From Mesorhizobium sp. 113-3-3 (lineage in GTDB: Bacteria; Pseudomonadota; Alphaproteobacteria; Rhizobiales; Rhizobiaceae), in the NCBI RefSeq assembly GCF_016756495.1, contig NZ_AP023243.1, forward strand, positions 4,902,501 to 4,966,500: 64,000 nt of DNA, given 5' to 3'. The notes below the pieces were generated by a model. That model was not told the DNA's origin and did not search any database. It saw only the letters and a program-made list of their open reading frames with translations. This document shows, one piece after another, positions 1-64,000 of the stretch. The position numbers and the translations under genes are program-made. Positions within the stretch are counted from its first letter, which is position 1; each line of letters opens with the position of its first letter.

Positions 1-1855
1 TGGCGAAGCGATGGACCTCGTCGCGCAGCCGCTGGACGAAATAGAGCACCGGGTCGCGCACCGGCAGCGAAAACGAATCCTTGCCCTTGACGAAAAAGCG
101 CTCGCGGCCAGCATCGCGGTCCTGGCCCTTGGCGATGCCGATCGCCACGACGCGGTCCTCGATGCCGAGATCGGCGAGAATCTTGCGTACCGCCGTCATC
201 TGGCCCTGGCCGCCATCGATCAGGATGACGTCGGGCCAGGCCGGGAAGCTGCCGGAGATGTCGTCTTCGATATCATCCCCTGCTTCCGCCGAGGCGGCAT
301 CGTCGGGCACGACATCGCCATGCTCCTTGAGCAGCCGCGAAAAGCGCCGTTCCATCACCTCGCGCATCATGCCGAAATCGTCGCCGGGCGTGATCTCGGT
401 CGAGCGGATGTTGAATTTCCGGTACTGGTTTTTGACAAACCCTTCCGGTCCCGCGACGACCATGGCGCCGACCGCATTGGTGCCCATGATGTGCGAGTTG
501 TCATAGACCTCGATGCGCACCGGCGGCTTGGCCAGGCCGAAGGTCTCGGCGAAACCGGCAAGCAGGCGCCCCTGCGTCGAGGTCTCGGCCAGCCTGCGGC
601 CCAACGCCTCGCGGGCGTTCTGCAAGGCATTGTCGGTCAGGTCCTTCTTTTCGCCGCGCTGCGGCACGGAGATCGCAACCTTGCGGCCGGCGCGGGTCGA
701 AAGCGCCTCGGCCAGCAATTCCTGGTCCTCCACCGTGTGCGACAGAAGGATTGCCCGCGGCGTCGGCTTGTCGTCGTAGAACTGCGCCAGGAACGAGCCC
801 AATACTTCCGATCCTTCCAGCGCGGGATCGGCTTTGGGGAAATAGGCGCGGTTGCCCCAGTTCTGGCCGGTGCGGAAGAAGAACACCTGGATGCAGACCT
901 GGCCGCCCTCCTGATGGATGGCGAAGACATCGGCCTCGTCGACAGTGGCGGGATTGATGCCCTGGTGGCTCTGCACATGCGACAGGGCGGCCAGCCGATC
1001 GCGATAGATGGCGGCACGTTCGAAATCGAGGTCTTCGGACGCTTGCTGCATGGCGGCCGAAATCTCGGTCTTCACCTTCTGGCTGCGGCCGGACAAGAAA
1101 TCCTTGGCCTCGGCGACCAGCTCGGCATAGCCCTCATGCGAGATTTCGCCGGTGCAGGGGCCGGCGCAACGCTTGATCTGGTAGAGCAGGCACGGCCGCG
1201 TGCGGTTCTCGTAGAACGAGTTGGTGCAGCTGCGCAGCAGGAAGGCGCGCTGCAGCGAATTGATGGTGCGGCCGACGGCGCCGGCTGAAGCAAAGGGGCC
1301 GAAATAGTCGCCTTTTCGCGACCGCGCGCCGCGATGCTTGTAGATGCCGGGCGAGACATGGTCGCCGGTCAAAAGGATATAGGGGAACGACTTGTCGTCG
1401 CGCATCAGCACGTTGAATCGCGGCCGCAAGCGCTTGATAAGATTGGCTTCGAGCAGCAGCGCCTCGATCTCGGTGCGGGTGACGACGAACTCCATCGTCG
1501 ACGTCTCGCGGACCATGCGGCCAATGCGGCTGGTGTGGAACCTGCCTTGCGCGTAGTTGGTGACGCGCTTCTTCAGGCTGCGCGCCTTGCCGACATAGAG
1601 CACGTCGCCGGCGGCGTTCATCATGCGGTAGACGCCGGGCGCGTTGGGCAGCCGCTTGACCAGCGTCTGGATCACCTCGGCGCCGACCATGCCTTCGGCA
1701 TCGCCGGCGTGCGGCGTCCAGTCGATGGCCGTGAAGGCGACATCCGGGCCTGTCGGTTCGACGATCTCCTCGAGCGCCTCGTCCTCGAGGTCGATTTCGG
1801 GAGGCAGGTCATCGGCGCCGCCGCGCGGCTTGCTCTTTTGGTCTAAAGGACTCAT
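1..1855 (-). CDS. uvrC: UvrABC excinuclease subunit C, partial (3' end outside window)
   Basis: UvrC makes the dual incisions of nucleotide-excision repair with UvrA and UvrB. About 618 residues are visible. An N-terminal GIY-YIG nuclease has GVY near residues 74-76 and YVG near 87-89. A UVR (UvrB-binding) helix pair lies around 262-293, and the C-terminal RNase H-like nuclease shows VYDNSH near 447 and [10 protein letters not shown] near 540. The terminal helix-hairpin-helix region is cut off by the window edge. The start ATG (1855-1853) overlaps the stop of the upstream SDR gene by ATGA, so the two are translationally coupled. The ~50-residue acidic N-terminal extension before the GIY domain is longer than in E. 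coli UvrC. Identity is secure. Confidence 0.96.
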
Positions 1856-2616
1856 TCCGTCATGCCTGTCACATCGGGCGTCTGCCATGCAAGATGCTGG
1901 CCGCCATCGAGCGCGATCATCTGACCAGTTACCGAGCGCGCATCCCAGAGATAGCGGATGGTGGCGCCGAATTCCGGCAATTCCGGGCCGCGCTTCAGGA
2001 TCAGGCCAGCGACCTGCGCGTCAAAATCGGAATCGTCCTGGCGCACATTCTTCAGTGTCGGGCCAGGACCGATCGCATTGACGCGAATGCGTGGGCCGAG
2101 CGCCTGCGCCAGCATCTGAGTCTGGGTCCACAAGGCCGACTTCGACAGAGCATAGGAGAAGTAGCGCGGCGTCGGCCGCCAGACGCGCTGATCGATGATG
2201 TTGACGATCAGGCCCTCGCGCCCTTCAGGCAAGGCGCGGGCGAAATTCTGCGCCAGCAGCGCCGGCGTTTTCACATGGATGGCAAAGTGACGGTCCCAGG
2301 CCTGCCAATCGAAATCCTCGACGGAATCGTCGACGAAGAGCGAAGCGTTGTTGACCAGCAGGGAGATCGGTCCCAGCTCGGCCTCCGCCTGGCCGACGAG
2401 GCCGCTGACGGCGTTCATGTCGGTCAGGTCCGCGCCAACCACGGCGGCGCGGCCGCCAGACCGATTGATCCCCGCGGCCAAGGCATCCGCCTCGTCGTCC
2501 GAGCGATTGGCGTGGATGGCGACGGCAAAACCATGGCCGGCGAGGTCTTCGACAATTGCCTTGCCGATCCGTTTCGCCCCGCCCGTCACAAGGGCCGCGG
2601 CAATGGCTTTGCTCAT
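1852..2616 (-). CDS. SDR-family oxidoreductase, pteridine reductase / FolM-like
   Basis: This is a 254-residue classical-length short-chain dehydrogenase. The cofactor motif TGGAKRIG starts near residue 11, and its Arg suggests NADPH use. NNAS lies near residue 90 and the catalytic YxxxK appears as YALSK near 155. The usual catalytic serine is replaced by Asp in NIIDQRVW, as in trypanosomatid pteridine reductase PTR1 and E. coli FolM. A role in reducing dihydropterins is therefore plausible, but that is inference from motifs. The gene is the first of a two-gene operon, with its TGA inside the uvrC ATG. No obvious operator was seen upstream. Confidence 0.85.
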
Positions 2617-3029
2617 CTGCTGTCAATCCTCATTTTCGGGCCAAAAACACGGCGCCGACGAAATATGGCCCGGCATACGTTAAACGGCATTCGCACTTGG
2701 GGCGGCATTGTGGCGAAACGCCTGATCCGGCATGCCGACTCGTCTTGGAGTCGGAAGCGCCGGTACGCAATATAGGACGCTGGACTCCTTGCACCAAGCG
2801 GTGTGCAGCGCAGCATGAAATGGCTGCTGACATTTCGCTGTTGCGAAGATGCAACGTCAAGGTTCCGCCTCATTCGCGCCGGGGAATGACCCAAGTTCAG
2901 GTTCGCTTCAGCCGCATTTTGACACGACATTTGGAACCGACGAACGCCAGATCCGTTTCACCCCCCGGACGGGTTGATGGCGATCGTGAGAAACAAGCCT
3001 GTGTCCTGTGGCTTAAGGAGTAAAGAACA
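2617..3029. other. Intergenic region between the SDR gene and the omp gene
   Basis: This is 413 bases between divergent genes. Short open frames are present on both strands, but none has a convincing ribosome site or protein character. The only clear signal is the EcfG-type promoter at 2933-2957, listed separately. A reasonable ribosome-binding site (taaggag) sits just before the ATG at 3030. Confidence 0.6.
2933..2957 (+). promoter_or_regulatory. Candidate EcfG (general stress response) promoter
   Basis: GGAAC at 2933-2937 and CGTT at 2954-2957 are separated by 16 bases, which fits the alphaproteobacterial EcfG consensus GGAAC-N16/17-CGTT. It lies about 70 bases upstream of the outer-membrane protein start, a normal distance for a 5' leader. 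No experimental evidence is available here. Confidence 0.5.
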
Positions 3030-3686
3030 ATGCAAGCCAATCTCAAATTCGCACGGCCGCTGGCCGTTGCGCTCGGGCTCTTCGCCCTCGGTGGTACTGC
3101 CTATGCCGCAGACGTCGTCCAGGAAGAGCCCCCGGCACCCGCACCGGTTGCCGAACTGCCCGTCGCATCCTGGGCCGGCCCGTATGCCGGTCTTAACGTT
3201 GGCTACGGCTTCAGCGGCCGTACCAAGGAGAAGGATCTGGGTTTTGAAACCGACACCAAGGGTTTCGTCGGCAGCGTCTTCGGCGGCTATCAGTGGCAGC
3301 AGGAGAACTTCGTGTACGGCGGTGAAGCCGAACTCGGCTATAACGGCGTCAAGGGTGACGATAACGGCATCCACTCCAAGGGCGGCTTCGAAGGCTCGCT
3401 GCGTGCCCGTCTCGGCTACGCTGTGACCCCGGAAATCCTGCTCTATGGTACCGGCGGTCTCGCCGGCAAAAGCCTGAAGGTGGAAGACAGCGATCTCGGC
3501 GTCAGCGACCGCGCCACGATGCTCGGCTGGACCGCCGGCGTCGGCACCGACATCAAGCTGACCGACAACGTCTTCGGCCGTGTCGAGTACCGCTACACGG
3601 ACTTCGGCTCGAAGAGCTTCGACGGTATCGGCAAGGTCAAGGCCACCGACAACCGCGTCACCTTCGGCCTCGGCATGAAGTTCTAA
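3030..3686 (+). CDS. Outer-membrane beta-barrel protein (Omp25/RopB-like porin family)
   Basis: The 218-residue precursor has a Sec signal peptide ending at about residue 26 (GGTAYA-AD). A Pro/Ala-rich linker follows, then alternating hydrophobic strands of an OMP_b-brl barrel: SWAGPYAGLNVGYGF opening near 48, GEAELGYN, ARLGYAVTP, RVEYRYTDFG, and a terminal strand ending in Phe (FGLGMKF), the usual BAM recognition residue. It belongs to the Omp25/Omp31/RopB group of rhizobia and Brucella. It is monocistronic, with a strong terminator just downstream and a candidate EcfG promoter upstream. Confidence 0.88.
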   Translation: MQANLKFARPLAVALGLFALGGTAYAADVVQEEPPAPAPVAELPVASWAGPYAGLNVGYGFSGRTKEKDLGFETDTKGFVGSVFGGYQWQQENFVYGGEAELGYNGVKGDDNGIHSKGGFEGSLRARLGYAVTPEILLYGTGGLAGKSLKVEDSDLGVSDRATMLGWTAGVGTDIKLTDNVFGRVEYRYTDFGSKSFDGIGKVKATDNRVTFGLGMKF

Positions 3687-3706
3687 GTCGTTCAAGCCAC
3701 GACACG

Positions 3707-3736
3707 AAAAAGCCGGGCCTCGCGCCCGGCTTTTTT
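3707..3736 (+). terminator. Rho-independent terminator of the omp gene
   Basis: A perfect 12-bp stem (AAAAAGCCGGGC at 3707-3718, GCCCGGCTTTTT from 3724) has a 5-base loop and ends in a run of T. It starts 20 bases after the omp stop codon. The A/T flanks make it bidirectional, so it may also serve the convergent GST gene. Confidence 0.9.
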
Positions 3737-3748
3737 ATTGCCGGCCGC

Positions 3749-4345
3749 TCAGGCCGGAATCGCCGACTTCAGCTCCGGAAATTTTTCGTCGAAACGCGCC
3801 GCCCAACGGGTCAGCCGGCCGCGGCCCTTTTCCCATTTGCCAGCGAAACGCAAAGAGAGATAGCCGAGGCAGGCACGCAAGGCCATCTGGCCGGCCGTGA
3901 TCTTCTTGGGCAGTTTCGGCGGGTTGGCATTGAGCAGATCGAGCGCGGCGGTGATCTTCGCCCACTGCCGGTCGAGCCAGGGCTGATAAACCATCTCGTC
4001 AGGCCGGGTGCGGCGTTCATAGACCATCGACAGCGCGCAATCGCAGATGCCGTCAGCCAGCGCCTCCAGCACTTCCGCCTCGAGCCGCTTGTCGGGATTG
4101 CGCGGAAACAAGGCGTTCTTCGAAATCCGGTTGAGGTGCTGGGTGATGGCGCGGCTGTCGTGAACCGAGCGGCCATCGTCCAGTACCAGCACCGGGATCT
4201 TGCCGAGCGGATTGGCGCCGATCAGTTCGGCCGGTTTGTCCTCGGTCTTGACCGGCACTTCGTCGATCGCGATCCCGGCATAGGCCGCGGCCATCCTTAC
4301 CTTGGAGCTGTAGGGAGAGGTGGAGGCGTAGAGCAGCTTCGGCAT
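3749..4345 (-). CDS. Glutathione S-transferase family protein
   Basis: This is a 198-residue cytosolic GST. The N-terminal thioredoxin fold carries ASTSPYSSKVRMAA, where the GSH-activating Ser/Tyr is expected. NPLGKIPVLV has the conserved cis-Pro, and HDSRAI is the GSH-binding SNAIL-type motif near residue 63. The all-helical C-terminal domain follows from about 85. The substrate cannot be told from sequence. It converges on the omp gene and shares its terminator region. Confidence 0.88.
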   Translation of the reverse strand: MPKLLYASTSPYSSKVRMAAAYAGIAIDEVPVKTEDKPAELIGANPLGKIPVLVLDDGRSVHDSRAITQHLNRISKNALFPRNPDKRLEAEVLEALADGICDCALSMVYERRTRPDEMVYQPWLDRQWAKITAALDLLNANPPKLPKKITAGQMALRACLGYLSLRFAGKWEKGRGRLTRWAARFDEKFPELKSAIPA

Positions 4346-4762
4346 GATCGGTTTCCTGTTTGCAGGCGCTCAGTGTTGACTGGAGAGGCGCTTGCGATCA
4401 ACCGCCAGGGCACGAAAAAACAACAGCCAGAAACCGGTTGCGGTTTCCGCTTCCAGACATCACGGACAGCCTACGAACTGACACGCTGGAACACGAGCGT
4501 GCGAAGACGGCAGTCTGACGGGATCAGACCTGCATTCGCATCTCAAGAAGCCCAGGCATCGTACCCAGACCTTCGCCGACTGCTACAAGGAGGCAACCCA
4601 AAGAGCGAGCGAGGCAGCCAACCGGCGCCTCGCTTTGCTTGCCCCTCGGTCCCACCCCGATGTTCAGCCCTCAGGGCTGAACCCGCTGCCGGACAGTTTC
4701 GATCCCGAGCGTCAGAGCGTCCTTGCGAATCCGAAGGGATACGCGACGCCCCAACGACCGGT
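4346..4762. other. Intergenic region with a 21-base perfect hairpin
   Basis: The 417 bases lie between the GST promoter and the 3' end of the H1-like gene. The clearest structure is a hairpin at 4662-4682 (GTTCAGCCCT, one base, AGGGCTGAAC), positioned to end transcripts of the H1-like gene although it lacks a T tract. A second weaker pair, AGCGAGGC/GCCTCGCT, lies near 4604-4636. Open frames here are extensions of shadows of neighbouring genes. Confidence 0.5.
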
Positions 4763-5236
4763 CTACTTCTTGGCCGGAGCCTTCGCCTTCGCAGGCGCTG
4801 CCTTGGCCTTCGGCGCGGCGGCCTTCTTCACAGCCGGCTTGGTCGCGGCCGCTGCTGCTTTCGCGGCCGGCTTTGCCGCCGCTTTTGCTGCCGGCTTTGC
4901 CGCTGCCTTTGCGGCGGGCTTTGCCGCTGCCTTGGCGGGCGCTGCCTTCTTGGCGGCGGGTTTTGCCGCTGCCTTGGCTGCCGGCTTCTTCGCCGGTGCT
5001 GCCTTCGCCGCCGGCTTTGCCGCTGCCTTGGCGGGCGCCGCCTTCTTCACTGCCGGCTTCGCCGCTGCCTTGGCCGCCGGCTTCTTGGCAGGTGCTGCCT
5101 TCGCCGCGGGCTTTGCCGCCGCCTTCGCAGGCGCTGCTTTCTTCACTGCTGTTGCGGCCTTCGCCGCGACTGCTTTTGCGGGTGCTTTCTTTGCCGGTGC
5201 CTTGGATGCCGGCGCTTTAGATGACTGCTTAGCCAT
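4763..5236 (-). CDS. Histone H1-like Ala/Lys/Pro-rich DNA-binding protein
   Basis: The 157-residue protein is almost entirely Ala, Lys and Pro, built of degenerate AAKPAAKAA / KKAAPAKA units like the C-terminal tail of eukaryotic H1, Pseudomonas AlgP and Bordetella BpH1. No globular domain is present. It probably coats or condenses DNA. I place the start at the MAKQSSK methionine (ATG 5236-5234) because GAAGGGG sits just upstream; an open frame extends 17 codons further but lacks a site. The underlying DNA is a low-complexity repeat, prone to copy-number change and misassembly. Confidence 0.8.
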   Translation of the reverse strand: MAKQSSKAPASKAPAKKAPAKAVAAKAATAVKKAAPAKAAAKPAAKAAPAKKPAAKAAAKPAVKKAAPAKAAAKPAAKAAPAKKPAAKAAAKPAAKKAAPAKAAAKPAAKAAAKPAAKAAAKPAAKAAAAATKPAVKKAAAPKAKAAPAKAKAPAKK

Positions 5237-5781
5237 GTCATGCCCCTTCACGTTATGCCGATGGCCGTGAATGACCCCGGCGCGCAATGCATATCTGACT
5301 CGCGGCTCGCTAGCCAGCGAAGCAATGGTATGATTTTCTCAGCTTAAATTTTGGTTGAGATCGACACACGATCGCACTCATCATCACAAAAATCCGCTGC
5401 TGATCTTCTGACATCGCCAGCAATTTCACACCGGCACTCTCGATGCGAGCTGACGATGAAGCCACGAAGATTAGCAAGCCGCTTCACGCATGATCTTCGG
5501 CCGCGAATATCACGGCCTGCCACCTCATCGAAGCGATCATCTTCTGCAATCGAATGATCCATACGGATCACGAGCACGACGCGACGACCGATCTGAAGAT
5601 CACCTTGTCAAGCGTGCTTCCATCATCCGTCGCCGATTGACAGATAACTCTGCAGAGCAGAGTATTCTGCAGAAGCAGGAGCTAGTGATTTGATTTCGAT
5701 CACACAAAGGCAACCGACAGGACCCGCAATTGCCGGGTCACCTGGCGACAGTCCAGGGTTTTGCCGCAGTGGAGCCTATTG
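5237..5781. other. Intergenic region upstream of the histone-like gene and winged-helix regulator
   Basis: These 545 bases are less GC-rich than the surroundings. No protein-coding frame is convincing. Twin palindromes at 5648-5674 (listed separately) are the only distinct element; they lie 108 bases before the regulator start. Confidence 0.5.
5648..5674. promoter_or_regulatory. Twin palindromes, possible operator of the downstream regulator
   Basis: Two perfect 10-base palindromes, CTCTGCAGAG (5648-5657) and TTCTGCAGAA (5665-5674), share the core TCTGCAGA. Their centres are 17 bases apart. Such paired dyads upstream of a winged-helix gene are typical of autoregulatory operators, but no binding protein is known. 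Confidence 0.4.
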
Positions 5782-6093
5782 GTGAGCGCCGACGAGATCA
5801 TCCATCAGAGCACACGGCTGAGGATCATGGCCGTCCTGAACACGCTGGAAAGGCGTGAGGCACTGGAGTTCACCCAGTTGAAGGCCATGATCGAAACCAC
5901 TGATGGGAATCTCGGAGCACATCTCGATACGCTGGCCAGGGCAGGCTATGTCGATGTCGAGAAGCTTTTCGTCGGGCGACGGCCGCAGACCCGGGTCAAG
6001 GCAACGACGATTGGGCGGCGGGCCTTTCGCGGCCATATCGCTTTTCTCCGCAAGATCATCGACCAGGCCGAACCGGCGCAGCGCAGGAAATAG
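5782..6093 (+). CDS. Winged-helix transcriptional regulator (ArsR/MarR-like fold)
   Basis: A small protein of about 103 residues consisting of one winged helix-turn-helix. HQSTRLRIMAVLNTLE forms helix 1, EFTQLKAMIETTDGNLGAHLDTLARAGY the HTH with its recognition helix, and VGRRPQTRVKATTIGRRAF the wing. This matches the stand-alone 'transcriptional regulator' family close to HTH_34. I prefer the GTG at 5782 because GGAG lies seven bases before it; a TTG at 5779 is possible. The target is unknown, but autoregulation via the twin palindromes is plausible. Confidence 0.8.
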   Translation: MSADEIIHQSTRLRIMAVLNTLERREALEFTQLKAMIETTDGNLGAHLDTLARAGYVDVEKLFVGRRPQTRVKATTIGRRAFRGHIAFLRKIIDQAEPAQRRK

Positions 6094-6115
6094 CGCTGCG
6101 ACTGAGCGCTCTCTG

Positions 6116-6730
6116 TCAGCGCGTGACGACCACGGCAACGCCGGCGCCGATCATGACGCCGCCCGCCGCGCGGTTGACCCGGCGCACAATCCGGGGCGTG
6201 CGCAACAGGCCGCGGGCGCGGCCGGCAAGGAGGACATGCCCGCCGATAACAACAATCTCGACAGCCAGGATCACTGCGACGAGGATGCCGAGATGAGATG
6301 ATGTCAGCGAGGCGCCGACGACGTTGGGCAGCAGTGCCACATAGAACAGCGGCATTTTCGGATTGCCGAGATTGAGCGCGACACCGGTGGCGAAGATCGT
6401 CAGCAGGCCGCGCCGCCCGGAGACAGGCTGCAGATCCGGCACGACGGGCACTGCCGTCCAGAGCTTGACGCCCTTCCAGATCAGATAGGCCGCTCCGCCG
6501 TAGCGAAGCACCGTCATGACGATTGCCATCTTGGCGGCGATGATCGACAGGCCGAAGGCCGCGAGCATCAGGAAGATGAGGATGCCGACCACCGTGCCGG
6601 CGCTATAGGCGATGCCCGACGCGGCGCCGCTGGAGATCGTGCGGGCGACGATCGTCATGTTGTCGGGACCGGGGCTGGCGGCGAAGACGAAGAAGGCGGC
6701 CGCGAAGGCAAGGACGGTGGCAAGGTCCAT
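6116..6730 (-). CDS. LysE/RhtB-family amino-acid exporter
   Basis: This 204-residue inner-membrane protein has six predicted hydrophobic segments. The N-terminal family signature ASPGPDNM is near residue 18, YLIWKG near 82 and NLGNPKMPLFY near 121. The LysE family exports amino acids or homoserine lactone-type compounds; the substrate is not predictable here. It is followed downstream by the convergent winged-helix regulator gene. Confidence 0.88.
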   Translation of the reverse strand: MDLATVLAFAAAFFVFAASPGPDNMTIVARTISSGAASGIAYSAGTVVGILIFLMLAAFGLSIIAAKMAIVMTVLRYGGAAYLIWKGVKLWTAVPVVPDLQPVSGRRGLLTIFATGVALNLGNPKMPLFYVALLPNVVGASLTSSHLGILVAVILAVEIVVIGGHVLLAGRARGLLRTPRIVRRVNRAAGGVMIGAGVAVVVTR

Positions 6731-6804
6731 GAAGGCTCCCGAAAGTGATGTGTCGCTCTCGGGTGTTCAGCTTAGCCGATTTGCCCGCCGGCGATACCCC
6801 GACT

Positions 6805-6942
6805 TCAGGGCCTTCGTGACACCACCAGCGCCGCCGCGGCGGATGCCGCGCTGAACAGGCAGGCGCCGCTCCAGCCCCACGCCGAATAGGCAAGTCCCGC
6901 CAGACCCGAGCCGCAGGCGCGCGTGCCGGCAGGCGCATGCAT
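6805..6942 (-). pseudogene. Possible C-terminal remnant of an MFS transporter
   Basis: A 45-codon frame between the DMT and LysE genes encodes GLAGLAYSAWGWSGACLF followed by a short Ala-rich hydrophobic stretch ending in Arg-Arg-Pro. This resembles the last transmembrane helices of MFS drug exporters (a Gly-rich helix, WGW, then a final helix). No upstream MFS sequence survives, since the DMT stop is immediately adjacent. It could be chance coding potential in GC-rich DNA. Confidence 0.35.
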
Positions 6943-6947
6943 TGTCG

Positions 6948-7784
6948 TCACGATTGATAACCGAGGCAGATGGCGCCGAGCGCGACGACGGCGCAGGCGC
7001 CGACCCGCCGGGGCGTCAGCGTCTCGCCAAGAAACAGCCGGCCGATGAAAGCGGCGAAGACGACGCTGGTCTCGCGGATCGCCGTGATCGGACCGGCAGG
7101 CCCGAGCGCGAAGGCCGCCACCACGACGCCATAGGCGAGAAGCGCGAACAGGCCGCCGCCCAGTGCCTTCCAGGTTTCGGGCGCCCGCGGGTCGACGGCG
7201 AGCCGGCCGCGACAGGCGATGAAGGTCGCCGGCAGCAAGGCGCCATAGGCGAGCAGCACCCAGGCGGTGTAGGCGCCGACATTGCCGGCCGCGCGAACGC
7301 CGATCGCATCGACCGTCGCATAGGCGGCGATGATTGCTCCCGTCGCCAGCGCATAGAGGATCGATGTCGTGGCAGCTCTTCCGCGTCCGAGCGATAGCCC
7401 CATGATGCCGCTACCGACCAGGGCGACGCCGACAGTCTCCAGAACGCTGAGCTGCTGGCCGGCGAGCAGGAAGCCACCAAGGGTGACGAGCAGAGGCACG
7501 CTGCCGCGAACAATCGGATAGACCTGTCCCAATTCGCCATATCGGTAGGCGGCCACCAGAAACACGCTGTAGCCGACCTGCAGGCAGGCCGAGAGCCCGA
7601 CATAGAGCCAGGCCGATGGGGCTGGAAAACCGTTGACGATGGCCAACGGAACGGCCAGCGCCGTGCTGGAGAAGCTCATGACGGTGACGGTCCACAACCT
7701 GTCGGCGCCGGTTCGCAGAAAAGCATTCCAGCTTGCGTGCAGGATCGCCGCGAAAAGCGCGAGCCCGATGACCAGCGGGCTCAT
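6948..7784 (-). CDS. DMT/EamA-family transporter
   Basis: This 278-residue protein has about ten hydrophobic helices in two EamA repeats. YPIVRGSVPLLVTLGGFLLAGQ marks the end of the first repeat, and ETSVVFAAFIGRLFLGE with LGAICLGYQS the end of the second. It is likely a small-molecule exporter. Its ATG overlaps the stop of the upstream TetR gene (ATGA), so regulator and transporter form one operon, and the transporter is a probable target of that repressor. Confidence 0.86.
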   Translation of the reverse strand: MSPLVIGLALFAAILHASWNAFLRTGADRLWTVTVMSFSSTALAVPLAIVNGFPAPSAWLYVGLSACLQVGYSVFLVAAYRYGELGQVYPIVRGSVPLLVTLGGFLLAGQQLSVLETVGVALVGSGIMGLSLGRGRAATTSILYALATGAIIAAYATVDAIGVRAAGNVGAYTAWVLLAYGALLPATFIACRGRLAVDPRAPETWKALGGGLFALLAYGVVVAAFALGPAGPITAIRETSVVFAAFIGRLFLGETLTPRRVGACAVVALGAICLGYQS

Positions 7785-8362
7785 TGCGGCCCGCGCGAGG
7801 CAGCGACGATTCCCAGGGCGGTCTTGCGGGCTTCGCGCAGAGCGGTATTCCCCTGCCCCATCTGCGCCATCAGGGTCGCCCCTTCGATCAGCATCAACAG
7901 GGTTGCCGCCACGTTCTCGGCCCGGCCGCGCGGCATCACCTCCGACAGGATCGATCGCATGCGCTGGCGAAGGCCGTTCTTCTGCCTGGCGACAGCCTCG
8001 AACACGGGATGCCCGGGGTCGCCAAACTCGGCCAGCGCATGCGCGAACAGACAGCCGTGGAAATCGGGACTGCGGAACCAGCGGCGATGCCAGTCGAATA
8101 TCTCCGCGATCTTCTGCTCCGGCGTGATGTCCTTGCGGGCAAGCTGGTCGAGCTGACCGTCAAAACGCCGGGCGCGATAGTCGAGTACCGCGACGATCAA
8201 CTCGTCCTTGCTGGGGAAATGACGGTACATCGTCATCTTGGCCACGTCGGCCTCGGCGATGATCCGGTCGATGCCGGTGGCATGGAATCCGGCGCGCTTG
8301 AACAGCGCGTAGGCGGTTTCGACGACATGCTGGCGTTTGTCGGAGAGAGGCGACGGTGTCAT
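7781..8362 (-). CDS. TetR/AcrR-family transcriptional repressor
   Basis: The protein has 193 residues from the chosen ATG at 8362. The N-terminal HTH reads VVETAYALFKRAGFHATGIDRIIAEADVAKMTMYRHF, the typical TetR pattern with K/R after the recognition helix. The C-terminal ligand domain includes a TetR_C-like segment (GCLFAHALAEF). An in-frame ATG 15 codons upstream (8407) would run through a perfect 24-base palindrome, which is better read as the operator; this decides the start. It is cotranscribed with the DMT transporter. Confidence 0.88.
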   Translation of the reverse strand: MTPSPLSDKRQHVVETAYALFKRAGFHATGIDRIIAEADVAKMTMYRHFPSKDELIVAVLDYRARRFDGQLDQLARKDITPEQKIAEIFDWHRRWFRSPDFHGCLFAHALAEFGDPGHPVFEAVARQKNGLRQRMRSILSEVMPRGRAENVAATLLMLIEGATLMAQMGQGNTALREARKTALGIVAASRGPQ

Positions 8363-8375
8363 GGCATCCAACAAG

Positions 8376-8399
8376 TGATGAGACAGGTCTGTCTCATCA
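8376..8399. promoter_or_regulatory. Perfect TetR-type operator palindrome
   Basis: The arms TGATGAGACAG (8376-8386) and CTGTCTCATCA (8389-8399) are exact inverted repeats with a 2-base spacer. They sit 14 bases upstream of the TetR start codon, an ideal position for autorepression of the TetR-DMT operon. The GACAG/CTGTC core is common in operators of this family. Confidence 0.75.
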
Positions 8400-8436
8400 G
8401 AGTGCAATGGATCGCGTTTTCTGTCAACACAACAAA

Positions 8437-8465
8437 ACGCCTGCGGCTGATCAAGCCGCAGGCGT
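8437..8465 (-). terminator. Rho-independent terminator of the 8641-9093 gene
   Basis: A perfect 12-bp stem (ACGCCTGCGGCT at 8437-8448, AGCCGCAGGCGT at 8454-8465) has a 5-base loop. On the minus strand it is followed by TTTTGTTGTGTT. It lies downstream of the secreted-protein gene, beyond a palindromic repeat. Confidence 0.75.
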
Positions 8466-8493
8466 CAAAACAATCGGGAATTTGGAAGACTGC

Positions 8494-8644
8494 GTTTAGG
8501 GAATGTTGAGATGCAGGTCAGGCCGAGTCGAAAACGGTGGCTTCCGAGAACCGGAGCGGAGCGTACTTAAAGTACGCGAGCACCAGAAGCGCAGGAAGCT
8601 GCCGTTTGCAGGCCGGCCTCACCTGAATATCAACATTCCCTTAG
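8494..8644. repeat. Large (~150 bp) imperfect palindromic intergenic element, RIME-like
   Basis: The outer arms (GGGAATGTTGA at 8499-8509 and TCAACATTCCC at 8630-8640) extend inward as AGGTCAGGCCG / CGGCCTCACCT and then AACGGTGGCTTCC / GGAAGCTGCCGTT. The centre is the dyad GCGTACTT-A-AAGTACGC (8561-8577). The whole segment is close to self-complementary around base 8569. It resembles the rhizobial intergenic mosaic palindromes (RIME class), which is recognition from memory. Its right end overlaps the stop codon of the neighbouring minus-strand gene. Confidence 0.65.
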
Positions 8645-9093
8645 CGCAGGACGCGGCAGCGGCCGTTATAGACCATCCAGCGGTCGAAGCCCGAGACGCA
8701 GAATTCGACATTGTCGCCGATCGAGGCGAAGCCCTGGCCTTCCTCGATCAGGTACCAGATGGTTCGGTCGCGCCCGTCGGAGAGGCTGACGGTGGCGCCG
8801 CAATAGCGGCGGCCGATCGGCCAGGTGTCGTTGGCCGGCAGATAGCGGTGCTGGTGGATACGCCGGAAATCGGTGATCTGCACGTCAGGCAGATGCGGCA
8901 CGTGATGCACCTGGTAGGAGAAGCGGCTGGTGATCTTGCTCAGCACCCAGGGCTGGCCGCAGACGCCGCCATCATCGTCAGAATAGACGGCAAGGTCGGC
9001 CGCCTGCGCCGTCTGGGTGATAGCGAGAGGCGCGGCTAGCGGGGTGCAGAGCGAAATCAGGGCGGCAAGTGCGGATTTGGCGAAGCGAGTCAT
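8641..9093 (-). CDS. Secreted hypothetical protein
   Basis: This 150-residue protein has a clear signal peptide (AALISLCTPLAAPLAITQTAQA, cleavage near residue 32). The mature part has four cysteines (in GVCGQPW, RRYCGAT, EFCVSG and GRCRVLR), likely forming two disulfides in the periplasm. I do not recognise the family. It is a single gene; its stop codon lies within the palindromic repeat and a hairpin terminator follows. Confidence 0.72.
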   Translation of the reverse strand: MTRFAKSALAALISLCTPLAAPLAITQTAQAADLAVYSDDDGGVCGQPWVLSKITSRFSYQVHHVPHLPDVQITDFRRIHQHRYLPANDTWPIGRRYCGATVSLSDGRDRTIWYLIEEGQGFASIGDNVEFCVSGFDRWMVYNGRCRVLR

Positions 9094-9182
9094 GGCAGCC
9101 TCTCAAGGTCGATTGCGCGCACTGTGCGGATTCGCTTGGCGGCGGTCAAGCGGTTGCCGAAACAATGGTTTCCAGAACAAGA

Positions 9183-9545
9183 CTATGCGGTTGCCGCAAG
9201 CAGCAATCCGCCAATAACGGCGAAGTTGACCAGAAAGGCGGATCGCAGCGTCTGCCGTTCCAGGCCCTCACAGGCCCAGAACCGCAGTAGGAGCATGTTC
9301 GCCGCCAACGTAAACACCGCCAGCGCGGCGGCGGCGAATAGCATCGCAATGCCCATGGCAAGCAAGGAGCCGGCGACAATCTCCAACGCGGAACCCGCCG
9401 CGAGCAGGACGACCGGAGCTGGAAATTGCCGGGCGGTCAGATACTCGGTCATTGCCCTGAACTTCACGAAATGCTCGATGCCGGCCCATACAAACACGCC
9501 GCCGATCAGAAGCGCGCCCAGCGCCTGAACCGTTTGAACGAACAT
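9183..9545 (-). CDS. DoxX-family membrane protein
   Basis: A 120-residue integral membrane protein with four hydrophobic segments. GGVFVWAGIEHFVKF matches the DoxX signature of a G-rich first helix followed by a charged H/K face. The family is loosely linked to thiosulfate/quinone chemistry and redox stress, but a specific function cannot be assigned. It lies 30 bases downstream of the VOC gene on the same strand, so the two may be cotranscribed. Confidence 0.78.
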   Translation of the reverse strand: MFVQTVQALGALLIGGVFVWAGIEHFVKFRAMTEYLTARQFPAPVVLLAAGSALEIVAGSLLAMGIAMLFAAAALAVFTLAANMLLLRFWACEGLERQTLRSAFLVNFAVIGGLLLAATA

Positions 9546-9575
9546 GCCAACCTCCTACCAGATGCCTGCCAGGGT

Positions 9576-9998
9576 TCAGTCCTCGGGAAGGAAGGCAGGG
9601 TTGAAGACGACTTCCCACAGATGGTCGTCCGGATCCTGGAAATAGCCGGCATAGCCACCCCAGAACGTGTTCTGCGCCGGCCTGACAAGGCGCGCGCCGG
9701 CGCTGATGGCCTGCGCCATCGCGGCATCGACCTCGGCCTCGCTCGTGACATTGTGGCCGATGGTGAACTCCGTCGGGCTGCGGCCGGTCTGGGCGATGCC
9801 GGCATCAACAGCGATGTTGGAGCGTTCGAAGATCGCGAACTTCAAGCCATTCTGCAGATCGAAGAAGGCGACGGCGCCGTTCTCGAACTCTTTGCCGATA
9901 ATGCCTTCGGTCGGAAACCCCAGTCCGTCTCGGTAGAATTCGAGCGATGCTTCCAGATTGTCGACACCAAGCGTGATGACACTGATGCGAGCTTTCAT
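9576..9998 (-). CDS. VOC-family (glyoxalase/bleomycin resistance-like) protein
   Basis: This 140-residue protein has two beta-alpha-beta-beta-beta repeats. The first contains ITLGVDNLEASLEFYRDGLG, the second is longer and ends DPDDHLWEVVFNP, whose Glu is the usual metal ligand. The substrate is unknown. It is divergent from the AraC-type gene that begins about 210 bases away, which might regulate it. Confidence 0.87.
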   Translation of the reverse strand: MKARISVITLGVDNLEASLEFYRDGLGFPTEGIIGKEFENGAVAFFDLQNGLKFAIFERSNIAVDAGIAQTGRSPTEFTIGHNVTSEAEVDAAMAQAISAGARLVRPAQNTFWGGYAGYFQDPDDHLWEVVFNPAFLPED

Positions 9999-10211
9999 TT
10001 TGATTTCTCCTTTCTATATTCGGAACTTGCACCGTATCGGTGACCTCGGACGCCGATGTGGTCGCCAATGGCATCGAAAAGGCTTGGTGCGGTTTGCCAT
10101 GGCGGGAGCGGCCCGCATTGAAGATTTCGGCCAAAACGGCCGAGGCAGCGGACCCAAATGGCGAGCCGACGAGAAGACCCAGGTCCGAGCAGACTGACGA
10201 AGGCTGAAGGG

Positions 10212-10984
10212 ATGGAAGCTGTACTGGCGCAGACCACCGGCTTTTTCCAGGAACGCCCCGCGGACAGGCGGCTGGCTGCCGCTTTCGCGTCCGTCTGGGT
10301 CCACCGCATGCAGGACCGGGACGCTCCGCCTGTCGTGATAACCCCGGATGCGACGATCGACCTGCAGTGGATCGACGGCCGGTTCCGGGTCGCGGGACCG
10401 GACCGGGAGCCGCAGATCGAGACACTGCCGTCAGGATCGACGATTGTCGGATTGAGATTCCGGCCAGGGGCGGCCGCCGGCTGGCTGGGCGTGCCGGCCA
10501 ACCGGATCGTGGGAGAACGCCTTGACCTCGGCGACCTCTGGGGTGAGCGGGCGCGCCATCTGGCGGACCGTATCCACGCCACGCCCGATCTCGCCGGCAT
10601 GGTAAGACAATTGGAGGAGGCAATCGGGGCACACACGCTAGAGCACCGTGCATCCGACACGGTCATGGGCCATGCCTTCGATCTGATTGACCAAGGACGC
10701 CAGCCGACAAGCCGCTGGTGCCGTACCTGCTGCGCACCTTGCATTTGAGCGAGCGGACGCTGCGTCGCCGTTTCGAGGAAAGTTTCGGCTACGGCCCCAA
10801 GACGCTCGACCGCATCCTGCGCTTTCATCGCTACCGGTGCCTGAGGCAAACGTCCAGCGATGCTTCAACCGCGATGCTGGCGGTCGAAGCCGGTTATTCG
10901 GATCAGGCTCATCTGATACGCGAGAGCAGGCGACTGTCCGGCGCCACGCCATCGACTTTCGCAGGCGCCTCGTCGAGAACATAG
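10212..10984 (+). pseudogene. AraC-family transcriptional regulator, frameshifted
   Basis: The N-terminal ligand domain (DUF6597-type: IDLQWIDGRFRVAGPDRE, STIVGLRFRPGAA) reads from ATG 10212 to about 10700 in one frame. The C-terminal HTH_18 domain (LHLSERTLRRRFEESFGYGP, LRFHRYRCLR, AGYSDQAHLIRESRRLSG) continues in another frame from about 10703 to the stop at 10984. The two halves are collinear with the intact family, so a single indel near 10690-10703 separates them. This may be a real pseudogene or a sequencing error. Confidence 0.72.
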
Positions 10985-11020
10985 CAGTTCCTCGACCGTC
11001 GCGGTCGAAGCCGTGCCCGC

Positions 11021-11869
11021 CTACTCTCCGGCCAGCCACTCCAGCGACCAGTGCGCCGGCTTTTCCACGGCGAGCAATTTGTGCAGGGCCGGCAACACGG
11101 TTCGCAATTCGCCTTCCAGCGTGAAGGGCGGGTTGACCACCACCATGCCGCTGCCATCGAGGCTGGGTTCCGAAGAGGCCGGCCTGATCTCGAATTCTAT
11201 GTCGAGGATTTTCGGGATGCCCGATTGCTTCAGCGCCTTCCTGAAGGCGATCACCGCCTTGCGGTCCTTGATAGGATACCACAGCGCATAGATGCCGCCG
11301 GGCCAGCGCTTGTGCGCCCTGGTGAGCCCGTCGACGAGGCGGCCGAACTCGCCCTCCTCCTCGAAGGGCGGATCGATGAGCACAAGGCCGCGCTTTTCCT
11401 TCGGCGGCACATGCGCGCCGAGTGCCAGCCAGCCATCGAGTTCCATCACCCTCACCTGGAAATCGCCGACGAATTCCGCCTTCAGCTTGGCGGCGTCTTT
11501 CGGATGCAGTTCGATCGCCGACAACCGATCCTGCTTGCGCAGGAGGTGGCGCGCGAGCAGCGGCGAACCCGGATATTTCTTGACGCCGTCCCCGGGATTG
11601 AGCGACCGCACCGCCTCCAGATAAGGCGCCAGCAGCGCGGCCGCCTTCACATCGAACGAGGCATCTATCAGCCTGCCGATGCCGCCCTGCCACTCGCCGG
11701 TCTTCTGCGCCTCGACCGAAGACAGGTCGTAGCGGCCGATGCCGGCATGGGTGTCGACGACACGAAACGCCTTGTCCTTCTGCTTGAGATAGTCGAGCAG
11801 GCGTGTCAGCACGACATGCTTGACGACATCGGCGAAATTTCCGGCGTGGTAGGCGTGGCGATAGTTCAT
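11021..11869 (-). CDS. rlmJ: 23S rRNA (adenine(2030)-N6)-methyltransferase RlmJ
   Basis: This 282-residue SAM-dependent methyltransferase modifies A2030 of 23S rRNA. The diagnostic N-terminus NYRHAYHAGNFADVVKH is complete. VVDTHAGIGRYDL is the SAM-binding segment, and the N6-adenine catalytic motif appears as DPPFEEEGEF near residue 165. Family length and order are normal. A dispersed palindrome lies just upstream at 11884-11932. Confidence 0.93.
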   Translation of the reverse strand: MNYRHAYHAGNFADVVKHVVLTRLLDYLKQKDKAFRVVDTHAGIGRYDLSSVEAQKTGEWQGGIGRLIDASFDVKAAALLAPYLEAVRSLNPGDGVKKYPGSPLLARHLLRKQDRLSAIELHPKDAAKLKAEFVGDFQVRVMELDGWLALGAHVPPKEKRGLVLIDPPFEEEGEFGRLVDGLTRAHKRWPGGIYALWYPIKDRKAVIAFRKALKQSGIPKILDIEFEIRPASSEPSLDGSGMVVVNPPFTLEGELRTVLPALHKLLAVEKPAHWSLEWLAGE

Positions 11870-11883
11870 GATCCGTTGCCGTT

Positions 11884-11932
11884 ACGCATGTCGTTGTCCC
11901 AAAACCGCTGCACACTTTTGAGCGACATGCGT
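11884..11932. repeat. Dispersed rhizobial palindromic repeat (ACGCATGTCG arms)
   Basis: Perfect 10-base arms ACGCATGTCG (11884-11893) and CGACATGCGT (11923-11932) enclose the core AAAACCGCTGCACACTTTT (11901-11919). Almost the same core occurs at 57220-57238 with different arms, so both belong to one dispersed repeat family. It touches the stop codon of the following minus-strand gene. Confidence 0.65.
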
Positions 11933-12537
11933 CAACCCCTACCCCAACGCGGCGGCGGTGGTTGCGAGTTCGGGTTGTCCGGCCGGCCGCCGCCAGAACG
12001 CAGGGACAGCAGGAAGCCGATCAAACCGATCGCCATCAGCGAGAAACCGACCGGCCGCGCACGCCGGTCGGCTTCGCCGACGCCGGAGCGCAGGATGAGA
12101 TCGACCGCGCGCATCGGGATGTCCTCGGCATCGCCGGGGCCGACGGTGAAGACATAAGGACCGGAATTTACAGTGGCGATGACGCCGGCCTCGTCGCGAA
12201 AGATCTTGTCGGGCAGCTGCGGGCTGACCTGGCGCGGATTGTCGACATGGTTGAACTGCAGCGTCGAGGCAAGCACCGTGCGGCTATTGGTGGCGGCGGT
12301 CAGCGTCAACACCGTGCGCTGCTGCGAAACGATGCGTTCGGCCCGCGCGGTGAGATCGACCAGGACCCGTACCGGCGCGTCGCGGCCTGACAGCGACACG
12401 GTCAGCGGCTTGAAGCGGCCTTGCTCATAGACCCGCCAGGTACCGATCTCGCGGCCGGAAAAATTGGTCATCGCCCAGGGATAGATGAGGCCGACGCCGG
12501 TGCCGGCGAGCAGGATCAGGACAAACAGAAAGCGCAT
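11932..12537 (-). CDS. Hypothetical two-helix membrane protein
   Basis: The 201-residue protein has an N-terminal hydrophobic helix (FLFVLILLAGTGVGLIYPWA). A soluble, beta-rich periplasmic region of about 135 residues contains GRFKPLTVSLSGRDAPVRVL, and a second helix lies near the C-terminus (FSLMAIGLIGFLLSL). The Pro/Gly-rich tail is cytosolic. I recognise no family; similar proteins occur in rhizobia next to unrelated genes. It lies downstream of TetR gene 12556-13233 on the same strand with an 18-base gap, so cotranscription is likely. Confidence 0.7.
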   Translation of the reverse strand: MRFLFVLILLAGTGVGLIYPWAMTNFSGREIGTWRVYEQGRFKPLTVSLSGRDAPVRVLVDLTARAERIVSQQRTVLTLTAATNSRTVLASTLQFNHVDNPRQVSPQLPDKIFRDEAGVIATVNSGPYVFTVGPGDAEDIPMRAVDLILRSGVGEADRRARPVGFSLMAIGLIGFLLSLRSGGGRPDNPNSQPPPPRWGRG

Positions 12538-12555
12538 TCAGAACTCACCCCGTAG

Positions 12556-13233
12556 TCACACCTTGCCGGACAGCTGGCTTGCGCCGGCACCGTCGCGCAG
12601 GCGTTCCATCTCGTCCAGCAGCATGTCGAGGCCGAGTTCGAATGTTTTGTCGAATTCGGCGGTGCCGAAGAAGCGCCCGGCGGCCATGACATTGGGAAAA
12701 TCCCGGGCCAGTTGCTCGTCGCTGACCGTGTTCACCGCCGACGGGCCCTTGGCATAGCCGGCGTTCTCGTCCAGCACCGCGCCCATCAGATAATAACCGA
12801 CGGCACGGAAAAGCCTGGCGCTGAGTTCGGCGTCGAAGCCGCCATCCCTGAACAGGCTCAGAATGCCGTTCAGCCAGGCAAGGCAGATCGGCGAGTTCAT
12901 CCGGTAAGTGACGAAGAAAGCAGCATAGGCGGGATGGTCGTGGCCGATACGGCGAAAATCCTCGATGGCGACGCGCATTCTTTGCCGCCACGGAAGGCCG
13001 GCGTCAGGGATTTCAAGAGGACCGACCAGGCGGTCGACCAGCGCTTCGTGCAAATGCGCCACCGAAGGAAAGTGGTGATAGATGCTCATCGCCTCGCAAC
13101 CGAGTGCCGCCGCCAGCTTGCGCATTGAAAAGCCGGCGAGCCCTTCCTTCTCGATCACCTCGAAGGCAGCGTCCTCGATCATTTCGCGCGACAGGCGCCC
13201 GCGCACTCGCTTTTTTTTGATTGATGAGTCCAT
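12556..13233 (-). CDS. TetR/AcrR-family transcriptional regulator
   Basis: About 225 residues. The HTH lies at ~15-60 (LSREMIEDAAFEVIEKEG, MRKLAAALGCEAMSIYHHF) with a basic N-terminal tail KKKRVRGR. A TetR_C-type ligand domain with an all-helical pattern follows. I choose the ATG at 13233; a TTG five codons earlier is open but would overlap the operator region. It is divergent from the secreted CMD gene, and two matching palindromes in the shared promoter indicate that it represses both. Confidence 0.87.
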   Translation of the reverse strand: MDSSIKKKRVRGRLSREMIEDAAFEVIEKEGLAGFSMRKLAAALGCEAMSIYHHFPSVAHLHEALVDRLVGPLEIPDAGLPWRQRMRVAIEDFRRIGHDHPAYAAFFVTYRMNSPICLAWLNGILSLFRDGGFDAELSARLFRAVGYYLMGAVLDENAGYAKGPSAVNTVSDEQLARDFPNVMAAGRFFGTAEFDKTFELGLDMLLDEMERLRDGAGASQLSGKV

Positions 13234-13248
13234 TGCGCCGCTTGACAA

Positions 13249-13293
13249 CTTACACTGTAAGGCTCATTTTCCGCATCACCTTACATCGTAAGG
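13249..13293. promoter_or_regulatory. Twin TetR operators in divergent promoter
   Basis: CTTAC-ACT-GTAAG (13249-13261) and CCTTAC-ATC-GTAAGG (13279-13293) are two copies of the same dyad, CTTACnnnGTAAG, about 30 bases (three helical turns) apart. They lie between the TetR start and the start of the CMD-like gene. A TTGACA-like -35 element overlaps the first copy at 13242. Confidence 0.7.
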
Positions 13294-13318
13294 CTAACAA
13301 AGACCAGAGGAGAATGTC

Positions 13319-13789
13319 ATGTCCAGTTATCGCATTCTTTCATCCGTGCTTTCATCGCTACACCACCGCTGCCTGCTCGCCGCCGCCGGCTGTGCGCTGG
13401 CCCTGGTCGCGGCACCTGCCTATGCCGACGACTATGATGCGACCCTCAAGGATATCCAGGCGACCATGGGCGGCGTACCGAGTTTTGTGAAACAGTTTCC
13501 CAAGGCCGGTCTGCCCGGCGCCTGGGCCGAGGTCAAGGCCATTGAGCTCAACGACAAAACGGCGCTGCCGCCAAAGGTCAAGTCGCTGATCTCGCTGGCA
13601 GTGGCGGCGCAGATTCCGTGCAACTACTGCATCTGGTCGGACACGCAGGACGCCAAGCGCGCAGGCGCCACCGACGAGGAGATACAGGAAGCCGTGGCAA
13701 TGGCTGCGCTGACCCGCCATTGGAGCACCATCTTCAACGGCATGCAGGTCGATTTCGACACATTCAAGAAGGAGATGGGCGGGCAGTAG
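13319..13789 (+). CDS. Secreted carboxymuconolactone decarboxylase (CMD/AhpD-like) family protein
   Basis: The 156-residue protein has a signal peptide ending at APAYA-DD (~36). The CMD/AhpD core follows: IPCNYCIW places the redox CxxC at C101/C104, followed by AKRAGATDEEIQEAV. The AhpD active site normally has His four residues after the second Cys; here that position is Asp (CIWSD), so classical AhpD chemistry is doubtful. A periplasmic thiol-redox or peroxide-related role is possible. It is expressed divergently from, and probably controlled by, the TetR protein. Confidence 0.84.
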   Translation: MSSYRILSSVLSSLHHRCLLAAAGCALALVAAPAYADDYDATLKDIQATMGGVPSFVKQFPKAGLPGAWAEVKAIELNDKTALPPKVKSLISLAVAAQIPCNYCIWSDTQDAKRAGATDEEIQEAVAMAALTRHWSTIFNGMQVDFDTFKKEMGGQ

Positions 13790-14103
13790 GCCATTCGACC
13801 TGGAAGCGGTCGACCGCCTCCAGGTTGATCCGAGCCCAATCGACAAAAGAGCAATGCGACCGTCTTGTCGTGCCCCGCCAGGGGATGGCCCGCGGATGCA
13901 GACCATCCCCCGGCTCAGGTATTTTACAACCGGTTGTGCCGAGGTGCCGTCGCGTGCATACGCGATCGCGCAATGGACGGCGCTCTCTACCTATGCGCTC
14001 AATGCCATTATCGAGATCATCGATGTTGCGGCGTGGAATGGACACAGGCGCTTTTTCTGACCAAAATGACCGTTGATCCGCGCCATGCGAATAAGAGGCC
14101 TTT
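13790..14103. other. Intergenic region, no gene recognised
   Basis: The 314 bases between the CMD-like gene and the small lipoprotein gene contain only short overlapping frames without ribosome sites. I see no strong hairpin terminator or repeat. Confidence 0.5.
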
Positions 14104-14331
14104 ATGCACAAAGCCTTTGAGCAGTCCGATGAAGCAAGGTCGCGGTTCAAATCATCCCGGGCGCAGCGGTTTTCCATTCAATTTTTGGCTCTCGCCTTTC
14201 TATTCTCCATAAGTGGCTGCGATGAATCCTCTTTTCGCAAGGAAATACTGGCAAAGTATTCACACCCAGACATTTATATTTGCAGCCCAAGCGGCTTTGG
14301 CCAGCAGTCTCATTGCGAACTGAAAATTTGA
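14104..14331 (+). CDS. Small lipoprotein with C-terminal CSPSGFGQxxxC motif
   Basis: A 75-residue protein with a basic N-terminus, a hydrophobic segment and a lipobox ending ISGC (Cys39), so the mature lipoprotein is only about 37 residues. Its C-terminus carries IYICSPSGFGQQSHC. The same CxPSGFGQxxxC tail ends the lipoproteins at 16929 and 18749. AAGAGG precedes the ATG by six bases. The local DNA is AT-richer than neighbours. Function is unknown, but the shared motif ties it to the adjacent polysaccharide genes. Confidence 0.7.
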   Translation: MHKAFEQSDEARSRFKSSRAQRFSIQFLALAFLFSISGCDESSFRKEILAKYSHPDIYICSPSGFGQQSHCELKI

Positions 14332-14858
14332 CATCCGCGGGGGATTGCCCAAGGCCGCTTTTTATTTAGGTATATTTCCTTGGATACGGTCCGAGACGCG
14401 CGATGGAGTGGCGGCCTCGGCATTCTCAGCCCCAGCATTGCATCGGCGGTCGATCCAAACCATTGACTTGCAACGACTATCTCCCCGGACGCTCACGGTC
14501 TGGATTTGCAGGCCCGAGCCTATCCGAGGGTTAACCATTCGCGAATTGTTGTAGTTAAGAAATTACTAATTTAGTTGACTATGATCCCTACAGGTATATT
14601 TTTAGTACGTTGGGATGTGCAATTTGGGCGAGCAATCGACGATGACGGCACCGAGCGTGTGATCGCGATTTTGGGGCGTGGAAGCGGGTGAGCGGCCGCA
14701 CGTAAACCGTGCGGCCCGACCCGGCGAACCCAAAGGTCAGTTAACGCACATCAATGGGCAGCAAATCCGCTGATGCGGAGGGTTTGTCACGTTCTGAAGG
14801 CGTTGCCGGGCCGTTGTCCCGGCGCGGCGATAGCGTGCGCGTTGCGTAGGGGAAAAGC
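14332..14858. promoter_or_regulatory. AT-rich leader/promoter region of the uxs-epimerase operon
   Basis: This 527-base non-coding stretch contains several elements. TTAACCATTC is at 14531 and the 13-mer TAATTTAGTTGAC at 14567-14579; the latter recurs inverted upstream of the GT2 gene. A perfect 9-bp hairpin, GGCCGCACG-taaac-CGTGCGGCC, lies at 14694-14716 and may be in the mRNA leader. AT-rich boxes of this sort are typical targets of the rhizobial MucR/Ros regulators of polysaccharide genes, which is inference. Confidence 0.5.
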
Positions 14859-15899
14859 ATGAGCAAGATCATCAAGGTTCTGAAACTGGGATCCGGGATC
14901 GGTCAAAGGGAGCCTCACCAAAAACGACGTCGCGCCCTGGTTGCCGGGGGCGCAGGTTTCCTGGGGTCGCATCTGTGTGAACGCCTGTTGCGGGACGGGT
15001 ATGACGTCGTCGCGCTGGACAATTTCCACACCGGCAAGAGATACAATCTCAACACCCTTCTGCGCGATCCCAGATTCACCTGCATCGAGCACGACATCGT
15101 CGATCCTCTGCCTGTCGGCCTTGAGGCCGACGAGATCTACAATCTCGCCTGCCCTGCCTCTCCGCCACACTACCAGGCGGATCCGATCCATACATTCAAG
15201 ACGAGCGTGCTCGGTTCGCTGAACCTTCTGGAACTCGCGCGCCGGAACAATGCCAAGATATTCCAGGCCTCGACCTCGGAGGTTTATGGCGACCCGTTAG
15301 TGCACCCGCAGCCCGAGAGCTATTTTGGCAACGTCAACACGCATGGACCGCGGTCCTGCTATGATGAAGGCAAGCGCTCGGCCGAAACCCTGTTCTTCGA
15401 CTATTCGAGGACATATGGGCTCGACATCCGCGTTGCCCGCATCTTCAACACCTACGGCCGCCGCATGCAGCCCGATGACGGGCGCGTGGTCTCGAACTTC
15501 ATCGTCCAGGCGTTGCGCGGCGAAGACCTGACCGTCTATGGCAGCGGCCTGCAAACCCGTTCCTTCTGTTACGCCGACGACCTTATCGAGGGCTTCATAC
15601 GGCTGATGAATGCGCCGCGCGCGCCTGCCCATCCGGTCAATCTCGGCAACCCCGGCGAGTTCACCATCATGGAACTCGCAACGCTGGTTGTCGGCTACAC
15701 CAATTCGAGGTCGAAGATCGTGCATCGGCCATTGCCGGTCGACGATCCCAGGCAGCGCAAACCGGATATTTCCTTCGCCAGGGACAATCTTGGTTGGGAG
15801 CCGAGGATCAACCTGGCCCAGGGGCTCGCCCACACCGTCGACTATTTCGACACCTTGCTCTACGGACGCAGGATGATCACCGGGGCCGCGGCTTCATGA
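14859..15899 (+). CDS. uxs1: UDP-glucuronate decarboxylase (UDP-xylose synthase, Uxs-like)
   Basis: This 346-residue extended SDR converts UDP-glucuronate to UDP-xylose. The NAD motif [15 protein letters not shown] starts near 29. [10 protein letters not shown] near 98, a hallmark of the UXS subfamily, contacts the sugar acid. The catalytic YDEGKR is near 167, with R-rich sugar-nucleotide contacts in [18 protein letters not shown] short basic N-terminal extension of ~25 residues precedes the Rossmann fold. Its stop overlaps the start of the epimerase gene (ATGA). The product is a precursor for a xylose- or arabinose-containing surface polysaccharide. Confidence 0.9.
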
Positions 15900-16927
15900 G
15901 CCGACCGGCGGTCCTGGTCACAGGTGGAGCCGGCTTCATCGGCAGTCACACCTGCAAGCTGCTGGCCGCCGCCGGTTATCTGCCCGTGGCTTTCGACAAT
16001 CTGAGCCGCGGCAACCGGAAATCCGTCGCCTGGGGACCTCTTGTCGTCGGCGATATCCGGAACCGGGATGCGCTGCGGGCGGCGATCGGGACGTACCGGC
16101 CGATTTCGGTCATCCACTTCGCGGCGCTGGCTTATGTCGGGGAATCCGTCGGCGAGCCGGCCGACTATTATTCGACCAACGTGACCGGGACCATCGCCGT
16201 GCTCGACGCGGCTCGCGCGCACGCCGTCGACAACATCATCTTCTCCAGCAGTTGCGCCACCTACGGCGTGCCGGAGGCGTTGCCCGTTCGCGAGACCTCC
16301 TTGCAAAATCCGATCAGCCCTTACGGGCGCACCAAGCTGATGGGAGAGCAGATCATCGGCGACTATGCGTCCGCCTATGGGATGAGATTCGCGATCCTGC
16401 GCTATTTCAACGCCTGCGGCGCCGATCCCGATGGCGAGCTCGGCGAGTGGCATTCACCGGAAACGCATCTCGTTCCCAGGGTGCTGATGGCGGCGTCCGG
16501 CATCACCGACGAAATCGAAGTCTTCGGCACGGACTATGACACGCCGGACGGCACCTGCGTGCGTGATTATATCCATGTCAGCGACCTGGCCAGCGCCCAC
16601 CTGAAAGCGCTCCAGCATCTCGAGGGCGGCGGACAAAGCCTGGCGGTCAACCTCGGCACAGGACGCGGCGTATCCATCCGGGAGATCATACAGGCGGTCA
16701 GCCGGATAACTTCAAGACCGGTTCCGGCCGTCTTCAGAGCCAGGCGCCCGGGAGATCCGGCAGAGCTCTATGCCGATCCGGGCAAGGCGCGCGCCGATCT
16801 TGGCTTCGTGCCGCAGCTTTCCGACATCGACACGATCGTCAGGACGGCGGCCCCGTTCTTCGGATTGCGGGCAAAGCCGGCGGACCTGCCGCCAGGCAAG
16901 GCGGGGGCATCGCTCGCTGCTCGCTAG
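15896..16927 (+). CDS. galE: UDP-hexose/pentose 4-epimerase (GalE or Uxe type)
   Basis: A 343-residue extended [12 protein letters not shown] near 10 binds [11 protein letters not shown] near 118 holds the catalytic Ser, and SPYGRTK near 144 holds Tyr/Lys. [16 protein letters not shown] and [11 protein letters not shown] are classic GalE segments. It interconverts UDP-Glc/UDP-Gal, but directly behind a UDP-xylose synthase it may act as a UDP-xylose 4-epimerase producing UDP-arabinose, as Uxe does in Sinorhizobium meliloti. The ATG at 15896 overlaps the uxs stop. The alternative upstream start would overlap uxs by 100 bases and is rejected. Confidence 0.87.
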
Positions 16928-16928
16928 A

Positions 16929-17342
16929 TCAGAGATAGCGCGGGTGGCAACTGGCGCGCTGGCCAAATCCGCTGGGACTGCAAACATAGGGCGAACTACC
17001 CGGAAACGATCCGCCAATGGCCGGATTGTAGGAGATCCTCACGGGTCCCGGCGCGCCGATTTTGACCCGCTGCGGTGATACGAAAGCGTAGTCGATTTCG
17101 GTCGACCCTATCGTGCTCGTCATCAGAATCTGAGGCTCGGCTCTAGGCGAATGAACCGTGGACATGGCGTAGACCGGCGGAACCGCGGGTTTGACGCGGG
17201 CCGGGTGGACGACGGGCTTGAGAGCGACCGCATCGGTTTTGGTCGGATCCAGGCCCTGACAACCCGAAATGATCGCCACGGCCGCAACAATGCATAGGTT
17301 GTACTTGCCTGGGCGAAATGCGCCCGTCGTGGAATTGCTCAT
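16929..17342 (-). CDS. Lipoprotein with C-terminal CSPSGFGQxxxC motif (paralog A)
   Basis: About 137 residues. A lipobox ISGC lies near residue 28, then a Lys/Pro/Val-rich middle. The C-terminal module matches that of the gene at 18749: GPVRISYNP, then SPYVCSPSGFGQRASC. The two Cys of the 12-residue loop could form a disulfide in the periplasm. A GTG precedes the ATG at 17342; I choose the ATG because GGAGGGG sits at the right distance. It converges on the epimerase gene with one base between stop codons. Family unknown. Confidence 0.75.
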   Translation of the reverse strand: MSNSTTGAFRPGKYNLCIVAAVAIISGCQGLDPTKTDAVALKPVVHPARVKPAVPPVYAMSTVHSPRAEPQILMTSTIGSTEIDYAFVSPQRVKIGAPGPVRISYNPAIGGSFPGSSPYVCSPSGFGQRASCHPRYL

Positions 17343-17417
17343 CACGTGTCCCCTCCTAATCAGGCCAAGGGCGAGGTGCGGCGTTCCATGCTCTCGTTGC
17401 CTTCACGCCGCATGAGT

Positions 17418-17470
17418 AGCCACCCGCCACTTACAATCACGCCGAATATTAGACAATGCTTATTAAACAA
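17418..17470 (-). promoter_or_regulatory. Upstream block conserved with that of the 18749 paralog
   Basis: The stretch CGCCACTTACAATCACGCC-GAATATTAG...CTTATTAAA reappears at about 19244-19290 with few changes, in each case 90-130 bases before a CxPSGFGQ lipoprotein start. It contains TAATATTC-like and TTTAATAAG elements on the minus strand that could be promoter or regulator-binding sequence. Confidence 0.55.
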
Positions 17471-17761
17471 ACCGTGCAGTCAGGCGCAACCTCTCGCCTT
17501 TTTGGGGAATGGAATGCAATTCATTGGGGATCGGTGCCCCGGCGACTCCGGTCGGACCCCATCCCTCAGCCTTCACGATAAGTGATTCGCAACTTCCTGG
17601 ACAGGTTCCCAGCAGGCAGCCTGCCGTCGAACCAGAGACCGATTTGGCGGTCCAACCCGCCACAATGGGGCGAAGCAGGATCGCGAAAACCGCCGGCCGC
17701 GACAATTCTCATTGCGGCACGCCGCAAGGCACCACCGGGCTCAGTATGGCTGAAACGCGAC

Positions 17762-18361
17762 CTAGTTATTGGAATCGATCAGCTTGCGGGTCTCTTCGAA
17801 CTGCGCGGCCTTGGTGTCGCCCACCTCGAATTTCCGGTATTCGTCGGAAAGGTCCTCGGGGGTTCGCTTGAAGCTGTACCACGCCCCGTCCGGATCCTTT
17901 CGCTGCTCGATGGCCCCGCCCCTGACACGGTGGCTGTAGCAGGTGCGTTGCGGCTTGCCCTTGTAGCTCTTGGTTCGCCAGGCGACTTCCATGCACATCT
18001 TGCCGTCTTTGGTCACCAGCCACCTGCCCTCGGCGACGGAGGCTGAGTCCTGCCCCGACGTCCAGGCCCGGAGAGGGCGGGCGGCCTGTCCAAAATAGGC
18101 GGCCCCGTCTTTCCATAGCCATGTGCGGTTCGAGTAGAGAAGCTGCAGCTCATAGGCCGTCGGCACGGTGACGGCGGCTTCCGCAGGTTTGGGGTTCTCT
18201 TCGCTGGCCGCCCGAGCTGTTCCGGAAAGCGCCAACTGACCACAAACGACCAGCAGGAGCGCAAGCCAAACGCGTCTGCCGGACTGGCGGCGTTCCCGCT
18301 CACGACCTGTGCAAGGCCAGGGCAATCCGGTCGAAACTGTCAGCGCAATCAGCGGTCGCAT
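17762..18361 (-). CDS. DUF995 family secreted protein (paralog A)
   Basis: About 199 residues from ATG 18361 (a GTG at 18373 is also possible; the frame is open to 18523 but without a good start). A Sec signal segment (VWLALLLVVCGQLALSGTARA) follows a long basic n-region. The DUF995-type domain shows LLYSNRTWLWKDGAAYF, RAWTSG, GKMCMEVAW, RTCYSH and PDGAWYSFKR. It aligns along its length with the protein at 22946. The domain function is unknown; its position inside a polysaccharide locus suggests a periplasmic role in polymer handling. It lies between the two lipoprotein paralogs on the same strand. Confidence 0.75.
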   Translation of the reverse strand: MRPLIALTVSTGLPWPCTGRERERRQSGRRVWLALLLVVCGQLALSGTARAASEENPKPAEAAVTVPTAYELQLLYSNRTWLWKDGAAYFGQAARPLRAWTSGQDSASVAEGRWLVTKDGKMCMEVAWRTKSYKGKPQRTCYSHRVRGGAIEQRKDPDGAWYSFKRTPEDLSDEYRKFEVGDTKAAQFEETRKLIDSNN

Positions 18362-18748
18362 TTCGGTTTTCACACCCCGATCCAGCGTAGCGCCGACACG
18401 ACCATGACCCAGAACGCCCCACCACGGAGCGTTCTCTCCATCGACACAACGCTGGATTTCCCAGGCCGCGCGGTCAGCAGTTGGTTTTGCGAGTATTAAC
18501 AGCCGGGCAAAGACCGATGTCAATCTTTTGCGCCGTAACGAGGTGCCACGGGCCGAGGGACCAACAAGCCCCGTAAACCAGGCCGGCCTACGACTTCGAC
18601 GTCAGGCCACGAGAGCCGACCTAAGACGGCGCGAAGACGCGTGTCGATCGGTATCTGTGCAAATGGAAATCCGGGCGCGGGAGGCGGGTGGCGAAGCCTT
18701 AGCCGCCCGATTTCTCACGCCCGGATTCCGTCCCCCACTGAACTCTTG

Positions 18749-19159
18749 CTAGCGCGCGCGGCAAGTCGCGCGCTGGCCAAATCCGCTTGGACCGCAGATC
18801 CAGGGCGAATGGCCCAGGAGCGGGCCAGCATTGCCCAGCCTGTAAGAAACCTTCACCGGCGCCGGCGTGACGATCCTGGCCGGCCGCGGCCGCACGAAGG
18901 CGGCGTAGGCCGTTTCAGTCGTGCGCGTCACGCTGGTCATCTGGATGACGCGCTTGCGGTGGAACACGCCAACCCGCTTCTTTCCGACGTAGTGGATTTT
19001 CTTGGCGGATGCATGCACCGCGGGCTTGCCGGCGAGTGAGCCGGTCGTGGTCGCGTCCATGCTCTGGCAACCGGAAACCATCGACATCAATGCAATGGCG
19101 GCTATGGACCAGGCATTTTTCCTGCCCTTGGCAGCCGAACCCCTCATGAACTTGTTCAT
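18749..19159 (-). CDS. Lipoprotein with C-terminal CGPSGFGQxxxC motif (paralog B)
   Basis: About 136 residues. The lipobox VSGC is followed by QSMDATTTGSL, matching QGLDPTKTDAV in paralog A. The mid-region is rich in Lys/Val/Arg. The C-terminus reads APVKVSYRLG then PWICGPSGFGQRATC, clearly homologous to the gene at 16929. As there, a GTG is directly followed by the chosen ATG, preceded by AGGGGATAGG. Its upstream block is duplicated too, so gene and promoter duplicated together. Confidence 0.75.
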   Translation of the reverse strand: MNKFMRGSAAKGRKNAWSIAAIALMSMVSGCQSMDATTTGSLAGKPAVHASAKKIHYVGKKRVGVFHRKRVIQMTSVTRTTETAYAAFVRPRPARIVTPAPVKVSYRLGNAGPLLGHSPWICGPSGFGQRATCRAR

Positions 19160-19162
19160 CAC

Positions 19163-19461
19163 CTATCCCCTGCCGAGAAATGCAAGTCGATTGGACGCGG
19201 AGATATTTTTCTTTGGTGTCTTCCGCGCCGTGTGAACAGCCAGCCGCCACTCACATCATGCCCGAATATTAGGGGATACTTATTAAAATTCGCGCAAACG
19301 GCATGGTCAGCGCCGCCCTTCAGCGCTCGATCGGATATTATTAAAATTTGATCTTATTTGGCCGTGCCTGAAGCACAGCGGGTCACCGGCCGGCGATCGA
19401 AGCCGTCCATCAAGGTGAATGCAGTACAGGAGAGTTCTTTGCGCGCGGATGACCGCAGGCG
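19163..19461. promoter_or_regulatory. Promoter region of paralog B and 3' flank of the GT2 gene
   Basis: It includes the conserved block at about 19236-19290 (GCCACTCACATCATGCCC-GAATATTAG...CTTATTAAA). A nearby ATTATTAAAATTT stretch lies at 19335-19349. It is AT-rich relative to the window. No gene is visible. Confidence 0.5.
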
Positions 19462-21336
19462 TCAGCGCCGCGTTTCCCAACCCGGATCGAAGTAGAAATT
19501 GCGGGTGCCGATGTTGCCCTGGCCGGCGCCGGAAACCACATAGGCGATGCGCACGATGCGCAAGCCTCCCGCTCCCTGCTGCAGCCCATAGACGCCCTCC
19601 ATGCCACGATCGTAAAAACCCATGATCGGCACGGCAAGCGCCAGGATCGTGAGCGATGCCTGAAAGGCGAGTTTCGCGGCATTGGCGCGCAGCGGGATCC
19701 TGTTCTCGATGACATGCCTTACGACGATAACCAGCACCAGAAGCCCGTAGAGGAAGGCGTTGAGGGCCGCGAACCAGTAGAAGCCGGTGGCGTCGAAGGG
19801 ATGGTCGACGAGCAGGACGGGCAGCGCCGCACCGACCGCCAGCACCACATAGGGAACGAAGGCGCGAAACGGAATCAGGCTCTTTGGGCCACTGCCCTTC
19901 GGCGTGACGCGGAAATCCACGAACGACTTGGTCAGATAGTCGCGCAGCGACGACAGCGTGCCGGCCAGCACCCACGGCCAGCGCGCGAAGAAGAGGAACA
20001 GCGTGCCCTCCCAACTTATGGTCTTGGCCGTCATCGGTCGCGAGAGGCCGAATGCCTTCAGCATCATCACCAGGCCAACCAGGGCGCCGGCGTTGGGCAG
20101 GTAGTAGAAGAGGAAGTCGGCATACATGACATTGGCAAAGTTGCGCCCGGTGAACAGCGCATACATCGGCATTGCGTACATCATCAGCGCAAAGACGGCG
20201 AACAGCGGATACCAGAGCTGGCAGAACAGGAACTGGAACCGCAGTCTCGGCGGCAGCTTGGGAAAGTACGTGGGCGAATATTCGAGCAGGATCGTCATCA
20301 GGCTGCGCGACCACTGGAATTCCTGGGTGACGAGATCGGCAAAGGTTTGCGGGCCGTCGCCATGGGCAATAGCATCCATCGCATGCACGCCGCGCCATCC
20401 GGCCGCGTTGATCAGCATCGAGGTGGAATGGTCCTCCGCCAGTTCCGGGCCAAGACCGCCCGCCTGCTTCAGCGCCTCGGTCCGCACCGCATAGTGCGAG
20501 CCGATGCAGAGCGGCGCCCCGCCGCCGGTATGGCCGGATTGCAAGGGGCCGTGGAACATCCCTTCCGGAAACAGCCGGCCGCGCGCTGACCAGCTTTTGG
20601 CGGCATTGTTGTCGCAGATGCTCGGCGCCGAGACATAGCCGACCGCGGGATCGGCGAAGGGATAAAGGATTTCCCTGAGATAGGTCGGCGTCGGCACATG
20701 GTCGGCATCCATCTGCGCGACGAAATCGTAACGCTCATAACCATAGTGGTCATAGAAGAAGGCCAGGTTGCCTTCCTTGCAGCGCGTGCGGCGCGGCCAT
20801 GTCTTACGGTGGTAGTCCTCCCTGCCGCGCCGCGTCGATATCAGCACGCCGCGGGCATCGCACCAGCGGACCGTCTCCTCGGAAGGATCCTCGTCGGCCA
20901 GCCAGGTGTCATGGGGATAATCCTGCGCGAGCATTGCTTCCAACGTGCGCGCGACCACGGCGAAGGGTTCGGACGGCGCCTTGGTCACCACCATGGCAAC
21001 TCGCGAACGCTTCGGGATGCTGGAAAGCTTGGACGGTTTCCTCGACGCGTACACGTTGAGCAGGAAGTACATCGGCATCAAGGTCAGCCAGGCCAGCACC
21101 AGTGTGGCAAAGGTGAACGGTCCGATGTGTTCGATATGTTCCGGCTTCAGCCACCAGACCCAGAAAAAGCCCAGGGTGACGAACCAGAAAGCCAAGCCTG
21201 TCCGCAGAATCCATTGCTGGACGGGAGAGAACACAGGCACGAGAAAAGGCGCCTTCTGCGCCGCGTGGGCCAGAGTTGACCTGGGCTGCCTTGCCTGTCC
21301 GCTCGTACGGCCGATGATGCCTACGTCTAAACTCAT
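19462..21336 (-). CDS. Cellulose-synthase-like family 2 glycosyltransferase (processive beta-glycan synthase)
   Basis: About 624 residues. Two N-terminal transmembrane helices (~45-95) are followed by a cytosolic GT-A domain: VVTKAPSEPFAVVARTLEAML, ADEDPSEE, QMDADHVP (DxD), LAEDHST (TED-type catalytic base) and QEFQWSRSL (the QxxRW position, here QWSRS). At least five C-terminal helices then form an export channel. Length and layout fit BcsA/CrdS/BgsA-type synthases, but no PilZ domain is evident. The start is taken at MSLDVGII; an ATG six codons earlier is possible. It would polymerise and export the glycan whose precursors come from Uxs/epimerase. Product unknown. Confidence 0.87.
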   Translation of the reverse strand: MSLDVGIIGRTSGQARQPRSTLAHAAQKAPFLVPVFSPVQQWILRTGLAFWFVTLGFFWVWWLKPEHIEHIGPFTFATLVLAWLTLMPMYFLLNVYASRKPSKLSSIPKRSRVAMVVTKAPSEPFAVVARTLEAMLAQDYPHDTWLADEDPSEETVRWCDARGVLISTRRGREDYHRKTWPRRTRCKEGNLAFFYDHYGYERYDFVAQMDADHVPTPTYLREILYPFADPAVGYVSAPSICDNNAAKSWSARGRLFPEGMFHGPLQSGHTGGGAPLCIGSHYAVRTEALKQAGGLGPELAEDHSTSMLINAAGWRGVHAMDAIAHGDGPQTFADLVTQEFQWSRSLMTILLEYSPTYFPKLPPRLRFQFLFCQLWYPLFAVFALMMYAMPMYALFTGRNFANVMYADFLFYYLPNAGALVGLVMMLKAFGLSRPMTAKTISWEGTLFLFFARWPWVLAGTLSSLRDYLTKSFVDFRVTPKGSGPKSLIPFRAFVPYVVLAVGAALPVLLVDHPFDATGFYWFAALNAFLYGLLVLVIVVRHVIENRIPLRANAAKLAFQASLTILALAVPIMGFYDRGMEGVYGLQQGAGGLRIVRIAYVVSGAGQGNIGTRNFYFDPGWETRR

Positions 21337-21955
21337 ACCCTTACGCGCCGCCACTTTGGGCTGCAGCCAACGACCGCTGCAAAACCCTTAAATCCCCGCA
21401 GCAGAATCGGCCGTCACTCCGTTAGTGTCAACTAAATTAAATATTGCTTAACCATTCTTCTTGAGCGTTGGTTAACCTAACCCCTTGAACGGGAGCCCAA
21501 ACTTTTCGGCATGCAGGCCGATGGTCGACTTGGGAATAGACGTCCGATGAAATTTTCAGCGTTGGAAGAAAAGCTGATGGACCAAGGGCGCCCGATGCGT
21601 TTCCGGCAAGCTAGGCCCGTTAACCATGCCGAGCGTATCATGGTTAAGCAACCGTTAATTGTACTTGACTCCTGGTCGCGATCGGCTCTTAAATTAGCTC
21701 GGGATGATATATCGGAATATGACGCGAATTTGTGAGTATCGCGGCGAACCTTCTCTCTTGAGCTCCTCGTACCAGCGTCTTGAGAGATGATTTTCATGGT
21801 GGGATCGGTGCATAGCAACACCCGCCAATAGTCGCTCCAAATCCCGCAGATTCCGCCGATAAGCCGATAGGGTTTTGGACGATCGCGTCGATCACTCTTC
21901 GACGCGTGGGCGAGGCTTCGACTTCCGCAGGATATCGATGCCATGGGAGATTATC
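21337..21955. promoter_or_regulatory. Divergent promoter region of GT2 and GH26-like genes
   Basis: About 600 bases. GTCAACTAAATTA at 21427-21439 is the exact reverse complement of the box before uxs. TTAACCATTC is at 21448, GGTTAACC near 21471, and an inverted repeat TTAACCATG/CATGGTTAA occupies 21620-21628 and 21639-21647. Repeated TTAACC-type elements recall MucR or CtrA targets. Short frames on both strands lack support. Confidence 0.5.
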
Positions 21956-22879
21956 ATGAAAAATATCGCAGCAAGTGCGCTTGCAATCGCGCTGGTTTTG
22001 GGCGGCAGCGCCGCGTTGCCGACTTCGGCGGGCGCCGGCTCGGCAGCCGCGACGGATCCCGTTCAGACGAGCAGCGCCGCGTCGGCGTTCGGATCCTATG
22101 ATCCTTACGGCGACTTCAGCGCCGACAAGACCGCCAGCATCGAAGAGTTGTTCCTGCCTTGGGAAGACGTCGATCTGACGACCCTTCCCCTGGCCGATGC
22201 CTATGCCCTTCAGCGAAACCGGTCGCTCTTGATCACCATCGAGCCTTGGACCTGGTCGAAGGATTGGCGCATCACCCCGAACGAACTGCGCGACGGGATA
22301 TTGAGCGGCAGATATGACGCCAACATGCAGGCGATCTGCGACCTGGTGGGGGCCATGAAGAGCCCCGTCACCATTCGCTGGGCGCAGGAAATGGAGGACA
22401 AGAACGGTCGCTTCACCTGGGCCAACTGGGCACCCAAGGATTGGATCGCCGCCTACAAGCGCGAGGTCGACCTCTGCCGCAAGGCCGCTCCGGCCGCCAA
22501 ATACATGTGGTCGCCCAAAGGTGAAGAGGGTCTGGAGAAGTACTACCCTGGCGACGACTATGTCGACGTCATCGGCCTGTCGGTATTCGGCCTGCAGAAA
22601 AAGGACAATGACGAGGCCGGTCGCGACCGCACGTTCGCCGAAACGCTGATGCCCGGATATGACCGCGTCGCGGGTTTCAACAAGCCGGTCGTGGTGGCGG
22701 AGCTCGGCTATGTCGGGAAGCAGGAATATGTTTCGCAATGGGAAGGCGATTCCCGCAAGTCCTATTCCGAGTTTCCGGCGCTGACCTCGGTCGTCTACTT
22801 CAACCAGAAGGAGGTGTGGCCATGGTTGGGCGGCTATGGGCTGCCCGATTGGAGGGTTACCCAGCACGTCCTGCCCTAG
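21956..22879 (+). CDS. Secreted GH26-like beta-glycan hydrolase
   Basis: The 307-residue precursor has a signal peptide (ASALAIALVLGGSAALPTSAGA). The (beta/alpha)8-type domain shows VTIRWAQEMEDKNG near 143, where Glu would be the acid/base in the GH26 pattern R-x-x-x-E-x-x-G. KPVVVAELGY near 258 carries the candidate nucleophile Glu. WTWSKDW, RFTWANW and YVDVIGLSV fit beta-mannanase/glucanase folds. GGGAGA precedes ATG 21956. Periplasmic hydrolases often accompany synthases of this class and trim the nascent chain. Substrate not predictable. Confidence 0.78.
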   Translation: MKNIAASALAIALVLGGSAALPTSAGAGSAAATDPVQTSSAASAFGSYDPYGDFSADKTASIEELFLPWEDVDLTTLPLADAYALQRNRSLLITIEPWTWSKDWRITPNELRDGILSGRYDANMQAICDLVGAMKSPVTIRWAQEMEDKNGRFTWANWAPKDWIAAYKREVDLCRKAAPAAKYMWSPKGEEGLEKYYPGDDYVDVIGLSVFGLQKKDNDEAGRDRTFAETLMPGYDRVAGFNKPVVVAELGYVGKQEYVSQWEGDSRKSYSEFPALTSVVYFNQKEVWPWLGGYGLPDWRVTQHVLP

Positions 22880-22945
22880 GCATGCTGTGTCAGGTTGGGT
22901 GCAAGCGTAAGAACTGAGCGTAGCGTAAATTGTAGGGGTGGGGTC

Positions 22946-23464
22946 GTGAAACGAGTACTGGGCAATTCCATTGGAACGGCACTTGCCTGTTCCATAGCCG
23001 TCCTGGCCTTCCAGATTCCGGCGGTGGCCAAGACAGCGGCGCAGGTCGCCGACCTGGCCGAAAAGGCCGAAGCGGTGCCCGACGAAGGCATCTACCAGAT
23101 GTACCATAACCGTTCATGGCTCTGGGGCCGAAATGGTGCGGGTTATTTTGCCGTGCAGCGCCGTCAATTCAGCGCCTGGACTTCGGACAAGGGCAAGCCT
23201 GGCTATGGTGACGGGATCTGGTTCATCCCCGGAGGCGGCAAGCTTTGCTTCCGGGCAAAATGGCATGGCGCGGGAGGTGACTCCAACGCCCTCACCTGCT
23301 TCGAGCATCGTCAGAGCCGCAGGGTGGTCTACCAGCGCAAGCTGCCGGATGGCGGCTGGTACGTCTTCAGGAGTTCGCACCGCAACCTGGCGGACGAGTT
23401 CATGAAACTGAAACACGGCGACTATGTCAGCTGGAAACAGAAACGGATCAAGGCACAAGAGTAG
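22946..23464 (+). CDS. DUF995 family secreted protein (paralog B)
   Basis: About 172 residues from GTG 22946, preceded by GGGGTGGGG. A signal peptide ends at AVAKTA (~30). It shares with the 17762 protein the series MYHNRSWLWGRNGAGYF, SAWTSD, GKLCFRAKW, LTCFEH, YQRKLPDGGWYVFRS. Two conserved Cys (KLC and LTC) may pair. It is 66 bases downstream of the GH26-like gene on the same strand, so they likely form an operon. Function unknown. Confidence 0.78.
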   Translation: MKRVLGNSIGTALACSIAVLAFQIPAVAKTAAQVADLAEKAEAVPDEGIYQMYHNRSWLWGRNGAGYFAVQRRQFSAWTSDKGKPGYGDGIWFIPGGGKLCFRAKWHGAGGDSNALTCFEHRQSRRVVYQRKLPDGGWYVFRSSHRNLADEFMKLKHGDYVSWKQKRIKAQE

Positions 23465-23479
23465 CCTTATCGCCGGCTG

Positions 23480-23517
23480 AAGCGCGCCGCACCGATACGG
23501 GCTCATGCGGCGCGCTT
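23480..23517. terminator. Bidirectional hairpin between DUF995 gene and holC
   Basis: Perfect 12-base arms AAGCGCGCCGCA (23480-23491) and TGCGGCGCGCTT (23506-23517) lie between two converging genes. There is no T tract, so it may be a weak or Rho-assisted terminator. Confidence 0.6.
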
Positions 23518-23539
23518 GGGCCTCTGTTCGTGCCTGGCA

Positions 23540-23989
23540 TCAAGCCTTGCGCTCCCAGCGGCGGTCCGATGTCTGCTGCCAGTAGGTCACGGCATGGCCC
23601 GCGTCCTTCATCGTCTTCCAATGCGCCCTCGCCGCCTCGACCTGGGCGGCGTCATGGCCGTCGAACAGGAACACGGCACGCTCGTAACCGCCAAGGTCTG
23701 ATGGTACCGCGCCGTCGACCAGGAATCTTATCTTGGCCTCGTTGGGATTGCCGGCGCCCGTGGTCAACAGGATAGGCTGTTCGCCGGGATAAGCCTCGCG
23801 GTCGGTTGCGTGCGCCAGGAAAGAATCATCGCGGAAAGTCCACAGATGCTGGTCGAGCGCGTCGCGCCGTTCCTCGGTACCGGTCTGCACCACGGCGCGC
23901 CAGCCACGATCGACGCTGCGTTCCAGCAGGCCCGGCAGCGCCTCCTCCAGGGTCGATTCGGTCAGATGGTAGAACAGCACATCGGCCAT
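23540..23989 (-). CDS. holC: DNA polymerase III chi subunit
   Basis: The 149-residue chi subunit links SSB to the clamp loader through psi in the replisome. Typical features are the N-terminal VLFYHL, LERSVDRGWRAVVQTG, DDSFLAHATD and the PILLTTG...NPNEAKIRFLVDGA segment. The C-terminal WQQTSDRRWERKA is common in alphaproteobacterial HolC. It lies 9 bases downstream of pepA, as usual in this group, and is probably cotranscribed with it. Confidence 0.92.
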   Translation of the reverse strand: MADVLFYHLTESTLEEALPGLLERSVDRGWRAVVQTGTEERRDALDQHLWTFRDDSFLAHATDREAYPGEQPILLTTGAGNPNEAKIRFLVDGAVPSDLGGYERAVFLFDGHDAAQVEAARAHWKTMKDAGHAVTYWQQTSDRRWERKA

Positions 23990-23998
23990 GGATCAGGG

Positions 23999-25510
23999 TC
24001 AGCTCTCGTAGTGATCGCGCACCAGCCGGTCGAGCAGCCGCACGCCGAAGCCTGAGCCCCAGGACTGGTTGATCTCGCTCGACGGCGAGCCCATGGCGGT
24101 GCCGGCAATGTCGAGATGCGCCCAGGGCGTGTCCTTGACGAAACGCTGCAGGAATTGTGCCGCGATGATGGCGCCGCCATAGCGGCCGCCAATGTTCTTC
24201 ATGTCGGCGTTCTTGGAATCGATCAGCTTGTCGTATTCGGCGCCGAGCGGCATGCGCCACAGCCGCTCCTGCGTCGCCTGCCCCGCCGCAGCAAGCCTCT
24301 CGGCCAATTCGTCATTGTTGGAGAACAGGCCGGCATAATGCAGGCCGAGCGCGACCATGATGGCGCCGGTCAGCGTCGCCAGATTGACCATGAATTTCGG
24401 CTGGAAGCGGTCGTTGCAGTACCACAGCGCGTCGGCCAGCACGAGACGCCCCTCGGCGTCGGTGTTGAGCACCTCGATGGTCTGACCCGACATCGAGGTG
24501 ACGATGTCGCCGGGACGCTGGGCATGGCCATCGACGGCGTTTTCGACCAGGCCGATAATGCCGACGACATTGGCCTTTGCCTTGCGCGCGGCCAGCGCAT
24601 GCATGAGGCCGGTCACGGCGGCAGCGCCACCCATATCGCCCTTCATGTCCTCCATGCCCGAAGCCGGCTTCATCGAATTGCCGCCGGTATCGAAAGTGAC
24701 GCCCTTGCCGACGAAGGCGATCGGGCTGTCCTTGGGCTTGCCGCCGTTCCACTGCATGACGGCCATGCGCGCGCCGCGGGGCGAGCCTTGCGCGACACCG
24801 AGCAGCGAGCCCATGCCGAGCTTCTTCATCTCCTTCTCGGTCAGGATCTCGACCTTGACGCCAAGCGTCTCGAGTTCCTTGGCGCGGGCCGCGAACTCGA
24901 GCGGTCCCAATATGTTTGCCGGTTCGTTGACCAGGTCGCGCGCCAGAAGCACGCCGTCGATCACCGCCTCGGCATCGGCGAAGGCCTTCTTGGCACCTGC
25001 CGGGTCGGCCGTGTGGATGGTTATCTTGACCGGCTTCTTGGGATCGGCCTTTGCATCATCCTTGTCCTTGCTGGTCTTGTATTTGTCGAAGGAATAGCTG
25101 CGCAGGAGAATGCCCGCGGCAAGGTTGGCGGCATCCTTGCCGTCAGCCGAAGCGCCAACCAGGTCGAGCAGCACGGCGACGTCGGTTGCCTTGCGCAGCG
25201 ACGCTGCAATGGTGCCCCCGAGTTTCAGCCAGGCATATTCATCGAGCCCCGCCGCCTTGCCCGCGCCGATCGCGACCAACCTGTCGAGCGATGTTCCTTC
25301 CGGCGCCAGTATCTCGACGACGCCGGCGAACTTGCCGGTGAATTCGGCCACCGGAAAGGCCCGCTCCAACGTCTTGCCGGGGTCGTAAGCTCTGGCCGCA
25401 TCGCTCAGGCCGCCGTCATCCGCCGATAGCACGAAGACCGTGCCCTTCCTGTTCGCCGCCGTCTGGGGCGCGGCGAATTTTGCAAAGGCGATCGATGGTC
25501 TCGGGTTCAT
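23999..25510 (-). CDS. pepA: Leucyl aminopeptidase (M17)
   Basis: About 503 residues. The M17 fold has an N-terminal macro-like domain and a C-terminal di-zinc catalytic domain. [15 protein letters not shown] and [12 protein letters not shown] carry the metal-binding Lys/Asp residues, and [14 protein letters not shown] is the family signature with catalytic Arg. It removes N-terminal residues from peptides in the cytosol. Two adjacent ATG codons occur; the second (25510) is better spaced from AGGA. An upstream in-frame extension to 25648 lacks family similarity. Confidence 0.95.
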
Positions 25511-25865
25511 CATGTCCTGCTTTCGGGGATGGCGCGCGAAGCGTTTGAAGCGATCCGCGACATTTGGTCGTTTTCCGGCATTTGGCAAGACTTTGCCAAA
25601 ATGGCTACCCATATGACAGTTGGAATCGATGGCGATTCGTCGCGGCACGGCCCCGCTTCATGCCGCAACCTGTTGTTAACCATCGATGTTCGCCCTTTCT
25701 TATCCATTCCCTCCGACACTCCGATCCATTGCGGCACGCGACGTGGGACGGGAACCGGATCGCCTGCCTGATCGAGCCCATCGGAGCCAGTTGTGCGGGC
25801 GTCGCCGGACAGCTACCCTTGGCGTGGTGGCATGATGCCGTTCGAGAAAATCGAGTAAAGCCTTC

Positions 25866-27068
25866 ATGAAGGTCGTTGAACGCTACATCATGCGCCGCGC
25901 TTTCGTGGTCTTTCTGGCAGCGCTGGTCTGGACGCTGGCCATCGTGTGGACCACGCAGGTGCTGGCCAAGATCGATCTGGTTACCGACAGCGGCCAGTCG
26001 TCGATGACCTTCTTCGAGGTCGCCGCGCTCATTCTTCCCTCGATCATTCCGATCGTCGTGCCTTTCGCGCTGGTGGTGGCGGTCGCGCAGACACTGAGTG
26101 TCATGAATTCGGATTCCGAACTCGCCGTCGTCAACGCCGCCGGCGCTTCGCGTTGGACGATCGTGCGGCCCATCATGCTTCTCGCCCTTGCGGCGAGCGT
26201 TTTTTCCTTTGCCGTCGACAATGGCATCGACCCCTATGCGCGGCAGAAGAACCGCGCTTTGGTGGCGCAGTCGCGCGCCGACCTGTTGTCGCTGATCATC
26301 CAGGAAGGCACCTTCCGCAAGATCGAGGATGGGCTGTTCCTGCAGATTGGCGAGCGGCTTCCCGACAACAGGCTGGGCGGCATATTTGTCGCCGATTCGC
26401 GCGAGGAAGGCGTCAATCTCGTCTACTACGCCAAGACCGGCAGCGTCGTCGAACGCGGCGGCGAAAAGGTGCTGATGATGAATGATGGCGTCATCCACCG
26501 CAAAACACTGACCGGCGACCTCAGTGTCATCCGGTTCACCTCCTACGCCTTCGACATGTCCGCCTTCATGGCGGCGGCTTCCGAGGTGACGCTGCTGCCG
26601 AAGGACCAGACCACGCAGTACCTGCTCAATCCCAACGTCAACGACAAGCTTTATCAGCAAAACCCCCAGGAATACCGGGCCGAGGTCGACCAACGATTTT
26701 CGGAATGGCTGTATTCCATGGTGTTTGCGCTGATCGCGCTCGCGGTCGCCGGCGACGCGCGCTCGCATCGCGAGGCACGCGTCAATCCTTTGATCACGGC
26801 TATCACCATATCCCTCTTCGTGCGCTGGCTGGGTTTCTTTGCCGCAAGCAAGGCCGATGAAGTGCCGCAATTTGCCTACATGGTCTATGGCGTGCCCATC
26901 GTGGCTTCCGCGGTGGCGATCTGGTTCATCGTCTCCAACCGGACCATGGAGCTGCCGGTGGCCTGGGCGGACTGGATGACAAACCTGGCCAGCCGCTTCG
27001 GGGACGGCTGGAACGCTCTCAAACTGCGCTGGTCCAGGCGCGGCACTTCAGGTCAGGGGATCGGCTGA
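25866..27068 (+). CDS. lptF: LPS export ABC transporter permease LptF
   Basis: A 400-residue inner-membrane permease. Three N-terminal helices, a large periplasmic beta-jellyroll (~100-280) and three C-terminal helices are in the order typical of LptF/LptG. YIMRRAF at the start and NSDSELAVVNAAGAS, the coupling helix contacting LptB, are conserved. With LptG and LptB it extracts LPS from the inner membrane. It overlaps lptG by one base (TGATG) and begins the lptFGD operon. Confidence 0.93.
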   Translation: MKVVERYIMRRAFVVFLAALVWTLAIVWTTQVLAKIDLVTDSGQSSMTFFEVAALILPSIIPIVVPFALVVAVAQTLSVMNSDSELAVVNAAGASRWTIVRPIMLLALAASVFSFAVDNGIDPYARQKNRALVAQSRADLLSLIIQEGTFRKIEDGLFLQIGERLPDNRLGGIFVADSREEGVNLVYYAKTGSVVERGGEKVLMMNDGVIHRKTLTGDLSVIRFTSYAFDMSAFMAAASEVTLLPKDQTTQYLLNPNVNDKLYQQNPQEYRAEVDQRFSEWLYSMVFALIALAVAGDARSHREARVNPLITAITISLFVRWLGFFAASKADEVPQFAYMVYGVPIVASAVAIWFIVSNRTMELPVAWADWMTNLASRFGDGWNALKLRWSRRGTSGQGIG

Positions 27069-28150
27069 TGGGCTGGACGCTGGGCCGCTATTTCTTCTTC
27101 CGCTACGTGACGATCACGATCTGGTTCTTCCTGGGCCTGCTGGCGCTGGTGTTCCTGATCGATTTCACCGAGCTGTCCGGCCGCACCACCGGCCTGCCCG
27201 GCTTCACCTACGGAACGGCGGTGGCCATTTCAGGCCTCCGGATGCCGATGATCATGCTGCAGACCGTGCCGTTTGTCGGCCTGTTCTCGGCAATGGCGAC
27301 GCTGGTTTCGCTCAACCGCCGCTACGAACTGGTCATCGCGCGGTCCGCCGGCGTTTCCGCCTGGCAATTCCTCTTGCCATGCTGCATCGGCGCGTTGCTG
27401 TTCGGCTTTGTGTCGGTCGGGCTCATCAACCCCCTCGCCGCGCACGCCTTCTCCTTGTCCGAGCAGATCGAGACCCAGTTGCGCTCCGGCAAATCAAACA
27501 CGGTTTCGGCCGACGCCGCCCCCTGGATTCGCCAGAAAACCAGCTCCGGTGACACCATCATCGGCGCGCGGGCCATCCTCAACCAAGGCCTGGAGATGGC
27601 CGATGCCGTCTTTTTCGTCCTCGACCAGCAAGGCAACATCGTCGAGCGCAAGGACGCCGCGCGCGCCTACCTGCGGGACGGCTATTGGGAATTGCAGGAT
27701 GTGAAGACCTTCAGGAACGGCACCATCCAGCCCGCGGCTAGCGATCGTGTGCCGACCAATCTGAAGCCGGAATTCGTGCAGGAGCGGCTGGCGCGCCCGG
27801 AGACCATTCCGTTCTACGACCTGCCTGGAAAAATCGAGGTTGCCCGTTCCTTCGGCCTCAAGGCAAATGCGTTTGCCATGCAGTTTGATTCGCTGGTGGC
27901 GTTGCCGTTCCTCCTCGTCGCCATGACGCTGATTGCGGCAACAGTTTCAATGCGATTTGCGAGGATGGGACAATCGGCAACGATGATTCTGGGTGGCGTC
28001 GTTGCCGGGTTTCTGCTTTATGTCGTTTCGGTGCTGGTGAAGGCATTCGGCGTGGCGGGGTTCGTGCCGACTGCCATAGCCGCCTGGGTGCCAGTCGTGG
28101 TAGCTATGTTCTTCGGGGTGACTTTCCTGCTATACAAGGAAGACGGCTAG
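27068..28150 (+). CDS. lptG: LPS export ABC transporter permease LptG
   Basis: This 360-residue partner of LptF has the same 3+3 helix layout around a periplasmic domain. MGWTLGRYFFFRYVTITIWF begins the first helix, and LVSLNRRYELVIARSAGVS is the coupling-helix region. TLIAATVSMRFARMGQSATM marks the C-terminal helices. Its TAG stop shares one base with the GTG of lptD, so the three genes are translationally coupled. Confidence 0.93.
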   Translation: MGWTLGRYFFFRYVTITIWFFLGLLALVFLIDFTELSGRTTGLPGFTYGTAVAISGLRMPMIMLQTVPFVGLFSAMATLVSLNRRYELVIARSAGVSAWQFLLPCCIGALLFGFVSVGLINPLAAHAFSLSEQIETQLRSGKSNTVSADAAPWIRQKTSSGDTIIGARAILNQGLEMADAVFFVLDQQGNIVERKDAARAYLRDGYWELQDVKTFRNGTIQPAASDRVPTNLKPEFVQERLARPETIPFYDLPGKIEVARSFGLKANAFAMQFDSLVALPFLLVAMTLIAATVSMRFARMGQSATMILGGVVAGFLLYVVSVLVKAFGVAGFVPTAIAAWVPVVVAMFFGVTFLLYKEDG

Positions 28151-30588
28151 TGAGGGAGGCGTTTTTGCCCAGCAGCAGGCAGGCCCATTTGGCGCGCCTT
28201 TATGCGGCGAGCGCCTTGGCGTGCCTGCTTGCCTGCGCCGTGCCGTTGCCTGCGTTCGCGCAGGAAGTCGGCAAGATGGCGACCAATGTTCCGTCCGGCT
28301 CGCAGATGCTGCTGGCCGCCGACACGCTGGTCTACAACAACGACAACCAGACGGTGACCGCCGTCGGCGGTGTGCAGATCGACTATGGCGGCAATCGCCT
28401 CGTCGCCCAGAAGGTCATATACGACCGCAACACCAAGCGGATGGTTGCCACCGGCAATGTTGAAATCGTCAACAGTGACGGCACCAAGATCAATTCGCAG
28501 CATATCGACATCACCGACGATTTCGCCGATGGTTTCGTCAACGCGTTGCGTGTTGAAACCATCGACAAGGCCTATTTCGCCGCCGAAAGCGCCGAGCGCA
28601 TGGGCGGCGTGCTGACCACCTTCCACAATGGCGTCTACACCGCCTGCGAACCGTGCGAGGACAAGCCCAACAAGGCGCCGACCTGGCGCGTGAAGGCCAG
28701 GAAGATCATCTGGAATGGCGAGAAGAAGACGGTTCGCTTCGAGAATGCGAATTTCGAGTTCTTCGGCTTTCCGCTCGCCTACTTGCCGGCTTTCGAGATC
28801 GCCGACCCGACGGTGAAGCGCAAAAGCGGCTTCCTGATCCCGAGCATCAACTACAACAGCCATCTGGGATACAGCGTCAAGGTTCCCTACTATTTCGCCC
28901 TTTCGCCGACATATGACCTGACGGTGACGGGAAGCGGCTATACCAAGCAGGGTTTCCTCGGAGAGGCCGAGTGGCGCCAGCGCTTCAACAATGGCCAATA
29001 CAGTTTGAAGATCGCCGGAATCCAGCAGCGGAATCCGGACGCCTTCCTTGATACAACGGCTTTCCCGGCCTCCGGTGGCCACAACGTCGATTCGGGCGCG
29101 GCGGGCGATCCGAACAAGTTCCGCGGCATGATGGGCACGCAGGGCCAGTTCGCCATCAACGAACGCTGGAATTTCGGCTGGGACGTGCTGCTGCAGACCG
29201 ACAAGAATTTCTCCAACACCTACAACATCGACAAATACAACGGTTCCGTCCACCAGTCGTCGGTCTACCTGACGGGTCTCAATGGCCGTAACTATTTCGA
29301 CGTGCGCGCCATGCATTTCGAAGTCCAGGAAGACACACCGAACGACAATGCGGCCGCGCGAAGCGGCCAGCAGCCTTGGGTGCTGCCGTCGCTCGACTAC
29401 GCCTATATTCCCGACGTGCCGGTTGCCGGCGGCCAGCTGTCGCTCAATGTCAATACACGGGTCATTCGTCGCGATGATCTCGATGAGGCTTTCAACATCC
29501 CATACGACGCCAGCAGCCCCGTACAGCGCGTGCGCGGCGTCGCAGGTGAGTCCGGGCGCCTCACCACCGAGGCCGAGTGGAAACGGACCTTCGTGACCGA
29601 CGACGGGCTGGTGCTGACACCGTTGCTGGCACTGCAGGGCGACGTCGACTACGTCGATGCGTCATCGGGTTCGCTCGCCGCCGTCAACCAGATGGCGACG
29701 AATTTGAGCCAGCAGGACGATATGCGCTCGTCTTTCGCCCGGTACATGGCAACTGCCGGTCTCGAGATGCGTTGGCCGGTGCTGTTTTCGATGGCCAGCG
29801 GGTCCAGCCATGTCATCGAGCCGATGGCGCAGCTGTTCCTGCGTCCGAACGAACAATATGTCGGCGGTCTCGCCATCCCGAATGAAGACGCCCAGAGCAT
29901 GGTGTTCGACGCGACCACCCTGTTCGAGCGCGACAAATTCTCCGGTTATGACCGCATCGAAGGCGGCTCGCGCGCCAATGTCGGCTTCCGCTATTCCGGC
30001 TCCTACATCAACGGCTGGGGCACCAACGCCATTTTCGGCCAGTCCTATCAGATTGGCGGCGAGAACTCCTTTGCCGCGCCGGACCTGGTCAATGTCGGTG
30101 CCAATTCCGGCCTTCAGACGACCAAGTCCGACTATGTCGGCCTGTTCGGCATCAACAGCCCGAATGGGTTCGCGGCTTCCGTCAGCGGCCGCTTCGACGA
30201 ACAGACTTTCGAAGTTCGCCGCGCCGAGTTCAAGGCCGCCTATTCAGGCCTGCCGGTGTCGCTCAGCGCCAAGTACGCTTTCATCCAGGCTCAGCCGCTC
30301 TACGGTTTCACCACCGACCGGCATGAGGTGACGCTCGGTGCATCCACGCATCTCGCCGAAAACTGGCGCGTGTTCGGGACAGGAACCTATGATCTGCAGC
30401 AAAGCCTGCTGGTCAAGGATGGGGTCGGCTTCGCCTACAACGATTCCTGCTTCACCTATCTGATGACGTACTCGCAGTCGCGTGACCTGAACACCAGGGA
30501 AGTGACGCAGAGCATCGGCTTCAACCTGTCGTTCCGCACCCTCGGCGACTTCGGTTCGTCGACCAGCGCAGTCGACACCATCCAATAG
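28150..30588 (+). CDS. lptD: LPS-assembly outer-membrane protein LptD
   Basis: 812 residues. A signal peptide ends near ACAVPLPAFA-QE. An OstA/LptA-like jellyroll follows (ADTLVYNNDNQTVTAVGGVQ, NSDGTKINSQHIDITDDF), then a 26-strand barrel domain. CEPCEDKP near 158 and a single Cys in DSCFTYL near the end are the only evident mature cysteines, so the disulfide pattern differs from E. coli. It inserts LPS into the outer leaflet with LptE. It starts with GTG overlapping the lptG stop. Confidence 0.94.
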   Translation: MREAFLPSSRQAHLARLYAASALACLLACAVPLPAFAQEVGKMATNVPSGSQMLLAADTLVYNNDNQTVTAVGGVQIDYGGNRLVAQKVIYDRNTKRMVATGNVEIVNSDGTKINSQHIDITDDFADGFVNALRVETIDKAYFAAESAERMGGVLTTFHNGVYTACEPCEDKPNKAPTWRVKARKIIWNGEKKTVRFENANFEFFGFPLAYLPAFEIADPTVKRKSGFLIPSINYNSHLGYSVKVPYYFALSPTYDLTVTGSGYTKQGFLGEAEWRQRFNNGQYSLKIAGIQQRNPDAFLDTTAFPASGGHNVDSGAAGDPNKFRGMMGTQGQFAINERWNFGWDVLLQTDKNFSNTYNIDKYNGSVHQSSVYLTGLNGRNYFDVRAMHFEVQEDTPNDNAAARSGQQPWVLPSLDYAYIPDVPVAGGQLSLNVNTRVIRRDDLDEAFNIPYDASSPVQRVRGVAGESGRLTTEAEWKRTFVTDDGLVLTPLLALQGDVDYVDASSGSLAAVNQMATNLSQQDDMRSSFARYMATAGLEMRWPVLFSMASGSSHVIEPMAQLFLRPNEQYVGGLAIPNEDAQSMVFDATTLFERDKFSGYDRIEGGSRANVGFRYSGSYINGWGTNAIFGQSYQIGGENSFAAPDLVNVGANSGLQTTKSDYVGLFGINSPNGFAASVSGRFDEQTFEVRRAEFKAAYSGLPVSLSAKYAFIQAQPLYGFTTDRHEVTLGASTHLAENWRVFGTGTYDLQQSLLVKDGVGFAYNDSCFTYLMTYSQSRDLNTREVTQSIGFNLSFRTLGDFGSSTSAVDTIQ

Positions 30589-30678
30589 CCTGCGAGTCAT
30601 CGTTTCGCCGCATAGGGCTGGCACGGATTCGCGCACCCGGAAGAGGACGAAATTGGGCGGAACCGGGATAGAATTGGG

Positions 30679-31614
30679 ATGCTAATGATGAGGAAATACC
30701 TCTTTTCAGCAGGGTTCGCGCTGCTTGTGGCGGCGACATCCGTGTCGATGATGACGGTCATGACGCCGCCGGCTTTCGCCAGCGAGATCAAATACGTCGT
30801 CAACGACATACCAATCACGTCGGGCGATATCGCGCACCGCGCCGCCTTTTTGAAACTGCAGCGCAAGAAGGGCGATGCCGCCCAGGAAATGATCGACCAG
30901 ACGCTGCGGCTTGCCGAAGCCAGGCGCCTTGGCATCCGCATCAGCGACGCCCAGGTCGAGGCGGCCTATCAGCGCTTTGCCACCAACAACAAGATGCAGC
31001 TTGGCCAGCTCGATGGCGTGATGGAAAAATCCGGCGTCGGCAGGGACCATTTCAAGGAATTCATCCGCGCCCAGATGGCCTGGAACCAGGCTTTGAGCGC
31101 GCGCTACCGTTCCGGTGAAGGCGGCAGCGTGACCGAGCAGGACGCGGTCAGGCGCATGCTCGACAAGGGCGGAGCCAAACCGAGCGCCACCGAGTACATG
31201 CTGCAGCAGGTCATCTTCGTGGTGCCCGCCGCCGAACGCAGCGCGACGCTGGCCAAGCGCAAGCGCGAAGCCGATGCCATGCGCGCCCGCTTCAACGGCT
31301 GCAACACGACGCGCGAATTCGCCAAGGGCCTGATCGACGTCACCGTTCGCGATCTGGGCAGGGTGCTGGCGCCGCAGCTGCCGCCTGACTGGGCCGAGCA
31401 GATCAAGGCGACCAAGGTCGGAGGCGCGACCACCACGCGCGAGACCGAGCGCGGCGTCGAATTCATCGGCATCTGCTCGTCGCGTGAAGTGTCCGACGAC
31501 AAGACCGCCCAGATGGTGTTCCAGAGCGAAGGCTCCACTGACAAGGCGGCCGACGATCTCAGCAAGAAATATGTCGACGAGCTGAAGGCGAAAGCCCGCA
31601 TCGTCAAGCGCTGA
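30679..31614 (+). CDS. SurA-like periplasmic chaperone / peptidyl-prolyl isomerase
   Basis: This 311-residue protein has a signal peptide (~1-33, ending PPAFA-SE). A SurA_N-type domain ([28 protein letters not shown]-like helix) and a shortened C-terminal parvulin-like region follow. Alphaproteobacteria carry such a reduced SurA between lptD and pdxA, where it likely helps fold LptD and other barrels. PPIase activity is uncertain because the parvulin part is degenerate. It precedes pdxA by 13 bases. Confidence 0.85.
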
Positions 31615-31627
31615 CGTGAGGAGCGCG

Positions 31628-32644
31628 ATGACCGCGCTGGCCCTGAGCGTCGGCGATCCCTCGGGCATCGGCCCCGAAATCGCCATCGCCGCCTTCCTGG
31701 CGCGCGAGTCCGCCGGCCTGCCCGCCTTTTATCTTCTGGCCGATCCGGCGCTGATCGCCTCACGGGCACGGCAACTGGGCGTGTCGGTGCCGTTCGTCGA
31801 AACGACACCGGCGCAGGCGGCGCAGGTTTTCACCCGCTCCTTGCCGATCGTTCCACTGGCGGCCCGGTTCACCGACAGCCCCGGCCGGCCGGATCCGGCC
31901 AATGCGGCCGGAACCGTCGAGGCGATCGACCGCGCTGTCGCCGCCTGCCTTGCCGGCGACGCCGCTGCCGTCGTCACCTGCCCGATCGCCAAGAAGCCGC
32001 TCTATGATGCCGGTTTCCGCTTTCCCGGCCACACCGAATATCTGGCGCATCTGGCAACCCGCCACAATGGTATCGTGGCAATGCCGGTCATGATGCTGGC
32101 AGGCCCTGACCTGCGCACGGTTCCCGTCACCATCCACATCGCCCTGGCCGAGGTGCCGAAGGCCCTGACCACCGAACTGATCGTCGCGACCGCGCGCATC
32201 ACCGCGGCCGACCTTGCCGGCCGCTTCGGCATCGCCAGGCCGAGGCTGGCCATTGCCGGCCTCAATCCGCATGCCGGCGAAGGCGGTTCCATGGGCCTGG
32301 AGGACGCGCGCATCGTGCAGCCGGCAGTCGACATCCTGCGCGCCGAGGGCATCGATGCTTTCGGCCCCCTGGCGGCCGACACGCTGTTCCATGCGCGGGC
32401 GCGGGCAGGCTATGACGCAGCACTTTGCATGTATCACGACCAGGCACTGATCCCTGCCAAGACGCTGGCCTTCGACGAAGCGGTCAACGTCACGCTCGGC
32501 CTGCCCTTCATCCGCACCTCGCCCGACCATGGCACCGCCTTCGACATCGCCGGCAAGGGCATTGCGCGGCCCGACAGCCTGATCGCCGCGTTGAAGCTCG
32601 CCAGGCGGCTCGCCGACACAGACAAGAAGGCCGCGGCCGCATGA
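31628..32644 (+). CDS. pdxA: 4-hydroxythreonine-4-phosphate dehydrogenase
   Basis: About 338 residues, acting in pyridoxal phosphate (vitamin B6) synthesis. [10 protein letters not shown] near 9, [33 protein letters not shown] and [13 protein letters not shown] give the family's substrate and metal ligands (His/Asp). [18 protein letters not shown] is the C-terminal signature. ATG 31628 is preferred over GTG 31616 because GAGGAG lies six bases before it. The surA-pdxA-rsmA order is conserved in proteobacteria. Confidence 0.95.
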
Positions 32645-32669
32645 GCGCTCCCGTTTCGGGTCCGAACGA

Positions 32670-33509
32670 ATGAGCATCGACGGGCTGCCGCCACTGCGCG
32701 ATGTCATCGAGCGCCATGGGCTGCAGGCGAAGAAGGCGCTCGGCCAGAATTTCCTGCTCGACCTCAATTTGACCGGCAAGATCGCACGCGCTGCCGGCGA
32801 TCTGACAAACACCGCGGTGATCGAGGTTGGACCGGGACCCGGCGGCCTGACGAGAGCGCTGCTTTCCAACGGCGCCCGCCGCGTTGTCGCTATCGAACGC
32901 GACGAGCGCTGCCTGGCGGCGCTGGCCGAAGTCTCCGCTCACTATCCCGGCCGGCTGGAGGTGGTTTCCGGCGACGCGCTGAAGACCGACTTCGCCGCCC
33001 TCGCTTCCGCGGCGGCTTCAGACGGCGGTCCGGTGCGGATCGTGGCCAATCTGCCCTACAACATCGGCACCGAGTTGCTGGTGCGGTGGCTGACCGTCGT
33101 GGACTGGCCGCCCTTCTACGCCTCGATGACGCTGATGTTTCAGCGCGAAGTTGCCCAGCGCATCGTGGCCGAACCCGGCAGCGACGCCTATGGCCGGCTT
33201 GGCGTGCTGGCCGGCTGGCGCACGAAGGCCAGGATCGCCTTCGACGTGCCTCCCCAGGCCTTCACGCCGCCGCCCAAGGTGACCTCTTCGGTGGTGCATC
33301 TGGAGCCGCGCCTGACGCCCCTGCCCGCCGATGTGAAGAAACTCGGCCGTGTCACCGAGGCCGCCTTCGGCCAACGCCGCAAGATGCTGCGGCAGAGTGT
33401 GAAAAGCCTGGGCGGCGAGGGTTTGCTCGAGCGCGCGGGCATCGATCCGACCCGCCGCGCCGAAACGCTCAGCGTCGAGGAATTTGTGCGGCTGACCAAT
33501 GCGGCCTAG
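32670..33509 (+). CDS. rsmA: 16S rRNA dimethyladenosine transferase
   Basis: The 279-residue KsgA/RsmA enzyme dimethylates A1518 and A1519 of 16S r[17 protein letters not shown] near 25, [16 protein letters not shown] (SAM motif I) near 51 and the catalytic NLPYNIGT near 127 are intact. The small C-terminal helical domain with [13 protein letters not shown] is present. It is the last gene of the lptFGD-surA-pdxA-rsmA run, 25 bases after pdxA. Confidence 0.96.
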
Positions 33510-33576
33510 CGCCGGCAGCTCTGGAATCGCGAGGATGCAGGCATAGATATTCTGGCGAGCATGCCGGAGAAGCCAA

Positions 33577-33870
33577 ATGCCTGCCTATATCATTTCCGAC
33601 GTCACCATCCGCGACCAAGATGCATTCCAGACATACCGCACACGTGCCGCGGCTTCCATTGCCCAGTATGGCGGGCGCTATCTCGTACGCGGCGGCCAGG
33701 TGGATACGCTGGAGGGCGAGTGGCATCCCACACCGCTGATCGTTGTCGAATTTCCCGACATGGAGCAGGCACGGCGCTGGTACGCATCCGCCGAGTATGC
33801 CGCGGCGCTGGACGTGCGCGACGCAGCGCTCAGCCGCCATCTGATCCTGGTCGACGGCATGGCGCCCTGA
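33577..33870 (+). CDS. DUF1330 family protein
   Basis: A 97-residue dimeric ferredoxin-like alpha/beta protein. AYIISDVTIRDQDAFQTYR opens it, followed by GRYLVRGG, EGEWHPTPLIVVEFPDMEQARRWY and the closing strand LILVDGMAP. This is the conserved DUF1330 pattern, with no known activity. It converges on gmk with a 6-base gap. Confidence 0.88.
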   Translation: MPAYIISDVTIRDQDAFQTYRTRAAASIAQYGGRYLVRGGQVDTLEGEWHPTPLIVVEFPDMEQARRWYASAEYAAALDVRDAALSRHLILVDGMAP

Positions 33871-33876
33871 AGCCGG

Positions 33877-34551
33877 TCAGACGGTTTTCTCGTCGAGCAG
33901 GCCCGATACGAAGTCAAAAAGCCCGGGTCGGCGGTCGCGCCGCAATCGTTCGGCGACGACAATGCCGCGCACCTCGGCGAAGGCGCGATCGAGATCGTCA
34001 TTGACGATGACGAAATCATATTCCTTCCAGTGCTCGATTTCGTTGCGGGCGTTCTTCAGCCGCGTTTCGATGACCGCTTCCTGGTCCTCGGCGCGGCGCT
34101 TCAGGCGGGCCTTCAATTCCTTCATCGACGGCGGCAGGATGAAGATCGAGACGATATCGGCGCGCATCTTCTCCTTGAGCTGCTGGGCGCCTTGCCAGTC
34201 GATGTCGAACAGCATGTCACGGCCCTGCGCCAGCGCCAGTTCCGCGGGTTCGCGCGGTGTCGCATAGCAATTGCCGTGCACCTCCGCCCATTCGAGCAGC
34301 GCATCGGAATCGCGCAACCGCTCGAACTCGCGCATCGTGCGGAAATGGTAGTGAACGCCCTCGATCTCCGAGCCGCGGCGCGGCCTGGTGGTGACCGAGA
34401 CCGACAATTCGAGGCTGGAATCGCTTTCCAGGAGGTTGCGCGCGATCGTCGACTTGCCGGCACCGGATGGCGACGACAGGACGAGCATCAGCCCCCGGCG
34501 GCGGATGCGGGATCCCAAATCCCTGGGAACCATCGGCTCCTTGGTAACCAT
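33877..34551 (-). CDS. gmk: Guanylate kinase
   Basis: A 224-residue enzyme converting GMP to GDP. The P-loop [10 protein letters not shown] lies near 26, the GMP-binding [17 protein letters not shown] near 57, and [13 protein letters not shown] near 119. The ~20-residue leader before the P-loop is common in rhizobial Gmk, though a start at an internal Met is possible. It follows yicC by three bases, forming the end of the fab-mltG-yicC-gmk run. Confidence 0.95.
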
Positions 34552-34554
34552 CGG

Positions 34555-35445
34555 CTACTCCAGATTCTGGACCTGTTCACGAAACTGGTCGACCACCGCC
34601 TTCAGCTCCAACCCGATCGCGGTGACGGTTGCGGCATTCGACTTCGAACACAGCGTATTCGATTCGCGGTTAAATTCCTGTGCCAGAAAATCCAGCTTGC
34701 GGCCGACGGCGCCGCCGCCCTCAAGCAGAGCCCGGCCAGATGCGACATGCGTTTTCAGCCGGTCAATCTCCTCGCGAATATCGGCCTTGGTGGCGAGGAA
34801 TGCCGCCTCCATATGCAGCCGGCTCGCATCCAGATTGGCGGACGCGTCCATCAGCAGCCTGACCTGCTCGGCGATGCGCTCACGGATCGCCGCCGTCTCG
34901 CGTGACGGATCCGCCTCCGCGCGCAGCGTCAATGCCTCGATGGCATCGATGTGGCCGGACAGCAGCAAAGTCAGCGCCGCACCTTCGCTTTGCCGTGCCT
35001 GCTCCAGCCCTTTCAGCGCCACGTCGAGCGCCGCCATGATGGCGGTGTCGAGCGCGGCGCGCGCCTCTTCGGTTTCCACGGTTTCGGGAACATCGAGCAC
35101 GCCACGCAGCGACAGCAACCCGTCAGCCGTCGCGGGAGCAACGCCGAACTGTTCCTGCAGCCGTTTGGCGAGACCCGCAAGGTCCTTCAGAAACGCCTCG
35201 TTGACGACGGGTTGCGCCTGCGCGCCGGCGGCGCGGCCGATGGTCAGCGTCGCCTGGAAATTGCCGCGGGCGAACCGCTTTTGCAGCGTTTGCCTGACCG
35301 CCGGTTCCAGACGCTCGAAACCTTGTGGCAGCCGCAGCCGCACCTCGACGCTCTTGCCGTTGACGGACTTGACCTCCCAGGCGATCGAGGTGCCGTCATG
35401 CTCGGCGACGGCACGCGCAAATCCGGTCATGCTCTGCAAATTCAT
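34555..35445 (-). CDS. yicC: YicC/YloC-family endoribonuclease
   Basis: About 296 residues. N-terminal YicC_N domain: LQSMTGFARAVAEHDGTSI, WEVKSVNGKSVEVRLRLP. C-terminal DUF1732: EEIDRLKTHVASG, GRKLDFLAQEFNRESNTLCSK. YicC proteins are RNases affecting RNA turnover. I set the start at the MNLQSMTGF methionine (35445); 25 upstream codons do not belong to the family. It is tightly linked to gmk. Confidence 0.92.
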   Translation of the reverse strand: MNLQSMTGFARAVAEHDGTSIAWEVKSVNGKSVEVRLRLPQGFERLEPAVRQTLQKRFARGNFQATLTIGRAAGAQAQPVVNEAFLKDLAGLAKRLQEQFGVAPATADGLLSLRGVLDVPETVETEEARAALDTAIMAALDVALKGLEQARQSEGAALTLLLSGHIDAIEALTLRAEADPSRETAAIRERIAEQVRLLMDASANLDASRLHMEAAFLATKADIREEIDRLKTHVASGRALLEGGGAVGRKLDFLAQEFNRESNTLCSKSNAATVTAIGLELKAVVDQFREQVQNLE

Positions 35446-35601
35446 GTCGCCTGCACATCCCTGGCGCATCACCCCGAAACCAGTTTCCGGACAGGGCAAG
35501 TGCTGCTTGAAAATAACCACGCCACAGGTGCGTCGAAATCGGACGCATGGCGTTCCTTCAAATGTCAGGCTGTCGCCTTCCGGGCAACGCCTTTCTTCGT
35601 C

Positions 35602-36888
35602 TTACTGGGCATCGCCCGCATCGCCGCCGGCGTCACCATTGTCGCCACCGGTGCTGTTGTTGCCGTCGGCAGGCTTGTCGGCGGCTGGTTTGTCGGTAGC
35701 AGGCTTGTCGGCATTGCCGTTTGTACCAGCGGCAGCGGCGGCCTTGGCCGCGTCATCGGCCTGCTTCTTCTGCAACGCACGATAACGGGCAACGTTCTCG
35801 TTGTGCTCGTCGAGCGTCGCGGCAAAGACGTGACCGCCTGTACCGTCGGCGACGAAATAGAGGTCGTCGGTCTTCGATGGATTGGCCACGGCCTCAAGTG
35901 CCGCGCGGCCCGGATTGGCGATGGGCGTCGGCGGCAGGCCGCTGATCACATACGTATTGTAAGGCGTCTGCTTCTGGATGTCCGACTGGTAGATCGGTCG
36001 GTCCGCGGGCTTTCCCTTGCCGCCGAACAGGCCATAGATGATGGTCGGGTCGGATTGCAGGCGCATGCCCTTGGCCAACCGGTTGATGAAGACGGCGGCG
36101 ACGCGCGAACGTTCATCGCCCCTGCCGGTTTCCTTCTCGACGATCGAAGCCAGGGTGACGAAGTCCTCGATATTGGCCAGAGGCAGGTCCGGCGCGCGCC
36201 GCTGCCAGACCTCGTCGACCAGTTTCTTCTGGTCGGCCACCAGCTTGTCGATCATCTGCTGGCGCGTCGCGCCACGCGTGAAGCGCAGCGTGTCGGTGGC
36301 GAGGCTGCCCTCGGGAGGCGTTGTCGCCGGCATGTCGCCGCTCAAGGCGGGTTCGTCGGCGATGCGCTGCAAGGCCTGCTCGACCGTCAGCCCTTCCGGA
36401 ATGGTCAGCGAGTACATCACCGACTTGCCGCTTTTCAAAAGCTCCATGATATCGCGCATGGAGGCCCTGGGCTTGATCTCGTATTCGCCGGCCTTGAGCG
36501 CGGAATCATTGCCGAAGGCACGCACGCCAAGGCGGAAGACGCGGGCGTCGCTGATCAGTCCACGGCGCTCAAGCTGGTCGGCGATGTCCTGGACGCCTGT
36601 GTTCGGCTTGACCAGGAAGGTGTCGCCATTGGCCGAGGGACCGGGTTCGGTGAACTCCTGCTTGCCGAAGTAAAGCGCCGCGCCCGCGGCCAGAACCATC
36701 AGCATCACCAGCGAGATGACGAAGTTCATGAACACGACGACCTGGCTGCGCGAAGCGCGCGAGCGCTTCGGCGGCGGCGTTCCGGCTTCCGGCCGCAAGG
36801 CCTCGCTGGCCGTCTTCGGCACGATCGGTCCGGTATTGTTCGCCGGCCGTTGCCCGAATTCTCCGTTGCCCGCCGGATTTGTGTTCAT
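35602..36888 (-). CDS. mltG: Endolytic murein transglycosylase MltG
   Basis: The 428-residue MltG cleaves nascent peptidoglycan near the inner membrane and sets glycan length. A Pro-rich cytosolic N-terminus is followed by one transmembrane helix (~53-75) and the YceG domain. A LysM-like part includes NTGVQDIADQLERRGLI, and the catalytic Glu lies in SIVEKETGRGDE. RLAKGMRLQSDPTIIYG is the family motif. The C-terminus carries an unusual low-complexity Ala/Asp/Lys/Gly tail of about 50 residues. It follows fabF. Confidence 0.94.
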   Translation of the reverse strand: MNTNPAGNGEFGQRPANNTGPIVPKTASEALRPEAGTPPPKRSRASRSQVVVFMNFVISLVMLMVLAAGAALYFGKQEFTEPGPSANGDTFLVKPNTGVQDIADQLERRGLISDARVFRLGVRAFGNDSALKAGEYEIKPRASMRDIMELLKSGKSVMYSLTIPEGLTVEQALQRIADEPALSGDMPATTPPEGSLATDTLRFTRGATRQQMIDKLVADQKKLVDEVWQRRAPDLPLANIEDFVTLASIVEKETGRGDERSRVAAVFINRLAKGMRLQSDPTIIYGLFGGKGKPADRPIYQSDIQKQTPYNTYVISGLPPTPIANPGRAALEAVANPSKTDDLYFVADGTGGHVFAATLDEHNENVARYRALQKKQADDAAKAAAAAGTNGNADKPATDKPAADKPADGNNSTGGDNGDAGGDAGDAQ

Positions 36889-36990
36889 CTCGCCCTACCG
36901 TTTGATCTCTCAACGAATCCCCTGCGGCAGAGTAGGGGCGAATATGGCAAAATTGACGGCATGCCGAAGCATCGCCCGGCAGCCGGGCGA

Positions 36991-38253
36991 TCAGCCATTG
37001 TAGCGTTGGAACACAAGCGAAGCGTTTGTGCCGCCGAAGCCGAAGGAATTGGAGAGCGCCACGTCGATCTGGCGGGAGCGAGGCTTGTTCGGCACCAGGT
37101 CGATCGCGGTCTCGCGCTCTGGATTGTCGAGGTTGATGGTCGCCGGCGCGACGTTGTCCCTGATCGCGAGGATCGAAAAGATCGCTTCGGCGGCACCCGC
37201 CGCGCCCAGAAGATGGCCGATCGACGACTTGGTCGACGACATCGAAATCTTCGACGCGGCATTGCCGACAAGCCGCTCGACAGCGCCGAGCTCGATCGTG
37301 TCGGCCATGGTCGAAGTGCCATGCGCGTTGATGTAGTCGACATCGGCGGGCGTGAGCCTGGCCCGGTTCAACGCCGCGGTCATGCAACGGAAAGCGCCAT
37401 CGCCGTCTTCAGCCGGCGCGGTGATGTGATAGGCGTCGCCGGTGAGGCCGTAGCCGGTCACCTCGGCATAAATCTTGGCGCCACGCGCCTTGGCGTGCTC
37501 GAGTTCTTCCAGCACCACGACACCGGCGCCCTCGCCCATGACGAAGCCGTCGCGGTCACGGTCATAGGGACGCGACGCCGTCTGCGGCGTGTCATTGCGC
37601 TCGGTCGACAGCGCTCGGCAGGCGGCGAAGCCGGCGATCGACAGCCTTGTCACCGGCGCCTCGGCGCCACCGGCGACCATGACGTCGGCGTCGCCCCACA
37701 TGATCAGCCGGGCCGCATCGCCAATGGCGTGCGCGCCGGTCGAGCAGGCCGTCACGACGGCATGGTTCGGGCCTTTCAGCCCGTGCCGGATCGAAACCTG
37801 GCCGGAGACGAGATTGATGATCTGGCCGGGGATGAAGAAGGGGCTGATGCGGCGCGGGCCGCGTTCCTTGAGGATCATCGCGTTCTCGGCGATGCCCTCG
37901 ATGCCGCCAATGCCGGAACCGATGAGCACGCCTGTGGCGCATTGTTCTTCGTGGGTCTTGGGCTCCCAGCCGGAATCCTTCAGCGCCTCGTCGGCGGCCG
38001 CAATCCCGTACAGGATGAAGTCGCCGATCTTGCGCAATTCCTTAGGCTCGAGCACGGCCTCGGGATTGAAGGTGGCATTGCTGCCGTCACCACGCGGGAC
38101 GACGTGGGCGATCTTGCAGGCAAGATCCTCCACCTCGAACTCGGTAATGCGTCTGGCCGCGCTGCGGCCGGTCAGAAGTTCCTTCCAGCTGTGCTCGAAG
38201 CCCATGCCGAATGGCGACAACAACCCAAGGCCCGTGACGACGACACGCCTCAT
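36991..38253 (-). CDS. fabF: 3-oxoacyl-[acyl-carrier-protein] synthase II
   Basis: The 420-residue KAS II elongates acyl-ACP. The catalytic triad is visible: Cys in VVTACSTGAHAIGD near 165, His in NAHGTSTMADT near 310 and His in SSIGHLLGAAGA near 347. RRVVVTGLGLLSPFG is the usual start. It lies directly behind acpP, as in most proteobacteria. Confidence 0.96.
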   Translation of the reverse strand: MRRVVVTGLGLLSPFGMGFEHSWKELLTGRSAARRITEFEVEDLACKIAHVVPRGDGSNATFNPEAVLEPKELRKIGDFILYGIAAADEALKDSGWEPKTHEEQCATGVLIGSGIGGIEGIAENAMILKERGPRRISPFFIPGQIINLVSGQVSIRHGLKGPNHAVVTACSTGAHAIGDAARLIMWGDADVMVAGGAEAPVTRLSIAGFAACRALSTERNDTPQTASRPYDRDRDGFVMGEGAGVVVLEELEHAKARGAKIYAEVTGYGLTGDAYHITAPAEDGDGAFRCMTAALNRARLTPADVDYINAHGTSTMADTIELGAVERLVGNAASKISMSSTKSSIGHLLGAAGAAEAIFSILAIRDNVAPATINLDNPERETAIDLVPNKPRSRQIDVALSNSFGFGGTNASLVFQRYNG

Positions 38254-38287
38254 CGCAGGTCCTCCCCAGTGATGACTGCGGAAAGCG

Positions 38288-38524
38288 TCAGGCCGAAGCC
38301 TTGTCGATGTACTTCACCGCGTCGCCGACGGTCAGGATGGTCTCGGCCGCGTCGTCGGGAATTTCCACGCCGAACTCTTCTTCGAACGCCATGACGAGTT
38401 CGACCGTGTCGAGGCTGTCAGCGCCCAGATCATCGATGAAGCTCGCCTGCTCCGTCACTTTGTCGGCATCGACGCCAAGGTGCTCGATGACGATCTTCTT
38501 GACGCGCTCTGCGGTGTCACTCAT
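38288..38524 (-). CDS. acpP: Acyl carrier protein
   Basis: A 78-residue acidic helical protein. The phosphopantetheine serine is in [10 protein letters not shown] near 38, with surrounding acidic helices ([11 protein letters not shown]). The start [10 protein letters not shown] (38524) is fixed by GAGGATG upstream; 32 further in-frame codons are not ACP. It carries growing acyl chains for FabD/FabG/FabF encoded on both sides. Confidence 0.96.
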
Positions 38525-38722
38525 TTGGGCATCCTCGTCTTTTGTTTGTCTGTCTTCGTTAGCGGGCAGAATGCCGCTAATCAAGCTGAAAGATGGTCCT
38601 GCCGGAAACGCAACGGCCACGAACCGGTTTTTGCCCGAACCGCCGGGTTGCGGGCCGCATTACACGAAAAATGGCCGAGGTCCAAGGTGAAATGGTCTCT
38701 TTTCACAGGCCCGCCATATCCG

Positions 38723-39460
38723 TCAAATCATGGCCATGCCGCCATTGACGTGGATGGTCTGGCCGGTGACGTAGGCGGCTTCGTTGGAGGCGAGGTAAAC
38801 AACGGCGGACGCCACTTCGGCACTCGTGCCCATGCGGCGCGTCGGAATCGCCGCCATGATCGCCTCCTTCTGCTTGTCGTTGAGCTTGTCGGTCATGGCC
38901 GATTCGATGAAGCCCGGAGCAACGCAGTTGACGGTGATGTTGCGGGTGGCGATCTCCTGCGCCAGCGATTTGGAGAAGCCGATCATGCCGGCCTTGGAGG
39001 CGCAGTAATTGGTCTGGCCGGGATTGCCGGTCACGCCAACCACCGAGGTGATGTTGATGATGCGGCCATGGCGGCGGCGCATCATCGGATGGGTGAGTTC
39101 GCGCGTCAGCCGGAAAACAGCGGTCAGATTGACCTCGAGGACGGAGTCCCAATCGGCGTCCGACATGCGCACGAACAGGCCGTCCTTGGTGATGCCGGCA
39201 TTGTTGACCAGGATGTCGACGCCTTCGAGCTCGGCCTCCGCCTTCTGGCCAAGCGCCTTGACCTCGTCGCGGTTCGACAGATTGGCCGGGAACAGCTTGA
39301 CCCGGTCGCCGAGTTCGCCCGCCAAGGTTTCCAGTTTCTCGATGCGGGTGCCGTGCAGGCCGACAATGGCGCCTTGCGCATGCAGCACGCGGGCGATCGC
39401 CTCGCCGATGCCTCCGGATGCGCCGGTGACGAGCGCCTTGCGGCCGGTCAGTTCGAACAT
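38723..39460 (-). CDS. fabG: 3-oxoacyl-[acyl-carrier-protein] reductase
   Basis: A 245-residue SDR that reduces 3-oxoacyl-ACP with NADPH. TGASGGIGEAIARVLHAQG near 12, NNAGITKDGLF near 86, catalytic Ser in NITSVVGVTG and Tyr/Lys in NYCASK near 151 are all present. GGMAMI is the typical C-terminus. ATG 39460 has AGGAG upstream; the open frame extends 188 codons further as a shadow of fabD and is not translated. Confidence 0.96.
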   Translation of the reverse strand: MFELTGRKALVTGASGGIGEAIARVLHAQGAIVGLHGTRIEKLETLAGELGDRVKLFPANLSNRDEVKALGQKAEAELEGVDILVNNAGITKDGLFVRMSDADWDSVLEVNLTAVFRLTRELTHPMMRRRHGRIINITSVVGVTGNPGQTNYCASKAGMIGFSKSLAQEIATRNITVNCVAPGFIESAMTDKLNDKQKEAIMAAIPTRRMGTSAEVASAVVYLASNEAAYVTGQTIHVNGGMAMI

Positions 39461-39519
39461 TTTCGTCTCCTGATCTGAGAAAACACCCTTCACACGGGTG
39501 GGGTCAAATCGCCAGTGGA

Positions 39520-40467
39520 TTATGCAAGAGCGGCCAGTGCGGCCTCGACATCGGCCGGTGCGCCGACGGCTGCCGTCGCAATGTCGCGGTTGATGCGCCG
39601 TGCAAGGCCGGACAGCACCTTGCCGGCGCCGATCTCGTAAAGTGTCGCAACGCCGTTGGCGCCGAACCATTCCACCGTTTCGCGCCAGCGCACGCGGCCG
39701 GTGATCTGCTCGACCAGGCGCCGGGCGATCTCGTCGGGATCGCTGGTCGGGGTCACCGTGACGTTGGACACCACCGGCACCACCGGCGCATGCTTCGTCA
39801 CACCGGCGAGCGCCTCGCGCATGACATTGGCCGCCGGTGCCATCAGCGCCGAATGGAAGGGCGCCGAGACCTGCAGCATCAGCGCCCGCTTGGCGCCCTT
39901 TTCGGTGCACAATTTGGCAGCCAGCTCGACCGCCGCCTTGGCGCCGGATATGACCAGCTGGCCGCCGCCATTGTCGTTGGCGATCTGGCAGACCTTGCCG
40001 GACCCTTGCGCGGCCTCGGCGCAAGCGGCTTCGACATCCGCCTGCTCCAGCCCGATGATGGCCGCCATGGCGCCCTCGCCGGCCGGCACCGCCGCCTGCA
40101 TGGCGTTGCCGCGGATGCGCAGCAGCCGCGCGGCATCGGCGACGGACACAAAACCGGCTGCGGCAAGGGCCGAATATTCGCCCAGCGAATGGCCGGCGAC
40201 ATAGGCGACCTTGTCCTTCAGCGAGAAACCGCGCGATTCCAGCGCCCTGATCGCCGCCAGCGAAACCGCCATCAGCGCCGGCTGCGCGTTGGCCGTCAGC
40301 GTCAAGGTCTCTTCGGGACCTTCCCAGATCAGCTTCGACAGGTTTTCGCCGAGCGCGTCGTCGACTTCCTGGAAGACCCTGCGCGCCTCGGGAAAGGCGT
40401 CGGCGAGATCCTTGCCCATGCCGACAGCCTGGCTGCCTTGTCCCGGAAAGGTGAATGCGACGGCCAT
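39520..40467 (-). CDS. fabD: Malonyl-CoA:ACP transacylase
   Basis: About 315 residues. FPGQGSQAVGMG near 7 and the nucleophile elbow GHSLGEYSAL near 92 are diagnostic. SAPFHSALMAPA contains the second active-site His. It loads malonyl units onto AcpP and is first in the fabD-fabG-acpP-fabF cluster. The start is the MAVAFTFPG methionine; the 26 codons before it are not conserved. Confidence 0.95.
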   Translation of the reverse strand: MAVAFTFPGQGSQAVGMGKDLADAFPEARRVFQEVDDALGENLSKLIWEGPEETLTLTANAQPALMAVSLAAIRALESRGFSLKDKVAYVAGHSLGEYSALAAAGFVSVADAARLLRIRGNAMQAAVPAGEGAMAAIIGLEQADVEAACAEAAQGSGKVCQIANDNGGGQLVISGAKAAVELAAKLCTEKGAKRALMLQVSAPFHSALMAPAANVMREALAGVTKHAPVVPVVSNVTVTPTSDPDEIARRLVEQITGRVRWRETVEWFGANGVATLYEIGAGKVLSGLARRINRDIATAAVGAPADVEAALAALA

Positions 40468-40745
40468 GCGAGGGCTCCCGAAGACTGGTTTTACTTGCCT
40501 GATAACACGAATTTTCCCTGCCTGTGGCGCAAGGCAGGCCGCCAAGTCAAGCCCGGGTCAACCCTACCCCGGCTCCGAACCGTGCGCCGAGTGCCTGTTC
40601 CAAAAGGCTTTTTGGCGATCACTCCTGATGAAAACCGCTCACGAATCGTTCGCTGGCTCTTCTTATTTCCGCTACAGGCGCTAGCTTTGCGTGACAATTA
40701 TATGACAATCGCGTGACTTGGGTTGTCGCTGGGTGGGAAGTTAAA

Positions 40746-42674
40746 GTGGCAAAGAGTTCGAAACGCGCGGGTAAAGCCGCGCCTCAATTTCTGGAAGATG
40801 ATCCGTCCACCGGCTATCTGCCGGGCCGGGCATGGCCGGTCGTCCGTTACGGGCTGATCAGCCTTGCGATCTCGACCATCCTGGTGTTCGCCATCGAACT
40901 GATCGTGCGCGGCGACTTTGCCGGCACGGTCTCCTTCTTCCTTCAGCCGCTCAAGCCGGGCTGGACCACCATCGTCGTCTTCGCGCTGATCCTGATTGGC
41001 CTCGACGCTGTGCTCGGCCGCAGTCATCAGAGCCTGATGATCGTCGCGCCATTGACGCTGTCGCTGGCCTTTGTCGGCCATCAGAAATCGCATTATCTCG
41101 GCGATCCGCTCTACCCGACTGACTTTCTCTACGCCCGCCAGATCGTCGCCCTGCTGCCGCTTCTGGTGCGCGACCGACCGATGACCGCGCTCGCCATGGT
41201 CGCCGGCATCGTCGCCGGGCTGTCGCTGCTCGTCTATGGCTGGCGGCTCTGGCGCCGCAAGGTTCCAGCGCTCAGCCACAAGGGCCGCCTTGCGCGGCTG
41301 ACGCTGGCGGTGCCGCTGCTCGCCTTCTTCGTCTCGATCATGGACTATGCCACCTTCTCCTGGACCAGGGACCGGCTGCAGATCATCCCGATCATGTGGG
41401 ACCAGAAGGAAAACTACGCCTCCAACGGCTTTGCGCTCGCCTTCGCGCTCAACGTGCCAATGGCGCATGTCTCGGCACCGCCTGGCTATACGGACAAGGC
41501 GATCGCGGCGATCGAGCGGCCGCAGATGACGGCATCGGTGCCCGATGAAAAGCCCGACATCATTATCGTCATGAGCGAATCCTTCTGGGATCCGAACAGG
41601 CTGCCCGGCGTCACCATCACGCCGGATCCCATTCCCACCGTGCGGGCATTGCGTTCCGGTTCGATGTTCTCGCCTGAATTCGGCGGCATGACCGCCAACA
41701 TCGAATTCGAGGCGCTGACCGGCTTTTCCAACGCTTTCCTGCCGGCTGGCAGCATCCCCTACCAGCAATATGTGCGCACGCCGACGCCTTCCATGGCGAC
41801 CTTCCTGAAGAGCGAGGGCTACAGGGCGCGCGCCATCCATCCCGGCACCAACTGGTTCTGGAACCGCGGCGCGGTCTACGCCGATTTCGGCTTCAACGAT
41901 TTCAGGTCGGAAGAGACGCTGCCGCCCATGGAAAAGCGCGGACCGCTGGCATCGGATGCGGCGATGACGGACGAGATCATCCGCGAAGCCGACGCCAGCG
42001 ACGACCCGGTGTTCTTCTTCGCGGTCAGCCTGCAGAACCATGGCCCCTATGAGCCAAACCGCTATTACAACCCGACCCACGCGGTGCAGGCGCCGATCAG
42101 CCAGTGGGCGCGCGACTCGCTGTTGAGCTATGCGGAAGGTTCAGCCGACGCGGACCGCGGCCTTGAACGGCTGATCGAATGGGCCAAGAAGCGGGAGCGG
42201 CCGACGATCGTCGCCTTCTTCGGCGACCATTTGCCGCCGCTTGGGCCGGTCTATGTCGAGACCGGCTTCCTGAAGGACAATGTCGCGCCGCGCAAGGAGC
42301 CGACACCGCAGGCCGCCCTCGACCATCACGAAACGCCACTGATCATCTGGTCGAACCGTTCCGGTCCGGTCGCTGATCTCGGCACGGTGAGCCCGGCGTT
42401 CCTGCCCTATCATATCCTGACTGCCGCCGGCATCACTCATCCCTACTATACGGGCTTCCTGGGCGAGATGCGGGAGCGCTACCGCGTGGTCGACCGCAAC
42501 CTGCTTCTGACCCCGGCCGGCGAGGCCACGCCCGACTGGTCGCGGCAGAAAGAGATCGACCCGGCGATCCGCGATTTCCGGCTCATCCAGTACGACATGA
42601 TGTTCGGCAAGCGCCACGCGGCGCCCGACTTCTTCCCCGAGACGGTCGACAAGGTCGTCGCCCACACGAGCTGA
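40746..42674 (+). CDS. LTA-synthase-like phosphoglycerol transferase (OpgB/alkaline-phosphatase superfamily)
   Basis: About 642 residues. Four to five N-terminal transmembrane helices (~35-215) precede a periplasmic sulfatase-fold domain. IIIVMSESFWDPN near 277 supplies the metal-binding Glu, EFEALTGFSN the catalytic Thr region, and FFGDHLPPLG near 492 metal-binding Asp/His. In Gram-negative bacteria such enzymes transfer phosphoglycerol to periplasmic (cyclic) glucans. Start GTG 40746 follows GGGAAG; an upstream ATG at 40713 lacks a site. It is divergent from fabD. Confidence 0.85.
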   Translation: MAKSSKRAGKAAPQFLEDDPSTGYLPGRAWPVVRYGLISLAISTILVFAIELIVRGDFAGTVSFFLQPLKPGWTTIVVFALILIGLDAVLGRSHQSLMIVAPLTLSLAFVGHQKSHYLGDPLYPTDFLYARQIVALLPLLVRDRPMTALAMVAGIVAGLSLLVYGWRLWRRKVPALSHKGRLARLTLAVPLLAFFVSIMDYATFSWTRDRLQIIPIMWDQKENYASNGFALAFALNVPMAHVSAPPGYTDKAIAAIERPQMTASVPDEKPDIIIVMSESFWDPNRLPGVTITPDPIPTVRALRSGSMFSPEFGGMTANIEFEALTGFSNAFLPAGSIPYQQYVRTPTPSMATFLKSEGYRARAIHPGTNWFWNRGAVYADFGFNDFRSEETLPPMEKRGPLASDAAMTDEIIREADASDDPVFFFAVSLQNHGPYEPNRYYNPTHAVQAPISQWARDSLLSYAEGSADADRGLERLIEWAKKRERPTIVAFFGDHLPPLGPVYVETGFLKDNVAPRKEPTPQAALDHHETPLIIWSNRSGPVADLGTVSPAFLPYHILTAAGITHPYYTGFLGEMRERYRVVDRNLLLTPAGEATPDWSRQKEIDPAIRDFRLIQYDMMFGKRHAAPDFFPETVDKVVAHTS

Positions 42675-42712
42675 GGGGGTCCGATCCTTTGGAGGTGCGT
42701 GTGAGAGGCAGC

Positions 42713-44350
42713 TTAGTTGGTCAGCTGCAGCCTCGAGAACTTGTTGGCGATCTGCTGGAAAACATCCGGCAGCTTGGCCGGATCGTTGACCGCATAGTAG
42801 CCGCTCGGGTCCGAGGCGCAGGCACTGTACAGTGTGCGATTGGCGGCGGTGTCGGACTGCAGCACCATGGTGTAGATCTGCACGCCCTGGTTCTTCAACT
42901 GCGTGCACACGCTCTTGGTCCAGCCGTCGACATTGCGGGCCGCCGCCGTCTGGTTGTCCGACCCGAAGCGACCATCGGCCAGATATCCATAGGATGTATA
43001 GTCGGACTTGGTCGGCTGATTGCTGGCCCCGTAGACCACGTTCTCGCCGTCGGTGAGCAGCATGACGATCTTGCTGACGCCTGCCGTCTTGAACGGCGCA
43101 CCGTCGGTATAGGGCGCGCCCGGCGACAGCACCCGCATGCCCCACGACAGGCCCTCCGAAACGTTGGTGCCGGAGCCGTTCCATTCCGTCATCTGGCTCG
43201 CCGCCTTGCGCAACTTGTCGAAATCGTCGGTCAGCGGAACGACAGGAGTGGGACAGGCGCGGTTGGGGCCAACGGTGAGGGCGCCGCTTGTCTCGGTGAC
43301 GATCTTTTTGGTCGACGCGACATATTTGGCGACCTTTTCCAAATCTCCGCGCGTCAGTGCGTTGACCACGGCGGAAGTTAGATCGCTCAGGTCGATATCG
43401 AGCACATTGACGCCCGGCTCTTTGAGCTTCTCGTCGTCTATTGTGTCGTCGAGATAGGAATTGTTGTAGCCGGTGGCCGAATTGCCGTAGGAGCCGGAAG
43501 GCTTGGCGGCCGGCTCCGGATCGTCAGGGGCGAAATAGGGCACGAACAGCGTGTCGGGCTTCGACGGATCGGGGGGCGTGTCTGAAATGTTGTAGGTGCC
43601 GGGCCGCGCCTCGACACAGCCTTTCCAACCGGTGTCTTTCCATCCGCCTTTCAGGCCGAGCTGCTTGAACAGAGCCATGTGGTTGGGCCGTTTGCCCTTG
43701 ACGACGGGGAAATTGATGCCGTTGGTGGAGGACTTGCCGTGCAAGTCGATCCAGGACGGGTCGAACCCCTCGCCATTGACGTTGACCGCCGTGACGAAGG
43801 GTACCAGCGAGGCGCGCACCTGGCGCGTCGGCGATTTCGTCGCCTCGAGCGTGTCCAGCAAGGATTTCGTTGCCGTCCTCAACGCCGTCATGCGGGCACC
43901 GGCCATCGAGCCCGTATTGTCGAGCACCAGCACGACTTCGAGCTGATTGTTCGATTCGACCGCCGAGGCGTCGACGACAATGTGTCTGTTCTGGCCAAAC
44001 AGGAAGGCGAAGTTCAAATTGATGTCCGCCGAGGCAACCGCCTTGGTCTTGATGAAGTTGACGCCCCTGTCGACACTCAGCGTCGCCTGCGCATTGGCGA
44101 GTTCGCCATGCCCGGCGATGTTGGCCTGGAAATAGCGGTCGAAGGCGTCGGTGCGGGTGATGTCGAGGTCACCGAGGTGCGAAGAGGCAAGATTTGCGGC
44201 GTCGAGCGCATTCTGCAGGTTGCTCTTGGCCCGCATGATGGTTGAGACGTCGACCGCGAATGCCACGGCCGACAGGATGGCCGGCAGACCGAGCGCCATC
44301 AGCAGCGCGAAATTGCCGCTCTTCGAGCGCCAGAATCTGTTGAGAAGCAT
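42713..44350 (-). CDS. Tad-like pilus/von Willebrand factor A domain protein
   Basis: This 545-residue protein has an N-terminal TadE/TadG-type helix (GNFALLMALGLPAILSAVAFAVDVS) with a preceding basic motif. A VWA domain carries the MIDAS motif DNTGSMAG near 143 and a C-terminal KIVMLLTDGENVVYG near 430. Rhizobia encode several such 'pilus assembly' proteins, often away from the tad operon; they are probably exported and envelope-associated. No tad genes are adjacent. It converges on the phosphoglycerol transferase gene. Confidence 0.84.
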   Translation of the reverse strand: MLLNRFWRSKSGNFALLMALGLPAILSAVAFAVDVSTIMRAKSNLQNALDAANLASSHLGDLDITRTDAFDRYFQANIAGHGELANAQATLSVDRGVNFIKTKAVASADINLNFAFLFGQNRHIVVDASAVESNNQLEVVLVLDNTGSMAGARMTALRTATKSLLDTLEATKSPTRQVRASLVPFVTAVNVNGEGFDPSWIDLHGKSSTNGINFPVVKGKRPNHMALFKQLGLKGGWKDTGWKGCVEARPGTYNISDTPPDPSKPDTLFVPYFAPDDPEPAAKPSGSYGNSATGYNNSYLDDTIDDEKLKEPGVNVLDIDLSDLTSAVVNALTRGDLEKVAKYVASTKKIVTETSGALTVGPNRACPTPVVPLTDDFDKLRKAASQMTEWNGSGTNVSEGLSWGMRVLSPGAPYTDGAPFKTAGVSKIVMLLTDGENVVYGASNQPTKSDYTSYGYLADGRFGSDNQTAAARNVDGWTKSVCTQLKNQGVQIYTMVLQSDTAANRTLYSACASDPSGYYAVNDPAKLPDVFQQIANKFSRLQLTN

Positions 44351-44814
44351 CCTTACCCCCGGAAATGCTTACCGCTTGATATGCGCGGATCGCCCGGGCT
44401 TTTGCGCCTTCCTTGATGAATCGACCGTTGACGGCGAGGCCTCAACCCTGCACAACCTGAACTTGTGGTTAAGGGCCGGTTGCCGGAAGCCGCCATGTGG
44501 TGACGGTGCTGCCGCCTGATTTTTGGCGACCTGCGACATCGGGAACGCGGCCTGCCCTTGCCTTATCAGCGGATTGCTGTATAGACGCCGCCAATCTGCC
44601 GGTCCCAGCTGGGGGCTGAACGGAGGGCCGGAGGTTTTATCAAAGCCTTCGCGTGAAGCCAGAAGTGCTTCCGCCTCCCGTGTCTCCGCTCTCGACCGTC
44701 TCGTCATGCTCCTTTCTTCCCCGCCCCTTTAACCGGGACCAGCGGGTCAGAGAAGTTGCAGAGGCTTTTGCCGCCGGGAACCGGGAGAGAAACGAAGAAA
44801 GGCACGAAGACATA
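44351..44814. other. Intergenic region upstream of rpsF
   Basis: The 464 bases separate divergent promoters of the VWA gene and the ribosomal protein operon. Open frames on both strands are short and lack family character. The rpsF promoter and any leader must lie here, but I cannot point to a convincing sigma-70 motif. Confidence 0.5.
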
Positions 44815-45315
44815 ATGGCTCTTTACGAACATGTGTTTCTTGCCCGGCAGGACCTCTCGCAGCAGCAGGTCGATGCGCTTGTCGAACAGTACAAGGGCGT
44901 CATCTCCGCGAATGGCGGGTCCGTGGGCCGGGTCGAGAACTGGGGACTGAAGTCCCTCACCTACCGGGTCAACAAGAACCGGAAGGCATACTACACGCTC
45001 ATGGACCTCAACTGCCCGCCGGCAGCGCTCAACGAAATGGAGCGCCAGATGGGTCTGTCCGAGGATGTCCTGCGTTTCCTGACCATCAAGGTCGAGGCGC
45101 ATGAGGAAGGTCCCTCGGCCATGATGCAGAAGCGCGAAGAGCGCTCCGAGCGCGGCAGCTTCGGCGACCGCGACCGTGGGGATCGTGGCCCGCGTTCGTT
45201 CGGCGACCGTGATCGCGGCGACCGTGGCGATCGTCCGCCGCGTTCGTTCGGCGACGCCGGTGGCGATCGTGGTCCGCGCCGTCCGCGCGAAGGCTTTGAA
45301 GGGGGTGCAGAATAA
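44815..45315 (+). CDS. rpsF: 30S ribosomal protein S6
   Basis: 166 residues. The S6 ferredoxin-like domain ([38 protein letters not shown]) ends near residue 100. After it comes a long Arg/Asp/Gly-rich tail with repeated [11 protein letters not shown] units, much longer than the E. coli S6 tail. S6 binds S18 in the platform of the 30S subunit. The ATG is at 44815; an open frame upstream is not S6. Its stop shares one base with the rpsR start. Confidence 0.95.
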
Positions 45316-45563
45316 TGGTCGACATCAACCAGATCCCGACCCGGCGCCCGTTCCATCGTCGCCGCAAGACCTGCCCGTTCTCCGGCGCCAACGCGCCCAA
45401 GATCGACTACAAGGACGTGCGTCTCTTGCAGCGCTACATTTCCGAGCGCGGCAAGATCGTGCCGTCGCGCATCACCGCCGTCAGCCAGAAGAAGCAGCGT
45501 GAGCTCGCCAAGGCGATCAAGCGCGCCCGCTTCCTCGGCCTGCTGCCCTACGTGGTCCGCTAA
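45315..45563 (+). CDS. rpsR: 30S ribosomal protein S18
   Basis: The 82-residue S18 has the typical [14 protein letters not shown]-terminus and core [20 protein letters not shown], followed by [20 protein letters not shown]. It forms a complex with S6 on the 30S platform. It overlaps rpsF by one base (TAATG). Confidence 0.97.
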
Positions 45564-45570
45564 CTCTTCC

Positions 45571-45594
45571 GAACGGGCGGTTCGCCGCCCGTTC
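45571..45594 (+). terminator. TTCG-tetraloop hairpin after rpsR
   Basis: Perfect 10-base arms GAACGGGCGG (45571-45580) and CCGCCCGTTC (45585-45594) are capped by a UUCG loop, one of the most stable RNA tetraloops. It starts eight bases after the rpsR stop and lacks a T run, so it may be a partial terminator, a 3'-end protector or a processing site before rplI. Confidence 0.6.
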
Positions 45595-45764
45595 CTTCCA
45601 CCGGCCATGACGGGCATGACCGGTTCAGACATCAAATCCCGAGTTGAGGCCAAAACCTCTAACTGCCGCGACAGGCAGGACAGCGACACCGGCGCTCAAG
45701 GCGCTCAAGCTTCCTGACCTGTTCCAGTGAATTTGGCGCTTGCGCCCAAAGAAAGGAACAAACC

Positions 45765-46349
45765 ATGGAAGTCATTCTTCTCGAACGCGTTTCCCGCCTC
45801 GGCCAGATGGGCGATACCGTCAAGGTCAAGGACGGCTTTGCCCGTAATTTCCTGCTGCCGCAGGGCAAGGCGCTGCGCGCCAACGAAGCCAACAAGAAGA
45901 AATTCGAAGGCCAGCGCGCCCAGCTCGAAGCCCGCAATCTCGAGCGCAAGTCGGAAGCCAGCCAGGTTGCCGAGAAGCTGGACGGCAAGAGCTTCATCGC
46001 CGTGCGCTCGGCCGGTGAAACCGGCCAGCTTTACGGCTCGGTGTCGACCCGCGACATCGCCGAACTGCTGACGGCGGAAGGCTTTTCGGTCAACCGCAAC
46101 CAGATCCTGCTCAACCAGCCGATCAAGACCATTGGTCTCACCAATGTGGCGATCGCGCTGCATCCGGAAGTCGAGGTCACCGTCACGCTCAACATCGCCC
46201 GCACGGCCGACGAAGCCGAGCGCCAGGCCAAGGGCGAGACGCTGACCACCGCCGAAGCCATCTATGGCGACGACATCAACGACAATGCGCGGCCGGAAAA
46301 CTTCTTCGATCCGAACGCCGAGTTCGAAGGCGGCGAAGACAACGCCTGA
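45765..46349 (+). CDS. rplI: 50S ribosomal protein L9
   Basis: 194 residues. The N-terminal domain [20 protein letters not shown] and [16 protein letters not shown] are diagnostic, joined by the long central helix (~45-75) to the C-terminal rRNA-binding domain. The C-terminus is extended by about 40 acidic residues relative to E. coli L9. A strong terminator follows. Confidence 0.97.
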
Positions 46350-46413
46350 TCGCATACGACAAGCGAAGGAGCGGCGCTCCGATCACTTTGTCGTAATCCA
46401 GCCGTTCTGGACC

Positions 46414-46444
46414 AATGCCCGGGCCTCTCGCCCGGGCATTTTTG
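46414..46444 (+). terminator. Rho-independent terminator of the rpsF-rpsR-rplI operon
   Basis: Perfect 11-base arms AATGCCCGGGC (46414-46424) and GCCCGGGCATT (46430-46440) with a 5-base loop are followed by TTT. It lies 65 bases after the rplI stop. Confidence 0.88.
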
Positions 46445-46524
46445 TGCCAAAAGGAACTTTTCGAACCCCCATATATTGTTGCAGAATTAAGGCAGCCAGT
46501 CTGACCGTGAGGGGACATTTGGTT

Positions 46525-47817
46525 ATGAACATTCTGCTGAAGCGCGTTCTCGACCGCCTGGTGCGCACGGGCAATCTCAAGGTAACCGGGCCAAAAGGCT
46601 CGACAGTCATCTTCGGCGACGGCAGCGGCGAGCCGGTGCACATGCACATCAAGACCCGGCATGCCGAACGCGCCATCACCCTCGATCCGATGCTGGCGGT
46701 ACCTGAATCCTACATGGACGGCGAGCTCGACATTCTCGAAGGCGGCGTGCTCGGACTGATGCGCATCGCCTTCCAGAACATGGGCAGCGGCGGCATCGAC
46801 GCGACCTGGTCGAAAGCCATCGAGGGCCTGCGCCACGCCTTCCGCCGCCTGCAGCAGATCAACACCACCTCGCGCTCGCGCCGCAACGTGCAGCGCCATT
46901 ACGATCTGTCGGGCGACCTCTACCGGCTCTTCCTCGACGAGGACATGCAATATTCCTGCGCCTATTTCGAGCAGCCTGACATGACGCTGGACGAGGCCCA
47001 GGCCGCCAAGAAGCGCCACATCGCCGCCAAGCTCAGGCTGAAGGCCGGCCAGACCGTGCTCGATATCGGCTCCGGCTGGGGCGGGCTCGGCCTCTATCTC
47101 GCCAAGGCGTTCGACGTCGACGTGCAGGGCGTGACGCTGTCGACCGAACAGCATGGCGTGGCCACCGACCGGGCGCATGCGCAAGGCCTGGAAAACCACG
47201 TCCATTTCGAGCTCAAGGATTACCGCGAACTCAACGAGCGCTTCGACCGCATCGTTTCGGTCGGCATGTTCGAACATGTGGGCGTCAATCACTTCCGCAC
47301 CTTCTTCGACAAGGCGGCGACGTTGCTGAAACCCGATGGTGTCATGCTGCTGCATACGATCGGCCGCTCCGGCGTGCCGTGGGCGACCAGCGCGTTCATC
47401 CGCAAGTACATTTTCCCGGGCGGCTATATTCCCGCCATGTCGGAGGTGCTGCCGGCGATCGAGAAGTCCGGCCTGGTGGTTACCGATGTCGAGATCCTGC
47501 GGCTTCACTATGCCGACACGCTGAAGCACTGGGGCCAGCGCTTCGCCGCCAACCGCGACAAGGCCAAGGCCATCTACGACGAGCGCTTCTGCCGCATGTG
47601 GGAATTCTATCTGGCCGCTTCGGAAGCGGCTTTCCGCTGGCAGGACCTGGTCATCTTCCAGTTCCAGATCGCCAAGAAGAACGACACGCTGCCGATGACC
47701 CGCGACTATATGGCCAAATGCGAGAAGGCCTTGGAAATGCGCGACATGGGCCGCCGCGAAGCGGCTGCCGTCGAGAAGCCAGTCAAGCCCGCTCGCCGCC
47801 GCAAGGTGGCGGAGTAG
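46525..47817 (+). CDS. cfa: Cyclopropane-fatty-acyl-phospholipid synthase family methyltransferase
   Basis: About 430 residues. The N-terminal domain (MNILLKRVLDRLVRTGNLKV, MDGELDILEGG) is followed by a SAM-dependent methyltransferase: RRNVQRHYDLSGDLYRLFLD, MQYSCAYFEQPDMTLDEAQ and VLDIGSGWGGLGLYLAK (motif I) near 180. MFEHVGVNHFRTFF and IRKYIFPGGYIP complete the CFA signature. It adds a methylene bridge to unsaturated acyl chains in the membrane, a stationary-phase and acid adaptation. Rhizobia often hold several copies. The start is the ATG at 46525, since the upstream frame reads through the rplI terminator. Confidence 0.9.
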   Translation: MNILLKRVLDRLVRTGNLKVTGPKGSTVIFGDGSGEPVHMHIKTRHAERAITLDPMLAVPESYMDGELDILEGGVLGLMRIAFQNMGSGGIDATWSKAIEGLRHAFRRLQQINTTSRSRRNVQRHYDLSGDLYRLFLDEDMQYSCAYFEQPDMTLDEAQAAKKRHIAAKLRLKAGQTVLDIGSGWGGLGLYLAKAFDVDVQGVTLSTEQHGVATDRAHAQGLENHVHFELKDYRELNERFDRIVSVGMFEHVGVNHFRTFFDKAATLLKPDGVMLLHTIGRSGVPWATSAFIRKYIFPGGYIPAMSEVLPAIEKSGLVVTDVEILRLHYADTLKHWGQRFAANRDKAKAIYDERFCRMWEFYLAASEAAFRWQDLVIFQFQIAKKNDTLPMTRDYMAKCEKALEMRDMGRREAAAVEKPVKPARRRKVAE

Positions 47818-47862
47818 ACACGCCGTTGGCCATTGGCGCTTGCCATTCCCGGCCCCTGCCCT

Positions 47863-47897
47863 GAAAAAGGCCTCGTGATCGTCGCGAGGCCTTTTTC
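47863..47897 (+). terminator. Rho-independent terminator after cfa, abutting the ynfA start
   Basis: Perfect 13-base arms GAAAAAGGCCTCG (47863-47875) and CGAGGCCTTTTTC (47885-47897) have a 9-base loop and end in T5C. The ATG of the next gene begins at the very next base, and the GAGG in the 3' arm is its only Shine-Dalgarno candidate. Confidence 0.85.
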
Positions 47898-48221
47898 ATG
47901 ACCTATCTCCTCTACACCGCCGCGGCGCTCGCCGAAATCGCCGGCTGTTTTTCGGTATGGGCCTGGTGGCGGCTGGAAAGATCGCCCTTGTGGCTGGCGC
48001 CGGGCTTGGTCTCGCTGCTTTTGTTCGCCTGGCTTCTGGCGCTGGTCGATACCAATGCGGCGGGCCGTGCCTATGCCGCTTATGGCGGCATGTACATCGC
48101 TGCTTCGCTGGCCTGGCTGTGGCTGGTGGAAGGCGTGCGTCCCGACCGCTGGGACCTTGCGGGTGCCGCGCTCTGCATAGCCGGCGCTTCGGTCATTCTG
48201 CTCGCACCGCGAGGAGCATAG
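47898..48221 (+). CDS. YnfA/UPF0060 family membrane protein
   Basis: A 107-residue inner-membrane protein with four helices: [56 protein letters not shown] and [17 protein letters not shown]. These match the UPF0060/YnfA family, whose Glu in helix 1 and SMR-like fold hint at small-molecule export. It starts right at a hairpin (see the terminator at 47863), which may restrict its translation. The downstream rsm22-like gene follows after one base. Confidence 0.87.
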
Positions 48222-48222
48222 C

Positions 48223-49194
48223 GTGGAGCTGCCAGCCCCTCTTCGACAAGCCGTCGATCGCATCCTGGAAAGAATCTCGCTGCCGGAGCTGAAGCAGGCC
48301 GCGAAAACACTGTCGGACCGTTACCGTGCAGAAATGCGCGACGGCCGCCTGCACATGGCGCAGGACATGGCGGTCAGGGCCTATCTGGCGACTCGGCTGC
48401 CGGCGACCTATGCCGCGGTCCGCGCCAGCCTCGACGCGCTGAGCGCGGCCCGGCCTGAATTCGCACCGAAAACCCTGCTCGATGTCGGCGCCGGTCCTGG
48501 TACGGTGCTATGGGCCACCAACGATCTCTGGCCCGATCTCGAACAGGCGGTTTTGCTGGAGGCAAGTGCCGCGGTGCGCAAGGTCGGCGAGACGCTCGCC
48601 GCCGATGCCATCACGGCCCGAGCCGTCTGGCGCACTGGCGACGTCACTATTGATCTCGCCGACCTTCAGTCGGCGGACCTTGTTACTTGCGCCTATGTGC
48701 TGGACGAGATCGTGCCGGCATCGCTGCCCAAAATGGTCGACCGGCTGTGGCAGCTGACGACCGACACGCTGCTGATTGTCGAGCCGGGCACGCCGGCGGG
48801 CTGGCAGCGCATTCTGGCGGTGCGTGCGCAGTTGATCGCGGCCGGCGCGCATGTACTGGCGCCCTGTCCGCACGAGGTGACCTGCCCGCTCACCGCGCCC
48901 GACTGGTGCCACTTTTCCCGTCGCGTCGCCCGCTCGCGCCTGCACCGGCTGGCCAAGGACGCCGAGGTGCCGTGGGAGGATGAGAAATTCATCTTTGTCG
49001 CCGCGTCGCGCCAGCCGGCCGCCTCCCATGCCGCTCGGGTCATCGCGCCGCCGAAATCCGGCTCGGGCAAGGTTCTGCTCAAGCTTTGCCGGGAAGACGG
49101 CACGGCCACGGAGCAGCTGTTCACCAAGCGCGACGGCGCGGACTTCAAGCTGGCCCGGCGACTGGACTGGGGCGACAGGCTGGCGTCCGAATAG
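48223..49194 (+). CDS. Rsm22-family (ribosomal small-subunit) methyltransferase
   Basis: The 323-residue SAM-dependent protein has TLLDVGAGPGTVLWATNDLW (SAM motif I) near 84 and CAYVLDEI near 160. The Rsm22 Cys/His cluster reads CPHEVTCPL followed by DWCHFSRR near 207-228, likely a metal or Fe-S site. The family is tied to small-subunit ribosome assembly in mitochondria; the bacterial substrate is unknown. It starts with GTG one base after the ynfA stop, so coupling is likely. Confidence 0.87.
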   Translation: MELPAPLRQAVDRILERISLPELKQAAKTLSDRYRAEMRDGRLHMAQDMAVRAYLATRLPATYAAVRASLDALSAARPEFAPKTLLDVGAGPGTVLWATNDLWPDLEQAVLLEASAAVRKVGETLAADAITARAVWRTGDVTIDLADLQSADLVTCAYVLDEIVPASLPKMVDRLWQLTTDTLLIVEPGTPAGWQRILAVRAQLIAAGAHVLAPCPHEVTCPLTAPDWCHFSRRVARSRLHRLAKDAEVPWEDEKFIFVAASRQPAASHAARVIAPPKSGSGKVLLKLCREDGTATEQLFTKRDGADFKLARRLDWGDRLASE

Positions 49195-49315
49195 AGCGGC
49201 AAAGGCACTGCGACAGCGCCAGCAAAGAAAAATCTGGGAGCGGTGTCGAATCCAGGCTGTGCCGTTCGACCATTGGCGTTCTCGGACCTTCCGGGACGCC
49301 AACAGGAGAAAGACA

Positions 49316-50029
49316 ATGAACTATATCGCAGGATTTGTCGCCGCCGTGCCCGCCGCCAGCAAGGAAGCCTATCGCAGGCATGTCACCGAGGCGGCGTCGG
49401 TGCTGAAGGAATTCGGCACGACCCGGATGGTTGAAGCCTGGGGCGACGACGTGCCCGGCGGCAAGACCACCGACTTCAAGCGCGCCGTGAAGGCAACGCC
49501 GGACGAGGTCGTTATCTTTTCGTGGCACGAATATCCCGACAAGACAGCTGCGGACGCCGCCTACCAAACGATGATGAGCGATCCGCGTGTGGCAAAGATC
49601 GTCGCGACCATGCCCTTCGACGGCCAGCGCATGATGATAGGCGGCTTCGCATCGATCGTTGACGAGGGCCCTTCCGCCAACCCCGGGTATATTGATGGCT
49701 CGCTGGTGCCGGTTCCCGTCGCCAACAAAGCCGCCTACCTTGCCGTGGCCGCGAAGCATGCCGCCGTCATCCGGGAATTCGGCGCCACCCGCATCGTCGA
49801 AGCCTGGGGCGACGACATTTCCGACGGCGAGGTCACCGACTACAGGACGGCGGTGAAAGCGCAGGACGAGGAAGCCGTGGTCTATTCCTGGGTCGAATGG
49901 CCGTCGAAACAGGTTCGTGACGAAGGCTGGAAGAAGGTGATTGCCGATCCGCGCATGTATGCCGACATCATGCCCTACGACAACGGCCGAAGGGTCCATG
50001 GCGGCTTCGCGCCGATCCTCGACGCCTGA
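49316..50029 (+). CDS. Tandem DUF1428 protein
   Basis: The 237-residue protein is two DUF1428 units in a row. Each has an opening YIxG strand (NYIAGFVAAVP and GYIDGSLVPVP), then EFGxTRxVEAWGDDxxxG and a closing FxGQRMMIGGF / NGRRVHGGF. The typical family protein is a single ~117-residue dimeric alpha/beta domain, so this looks like an in-gene duplication giving a built-in dimer. AGGAG precedes the ATG. The following DGPF and sigma-factor genes are on the same strand, suggesting cotranscription. Confidence 0.85.
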   Translation: MNYIAGFVAAVPAASKEAYRRHVTEAASVLKEFGTTRMVEAWGDDVPGGKTTDFKRAVKATPDEVVIFSWHEYPDKTAADAAYQTMMSDPRVAKIVATMPFDGQRMMIGGFASIVDEGPSANPGYIDGSLVPVPVANKAAYLAVAAKHAAVIREFGATRIVEAWGDDISDGEVTDYRTAVKAQDEEAVVYSWVEWPSKQVRDEGWKKVIADPRMYADIMPYDNGRRVHGGFAPILDA

Positions 50030-50057
50030 CCCCGCAAATCAAGACCAGGAAACCATC

Positions 50058-50423
50058 ATGCGCTATGCCTGTCTCATCTACTATCACCCTCAGACACTGT
50101 TCGGCGGAAGTCCGCAGGCCAATGCCGCGCTTGCCGAGTGCGCCGGATATGACGAGGTGCTGAAGGCCAGCGGCCATTTCGTCACCGGCGAAGCCCTGGT
50201 GCTGCCTGAAGAAGCGATGACCTTGCAGGTCCGCGACGGCAAGATGTCGGCGGTCGACGGCCCGTTCATGGAGACCAAGGAGGTGCTGGGCGGGATCATC
50301 GTCATCGAGGCCCGCGACCTCAACGAAGCCGTGCGGGTGGCAAGCGGACATCCATTGGCCACGATCGGCCACATCGAAGTCCGTCCGGTCGTCGACTTCA
50401 GCCAGCCCCGGCCGGTGCTGTGA
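50058..50423 (+). CDS. YciI/DGPF-family protein
   Basis: A 121-residue ferredoxin-like protein with RYACLIYYHP at the start and the name-giving motif in VDGPFMETKEVLGG near 73. HPLATIGHIEVRPV closes the fold. DGPF proteins are encoded next to ECF42 sigma factors, as here, where its stop overlaps the sigma-factor GTG (GTGA). Biochemical function is unresolved; it may take part in sensing or in the response under sigma control. Confidence 0.87.
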   Translation: MRYACLIYYHPQTLFGGSPQANAALAECAGYDEVLKASGHFVTGEALVLPEEAMTLQVRDGKMSAVDGPFMETKEVLGGIIVIEARDLNEAVRVASGHPLATIGHIEVRPVVDFSQPRPVL

Positions 50424-51673
50424 GCGCCGCCGGCACGCATGCCAGCCTGGAGACGGTGTATCGCACCGAGGGGCGGCGCGTGCTGGCGACCTTGATCCGC
50501 CTGCTCGGCGGGTTCGACGCGGCGGAGGAGGCCTTGCATGAGGCCTTCGCCGCCGCCGCCGAGCGTTGGCCGCGCGATGGCCTGCCGGCCAATCCCTATT
50601 CCTGGCTGGTCTCGGCCGGCCGCTTCCGAACCATCGATCGCTGGCGACGAGAAGCGCGGCTGGCCGGCTCCTTGCCGGAACTGCTGGCTTTGAGCGAACA
50701 GACTTTGGAACCGATCGCGCCTGAAGACATAGCGGACGATGAACTGCGGCTCATCTTCGTCTGCTGCCATCCGGCGCTGGCGCCGGACGCACGCATTGCC
50801 TTGACCCTGCGCGAGGTGGGCGGCTTGACCACCGAAGAGATCGCCCGCGCCTATCTGACGCCGGCGCCGACCATCGCCCAGCGCATCGTGCGGGCCAAGG
50901 CAAGGATACGCGACGAGGCCATCCCCTACGAGGTGCCTGACCGCGGCGAACTGCCGGCACGCCTCGAGAGCGCGCTGCAGGTGATCTACCTGATCTTCAA
51001 CGAGGGTTACGCGGCAACCCAGGGACCAAACCTGACGCGCGCCGATCTGTGCGCCGAGGCGATCCGTCTCGGCCGGCTGGTGGTGGATCTGCTCGACCAT
51101 CCAGAAGCACATGGGCTGCTGGCGTTGATGTTGCTGCATGAGGCAAGGCGCGCGACGCGGGTCGATGTGAATGGCGACCTCGTCCTGCTTGAAGATCAGG
51201 ACCGGTCGCAATGGGACGGCGGACTGATCGCCGACGCCACCGGCCTCATCGGTCGGGCGCTCGCTTCGCGGCAGGTCGGGCCTTACATCCTCCAGGCGGC
51301 CATCGCTTCCGTCCACGCGGAAGCGGCTAGTACCGCAGACACCGACTGGACCCAGATCGTCGCGCTTTATGATGTGCTGGGGCGCGTCGCCCCCTCGCCG
51401 GTAGTGGCGCTGAACCGAGCCGCCGCCCTTGGCATGCGCGACGGCCCGCGGTCCGGTCTGGCGGCGGTCGACGTCGTGATGGCACAAGGCAGCCTCGATG
51501 GCTACCATCTGGCGCATGCGGCGCGGGCCGATATGCAGCGCAAGCTAGGCCTGACTGAAGCCGCACGCACCTCTTACCAACGGGCACTGGACCTGACCCG
51601 CCAGCCGGCGGAACGACGCTTCCTGCAGACGCGCCTCAATCAACTCGCCAGCCATTGCACCCTCCACGACTAG
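50420..51673 (+). CDS. ECF42-type RNA polymerase sigma factor
   Basis: 417 residues. Region sigma2 (VYRTEGRRVLATLIRLLGGFDAAEEALHEAF, WLVSAGRFRTIDRWRRE) and sigma4 (ALTLREVGGLTTEEIARAYL, TPAPTIAQRIVRAKARIRD) are followed by a C-terminal extension of about 220 residues with a DUF6596/TPR-like helical pattern. This architecture plus a neighbouring DGPF protein defines group ECF42. No anti-sigma gene is adjacent, as expected for this group, so the C-terminal domain probably controls activity. GTG start, overlapping the DGPF gene. Confidence 0.88.
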   Translation: MSAAGTHASLETVYRTEGRRVLATLIRLLGGFDAAEEALHEAFAAAAERWPRDGLPANPYSWLVSAGRFRTIDRWRREARLAGSLPELLALSEQTLEPIAPEDIADDELRLIFVCCHPALAPDARIALTLREVGGLTTEEIARAYLTPAPTIAQRIVRAKARIRDEAIPYEVPDRGELPARLESALQVIYLIFNEGYAATQGPNLTRADLCAEAIRLGRLVVDLLDHPEAHGLLALMLLHEARRATRVDVNGDLVLLEDQDRSQWDGGLIADATGLIGRALASRQVGPYILQAAIASVHAEAASTADTDWTQIVALYDVLGRVAPSPVVALNRAAALGMRDGPRSGLAAVDVVMAQGSLDGYHLAHAARADMQRKLGLTEAARTSYQRALDLTRQPAERRFLQTRLNQLASHCTLHD

Positions 51674-51755
51674 ACTCGTCCGACCCTGGCGGACGTGTAT
51701 TTTCCTGTTTTGTTCCCGGTGCAGATTCGCTACGGTCGGTTGCCTGATTCGAGTC

Positions 51756-51783
51756 AATCGGGATTCTTTCCACCGATTTTTTT
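51756..51783 (+). terminator. Weak possible terminator before dnaB
   Basis: A short 6-base stem, AATCGG (51756-51761) and CCGATT (51773-51778), runs into seven T residues. It may end the sigma-factor transcript about 80 bases after its stop. Confidence 0.4.
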
Positions 51784-51873
51784 GTGCTGTGAACAAGCAG
51801 GAAAGGACGACGAATCTTCACCCGCCCTGAACGTGGTCTGCTACGGCAAGGTGGGATTGAATTTGGGGATATC

Positions 51874-53367
51874 ATGGCAGAGGCAGCGCGGAAATTCGGC
51901 GTGGCGGAGCAACCGCTGTATCGCGAGGCACCGAACAATATCGAGGCCGAGCAGGCGCTGCTCGGCGCGATCCTCGTCAACAACGATGCCTTCTACCGCG
52001 TTTCCGACTTCCTGAAGCCTGGCCATTTCTACGAGCCCCTGCACCGCCGGATCTTCGAGATCGCGGCCGAGCTTATCCGCATGGGCAAGGTGGCGACGCC
52101 GATCACCTTGAAAACCTTCCTGCCGGCCGACGAAAAGGTCGGCGACATGACGGTGGCCCAATATATCGTACGGCTGGCCGTCGAAGCCGTCACCGTCGTC
52201 AACGCCACCGACTATGGCCGCGCCATCTATGATCTGGCGACGCGCCGCGCGCTGATCACCGTCGGCGAGGACATGGTCAACATCGCCTATGACGCGCCGG
52301 TCGACATGTCGCCGTCCGAGCAGATCGAGGACGCCGAGCGCCGGCTGTTCGAACTGGCCGAAACCGGCCGCTATGATGGCGGCTTCGAAAGCTTCACCGA
52401 CGCGGTCAAGACCGCGGTCGACATGGCCAACGCCGCCTATATGCGCGACGGCCATCTGTCAGGCCTCGCCACCGGCATGCGTGATCTCGATCGCCGCATG
52501 GGCGGCCTGCAGGCATCCGATCTGATCGTGCTTGCCGGCCGCCCGGGCATGGGCAAGACGTCGCTCGCCACCAACATCGCCTTCAACATCGCCGAGGCCT
52601 ATGTGCCGGCGCAGCAGGCGGACGGATCGTTCAAGGCGGCCAATGGCGGCGTCGTCGGCTTCTTCTCGCTCGAAATGTCGTCCGAACAGCTGGCGACCCG
52701 TATCATTTCCGAGCAGACGGAAATCTCGTCGTCAAAAATCCGCCGCGGCGAAATCAGCGAAATGGACTTCGAAAAGCTGGTCGCGTGTTCGCAGACCATG
52801 CAGAAGATCCCACTGTTCATCGACCAGACCGGCGGTATTTCCATCGCGCAGCTGTCCGCCCGCGCGCGTCGTCTGAAGCGCCAGCGCGGCCTCGACCTGA
52901 TCGTCATCGACTATATCCAGCTGATGCAGGGTTCATCCGCCAAGTCTTCCCAGAACCGCGTCCAGGAAATCACCGAGATCACCACGGGCCTGAAGGCGCT
53001 GGCCAAGGAACTGGCGGTGCCGATCATCGCGCTGTCGCAGCTGTCGCGTCAGGTCGAAAGCCGCGAAGACAAGCGCCCGCAGCTGTCCGACTTGCGTGAA
53101 TCCGGTTCGATCGAGCAGGACGCCGACGTCGTGATGTTCGTCTATCGCGAGGAATATTACCTCAAGAACCGCGAGCCCAAGCTTGGCACCGAGGAATACG
53201 TCAAGTGGGAAAACGAGATGAACGAGATGCGCGGCAAGGCCGAGGTGATCGTCGCCAAGCAGCGCCACGGCCCGACGGGCTCGGTGACGCTCGCCTTCCA
53301 CGGCGAATTCACCCGCTTTTCCGATCTGGCCGAGGAGCACCATATCGCCGAGAGGTTTGACGAGTAG
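51874..53367 (+). CDS. dnaB: Replicative DNA helicase
   Basis: The 497-residue hexameric 5'-3' helicase unwinds the replication fork. The N-terminal DnaB domain (NNIEAEQALLGAILV) joins the RecA-like motor. Walker A is LAGRPGMGKTS near 224, motif H2 LIVIDYIQLMQG near 346, QLSRQVESREDKRPQLSDLR the H3/sensor region, and QRHGPTGSVTLAF the arginine-finger end. No intein is present. Gene order dnaB-radA-cvpA-purF is common in alphaproteobacteria, though alr usually sits after dnaB. Confidence 0.96.
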   Translation: MAEAARKFGVAEQPLYREAPNNIEAEQALLGAILVNNDAFYRVSDFLKPGHFYEPLHRRIFEIAAELIRMGKVATPITLKTFLPADEKVGDMTVAQYIVRLAVEAVTVVNATDYGRAIYDLATRRALITVGEDMVNIAYDAPVDMSPSEQIEDAERRLFELAETGRYDGGFESFTDAVKTAVDMANAAYMRDGHLSGLATGMRDLDRRMGGLQASDLIVLAGRPGMGKTSLATNIAFNIAEAYVPAQQADGSFKAANGGVVGFFSLEMSSEQLATRIISEQTEISSSKIRRGEISEMDFEKLVACSQTMQKIPLFIDQTGGISIAQLSARARRLKRQRGLDLIVIDYIQLMQGSSAKSSQNRVQEITEITTGLKALAKELAVPIIALSQLSRQVESREDKRPQLSDLRESGSIEQDADVVMFVYREEYYLKNREPKLGTEEYVKWENEMNEMRGKAEVIVAKQRHGPTGSVTLAFHGEFTRFSDLAEEHHIAERFDE

Positions 53368-53453
53368 GCAGTTGTCCGAGATCGCAGCAAACATCCAGGG
53401 CGGCGGCTGTCTACGGGCGCCTATTTTCTGCAATTGGTGGACGGCGCATATTC

Positions 53454-54857
53454 ATGGCTAAATCGCGCGTCCAGTTCATCTGCCAGAATTGCGGGTCGGT
53501 GCATCAGCGCTGGGCCGGCAAATGCGATGCCTGCGGCGAGTGGAACACGCTGGTCGAGGAAGGCACGTCCGGCGGCATCGGCTCGGGTCCGGCCAACACG
53601 CGCAATGCCCGCAAGGGCCGTGCGGTGGTGCTGACCACGCTTTCGGGCGATATCGAGGACGCGCCGCGCATCATCTCGGGCATCGGCGAGCTCGACCGCG
53701 CCACCGGCGGCGGTTTCGTACGCGGCTCGGCACTTCTGGTCGGCGGCGATCCCGGCATCGGCAAATCGACGCTGCTCACCCAGGCCGCGGCCGCGCTGGC
53801 GTCGCGAGGTCACCGCATCGTCTATGTCTCAGGCGAAGAAGCCGTCGCGCAGATCAGACTGAGGGCGCAGCGGCTCGGCGTCGCCGACACGCCGGTGGAG
53901 CTGGCGGCCGAGACCAATGTCGAGGACATCCTTGCCACGATCGCCGACGGCAAGCGGCCGGACCTGGTCATTCTCGATTCCATCCAGACGCTGTGGACCG
54001 ACCTTGCCGATTCGGCGCCGGGCACCGTCACCCAGGTCCGCGCCTCCGCCCAGGCGATGATCCGCTATGCGAAATCGACGGGTGCGGCCATCGTCCTGGT
54101 CGGCCATGTCACCAAGGAAGGCCAGATCGCCGGCCCGCGCGTGGTCGAACACATGGTCGACGGCGTGCTCTATTTCGAGGGCGAAGGCGGCCATCATTAC
54201 CGCATCCTGCGCACGGTGAAGAACCGCTTCGGACCGACCGACGAGATCGGCGTCTTCGAAATGTCGGACAAGGGGCTGCGCGAAGTCTCCAACCCGTCGG
54301 AGCTGTTTCTCGGCGAGCGGCATGCGAAATCGCCGGGCGCCGCGGTTTTCGCCGGCATGGAAGGCACGCGGCCCGTTCTGGTCGAGATCCAGGCCCTTGT
54401 GGCGCAATCCTCGCTCGGCACACCGCGCCGGGCGGTGGTCGGCTGGGACGGCGCGCGACTATCGATGGTGCTGGCGGTGCTGGAGGCGCATTGCGGCGTT
54501 CGTTTCGGCCAGCACGACGTCTATCTCAACGTCGCCGGCGGCTACCGTATCAGCGAGCCGGCGGCCGATCTGGCAGTCGCCGCCGCACTGGTTTCCTCGC
54601 TCACCGGTCTTGCCCTTCCCGCCGATTGCGTCTATTTCGGCGAAATCAGCCTTTCGGGTGCTGTGAGGCCGGTTGCGCATGCGCAGCAACGCCTTAAGGA
54701 AGCCGAAAAGCTGGGTTTTGGTAGCGCGGTTCTGCCCTTGGGCAGCGAGGAACTTGCTGGGGGGATCGGGGCCGGCGCTTTCCAGCCTACCGAGCTTGCC
54801 GACCTCGTGGCACGCATAGCCGGCTCACGCCGAAGCCGCGTGGACGAAGAAGAGTGA
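53454..54857 (+). CDS. radA: DNA repair protein RadA
   Basis: The 467-residue branch-migration ATPase has an N-terminal C4 zinc finger (CQNCGS, CDACGEW) and RecA-like motor with GGDPGIGKST near 97. The RadA motif KNRFG is near 258 and the Lon-protease-like C-terminal domain (GGYRISEPAADLAVAAAL) follows. It processes recombination intermediates. It is 86 bases after dnaB. Confidence 0.96.
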   Translation: MAKSRVQFICQNCGSVHQRWAGKCDACGEWNTLVEEGTSGGIGSGPANTRNARKGRAVVLTTLSGDIEDAPRIISGIGELDRATGGGFVRGSALLVGGDPGIGKSTLLTQAAAALASRGHRIVYVSGEEAVAQIRLRAQRLGVADTPVELAAETNVEDILATIADGKRPDLVILDSIQTLWTDLADSAPGTVTQVRASAQAMIRYAKSTGAAIVLVGHVTKEGQIAGPRVVEHMVDGVLYFEGEGGHHYRILRTVKNRFGPTDEIGVFEMSDKGLREVSNPSELFLGERHAKSPGAAVFAGMEGTRPVLVEIQALVAQSSLGTPRRAVVGWDGARLSMVLAVLEAHCGVRFGQHDVYLNVAGGYRISEPAADLAVAAALVSSLTGLALPADCVYFGEISLSGAVRPVAHAQQRLKEAEKLGFGSAVLPLGSEELAGGIGAGAFQPTELADLVARIAGSRRSRVDEEE

Positions 54858-54904
54858 CGCGGCTCGCCGAGCCGTGAAAAAGAGATCGGAGTGGGGCCAA
54901 AGAC

Positions 54905-55573
54905 ATGCCGATTACGCTGCTTGACGGAATCCTGGTCGGCTTCACCCTGGTCTCGGCGATGCTCGCCATGGTTCGCGGCTTCTCGCGCGAGGTGTTGTCT
55001 GTCGTATCGTGGGCGGCGGCAGCGGCGGCGGCTTTCTTCTTCTACAAGCCGGTCCTGCCCTATCTGAAGCCCTATATCGAGAACGAGAAGGTCGCCATGG
55101 CGGCCTCGGCCGGCGTCGTCTTCATCATCGCGCTGATCGTCGTCTCGGTCATCACCATGAAGCTTGCCGACTGGATCATCGATTCGCGCATCGGCGCGCT
55201 CGACCGCACGCTTGGCTTCCTCTACGGCGCCGCGCGCGGCATCCTGGTCGTCGCGGTGGCGCTTTTGTTCTTCAACTGGCTGGCCGGCGCCAAGGCTCCG
55301 GCCTGGGTGACAGAGGCCAAGTCGCGGCCACTGCTGGAACAGATCGGCGCCAAGCTTGAAAGCCTGCTGCCGGCCGACACGGAAAACGCAATCCTCAAGA
55401 AGCTCAGCCCGAAAGCGGGCGCCGAGACTCCGGCTGCCCCGGATGCACCTGCGGCGGATGTGCCGGCAACAGGTGACGACGCCAACACGCCGGCCCCTGA
55501 CGACAATGACGCCGGCCCGGCGGACAACACCGCCAAGCCGGCACCGGCGGCACCCACGGCACCGGCAAACTGA
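54905..55573 (+). CDS. cvpA: CvpA-family membrane protein
   Basis: 222 residues. Four transmembrane helices in the first ~120 residues (ITLLDGILVGFTLVSAML, VLSVVSWAAAAAAAFFFY, MAASAGVVFIIALIVVSVI, ILVVAVALLFFNWL) match CvpA. The family is linked to envelope homeostasis and to purF by gene order. The last ~60 residues are a Pro/Ala/Asp-rich low-complexity tail not seen in E. coli CvpA. Confidence 0.92.
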   Translation: MPITLLDGILVGFTLVSAMLAMVRGFSREVLSVVSWAAAAAAAFFFYKPVLPYLKPYIENEKVAMAASAGVVFIIALIVVSVITMKLADWIIDSRIGALDRTLGFLYGAARGILVVAVALLFFNWLAGAKAPAWVTEAKSRPLLEQIGAKLESLLPADTENAILKKLSPKAGAETPAAPDAPAADVPATGDDANTPAPDDNDAGPADNTAKPAPAAPTAPAN

Positions 55574-55676
55574 CGCCGAAACGGGCGTCGGTTAAGGCGA
55601 TGGTGTGAAAGGCTGCACGGCGCGCGTTGCTTTCGACGCGAACCCGCATTATATGGCGATTTTAGCGGAGCTTAAG

Positions 55677-57146
55677 ATGGCAGACGCAGACGACGTGCTT
55701 TCCGCCGAGGCCGACGACCATTTCCACGACGAATGCGGTGTGTTCGGCATTTTCGGCCGGCAGGATGCCGCGGCCATCGTCACACTCGGCCTGCATGCAC
55801 TGCAGCACCGCGGCCAGGAAGCGGCCGGCATCGTTTCCTATGACGGCAGCCAGTTCCATGTCGAACGCCATGTCGGCCTGATCGGCGACACTTTCACGAA
55901 GCAGCGCGTGATCGACAGCCTGCAAGGCAACCGCGCCATCGGCCATACGCGCTACGCCACGACCGGCGGCGCCGGCATGCGCAACATCCAGCCCTTCTTC
56001 GCCGAACTCGCCGATGGCGGCTTTGCGGTCGCCCACAATGGCAATCTCACCAACGCCATGACGGTGCAGCGCGCGCTGCAGAAGCAGGGCGCGATCTTCT
56101 CGTCCACCTCCGACACCGAGACGCTCCTGCATCTGGTCGCGACCAGCAAGGAACGCGACCTCAACTCACGCTTTATCGACGCCGTGCGGCAGGTCGAAGG
56201 CGCCTTCTCACTGGTGGCGATGACGGCCAAGAAGATGATTGGCTGCCGCGATCCGCTTGGCATCCGCCCGCTGGTGCTGGGCGACCTCGACGGCGCCTGG
56301 ATCCTCGCTTCCGAGACCTGTGCGCTCGACATTATCGGCGCGCGTTTCGTGCGCGACCTGAAGCCCGGCGAGATGGTGGTCGTCACCTCCAAGGGCATTG
56401 AAAGCCTGTTCCCCTTCGAGCCACAGAAGACCCGCTTCTGCATCTTCGAATATGTCTATTTCGCCCGGCCGGATTCCTCGGTCGAAGGCCGCAACGTCTA
56501 CGAGGTGCGCAAGCGCATCGGCGCCGAGCTGGCGCAGGAGAACCCGGTCGAGGCCGACATCGTCGTGCCGGTGCCGGATTCCGGCACCCCGGCGGCAATC
56601 GGCTTCAGCCAGGCGGCGGGCATTCCGTTCGAGCTCGGCATCATCCGCAACCACTATGTCGGCCGCACCTTCATCCAGCCCGGCGATTCGATCCGCCACA
56701 TGGGCGTCAAGCTGAAGCACAACGCCAACCGCCGCATGATCGAGGGCAAGCGCGTGGTGCTGGTGGACGATTCGATCGTGCGCGGCACCACCAGCCAGAA
56801 GATCGTGCAGATGGTGCGCGATGCCGGCGCCAGGGAAGTGCATATGCGCATCGCCTCGCCGCCGACCAGCGCCTCGTGCTTCTACGGCGTCGACACGCCG
56901 GAAAAGTCGAAGCTTTTGGCGTCGCGCATGTCGGTGGAAGAGATGGCCGAATTCATCCGTGTCGATTCGCTCGGCTTCCTCTCCATCAACGGCCTCTACC
57001 GCGCCGTCGGCGAGGCCAGCCGCAACGACGAGCAACCGCAGTTCTGCGACGCCTGCTTCACCGGCCAATACCCGACCCGCCTGCTCGACTTCGAAGGCCA
57101 CGACAATGTGCGCACACTGTCGCTGCTGGCGAACAGTGGGGCGTAG
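55677..57146 (+). CDS. purF: Amidophosphoribosyltransferase
   Basis: About 489 residues. PurF commits PRPP to purine synthesis. A short propeptide ends before the catalytic Cys of CGVFGIFG, followed by the glutaminase segment LHALQHRGQEAAGIVSYDG. The PRTase motif VVLVDDSIVRGTTS is near 370. GGAG before ATG 55677 fixes the start; an earlier ATG at 55653 has no site. A Bacillus-type Fe-S Cys pattern is partly visible (SCFYGVDTP, CDACFTG). Confidence 0.95.
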   Translation: MADADDVLSAEADDHFHDECGVFGIFGRQDAAAIVTLGLHALQHRGQEAAGIVSYDGSQFHVERHVGLIGDTFTKQRVIDSLQGNRAIGHTRYATTGGAGMRNIQPFFAELADGGFAVAHNGNLTNAMTVQRALQKQGAIFSSTSDTETLLHLVATSKERDLNSRFIDAVRQVEGAFSLVAMTAKKMIGCRDPLGIRPLVLGDLDGAWILASETCALDIIGARFVRDLKPGEMVVVTSKGIESLFPFEPQKTRFCIFEYVYFARPDSSVEGRNVYEVRKRIGAELAQENPVEADIVVPVPDSGTPAAIGFSQAAGIPFELGIIRNHYVGRTFIQPGDSIRHMGVKLKHNANRRMIEGKRVVLVDDSIVRGTTSQKIVQMVRDAGAREVHMRIASPPTSASCFYGVDTPEKSKLLASRMSVEEMAEFIRVDSLGFLSINGLYRAVGEASRNDEQPQFCDACFTGQYPTRLLDFEGHDNVRTLSLLANSGA

Positions 57147-57148
57147 GC

Positions 57149-57250
57149 TAGAGCAGTTCACCGTTTCACGGAAAACGGCGAACCGCTCTAACTTTTTGTT
57201 TTGACACAATTCCGGGCGGAAAACCGCTTCACACTTTTCCTGGAATTGTT
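57149..57250. repeat. Two adjacent dispersed palindromes downstream of purF
   Basis: Hairpin one pairs AGAGCAGTTC with GAACCGCTCT (57150-57189) around CCGTTTcacGGAAAACGG. Hairpin two pairs ACAATTCC (57206) with GGAATTGT (57242-57249) around AAAACCGCTTCACACTTTT (57220-57238), the same core as the repeat at 11884. The T-rich link (ACTTTTTGTTTTG) lets the first hairpin work as the purF terminator. Confidence 0.65.
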
Positions 57251-57273
57251 CTGGACCTTACGGAAATTCTCGC

Positions 57274-58014
57274 ATGACCCTCGACCTTACCGGCCGCGTC
57301 GCGGTTGTCACCGGTGCCTCGCGCGGCATCGGCTATTTCATCGCCAGGGAATTGGCCGCCGCCCGTGCGCATGTCATCGCGGTTGCGCGCACGGTCGGCG
57401 GACTGGAAGAACTCGACGACCAGATCAAGGCGGCCGGCGGCCAGGCGACGCTGGTGCCGCTCGATCTCGCCGACATGGCCGGCATCGACCGGCTGGGCGG
57501 CGCCATCCATGAGCGCTGGGGCAAGCTCGACATCCTCGTCGCCAATGCCGGCGTGCTCGGCGTCATCTCGCCGATCGGCCATGTCGAGGCCAAAACCTTC
57601 GAGAAGGTGATGACCATCAACGTCACCTCGACCTGGCGGCTGATCCGCTCGGTCGACCCGCTGCTCAGGCTTTCCGATGCCGGCCGGGCCATTTTGCTCT
57701 CCTCCAACGCGGCGCACTCGGCACGCGCGTTCTGGGCGCCTTACGCCGCATCGAAGGCGGCGGTCGAAACCATGATGCGCTCCTGGGCGCATGAGACGCA
57801 AAGCCTGCCGCTGCGCGTCAATGCCGCCGATCCGGGCGCCACCCGCACCGCCATGCGAGCCCAGGCCGTGCCCGGCGAGGATCCGGAGACGCTGCCGCAC
57901 CCTTCCGAGATCGCCAAGCGCATCGTGCCGCTGGCCAGCCCGGAGTTGAAGGAGACCGGGCTGATCTTTCAGGCCAAGCACAACCGCTTCGTCGCCTACA
58001 GGCAGCCCGAATAG
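57274..58014 (+). CDS. SDR-family NAD(P)-dependent oxidoreductase
   Basis: A 246-residue classical SDR with TGASRGIGYFIARELAAARA near 13, ANAGVLG near 90, catalytic Ser in LLSSNAAHSARAFWAPYAASKAA and the YxxxK as YAASK near 155. NAADPGATRTAMR is the cofactor/substrate loop. The substrate is unknown; the arrangement purF-SDR is frequent in rhizobia. A dispersed repeat separates it from purF, so it is probably transcribed separately. Confidence 0.9.
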   Translation: MTLDLTGRVAVVTGASRGIGYFIARELAAARAHVIAVARTVGGLEELDDQIKAAGGQATLVPLDLADMAGIDRLGGAIHERWGKLDILVANAGVLGVISPIGHVEAKTFEKVMTINVTSTWRLIRSVDPLLRLSDAGRAILLSSNAAHSARAFWAPYAASKAAVETMMRSWAHETQSLPLRVNAADPGATRTAMRAQAVPGEDPETLPHPSEIAKRIVPLASPELKETGLIFQAKHNRFVAYRQPE

Positions 58015-58131
58015 CCTTGGTTTTGACGGCTCCCGGAACCGCCCGCGCATTCGGGTGGCCTCCGCCAGGGATTAAAACAGCCTCCGGCTACGTTCTTCGA
58101 ACGTAGGATATTGAAAAACCGGAGGATCGAT

Positions 58132-58773
58132 ATGCGCAGACTTCTTCTCGTTGCCGCCACCGCCTTTGTAGCCGCTCTTGGCGCGACATCAGGCGTAGCC
58201 GTCTCGCAAGATGCCAAGATGAGTTTTTTCGTCACCAGCGTCGGCTCCGGCAAGGGCGCCGATCTCGGCGGTCTGAAGGGCGCCGACGCGCATTGCGCTT
58301 CGCTGGCCGAAGCAGCCGGCGCCACCGGCAAGACCTGGCATGCCTATCTGTCGACCAGCGCCGAGGATGCCCGCGACCGTATCGGCAAGGGCCCCTGGTT
58401 CAACGCCAAGGGCGAGAAAATCGCCGACGATGTCGCCTCCTTGCACAGCGATGCCAACGGCATCACCAAGCAGACGGCACTGAACGAAAAGGGCGAAGTG
58501 GTCAATGGCCGCGGCGACACGCCGAACCGGCATGACATGCTGACCGGTTCGAAGCCGGACGGCACCAGGATCGCCGACCAGACCTGCGGCGACTGGACGA
58601 TGAGCGGCGCCGAAGGGGTGGCGATGATGGGTCATCACGACCGCACCGGGCTCGACGATTCAGCGGCGGCAAAGTCGTGGAACTCCTCGCATGCCTCACG
58701 CGGCGGCTGTAGCCAGGAAGCACTGAAAGGCACCGGCGGCGACGGGTTGTTCTACTGCTTTGCAACCAACTGA
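58132..58773 (+). CDS. Secreted lectin-fold-like protein
   Basis: A 213-residue precursor whose signal peptide ends near SGVAVS-QD. The mature domain has SFFVTSVGSGKGADLGGLKGADAHC, TWHAYLST, WTMSGAEGVAMMGHHDR, WNSSHASRGGCSQEALKGTGGDGLFYCF. This pattern, with paired Cys and a closing G-x-G-x-x-YCF strand, resembles the C-type-lectin/endostatin-like fold seen in DUF1554-type bacterial proteins. Ligand unknown. GGAGG precedes the ATG. A dyad CTACGTTC/GAACGTAG (58088-58106) lies just upstream and may be regulatory. Confidence 0.75.
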   Translation: MRRLLLVAATAFVAALGATSGVAVSQDAKMSFFVTSVGSGKGADLGGLKGADAHCASLAEAAGATGKTWHAYLSTSAEDARDRIGKGPWFNAKGEKIADDVASLHSDANGITKQTALNEKGEVVNGRGDTPNRHDMLTGSKPDGTRIADQTCGDWTMSGAEGVAMMGHHDRTGLDDSAAAKSWNSSHASRGGCSQEALKGTGGDGLFYCFATN

Positions 58774-58944
58774 GCAGCGTAGGCGCAAGCCCGTTCTCAG
58801 AGATCGGCACATCATCACGCGGCTGTGATCTGAGGGGGAAAAGCTGCGCGGCGGTCATGCTTTCGTCATTTCCCCGGAGTTGTTAGGATCGTAGCGACTC
58901 CCACAACAGCGAGAGCCCAAGCTGGGCAGAACAAGGAAACTCCC

Positions 58945-59163
58945 ATGGCTACGACCGCAGCATTGGTCTGGTATCTGGTAATCGCCGGCCCACAGGGCGG
59001 CATGGTGGTGCTGCCCAGTACCTTCGACAAGCGCGAACAGTGCACCGCCGCCATCACCGAATATCAGAAGCAGCCGACACCGACTGGCTGGTCGGTGCAG
59101 TGCGTGCCGAGCGCCTCGCCTTTCACTGACGAGGGCGATGCCGAAGAGCCGGCCGCGCAGTAA
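58945..59163 (+). CDS. Small conserved hypothetical protein
   Basis: 72 residues. An N-terminal hydrophobic strand (ALVWYLVIAGPQGGMVVLP), then FDKREQCTAAITEYQ and TGWSVQCVPSASP give two Cys that could pair. The tail is acidic. It resembles short rhizobial proteins of unknown role. Ribosome site AAGGAA lies 8-10 bases before the ATG. A 7-bp GGCCCGC/GCGGGCC hairpin at 59187-59205 may end its transcript. Confidence 0.65.
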   Translation: MATTAALVWYLVIAGPQGGMVVLPSTFDKREQCTAAITEYQKQPTPTGWSVQCVPSASPFTDEGDAEEPAAQ

Positions 59164-59213
59164 GGATTTGATATAGTGAGGCTCGCGGCCCGCTGGCTGC
59201 GGGCCTTGTGATT

Positions 59214-59720
59214 TCAGCGCCGGGCGCTCACCGTCAACTCCGGCTTGTGGTTGATGGTCTGGAACACCACGCAATAGCGCTCGGTCAGCTTCAGCAGGGA
59301 GTCGATGCGCTCCTGCGGCTCATCCGTATCGAGGCTGAAATTGAGCCGGATGGCGCGAAAGCCGACCGGCGCGTCCTTGGCGACACCGAGCGTGCCGCGA
59401 AAATCGAGATCGCCTTCGGCTTCTACCGTGGCAGCGCCGAGCTTGAACTCGAGCGCCGTCGCCACGGCCTTCAGCGTCACCCCGGCGCAGGCCACCAGGG
59501 CTTCCAGCAGCATGTCGCCGGAACAGAGCTCGAGTCCCGAGCCGCCGGTTGCCGGATGCAGGCCGGCGACGGCGATCGCCCTGCCCGTCTCGACCTTGCA
59601 GGCCACCGCCTGGTCGTCGATGGAGCCCTTGGCTCGAAGCGTGATCAACGCTTGCGAGGCGTCGTCGCGATAGGCCTGCTTCAGCGGCGCCTGCATGGCC
59701 TTCAGTTCGGTGGCGTCCAT
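59214..59720 (-). CDS. OsmC-family protein
   Basis: 168 residues. An OsmC/Ohr-like fold with a conserved Glu in the central helix (GGSGLELCSGDMLLEALVACAGVTL). The Cys in LVACAGVT is one of the two catalytic cysteines expected for peroxide reduction; the first is at ELCSGD. It may detoxify organic hydroperoxides, but many members of this subgroup are uncharacterised. It converges on the small hypothetical gene. Confidence 0.82.
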   Translation of the reverse strand: MDATELKAMQAPLKQAYRDDASQALITLRAKGSIDDQAVACKVETGRAIAVAGLHPATGGSGLELCSGDMLLEALVACAGVTLKAVATALEFKLGAATVEAEGDLDFRGTLGVAKDAPVGFRAIRLNFSLDTDEPQERIDSLLKLTERYCVVFQTINHKPELTVSARR

Positions 59721-59939
59721 TCGTTGCCTCTTTCGCTTTTGCGGCCAGCGAGTTGCATGGCTTTGTCAGATATAAGTGCCGATCACGTCCTGGAAGCAAG
59801 CTCGCAATCCCTGCCCCAACGCAAGCCCAGGGCTGGCGTAGCGCGGTCTCAGCTTTCGCCCGTATAGCTGGGAGTCGAGGCCTGATTTCCCAGAGCCTCA
59901 AGCTATTCCTGTTGCTTCCCGCACCTTTGGTCCGCGCCT

Positions 59940-60826
59940 ATGGCCGATGTCGCCATCCTCGAAACACGCGAAAGGGTTCTCGCCGGCATCCTGCTGACCG
60001 GCGCCGCCTATCTCTTGTTTTCGACGCAAGACGCTCGATCAAGCTGCTGGTTGCCGGCATGACGGTCTGGCAGATCATGTTCTTCCGCAGCATCACCATT
60101 CTGAGCGCCTGCGCGGCGATCGGTGGACGAAAACTGTTCGTCGACACGGTGCGCTCGCCGATCGTGCGGCCCATGCTGGTGCGCAGCGCTTTCACGCTTG
60201 CCGCCTGGCTCTGCTACTACAACGCCGCCCGCAGCCTGCAGCTTGCCGAACTGACCACCGTCTATTACGCGGCGCCGATCATCGTCACCGTGCTTTCGGT
60301 GTTCCTGCTCGGCGAAAAGGTGCCAATGTTGCGCTGGTTGGCGGTCCTGATCGGTTTTGCCGGCGTTTTCGTCGCTTGCGACCCGACCCATCTCGGCCTG
60401 TCCGTGCCGGTGCTGTTGGTGCTTGCGGCTGCGCTTTTGTGGGCCATCGCCATCGTGCTCCTGCGCAAGACGGCACTAGCCGAGCGCTCGATGATCCAGC
60501 TCGTCCTCAACAATTTCTATTTCCTCGTGTTTTCTGCGGTGCCGGCGCTGTTGTGGTGGCATACGCCTGATCCGACCCAGCTGCTGCTTCTCGCCAGCGT
60601 CGGCGCGCTTGGCGGCCTGGCGCAATATCTCCTCTTCGAAGGCATGAAGCGCTCGCCAGCATCGATCCTCGCCCCTCTCGAATACAGTTCGCTGCTGTGG
60701 GCGTTCGCGCTCGGCTTTGCGATCTGGGGCGACGTGCCGCGCCGCGAAGTGTTTCTCGGCGCCGCCCTGATCATCGCCGCGGGGCTGCTGATCGTCGGCA
60801 GCGAGCATTTCCGCAAGCGGCTGTGA
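59940..60826 (+). pseudogene. EamA-family DMT transporter, frameshifted near the N-terminus
   Basis: The ATG at 59940 starts MADVAILETRERVLAG, ILLTGAAYLLFSTQDA. After base 60034 one base appears to be missing (GACGC-TCGATC), and the protein continues in another frame as SIKLLVAGMTVWQIMFFRS to the stop at 60826. The rest has the normal two EamA repeats with LLGEKVPMLRWLAVLIGFAGV. Without the shift the product would be about 295 residues. It is either a recent pseudogene or a base-calling error. Confidence 0.72.
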
Positions 60827-60887
60827 TGGGGATGAGGCTCTTTGCTGACACTACGATGTCAGCACCTGACGGAGTAGGCTGCCCGGC

Positions 60888-61796
60888 ATGACTGACATCG
60901 CAGCCGCCACGACCGAAACCACCGAGCGCACGCTTGGCATCATCCTGGTGTCGTCATCGGCTGCCGTGTTCGGCCTGACCGGTGTCTTGACCAAGTCGAT
61001 CCATGCCGATCCGCTGACGATCACCTGCTGGCGCGGCTTCGTCGGCTCGATCCTGATCAGCCTTTATGTGCTTTGGCGCCGCCGCGGATCGGGCAATCGC
61101 GGCACGCTGCGGCTTGGCTGGCGCGGCTGGCTGCTGGCGATTGAGGGCGCACTGGCCAGCATCGCCTTCATCTCGGCGTTCAAATTCACCTACGTGGCCA
61201 ATGTCGCGGTCATCTATGCGACGTCACCCTTCATCGCCGCCGTGCTGGCCTGGGTGCTGGTGCGCGAGCCTTTCCGCCTGCAGACGATGCTCGCGGCCGC
61301 CGTGTCGCTGTGCGGTGTAGGCATCATGGTCTGGTCGGGCTTCGGCACAGGCAATCTGTTCGGCGACGGGCTGGCGCTGCTGATGACCGCGGGCTGCGCG
61401 CTCTACATGATCATGGTACGCGCCTTCCGTGACACGCCGGTGGTGTGGGCCGGCGCGGTTTCGGCCTTCCTGCTGTTCATTCTCGGCTGGTTCGTCACCG
61501 ATCCCCTGGCGGTTACACCAAAGGACGCCGTCCTGCTGGCCACTTTCGGCGCGTCCTTCGCGCTGGCTTCCATCCTGTGGACGGAGGGCGCACGGCTTAT
61601 CCCGGCGCCCGAATCCGGCCTGCTTGGCTCGGCGGAGGTGCCGTTCGCGATCCTGTTTGCCTTCCTGTTCCTGGCCGAGATACCGCCTGTCGCCAGCATG
61701 GTCGGCGGCGCCATCGTGCTGTGCGCCGTGTTCGCCCATGCCGGCCGCGACTGGCTGGCGGCCCGCTCGCAGCAGGCGGCGTCAAATATTTCTTAA
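60888..61796 (+). CDS. EamA-family DMT transporter
   Basis: An intact 302-residue transporter of ten hydrophobic helices. SAAVFGLTGVLTKSIHADPL is the first helix, FIAAVLAWVLVREPFRLQT ends repeat one, and FAFLFLAEIPPVASMVGGAIV ends repeat two. Substrate unknown. It lies 61 bases behind a frameshifted relative, so it may compensate for it. A strong terminator follows. Confidence 0.87.
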   Translation: MTDIAAATTETTERTLGIILVSSSAAVFGLTGVLTKSIHADPLTITCWRGFVGSILISLYVLWRRRGSGNRGTLRLGWRGWLLAIEGALASIAFISAFKFTYVANVAVIYATSPFIAAVLAWVLVREPFRLQTMLAAAVSLCGVGIMVWSGFGTGNLFGDGLALLMTAGCALYMIMVRAFRDTPVVWAGAVSAFLLFILGWFVTDPLAVTPKDAVLLATFGASFALASILWTEGARLIPAPESGLLGSAEVPFAILFAFLFLAEIPPVASMVGGAIVLCAVFAHAGRDWLAARSQQAASNIS

Positions 61797-61896
61797 AAAA
61801 GTGACACAGTCACGGAACCATCATCGGACTCAGACATTATTGGTACGACGGGCCACCCCCCTAGTCCCCCCAAACCCCTCGGCCCGTCCTACTCCC

Positions 61897-61922
61897 AAGC
61901 CGACCGCAAGGTCGGCTTTTTC
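61897..61922 (+). terminator. Rho-independent terminator of the DMT gene
   Basis: Arms AAGCCGACC (61897-61905) and GGTCGGCTT (61910-61918) have a GCAA tetraloop and are followed by TTTT. It ends the transcript 100 bases after the transporter stop. Confidence 0.85.
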
Positions 61923-61995
61923 TTTGCCAAATAGGCCCGACCGTCAGCTTCTCTTTCGCCTGTAAGCTGGAAACGAGGCTTCTCGCCCTGCCAGA

Positions 61996-62859
61996 TCAGC
62001 CAGGTGCCCCTGACAGGGCCAGATTGCCGCCAAGCAGCGCCGCCAGATCGCCCGCGGAAGCATCGGCGCCGGCGCGCAGCCGGATGGCGAATTCAGCGAC
62101 AGGCACATTTGGCAAGCCAAGCTCACGCGGCGCTTCGACAATGCCGGAATGAGCAAAGCGCGGCGTTCGCAAGGTCAGCGCGACGCCGGCATTCACCGCG
62201 GTGCGCAAGCCCGCGAGGCTGGCACTGCCGGCGGCGATGCGGTAGCGGCGGCCGGCGGCATCGAGCGCCGCCAGTGCCGCTTCTCGAAAACCGCAATAAG
62301 GATCGAGCAGCGCCAGCGGGAGTTCTTCCTGCCGGGAGGCCAGCCCTTTCTGGGAACACAGCCAGATCATCGGTTCGCGCAGAACGCCGACCTCGTCCGC
62401 CGCCGCGGTCTGGCGCATGACGATCGCCAGATCGAGGCCGCCGGCCTGCAGCGCCTGCGCCAGTTCGGCCGAGCGGCCGACCCGCAATTCGATCCTGACG
62501 CGCGGATGGCTGGTGGCGAAGGCGCGCAGCAGGTCCGGCAGACCGCTGTCGGCGAAATCCTGCGTCGTGCCGATCGCGACACGCCCGGCGGCCCGCGCCC
62601 CCTTCAAAGCCAGCCACGCCTCGCGATGGACGGCAAGTATGCGCCTGGCATGACCGACGAGGTCCTCGCCGGCTGGCGTCAGCCCACGCCCCCTGCCCTG
62701 CGGCGCCAGGAGCGGCTCGCCGACGATCTCCTCCAGCCGCTGCATCTGCGCGGTCACCGCTGACGGCGAACGGCCGACGCTCGACGCTGCCCGCGCCAGC
62801 GAACCACTGTCGACGAAAGCGAGGAAGGTTTTGAGCAGATCCGGATCGAGCGTTTCCAT
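61996..62859 (-). CDS. LysR-family transcriptional regulator
   Basis: 287 residues. The winged HTH is in the first ~60 (LLKTFLAFVDSGSLARAASS, VGRSPSAVTAQMQRLEEIVG) and a periplasmic-binding-protein-like effector domain follows. It is divergent from the tautomerase gene, the usual layout for a LysR protein regulating its neighbour; a 112-base spacer holds the shared promoter. The effector is unknown. Confidence 0.9.
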   Translation of the reverse strand: METLDPDLLKTFLAFVDSGSLARAASSVGRSPSAVTAQMQRLEEIVGEPLLAPQGRGRGLTPAGEDLVGHARRILAVHREAWLALKGARAAGRVAIGTTQDFADSGLPDLLRAFATSHPRVRIELRVGRSAELAQALQAGGLDLAIVMRQTAAADEVGVLREPMIWLCSQKGLASRQEELPLALLDPYCGFREAALAALDAAGRRYRIAAGSASLAGLRTAVNAGVALTLRTPRFAHSGIVEAPRELGLPNVPVAEFAIRLRAGADASAGDLAALLGGNLALSGAPG

Positions 62860-62971
62860 AGTTCGATGTTATCGAATCTTCAGTTGAAAACAATTCGATT
62901 TTTTTGATTCAAAGATGATGACATGGTCTGTCCAACGGCGATGAGACGCCGCTCAACCCAGGAGACGAAAA

Positions 62972-63379
62972 ATGCCCATCATCAACATCAGCGTCACCGG
63001 CAAGCCGAACGCCGCTTTGTCCGCCGAGATTGCCAGGGAAATCACCGAGATCACCGCCACGCAATTGCGCAAGGATCCGACGATCACCGCCGTCGCCGTA
63101 TCCTATATCGACCCGCAGCACTGGTTCGCCGGCGGCAAGTCCCTGGCCGAGCATGGCACCAACACGTTCTGGCTGGATATCAAGGTGGTTGACGGCACCA
63201 ACACCAAGCTCGAGCTGGAAGCCTATCTCAATGCCCTCTTCGAGGCCTTCGGCCGCCTGCTGGGCGGTGTGCACGAGGAAAGCTATGCCTTCGTCCATGA
63301 GGTGCCTGCGGCGGCCTATGGCTATGGCGGCAAGACGCAGGAATTCCGCTTCATCAGCGGGCGGTTGAAGGCGGCGTAA
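62972..63379 (+). CDS. Tautomerase family protein (4-oxalocrotonate tautomerase superfamily)
   Basis: The 135-residue protein begins MPIINISVTGKPN with catalytic Pro2 exposed after Met removal, followed by SAEIAREITEITATQL. It is about twice the length of the 62-residue 4-OT subunits, so it resembles the longer MSAD/cis-CaaD-like subfamilies. Its substrate is not predictable. GGAGACGAAAA precedes the ATG. Control by the divergent LysR protein is likely. Confidence 0.87.
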   Translation: MPIINISVTGKPNAALSAEIAREITEITATQLRKDPTITAVAVSYIDPQHWFAGGKSLAEHGTNTFWLDIKVVDGTNTKLELEAYLNALFEAFGRLLGGVHEESYAFVHEVPAAAYGYGGKTQEFRFISGRLKAA

Positions 63380-63385
63380 AGACGG

Positions 63386-63892
63386 CTACCTGGCAGGAGG
63401 ATGAAGCCTTGTATCAAGGGCGAAATCCTCCTGGAGGTGTAGCCTGTAGCGACTGGCCGCTTGGCCGGGGTCGAACACCAGGTTCCAGCTGTGCTGGGAT
63501 ACCGCGCTGGGAATTAGAACCAAGGGATGTTTTGCCAGCAGGCCGTCACCAAATTGCTGCTGTCCCGCGCTGGGAATGCCGGGGCGCAGCCAATTTGCAT
63601 TGGGAATGTCGTCAATTTCCACCACATGAATCTTCGACGGATCGGTGATGTCGAAGGCCGTCAGCACATGCGGAACCGTATCCAGCGTCCGAAACCCCTT
63701 GTGGACGGCCACCTCGAGAATGGCGGTCGAGGGGTCAATGGACGCATATACGGCCCTGACCCCTTTGCTGTTCCATCGTCCACCAAGTTTAAAGGCCCCC
63801 TCACCGCTGTCCCAACTTGCCTGGAAGCGTTTGTGATCAAGTCTCCAGCCGAGGACTTCTCCCGTCCCAAGAGAGCCCGGCAAAGGCGTCAC
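63386..63892 (-). CDS. RES-domain toxin (NAD+ phosphorylase type)
   Basis: 168 residues. The RES domain shows GWRLDHKRFQASWDSGEGAFKLGGRWNSKG with conserved Arg, then YASIDPSTAILEVAVH with catalytic Glu, and PSAVSQHSWNLVFDP with a conserved Ser/Trp. RES toxins deplete NAD+ in type II toxin-antitoxin modules. The GTG start overlaps the antitoxin stop by four bases (GTGA), the usual order being antitoxin first. Activity is inferred from the family. Confidence 0.88.
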   Translation of the reverse strand: MTPLPGSLGTGEVLGWRLDHKRFQASWDSGEGAFKLGGRWNSKGVRAVYASIDPSTAILEVAVHKGFRTLDTVPHVLTAFDITDPSKIHVVEIDDIPNANWLRPGIPSAGQQQFGDGLLAKHPLVLIPSAVSQHSWNLVFDPGQAASRYRLHLQEDFALDTRLHPPAR

Positions 63893-64000
63893 GCGTAGAC
63901 ACCATAGTCGAGCCGCTCGAGGAATTCCTGGACAAGGATGGTGCCCGCCGCCGTGGCCAAGAGATCAATCGGTCGTCGGTTGTCCAAGCCCATGGCGGGC
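63889..64000 (-). CDS. MbcA/ParS/Xre-type antitoxin, partial (5' end outside window)
   Basis: Only the last ~36 codons are visible: GLDNRRPIDLLATAAGTILV, then QEFLERLDYGVYA. This is the C-terminal DUF2384 (ParS/MbcA) signature, with RRPIDLLAT contacting the RES partner and a C-terminal tail that plugs the toxin's active site. It is coupled to the RES gene by overlap. The DNA-binding N-terminus is beyond the window. Confidence 0.85.
   Translation of the reverse strand, partial: PAMGLDNRRPIDLLATAAGTILVQEFLERLDYGVYA

Follow-up and report, generated by a model that had tools for sequence, protein, structure and literature searches.

A probable Mesorhizobium form of the S. meliloti arabinose-polysaccharide cluster, with CtrA-type promoter boxes and an accompanying family of small exported proteins

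We analyzed a 64,000-nucleotide stretch of the Mesorhizobium sp. 113-3-3 genome (the window), in which genes for nucleotide-sugar synthesis, a polysaccharide synthase and several exported proteins lie between positions 14104 and 23464. All of the genes named in a preliminary description of this DNA were recovered from the ORF list, translations and Pfam, clustered at the coordinates given there, and the "five small exported proteins" that it counted correspond to two DUF995 proteins and three proteins with a CxPSGFGQ tail. The features are as follows.

14104..14331, + strand: tail protein 1, 75 aa, exported, with a lipobox-like stretch (translation and regex lipobox) and C-terminal CSPSGFGQQSHC; no Pfam family
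14531..14538, + strand: CtrA-type half-site TTAACCAT upstream of uxs, by motif
14859..15899, + strand: uxs, predicted UDP-glucuronate decarboxylase (UDP-xylose synthase), 69% identical to S. meliloti Uxs1; PDB 2b69, E 1e-107
15896..16927, + strand: uxe, predicted GalE-type UDP-sugar 4-epimerase, 61% identical to S. meliloti Uxe; PDB 4twr, E 1e-133
16929..17345, - strand: tail protein 2, with lipobox and C-terminal CSPSGFGQRASC, 39% identical to tail protein 3; no Pfam family
within 17762..18523, - strand: DUF995 protein (ApsH type), PF06191 at 2.8e-39, 40% identical to ApsH2 and 32% to ApsH1
18749..19162, - strand: tail protein 3, with lipobox and C-terminal CGPSGFGQRATC; no Pfam family
19462..21336, - strand: apsS, predicted BcsA-type GT2 polysaccharide synthase lacking PilZ, 61% identical to S. 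meliloti ApsS; Glyco_trans_2_3; BcsA at 1.5e-20
21437..21451, no strand: full CtrA-type box TTAA-N7-TTAA nearest apsS, with each of its 8 TTAA columns conserved in 26-34 of 34 loci
21644..21658, no strand: full CtrA-type box TTAA-N7-TTAA nearer apsE, all 8 TTAA columns kept in 34/34 loci
21956..22879, + strand: apsE, predicted GH26-like periplasmic glycosidase with signal peptide, 53% identical to S. meliloti ApsE; GH26 at 2e-5, with matches to GH26 structures
22946..23464, + strand: DUF995 protein (ApsH2 type) with signal peptide, PF06191 at 3e-43, 50% identical to ApsH2; predicted eight-stranded barrel, pLDDT 87

The uxs and uxe genes are adjacent, the uxs stop being overlapped by the uxe start over 4 bases, and the best PDB matches of Uxs are UDP-glucuronate decarboxylases. 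The apsS start is the ATG at 21336 (the synthase query, 19462-21339, carried one extra leading residue), and apsE likely starts at the ATG at 21956, ahead of its signal peptide. The start of the DUF995 protein at 17762-18523 is uncertain, with a signal-peptide-like stretch inside the listed ORF. No RNA element was found within 13700-24100 at the gathering threshold.

The best PDB match of ApsS is the bacterial cellulose synthase BcsA (E 1.5e-20), whose GT2 core and membrane region align with ApsS residues 51-423, whereas the QRGRW of BcsA has QEFQW in its place in ApsS. The identity of ApsS to its S. meliloti counterpart extends across 592 residues. By Pfam there is no PilZ domain in ApsS, as the preliminary description had it, and the S. 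meliloti synthase likewise shows none. The bacterial cellulose (bcs) operon comprises a PilZ-bearing BcsA with BcsB and BcsC; no BcsB or BcsC gene was found at the locus, where every listed ORF is otherwise assigned. ApsE scored 24.6 bits against PF02156 (cut-off 20.2), and in two separate alignments its RWAQE aligned with 2ddx and its VAELG with 2bv9; the glutamates of these two motifs may be the two catalytic ones of GH26. On these homologies, Uxs would convert UDP-glucuronate to UDP-xylose, and Uxe would convert UDP-xylose to UDP-arabinose and probably also UDP-glucose to UDP-galactose. The BcsA-like ApsS would then polymerise and extrude the chain at the inner membrane, and ApsE would trim it in the periplasm. 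The orthology, co-occurrence, layout and boxes described below are read directly from sequence, and the sugar content of the product and these catalytic steps are what we infer from the genes.

Loci were compared in two groups, 37 of window type and 43 classic (including S. meliloti), which together are the best 80 of 274. Overlapping weaker matches, and uxs or uxe matches below 42% identity, were dropped before counting, and the layout count also leaves out ugd matches below 35% and motif matches followed by a stop only after more than 32 residues. Many of the 80 loci probably come from genomes that also figure in the genus and family surveys below, and the two sets should not be treated as independent. 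In all 80 loci kept (best 80 of 274), the synthase is flanked by most of these genes where the contig is long enough, and the clustering is therefore not due to chance. A lack of synteny in related strains, named beforehand as grounds for refuting the earlier reading, was not seen: the layout recurs in window-type loci. The window genes are orthologous to the S. meliloti genes of the arabinose-polysaccharide (APS) cluster, with pairwise identities of 32-69% for six enzyme and accessory genes (69% for Uxs1 and 61% for Uxe). The earlier assignment to a surface-polysaccharide locus of the UDP-xylose/UDP-arabinose type, akin to uxs1-uxe, is borne out. These comparisons make it likely that the locus is a rearranged Mesorhizobium form of the known APS cluster of S. 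meliloti.

It is rather unlikely that the polymer is instead a different heteropolysaccharide, made by a window-type synthase of diverged specificity and carrying, in many strains, side groups from a lipid-linked-sugar cassette. The synthase identity of only 61% would suit such a product, and ugd lies inside 23/43 classic but 0/37 window-type loci (best 80 of 274); moreover, in M. ciceri WSM1271 tail protein 3 and DUF995a are separated by a GT2/flippase-like/PMT cassette. However, Uxs and Uxe are kept at the identities given above, both DUF995 genes and ApsE stay with the synthase, and the window itself is without this cassette.

The small exported proteins whose C-terminus reads C-[STG]-PSGFG-x4-C were found at 35/37 window-type and 36/43 classic loci (best 80 of 274), S. 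meliloti included, and the spacing C-x-PSGFG-x4-C is identical in 108/108 motif proteins. This tail is probably a disulfide loop. Within the genus, the tail DNA motif was present in 69/69 ApsS genomes vs 8/77 others, counted by the AGY pattern, from a complete per-genome table, because a looser pattern was too noisy. The AGY pattern also matched in 11 genomes that have no ApsS. Of the 10 of these that were read (all but G293), three (G152, G153 and G214) encode genuine tail proteins and 7 are without the x4-C spacing. Further pattern matches in ApsS genomes comprised two that are not tail proteins (L255, L256) and a true one (L254, in G106), and two family genomes (G071, G074) have ApsS and no tail motif. 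Judged by sequence, this is an unnamed family that accompanies APS clusters. We call it undescribed, since PSGFG matches in the literature were only off-topic by title and abstract start, in a search with most subscription papers outside its coverage.

The tail proteins might be passengers, an unrelated lipoprotein gene that stays linked by chance, and we regard this as improbable. In its favour, the tail gene of classic loci usually lies outside the operon and is read from the other strand, a second, unlinked copy (L119) occurs in one genome, and the sole copy in G106, L254, is on another contig. Against it, the true tail copy in the ApsS-less genomes G152, G153 and G214 still has uxs, uxe and a DUF995 gene beside it, and tail protein 3 of G152 has lost the second Cys; the linkage, moreover, spans genera, and at one locus (L217) the tail gene was relocated together with apsH2.

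DUF995 is present in 17/17 ApsS genomes vs 3/134 others, and is thus almost restricted to the former. The model of the protein at 22946-23464 has a predicted lipocalin-like barrel, and no solved relative was found by sequence up to E 1 or by fold at E <= 0.001; for this reason, we claim no ligand for it. DUF995 matches in the literature were only off-topic by title and abstract start, and no account of how ApsH works was found in the literature searched. We infer that the two ApsH barrels and the tail proteins might handle or anchor the chain on the periplasmic or outer-membrane side. The preliminary description had considered both groups to have no known role, which holds for the lipoproteins, whereas the duplicated DUF995 genes are already named ApsH1 and ApsH2. 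Indeed, since the S. meliloti APS operon contains the GH26 gene and both DUF995 genes too, these are its already-named members ApsE, ApsH1 and ApsH2; the preliminary description mentions neither this nor the two full CtrA-type boxes of the window.

That no CuxR regulator lies beside the synthase, as had been remarked from the sequence, was found to hold widely: CuxR adjoins 0/37 window-type loci (best 80 of 274), and the window's own genome has none at E <= 1e-40. A split AraC gene at 10158-10984, 3 kb upstream of the locus, was rejected as CuxR, having a DUF6597-type N-terminus and matching at 28% in the DNA-binding part only. CuxR is also absent from 7/43 classic stretches (best 80 of 274), and we therefore count it as a regulatory trait rather than a defining part of the module. 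Across the genus, a CuxR homologue at E <= 1e-40 occurs in 15/16 genomes with a classic locus vs 20/54 of window type, the latter close to the 32/77 of genomes without ApsS. In one of the 20 window-type genomes (G165) it lies 3.5 kb from that genome's classic second locus. One unlinked Mesorhizobium CuxR homologue adjoins a GGDEF-EAL-like gene.

The CtrA consensus TTAA-N7-TTAA is found ahead of apsS in 37/37 window-type vs 0/43 classic loci (best 80 of 274), although the window-type loci share descent, these are not 37 independent events, and Fisher values take no account of the relatedness. Both of its occurrences in the 64 kb, where 0.02 were expected, are between the synthase and GH26 genes. 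Promoters were read in the stretches of 33 of the 54 window-type genomes, chosen with no knowing preference, and in the window itself, leaving out promoters shorter than 400 bases; the box columns are kept in these 34 loci while the promoters are a median 64% identical. Spacing 7 is present in 34/34 and only spacings 7 and 20 recur; with most other spacings absent, this fits a dimeric site rather than AT-richness. The half-site of the TTAACCAT type is found in the uxs promoter of 15/23 window-type vs 1/41 classic loci. Among loci that lack CuxR and are not of window type, only 2/16 have a box ahead of uxs (7/79 loci with less than 3.5 kb before uxs, or with no uxs, were left out of this count), and 5/36 non-window-type stretches have a box elsewhere and 0/36 at apsS. 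Single boxes are common genome-wide, given 36 strand matches in the own genome vs 20 for the reversed pattern; there, the same motif precedes flagellin, DUF1465, minC and ftsK genes. According to PMC4433202, CtrA of S. meliloti acts directly on flaABC and minCD, and it binds rcdA, which is nevertheless reported as unchanged on CtrA depletion.

Taken together, the promoter data suggest that the module is most likely switched by the cell-cycle regulator CtrA, which would bind the boxes between apsS and apsE and the half-sites upstream of uxs, acting on a module that is split into several transcription units and has no adjoining CuxR. The literature matches listed show no APS-CtrA link by title or abstract start, with most subscription papers outside coverage, and on this basis we call the link undescribed. 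It is doubtful that this is a plain APS locus still under c-di-GMP, with the boxes bound by another factor (e.g. a factor silencing AT-rich promoters) and an unlinked CuxR-type regulator or other c-di-GMP reader as the switch. Such control would be in keeping with the 20/54 window-type genomes that have a CuxR homologue elsewhere, and with PMC8546604, where cuxR of S. fredii belongs to a network that involves MucR1 and c-di-GMP, but the own genome and 33 further window-type genomes are without a homologue at E <= 1e-40, and both the fixed spacing and the half-sites ahead of uxs argue against it.

More broadly, we see an even chance that APS control passed from c-di-GMP and CuxR to CtrA in a Mesorhizobium lineage, giving a coat timed by the cell cycle, and that the tail family, expanded there to two or three copies, is a regular and overlooked APS part in rhizobia including S. 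meliloti. According to PMC7902896 and PMC8546604, APS is a cryptic polymer that was discovered when c-di-GMP was forced up; the former reports no evidence yet for a role in symbiosis. A lineage in which this machinery carries CtrA-type boxes would tell when cells make it. The CuxR-type and CtrA-type promoters would then be a natural pair for studying the change of a polysaccharide master switch. The tail proteins, like DUF995, are nearly confined to module-bearing genomes, and both are concrete candidates for missing components, open to testing in S. meliloti.

The sites of the TTAA-N7-TTAA and TTAACCAT types are common to this locus and the CtrA regulon of Alphaproteobacteria, as is the motif at flagellin, minC and DUF1465 genes; for S. 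meliloti, the text searched of PMC4433202 on this regulon has 0 occurrences of the words polysaccharide and exopolysaccharide. A further APS-like cluster, that of Rhizobium favelukesii LPU83, is plasmid-borne and of classic type according to PMC7902896, with orthologous APS genes reported mostly at >50% identity and wrinkled colonies not seen. In S. meliloti, the APS operon has the order uxs1-uxe-apsS-apsH1-apsE-apsH2 and the activator CuxR, whereas the window-type module is split into opposed units with one DUF995 gene on each side, carries two or three tail proteins where S. meliloti has a single one, and lacks CuxR, with TTAA-N7-TTAA in the apsS-apsE promoter region. The differing gene order and strand layout, the three tail proteins and the lack of CuxR might speak for the first proposal, that the surface-polysaccharide locus is of a new type, but this was set aside on the synteny with S. 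meliloti and is highly improbable, the gene set being that of the APS operon. What is new here would be the tail-protein family and the promoter change; all six enzyme and accessory genes, and an adjoining exported C-x-PSGFG-x4-C protein, are common to the window and the S. meliloti locus.

Nine genes were recovered between 14104 and 23464 of the window, which lies on contig C1 (7.1 Mb) of a 7.73-Mb genome in 3 contigs, and the gene list of the preliminary description was correct. The tail proteins named here are small exported proteins that share a C-terminal motif, and the GT2 and GH26 genes correspond to apsS and apsE of the arabinose-containing polysaccharide (APS) operon of S. meliloti.

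First three genes, plus strand, in this order: tail protein 1, uxs, uxe
Middle four genes, minus strand, in this order: tail protein 2, DUF995a, tail protein 3, GT2
Last two genes, plus strand, in this order: GH26, DUF995b

The GT2 gene likely starts at ATG 21336, while the likely starts of GH26 (ATG 21956) and DUF995b (GTG 22946) each precede a signal-peptide-like stretch read from the translation. By eye, the regions upstream of tail proteins 2 and 3 (17346-17480 and 19163-19310) share the stretch GAATATTAG-N5-6-CTTATTAAA, which may be their common promoter. At 10158-10984 (+), two overlapping frames together hold an AraC-type regulator whose N-terminus is of the DUF6597 kind, so that the gene appears frameshifted.

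A protein search with GT2 returned matches of 59-61% in S. meliloti and S. medicae, located on large replicons. Against the S. meliloti locus of CP090105.1 (L003), identity was 69% for Uxs, 61% for Uxe, 61% for ApsS and 53% for ApsE; DUF995b was 50% identical to ApsH2, and DUF995a 40% to ApsH2 and 32% to ApsH1. These gene-by-gene identities bear out the proposed likeness to the S. meliloti uxs1-uxe region and, across the gene set, argue against the proposed candidate new locus type: judged by its sequence, this is an APS locus, a familiar kind that takes a form particular to its lineage. L003 lies on a 1.66-Mb replicon titled pSymA, a label that looks odd, as we take the S. meliloti APS locus to be that of pSymB. 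A second S. meliloti copy, on plasmid pSmeSM11b (L004), has CuxR as a fragment only. The label of L235 also looks odd, since this APS locus with a Pseudochrobactrum-like layout is titled Bacillus subtilis SK6B4.

ApsS (E <= 1e-60) was found in 17 of the 151 genomes of the family and in 69 of the 146 of the genus; within the genus, 54 carry the window type (73-100% identity) and 16 the S. meliloti-like classic type (52-60%), with G165 carrying both. The named-genome scan, taken as the best 80 of 274 relatives, held 37 window-type and 43 classic loci. Within these 80, the window-type loci, which include the closest to ours (Mesorhizobium), were titled Mesorhizobium except for two (Bacterium or Rhizobiales bacterium), and 21/37 shared with the window the presence of holC, pepA and lptF nearby in the stretch, versus 0/43 classic loci. 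The latter came from Rhizobium, Sinorhizobium/Ensifer, Phyllobacterium, Chelativorans, Nitratireductor, Pseudochrobactrum, Roseibium and some Mesorhizobium, together with a few MAGs or records with odd labels. One hybrid locus (L080, genome G160) combines uxs and uxe at 81% and 85% to the window type with a classic-like synthase (52%), and its stretch contains neither CuxR nor a TTAA-N7-TTAA box. In M. ciceri WSM1271 (L189, 11734-15519, minus strand), GT2, LPG-synthase-TM/flippase-like and PMT_2-type genes lie between tail protein 3 and DUF995a, a cassette that may decorate the polymer with lipid-linked sugars; several further window-type loci have a gap of comparable size there.

The lack of CuxR beside the locus, already remarked in the preliminary description, extends to all window-type loci in the best 80 of 274 (0/37), whereas 36/43 classic loci carry it. 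Across the genus, a CuxR homologue was found in 15/16 classic-locus, 20/54 window-type and 32/77 ApsS-less genomes, so that CuxR is no commoner with the window type than without APS. In one ApsS-less Mesorhizobium genome, the homologue (54%; L121, 9253-10395, minus strand) is next but one to a GGDEF-EAL-like and an SMC-like ORF.

TTAA-N7-TTAA, described in three papers as the CtrA consensus with TTAACCAT as half-site (PMC3692519, PMC11527210, PMC9437464), occurs twice in the 64-kb window, and the two boxes (21437 and 21644) are both in the apsS-apsE intergenic region (0.02 expected; two boxes in 0/100 shuffles). One of these papers also reports CtrA bound to a site in a Mesorhizobium phage (PMC9437464). 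Four of the five half-sites in the window fall within this locus. Among the loci of the G-numbered genomes, one or two apsS-apsE boxes were present in 25/25 of the window type, and a box at apsS in 0/36 others; in the best 80 of 274, the box lay upstream of apsS in 37/37 window-type versus 0/43 classic loci. Across 34 window-type promoters, a TTAA spacing of 7 was found in 34 and of 20, reflecting a third TTAA, in 33, while each remaining spacing within 0-20 occurred in at most 3. At the 21644 box, each of the eight TTAA positions was kept in 34/34 loci, at a median promoter identity of 64%; at the 21437 box, these positions were kept in 26 to 34 of the 34. The uxs promoter had a half-site in 15/23 window-type versus 1/41 classic loci. 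These patterns suggest that control of the APS locus has likely changed from CuxR to CtrA in the window type, a change that appears to be new. Counting against a simple swap, a box lay within 700 bp upstream of uxs in just 2/16 CuxR-less non-window loci (L066, L067); it did so in 0/56 CuxR-bearing loci. Two Phyllobacterium loci (L221, L228) carry a box roughly 175 bp upstream of their cuxR match, an arrangement that might let CtrA act on cuxR itself.

Genome-wide, TTAA-N7-TTAAC gave 36 strand hits at 29 places, and the reversed pattern 20. Thirty of the 36 hits were inspected for neighbouring genes, and Pfam-checked neighbours included a flagellin, FtsK, DUF1465 (two boxes), MinC, a sigma-70 factor and a Wzz protein; DUF1465 we take to be the RcdA family. 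Further places had no obvious CtrA-type gene beside them. One S. meliloti study reports flaABC and minCD as direct targets of CtrA, and binding of CtrA to the rcdA promoter with expression unchanged (PMC4433202).

In 83 loci (the window, L003, L004 and the best 80 of 274), every protein carrying C-x-[PA]SGFG close to the C-terminus has the form C-[STG]-PSGFG-x4-C, at a single spacing (108/108); the reversed motif gave 0 matches in the locus stretches. The remaining sequence varies, with a lipobox in 84/108 (regex), and several Rhizobium and Phyllobacterium members look like plain secreted proteins. Among the best 80 of 274, 36/43 classic loci carry a single copy, usually directly 3' of apsH2 on the opposite strand, as in S. 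meliloti, and 35/37 window-type loci carry one (8), two (22) or three (5) in the stretch. Seven of the nine loci without a tail protein end at a contig end after apsS, L220 ends on the other side, where its apsH2 is, and L239 has none in its full stretch. The tail DNA motif accompanied ApsS in 69/69 genus genomes versus 8/77 others (Fisher 5e-33, kinship ignored) and in 15/17 family genomes versus 3/134 others (6e-16, kinship ignored). The three matches to its AGY form in the own genome all lie in this locus; two looser-form matches elsewhere were not tail proteins once read. Eleven ApsS-less genomes have the pattern; ten of them were read, and three had true members (G152, G153, G214), where uxs, uxe and DUF995a adjoin the tail proteins (L116, L117, L246). 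In G152, the second cysteine of tail protein 3 has been lost, and neighbouring ORFs, by eye, encode a large sulfatase-like membrane protein, an SDR-type and a GT2-type protein. A search with the S. meliloti tail protein gave 36 proteins, all of them lacking Pfam domains and annotated as hypothetical or uncharacterized protein, secreted protein or lipoprotein. The tail would form a disulfide-closed loop that might dock on the APS machine or the polymer, and this conserved exported family tied to the APS module appears to be new. Both it and the change from CuxR to CtrA are directly testable.

A UDP-glucose dehydrogenase gene (Pfam-checked in one) lies inside 23/43 classic versus 0/37 window-type loci of the best 80 of 274. 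Together with Uxs and Uxe, this enzyme gives a route from UDP-glucose to UDP-arabinose, and such a gene route supports, short of proof, a pentose-containing polymer. ApsE matches GH26 structures; one alignment pairs its RWAQE with a beta-1,3-xylanase, and a separate one pairs VAELG with a GH26 endoglucanase, the residues concerned being presumably catalytic. Pfam found no PilZ domain in the window ApsS, as had been claimed. The synthase aligns with BcsA over residues 51-423 and reads QEFQW in place of the QRGRW of BcsA.
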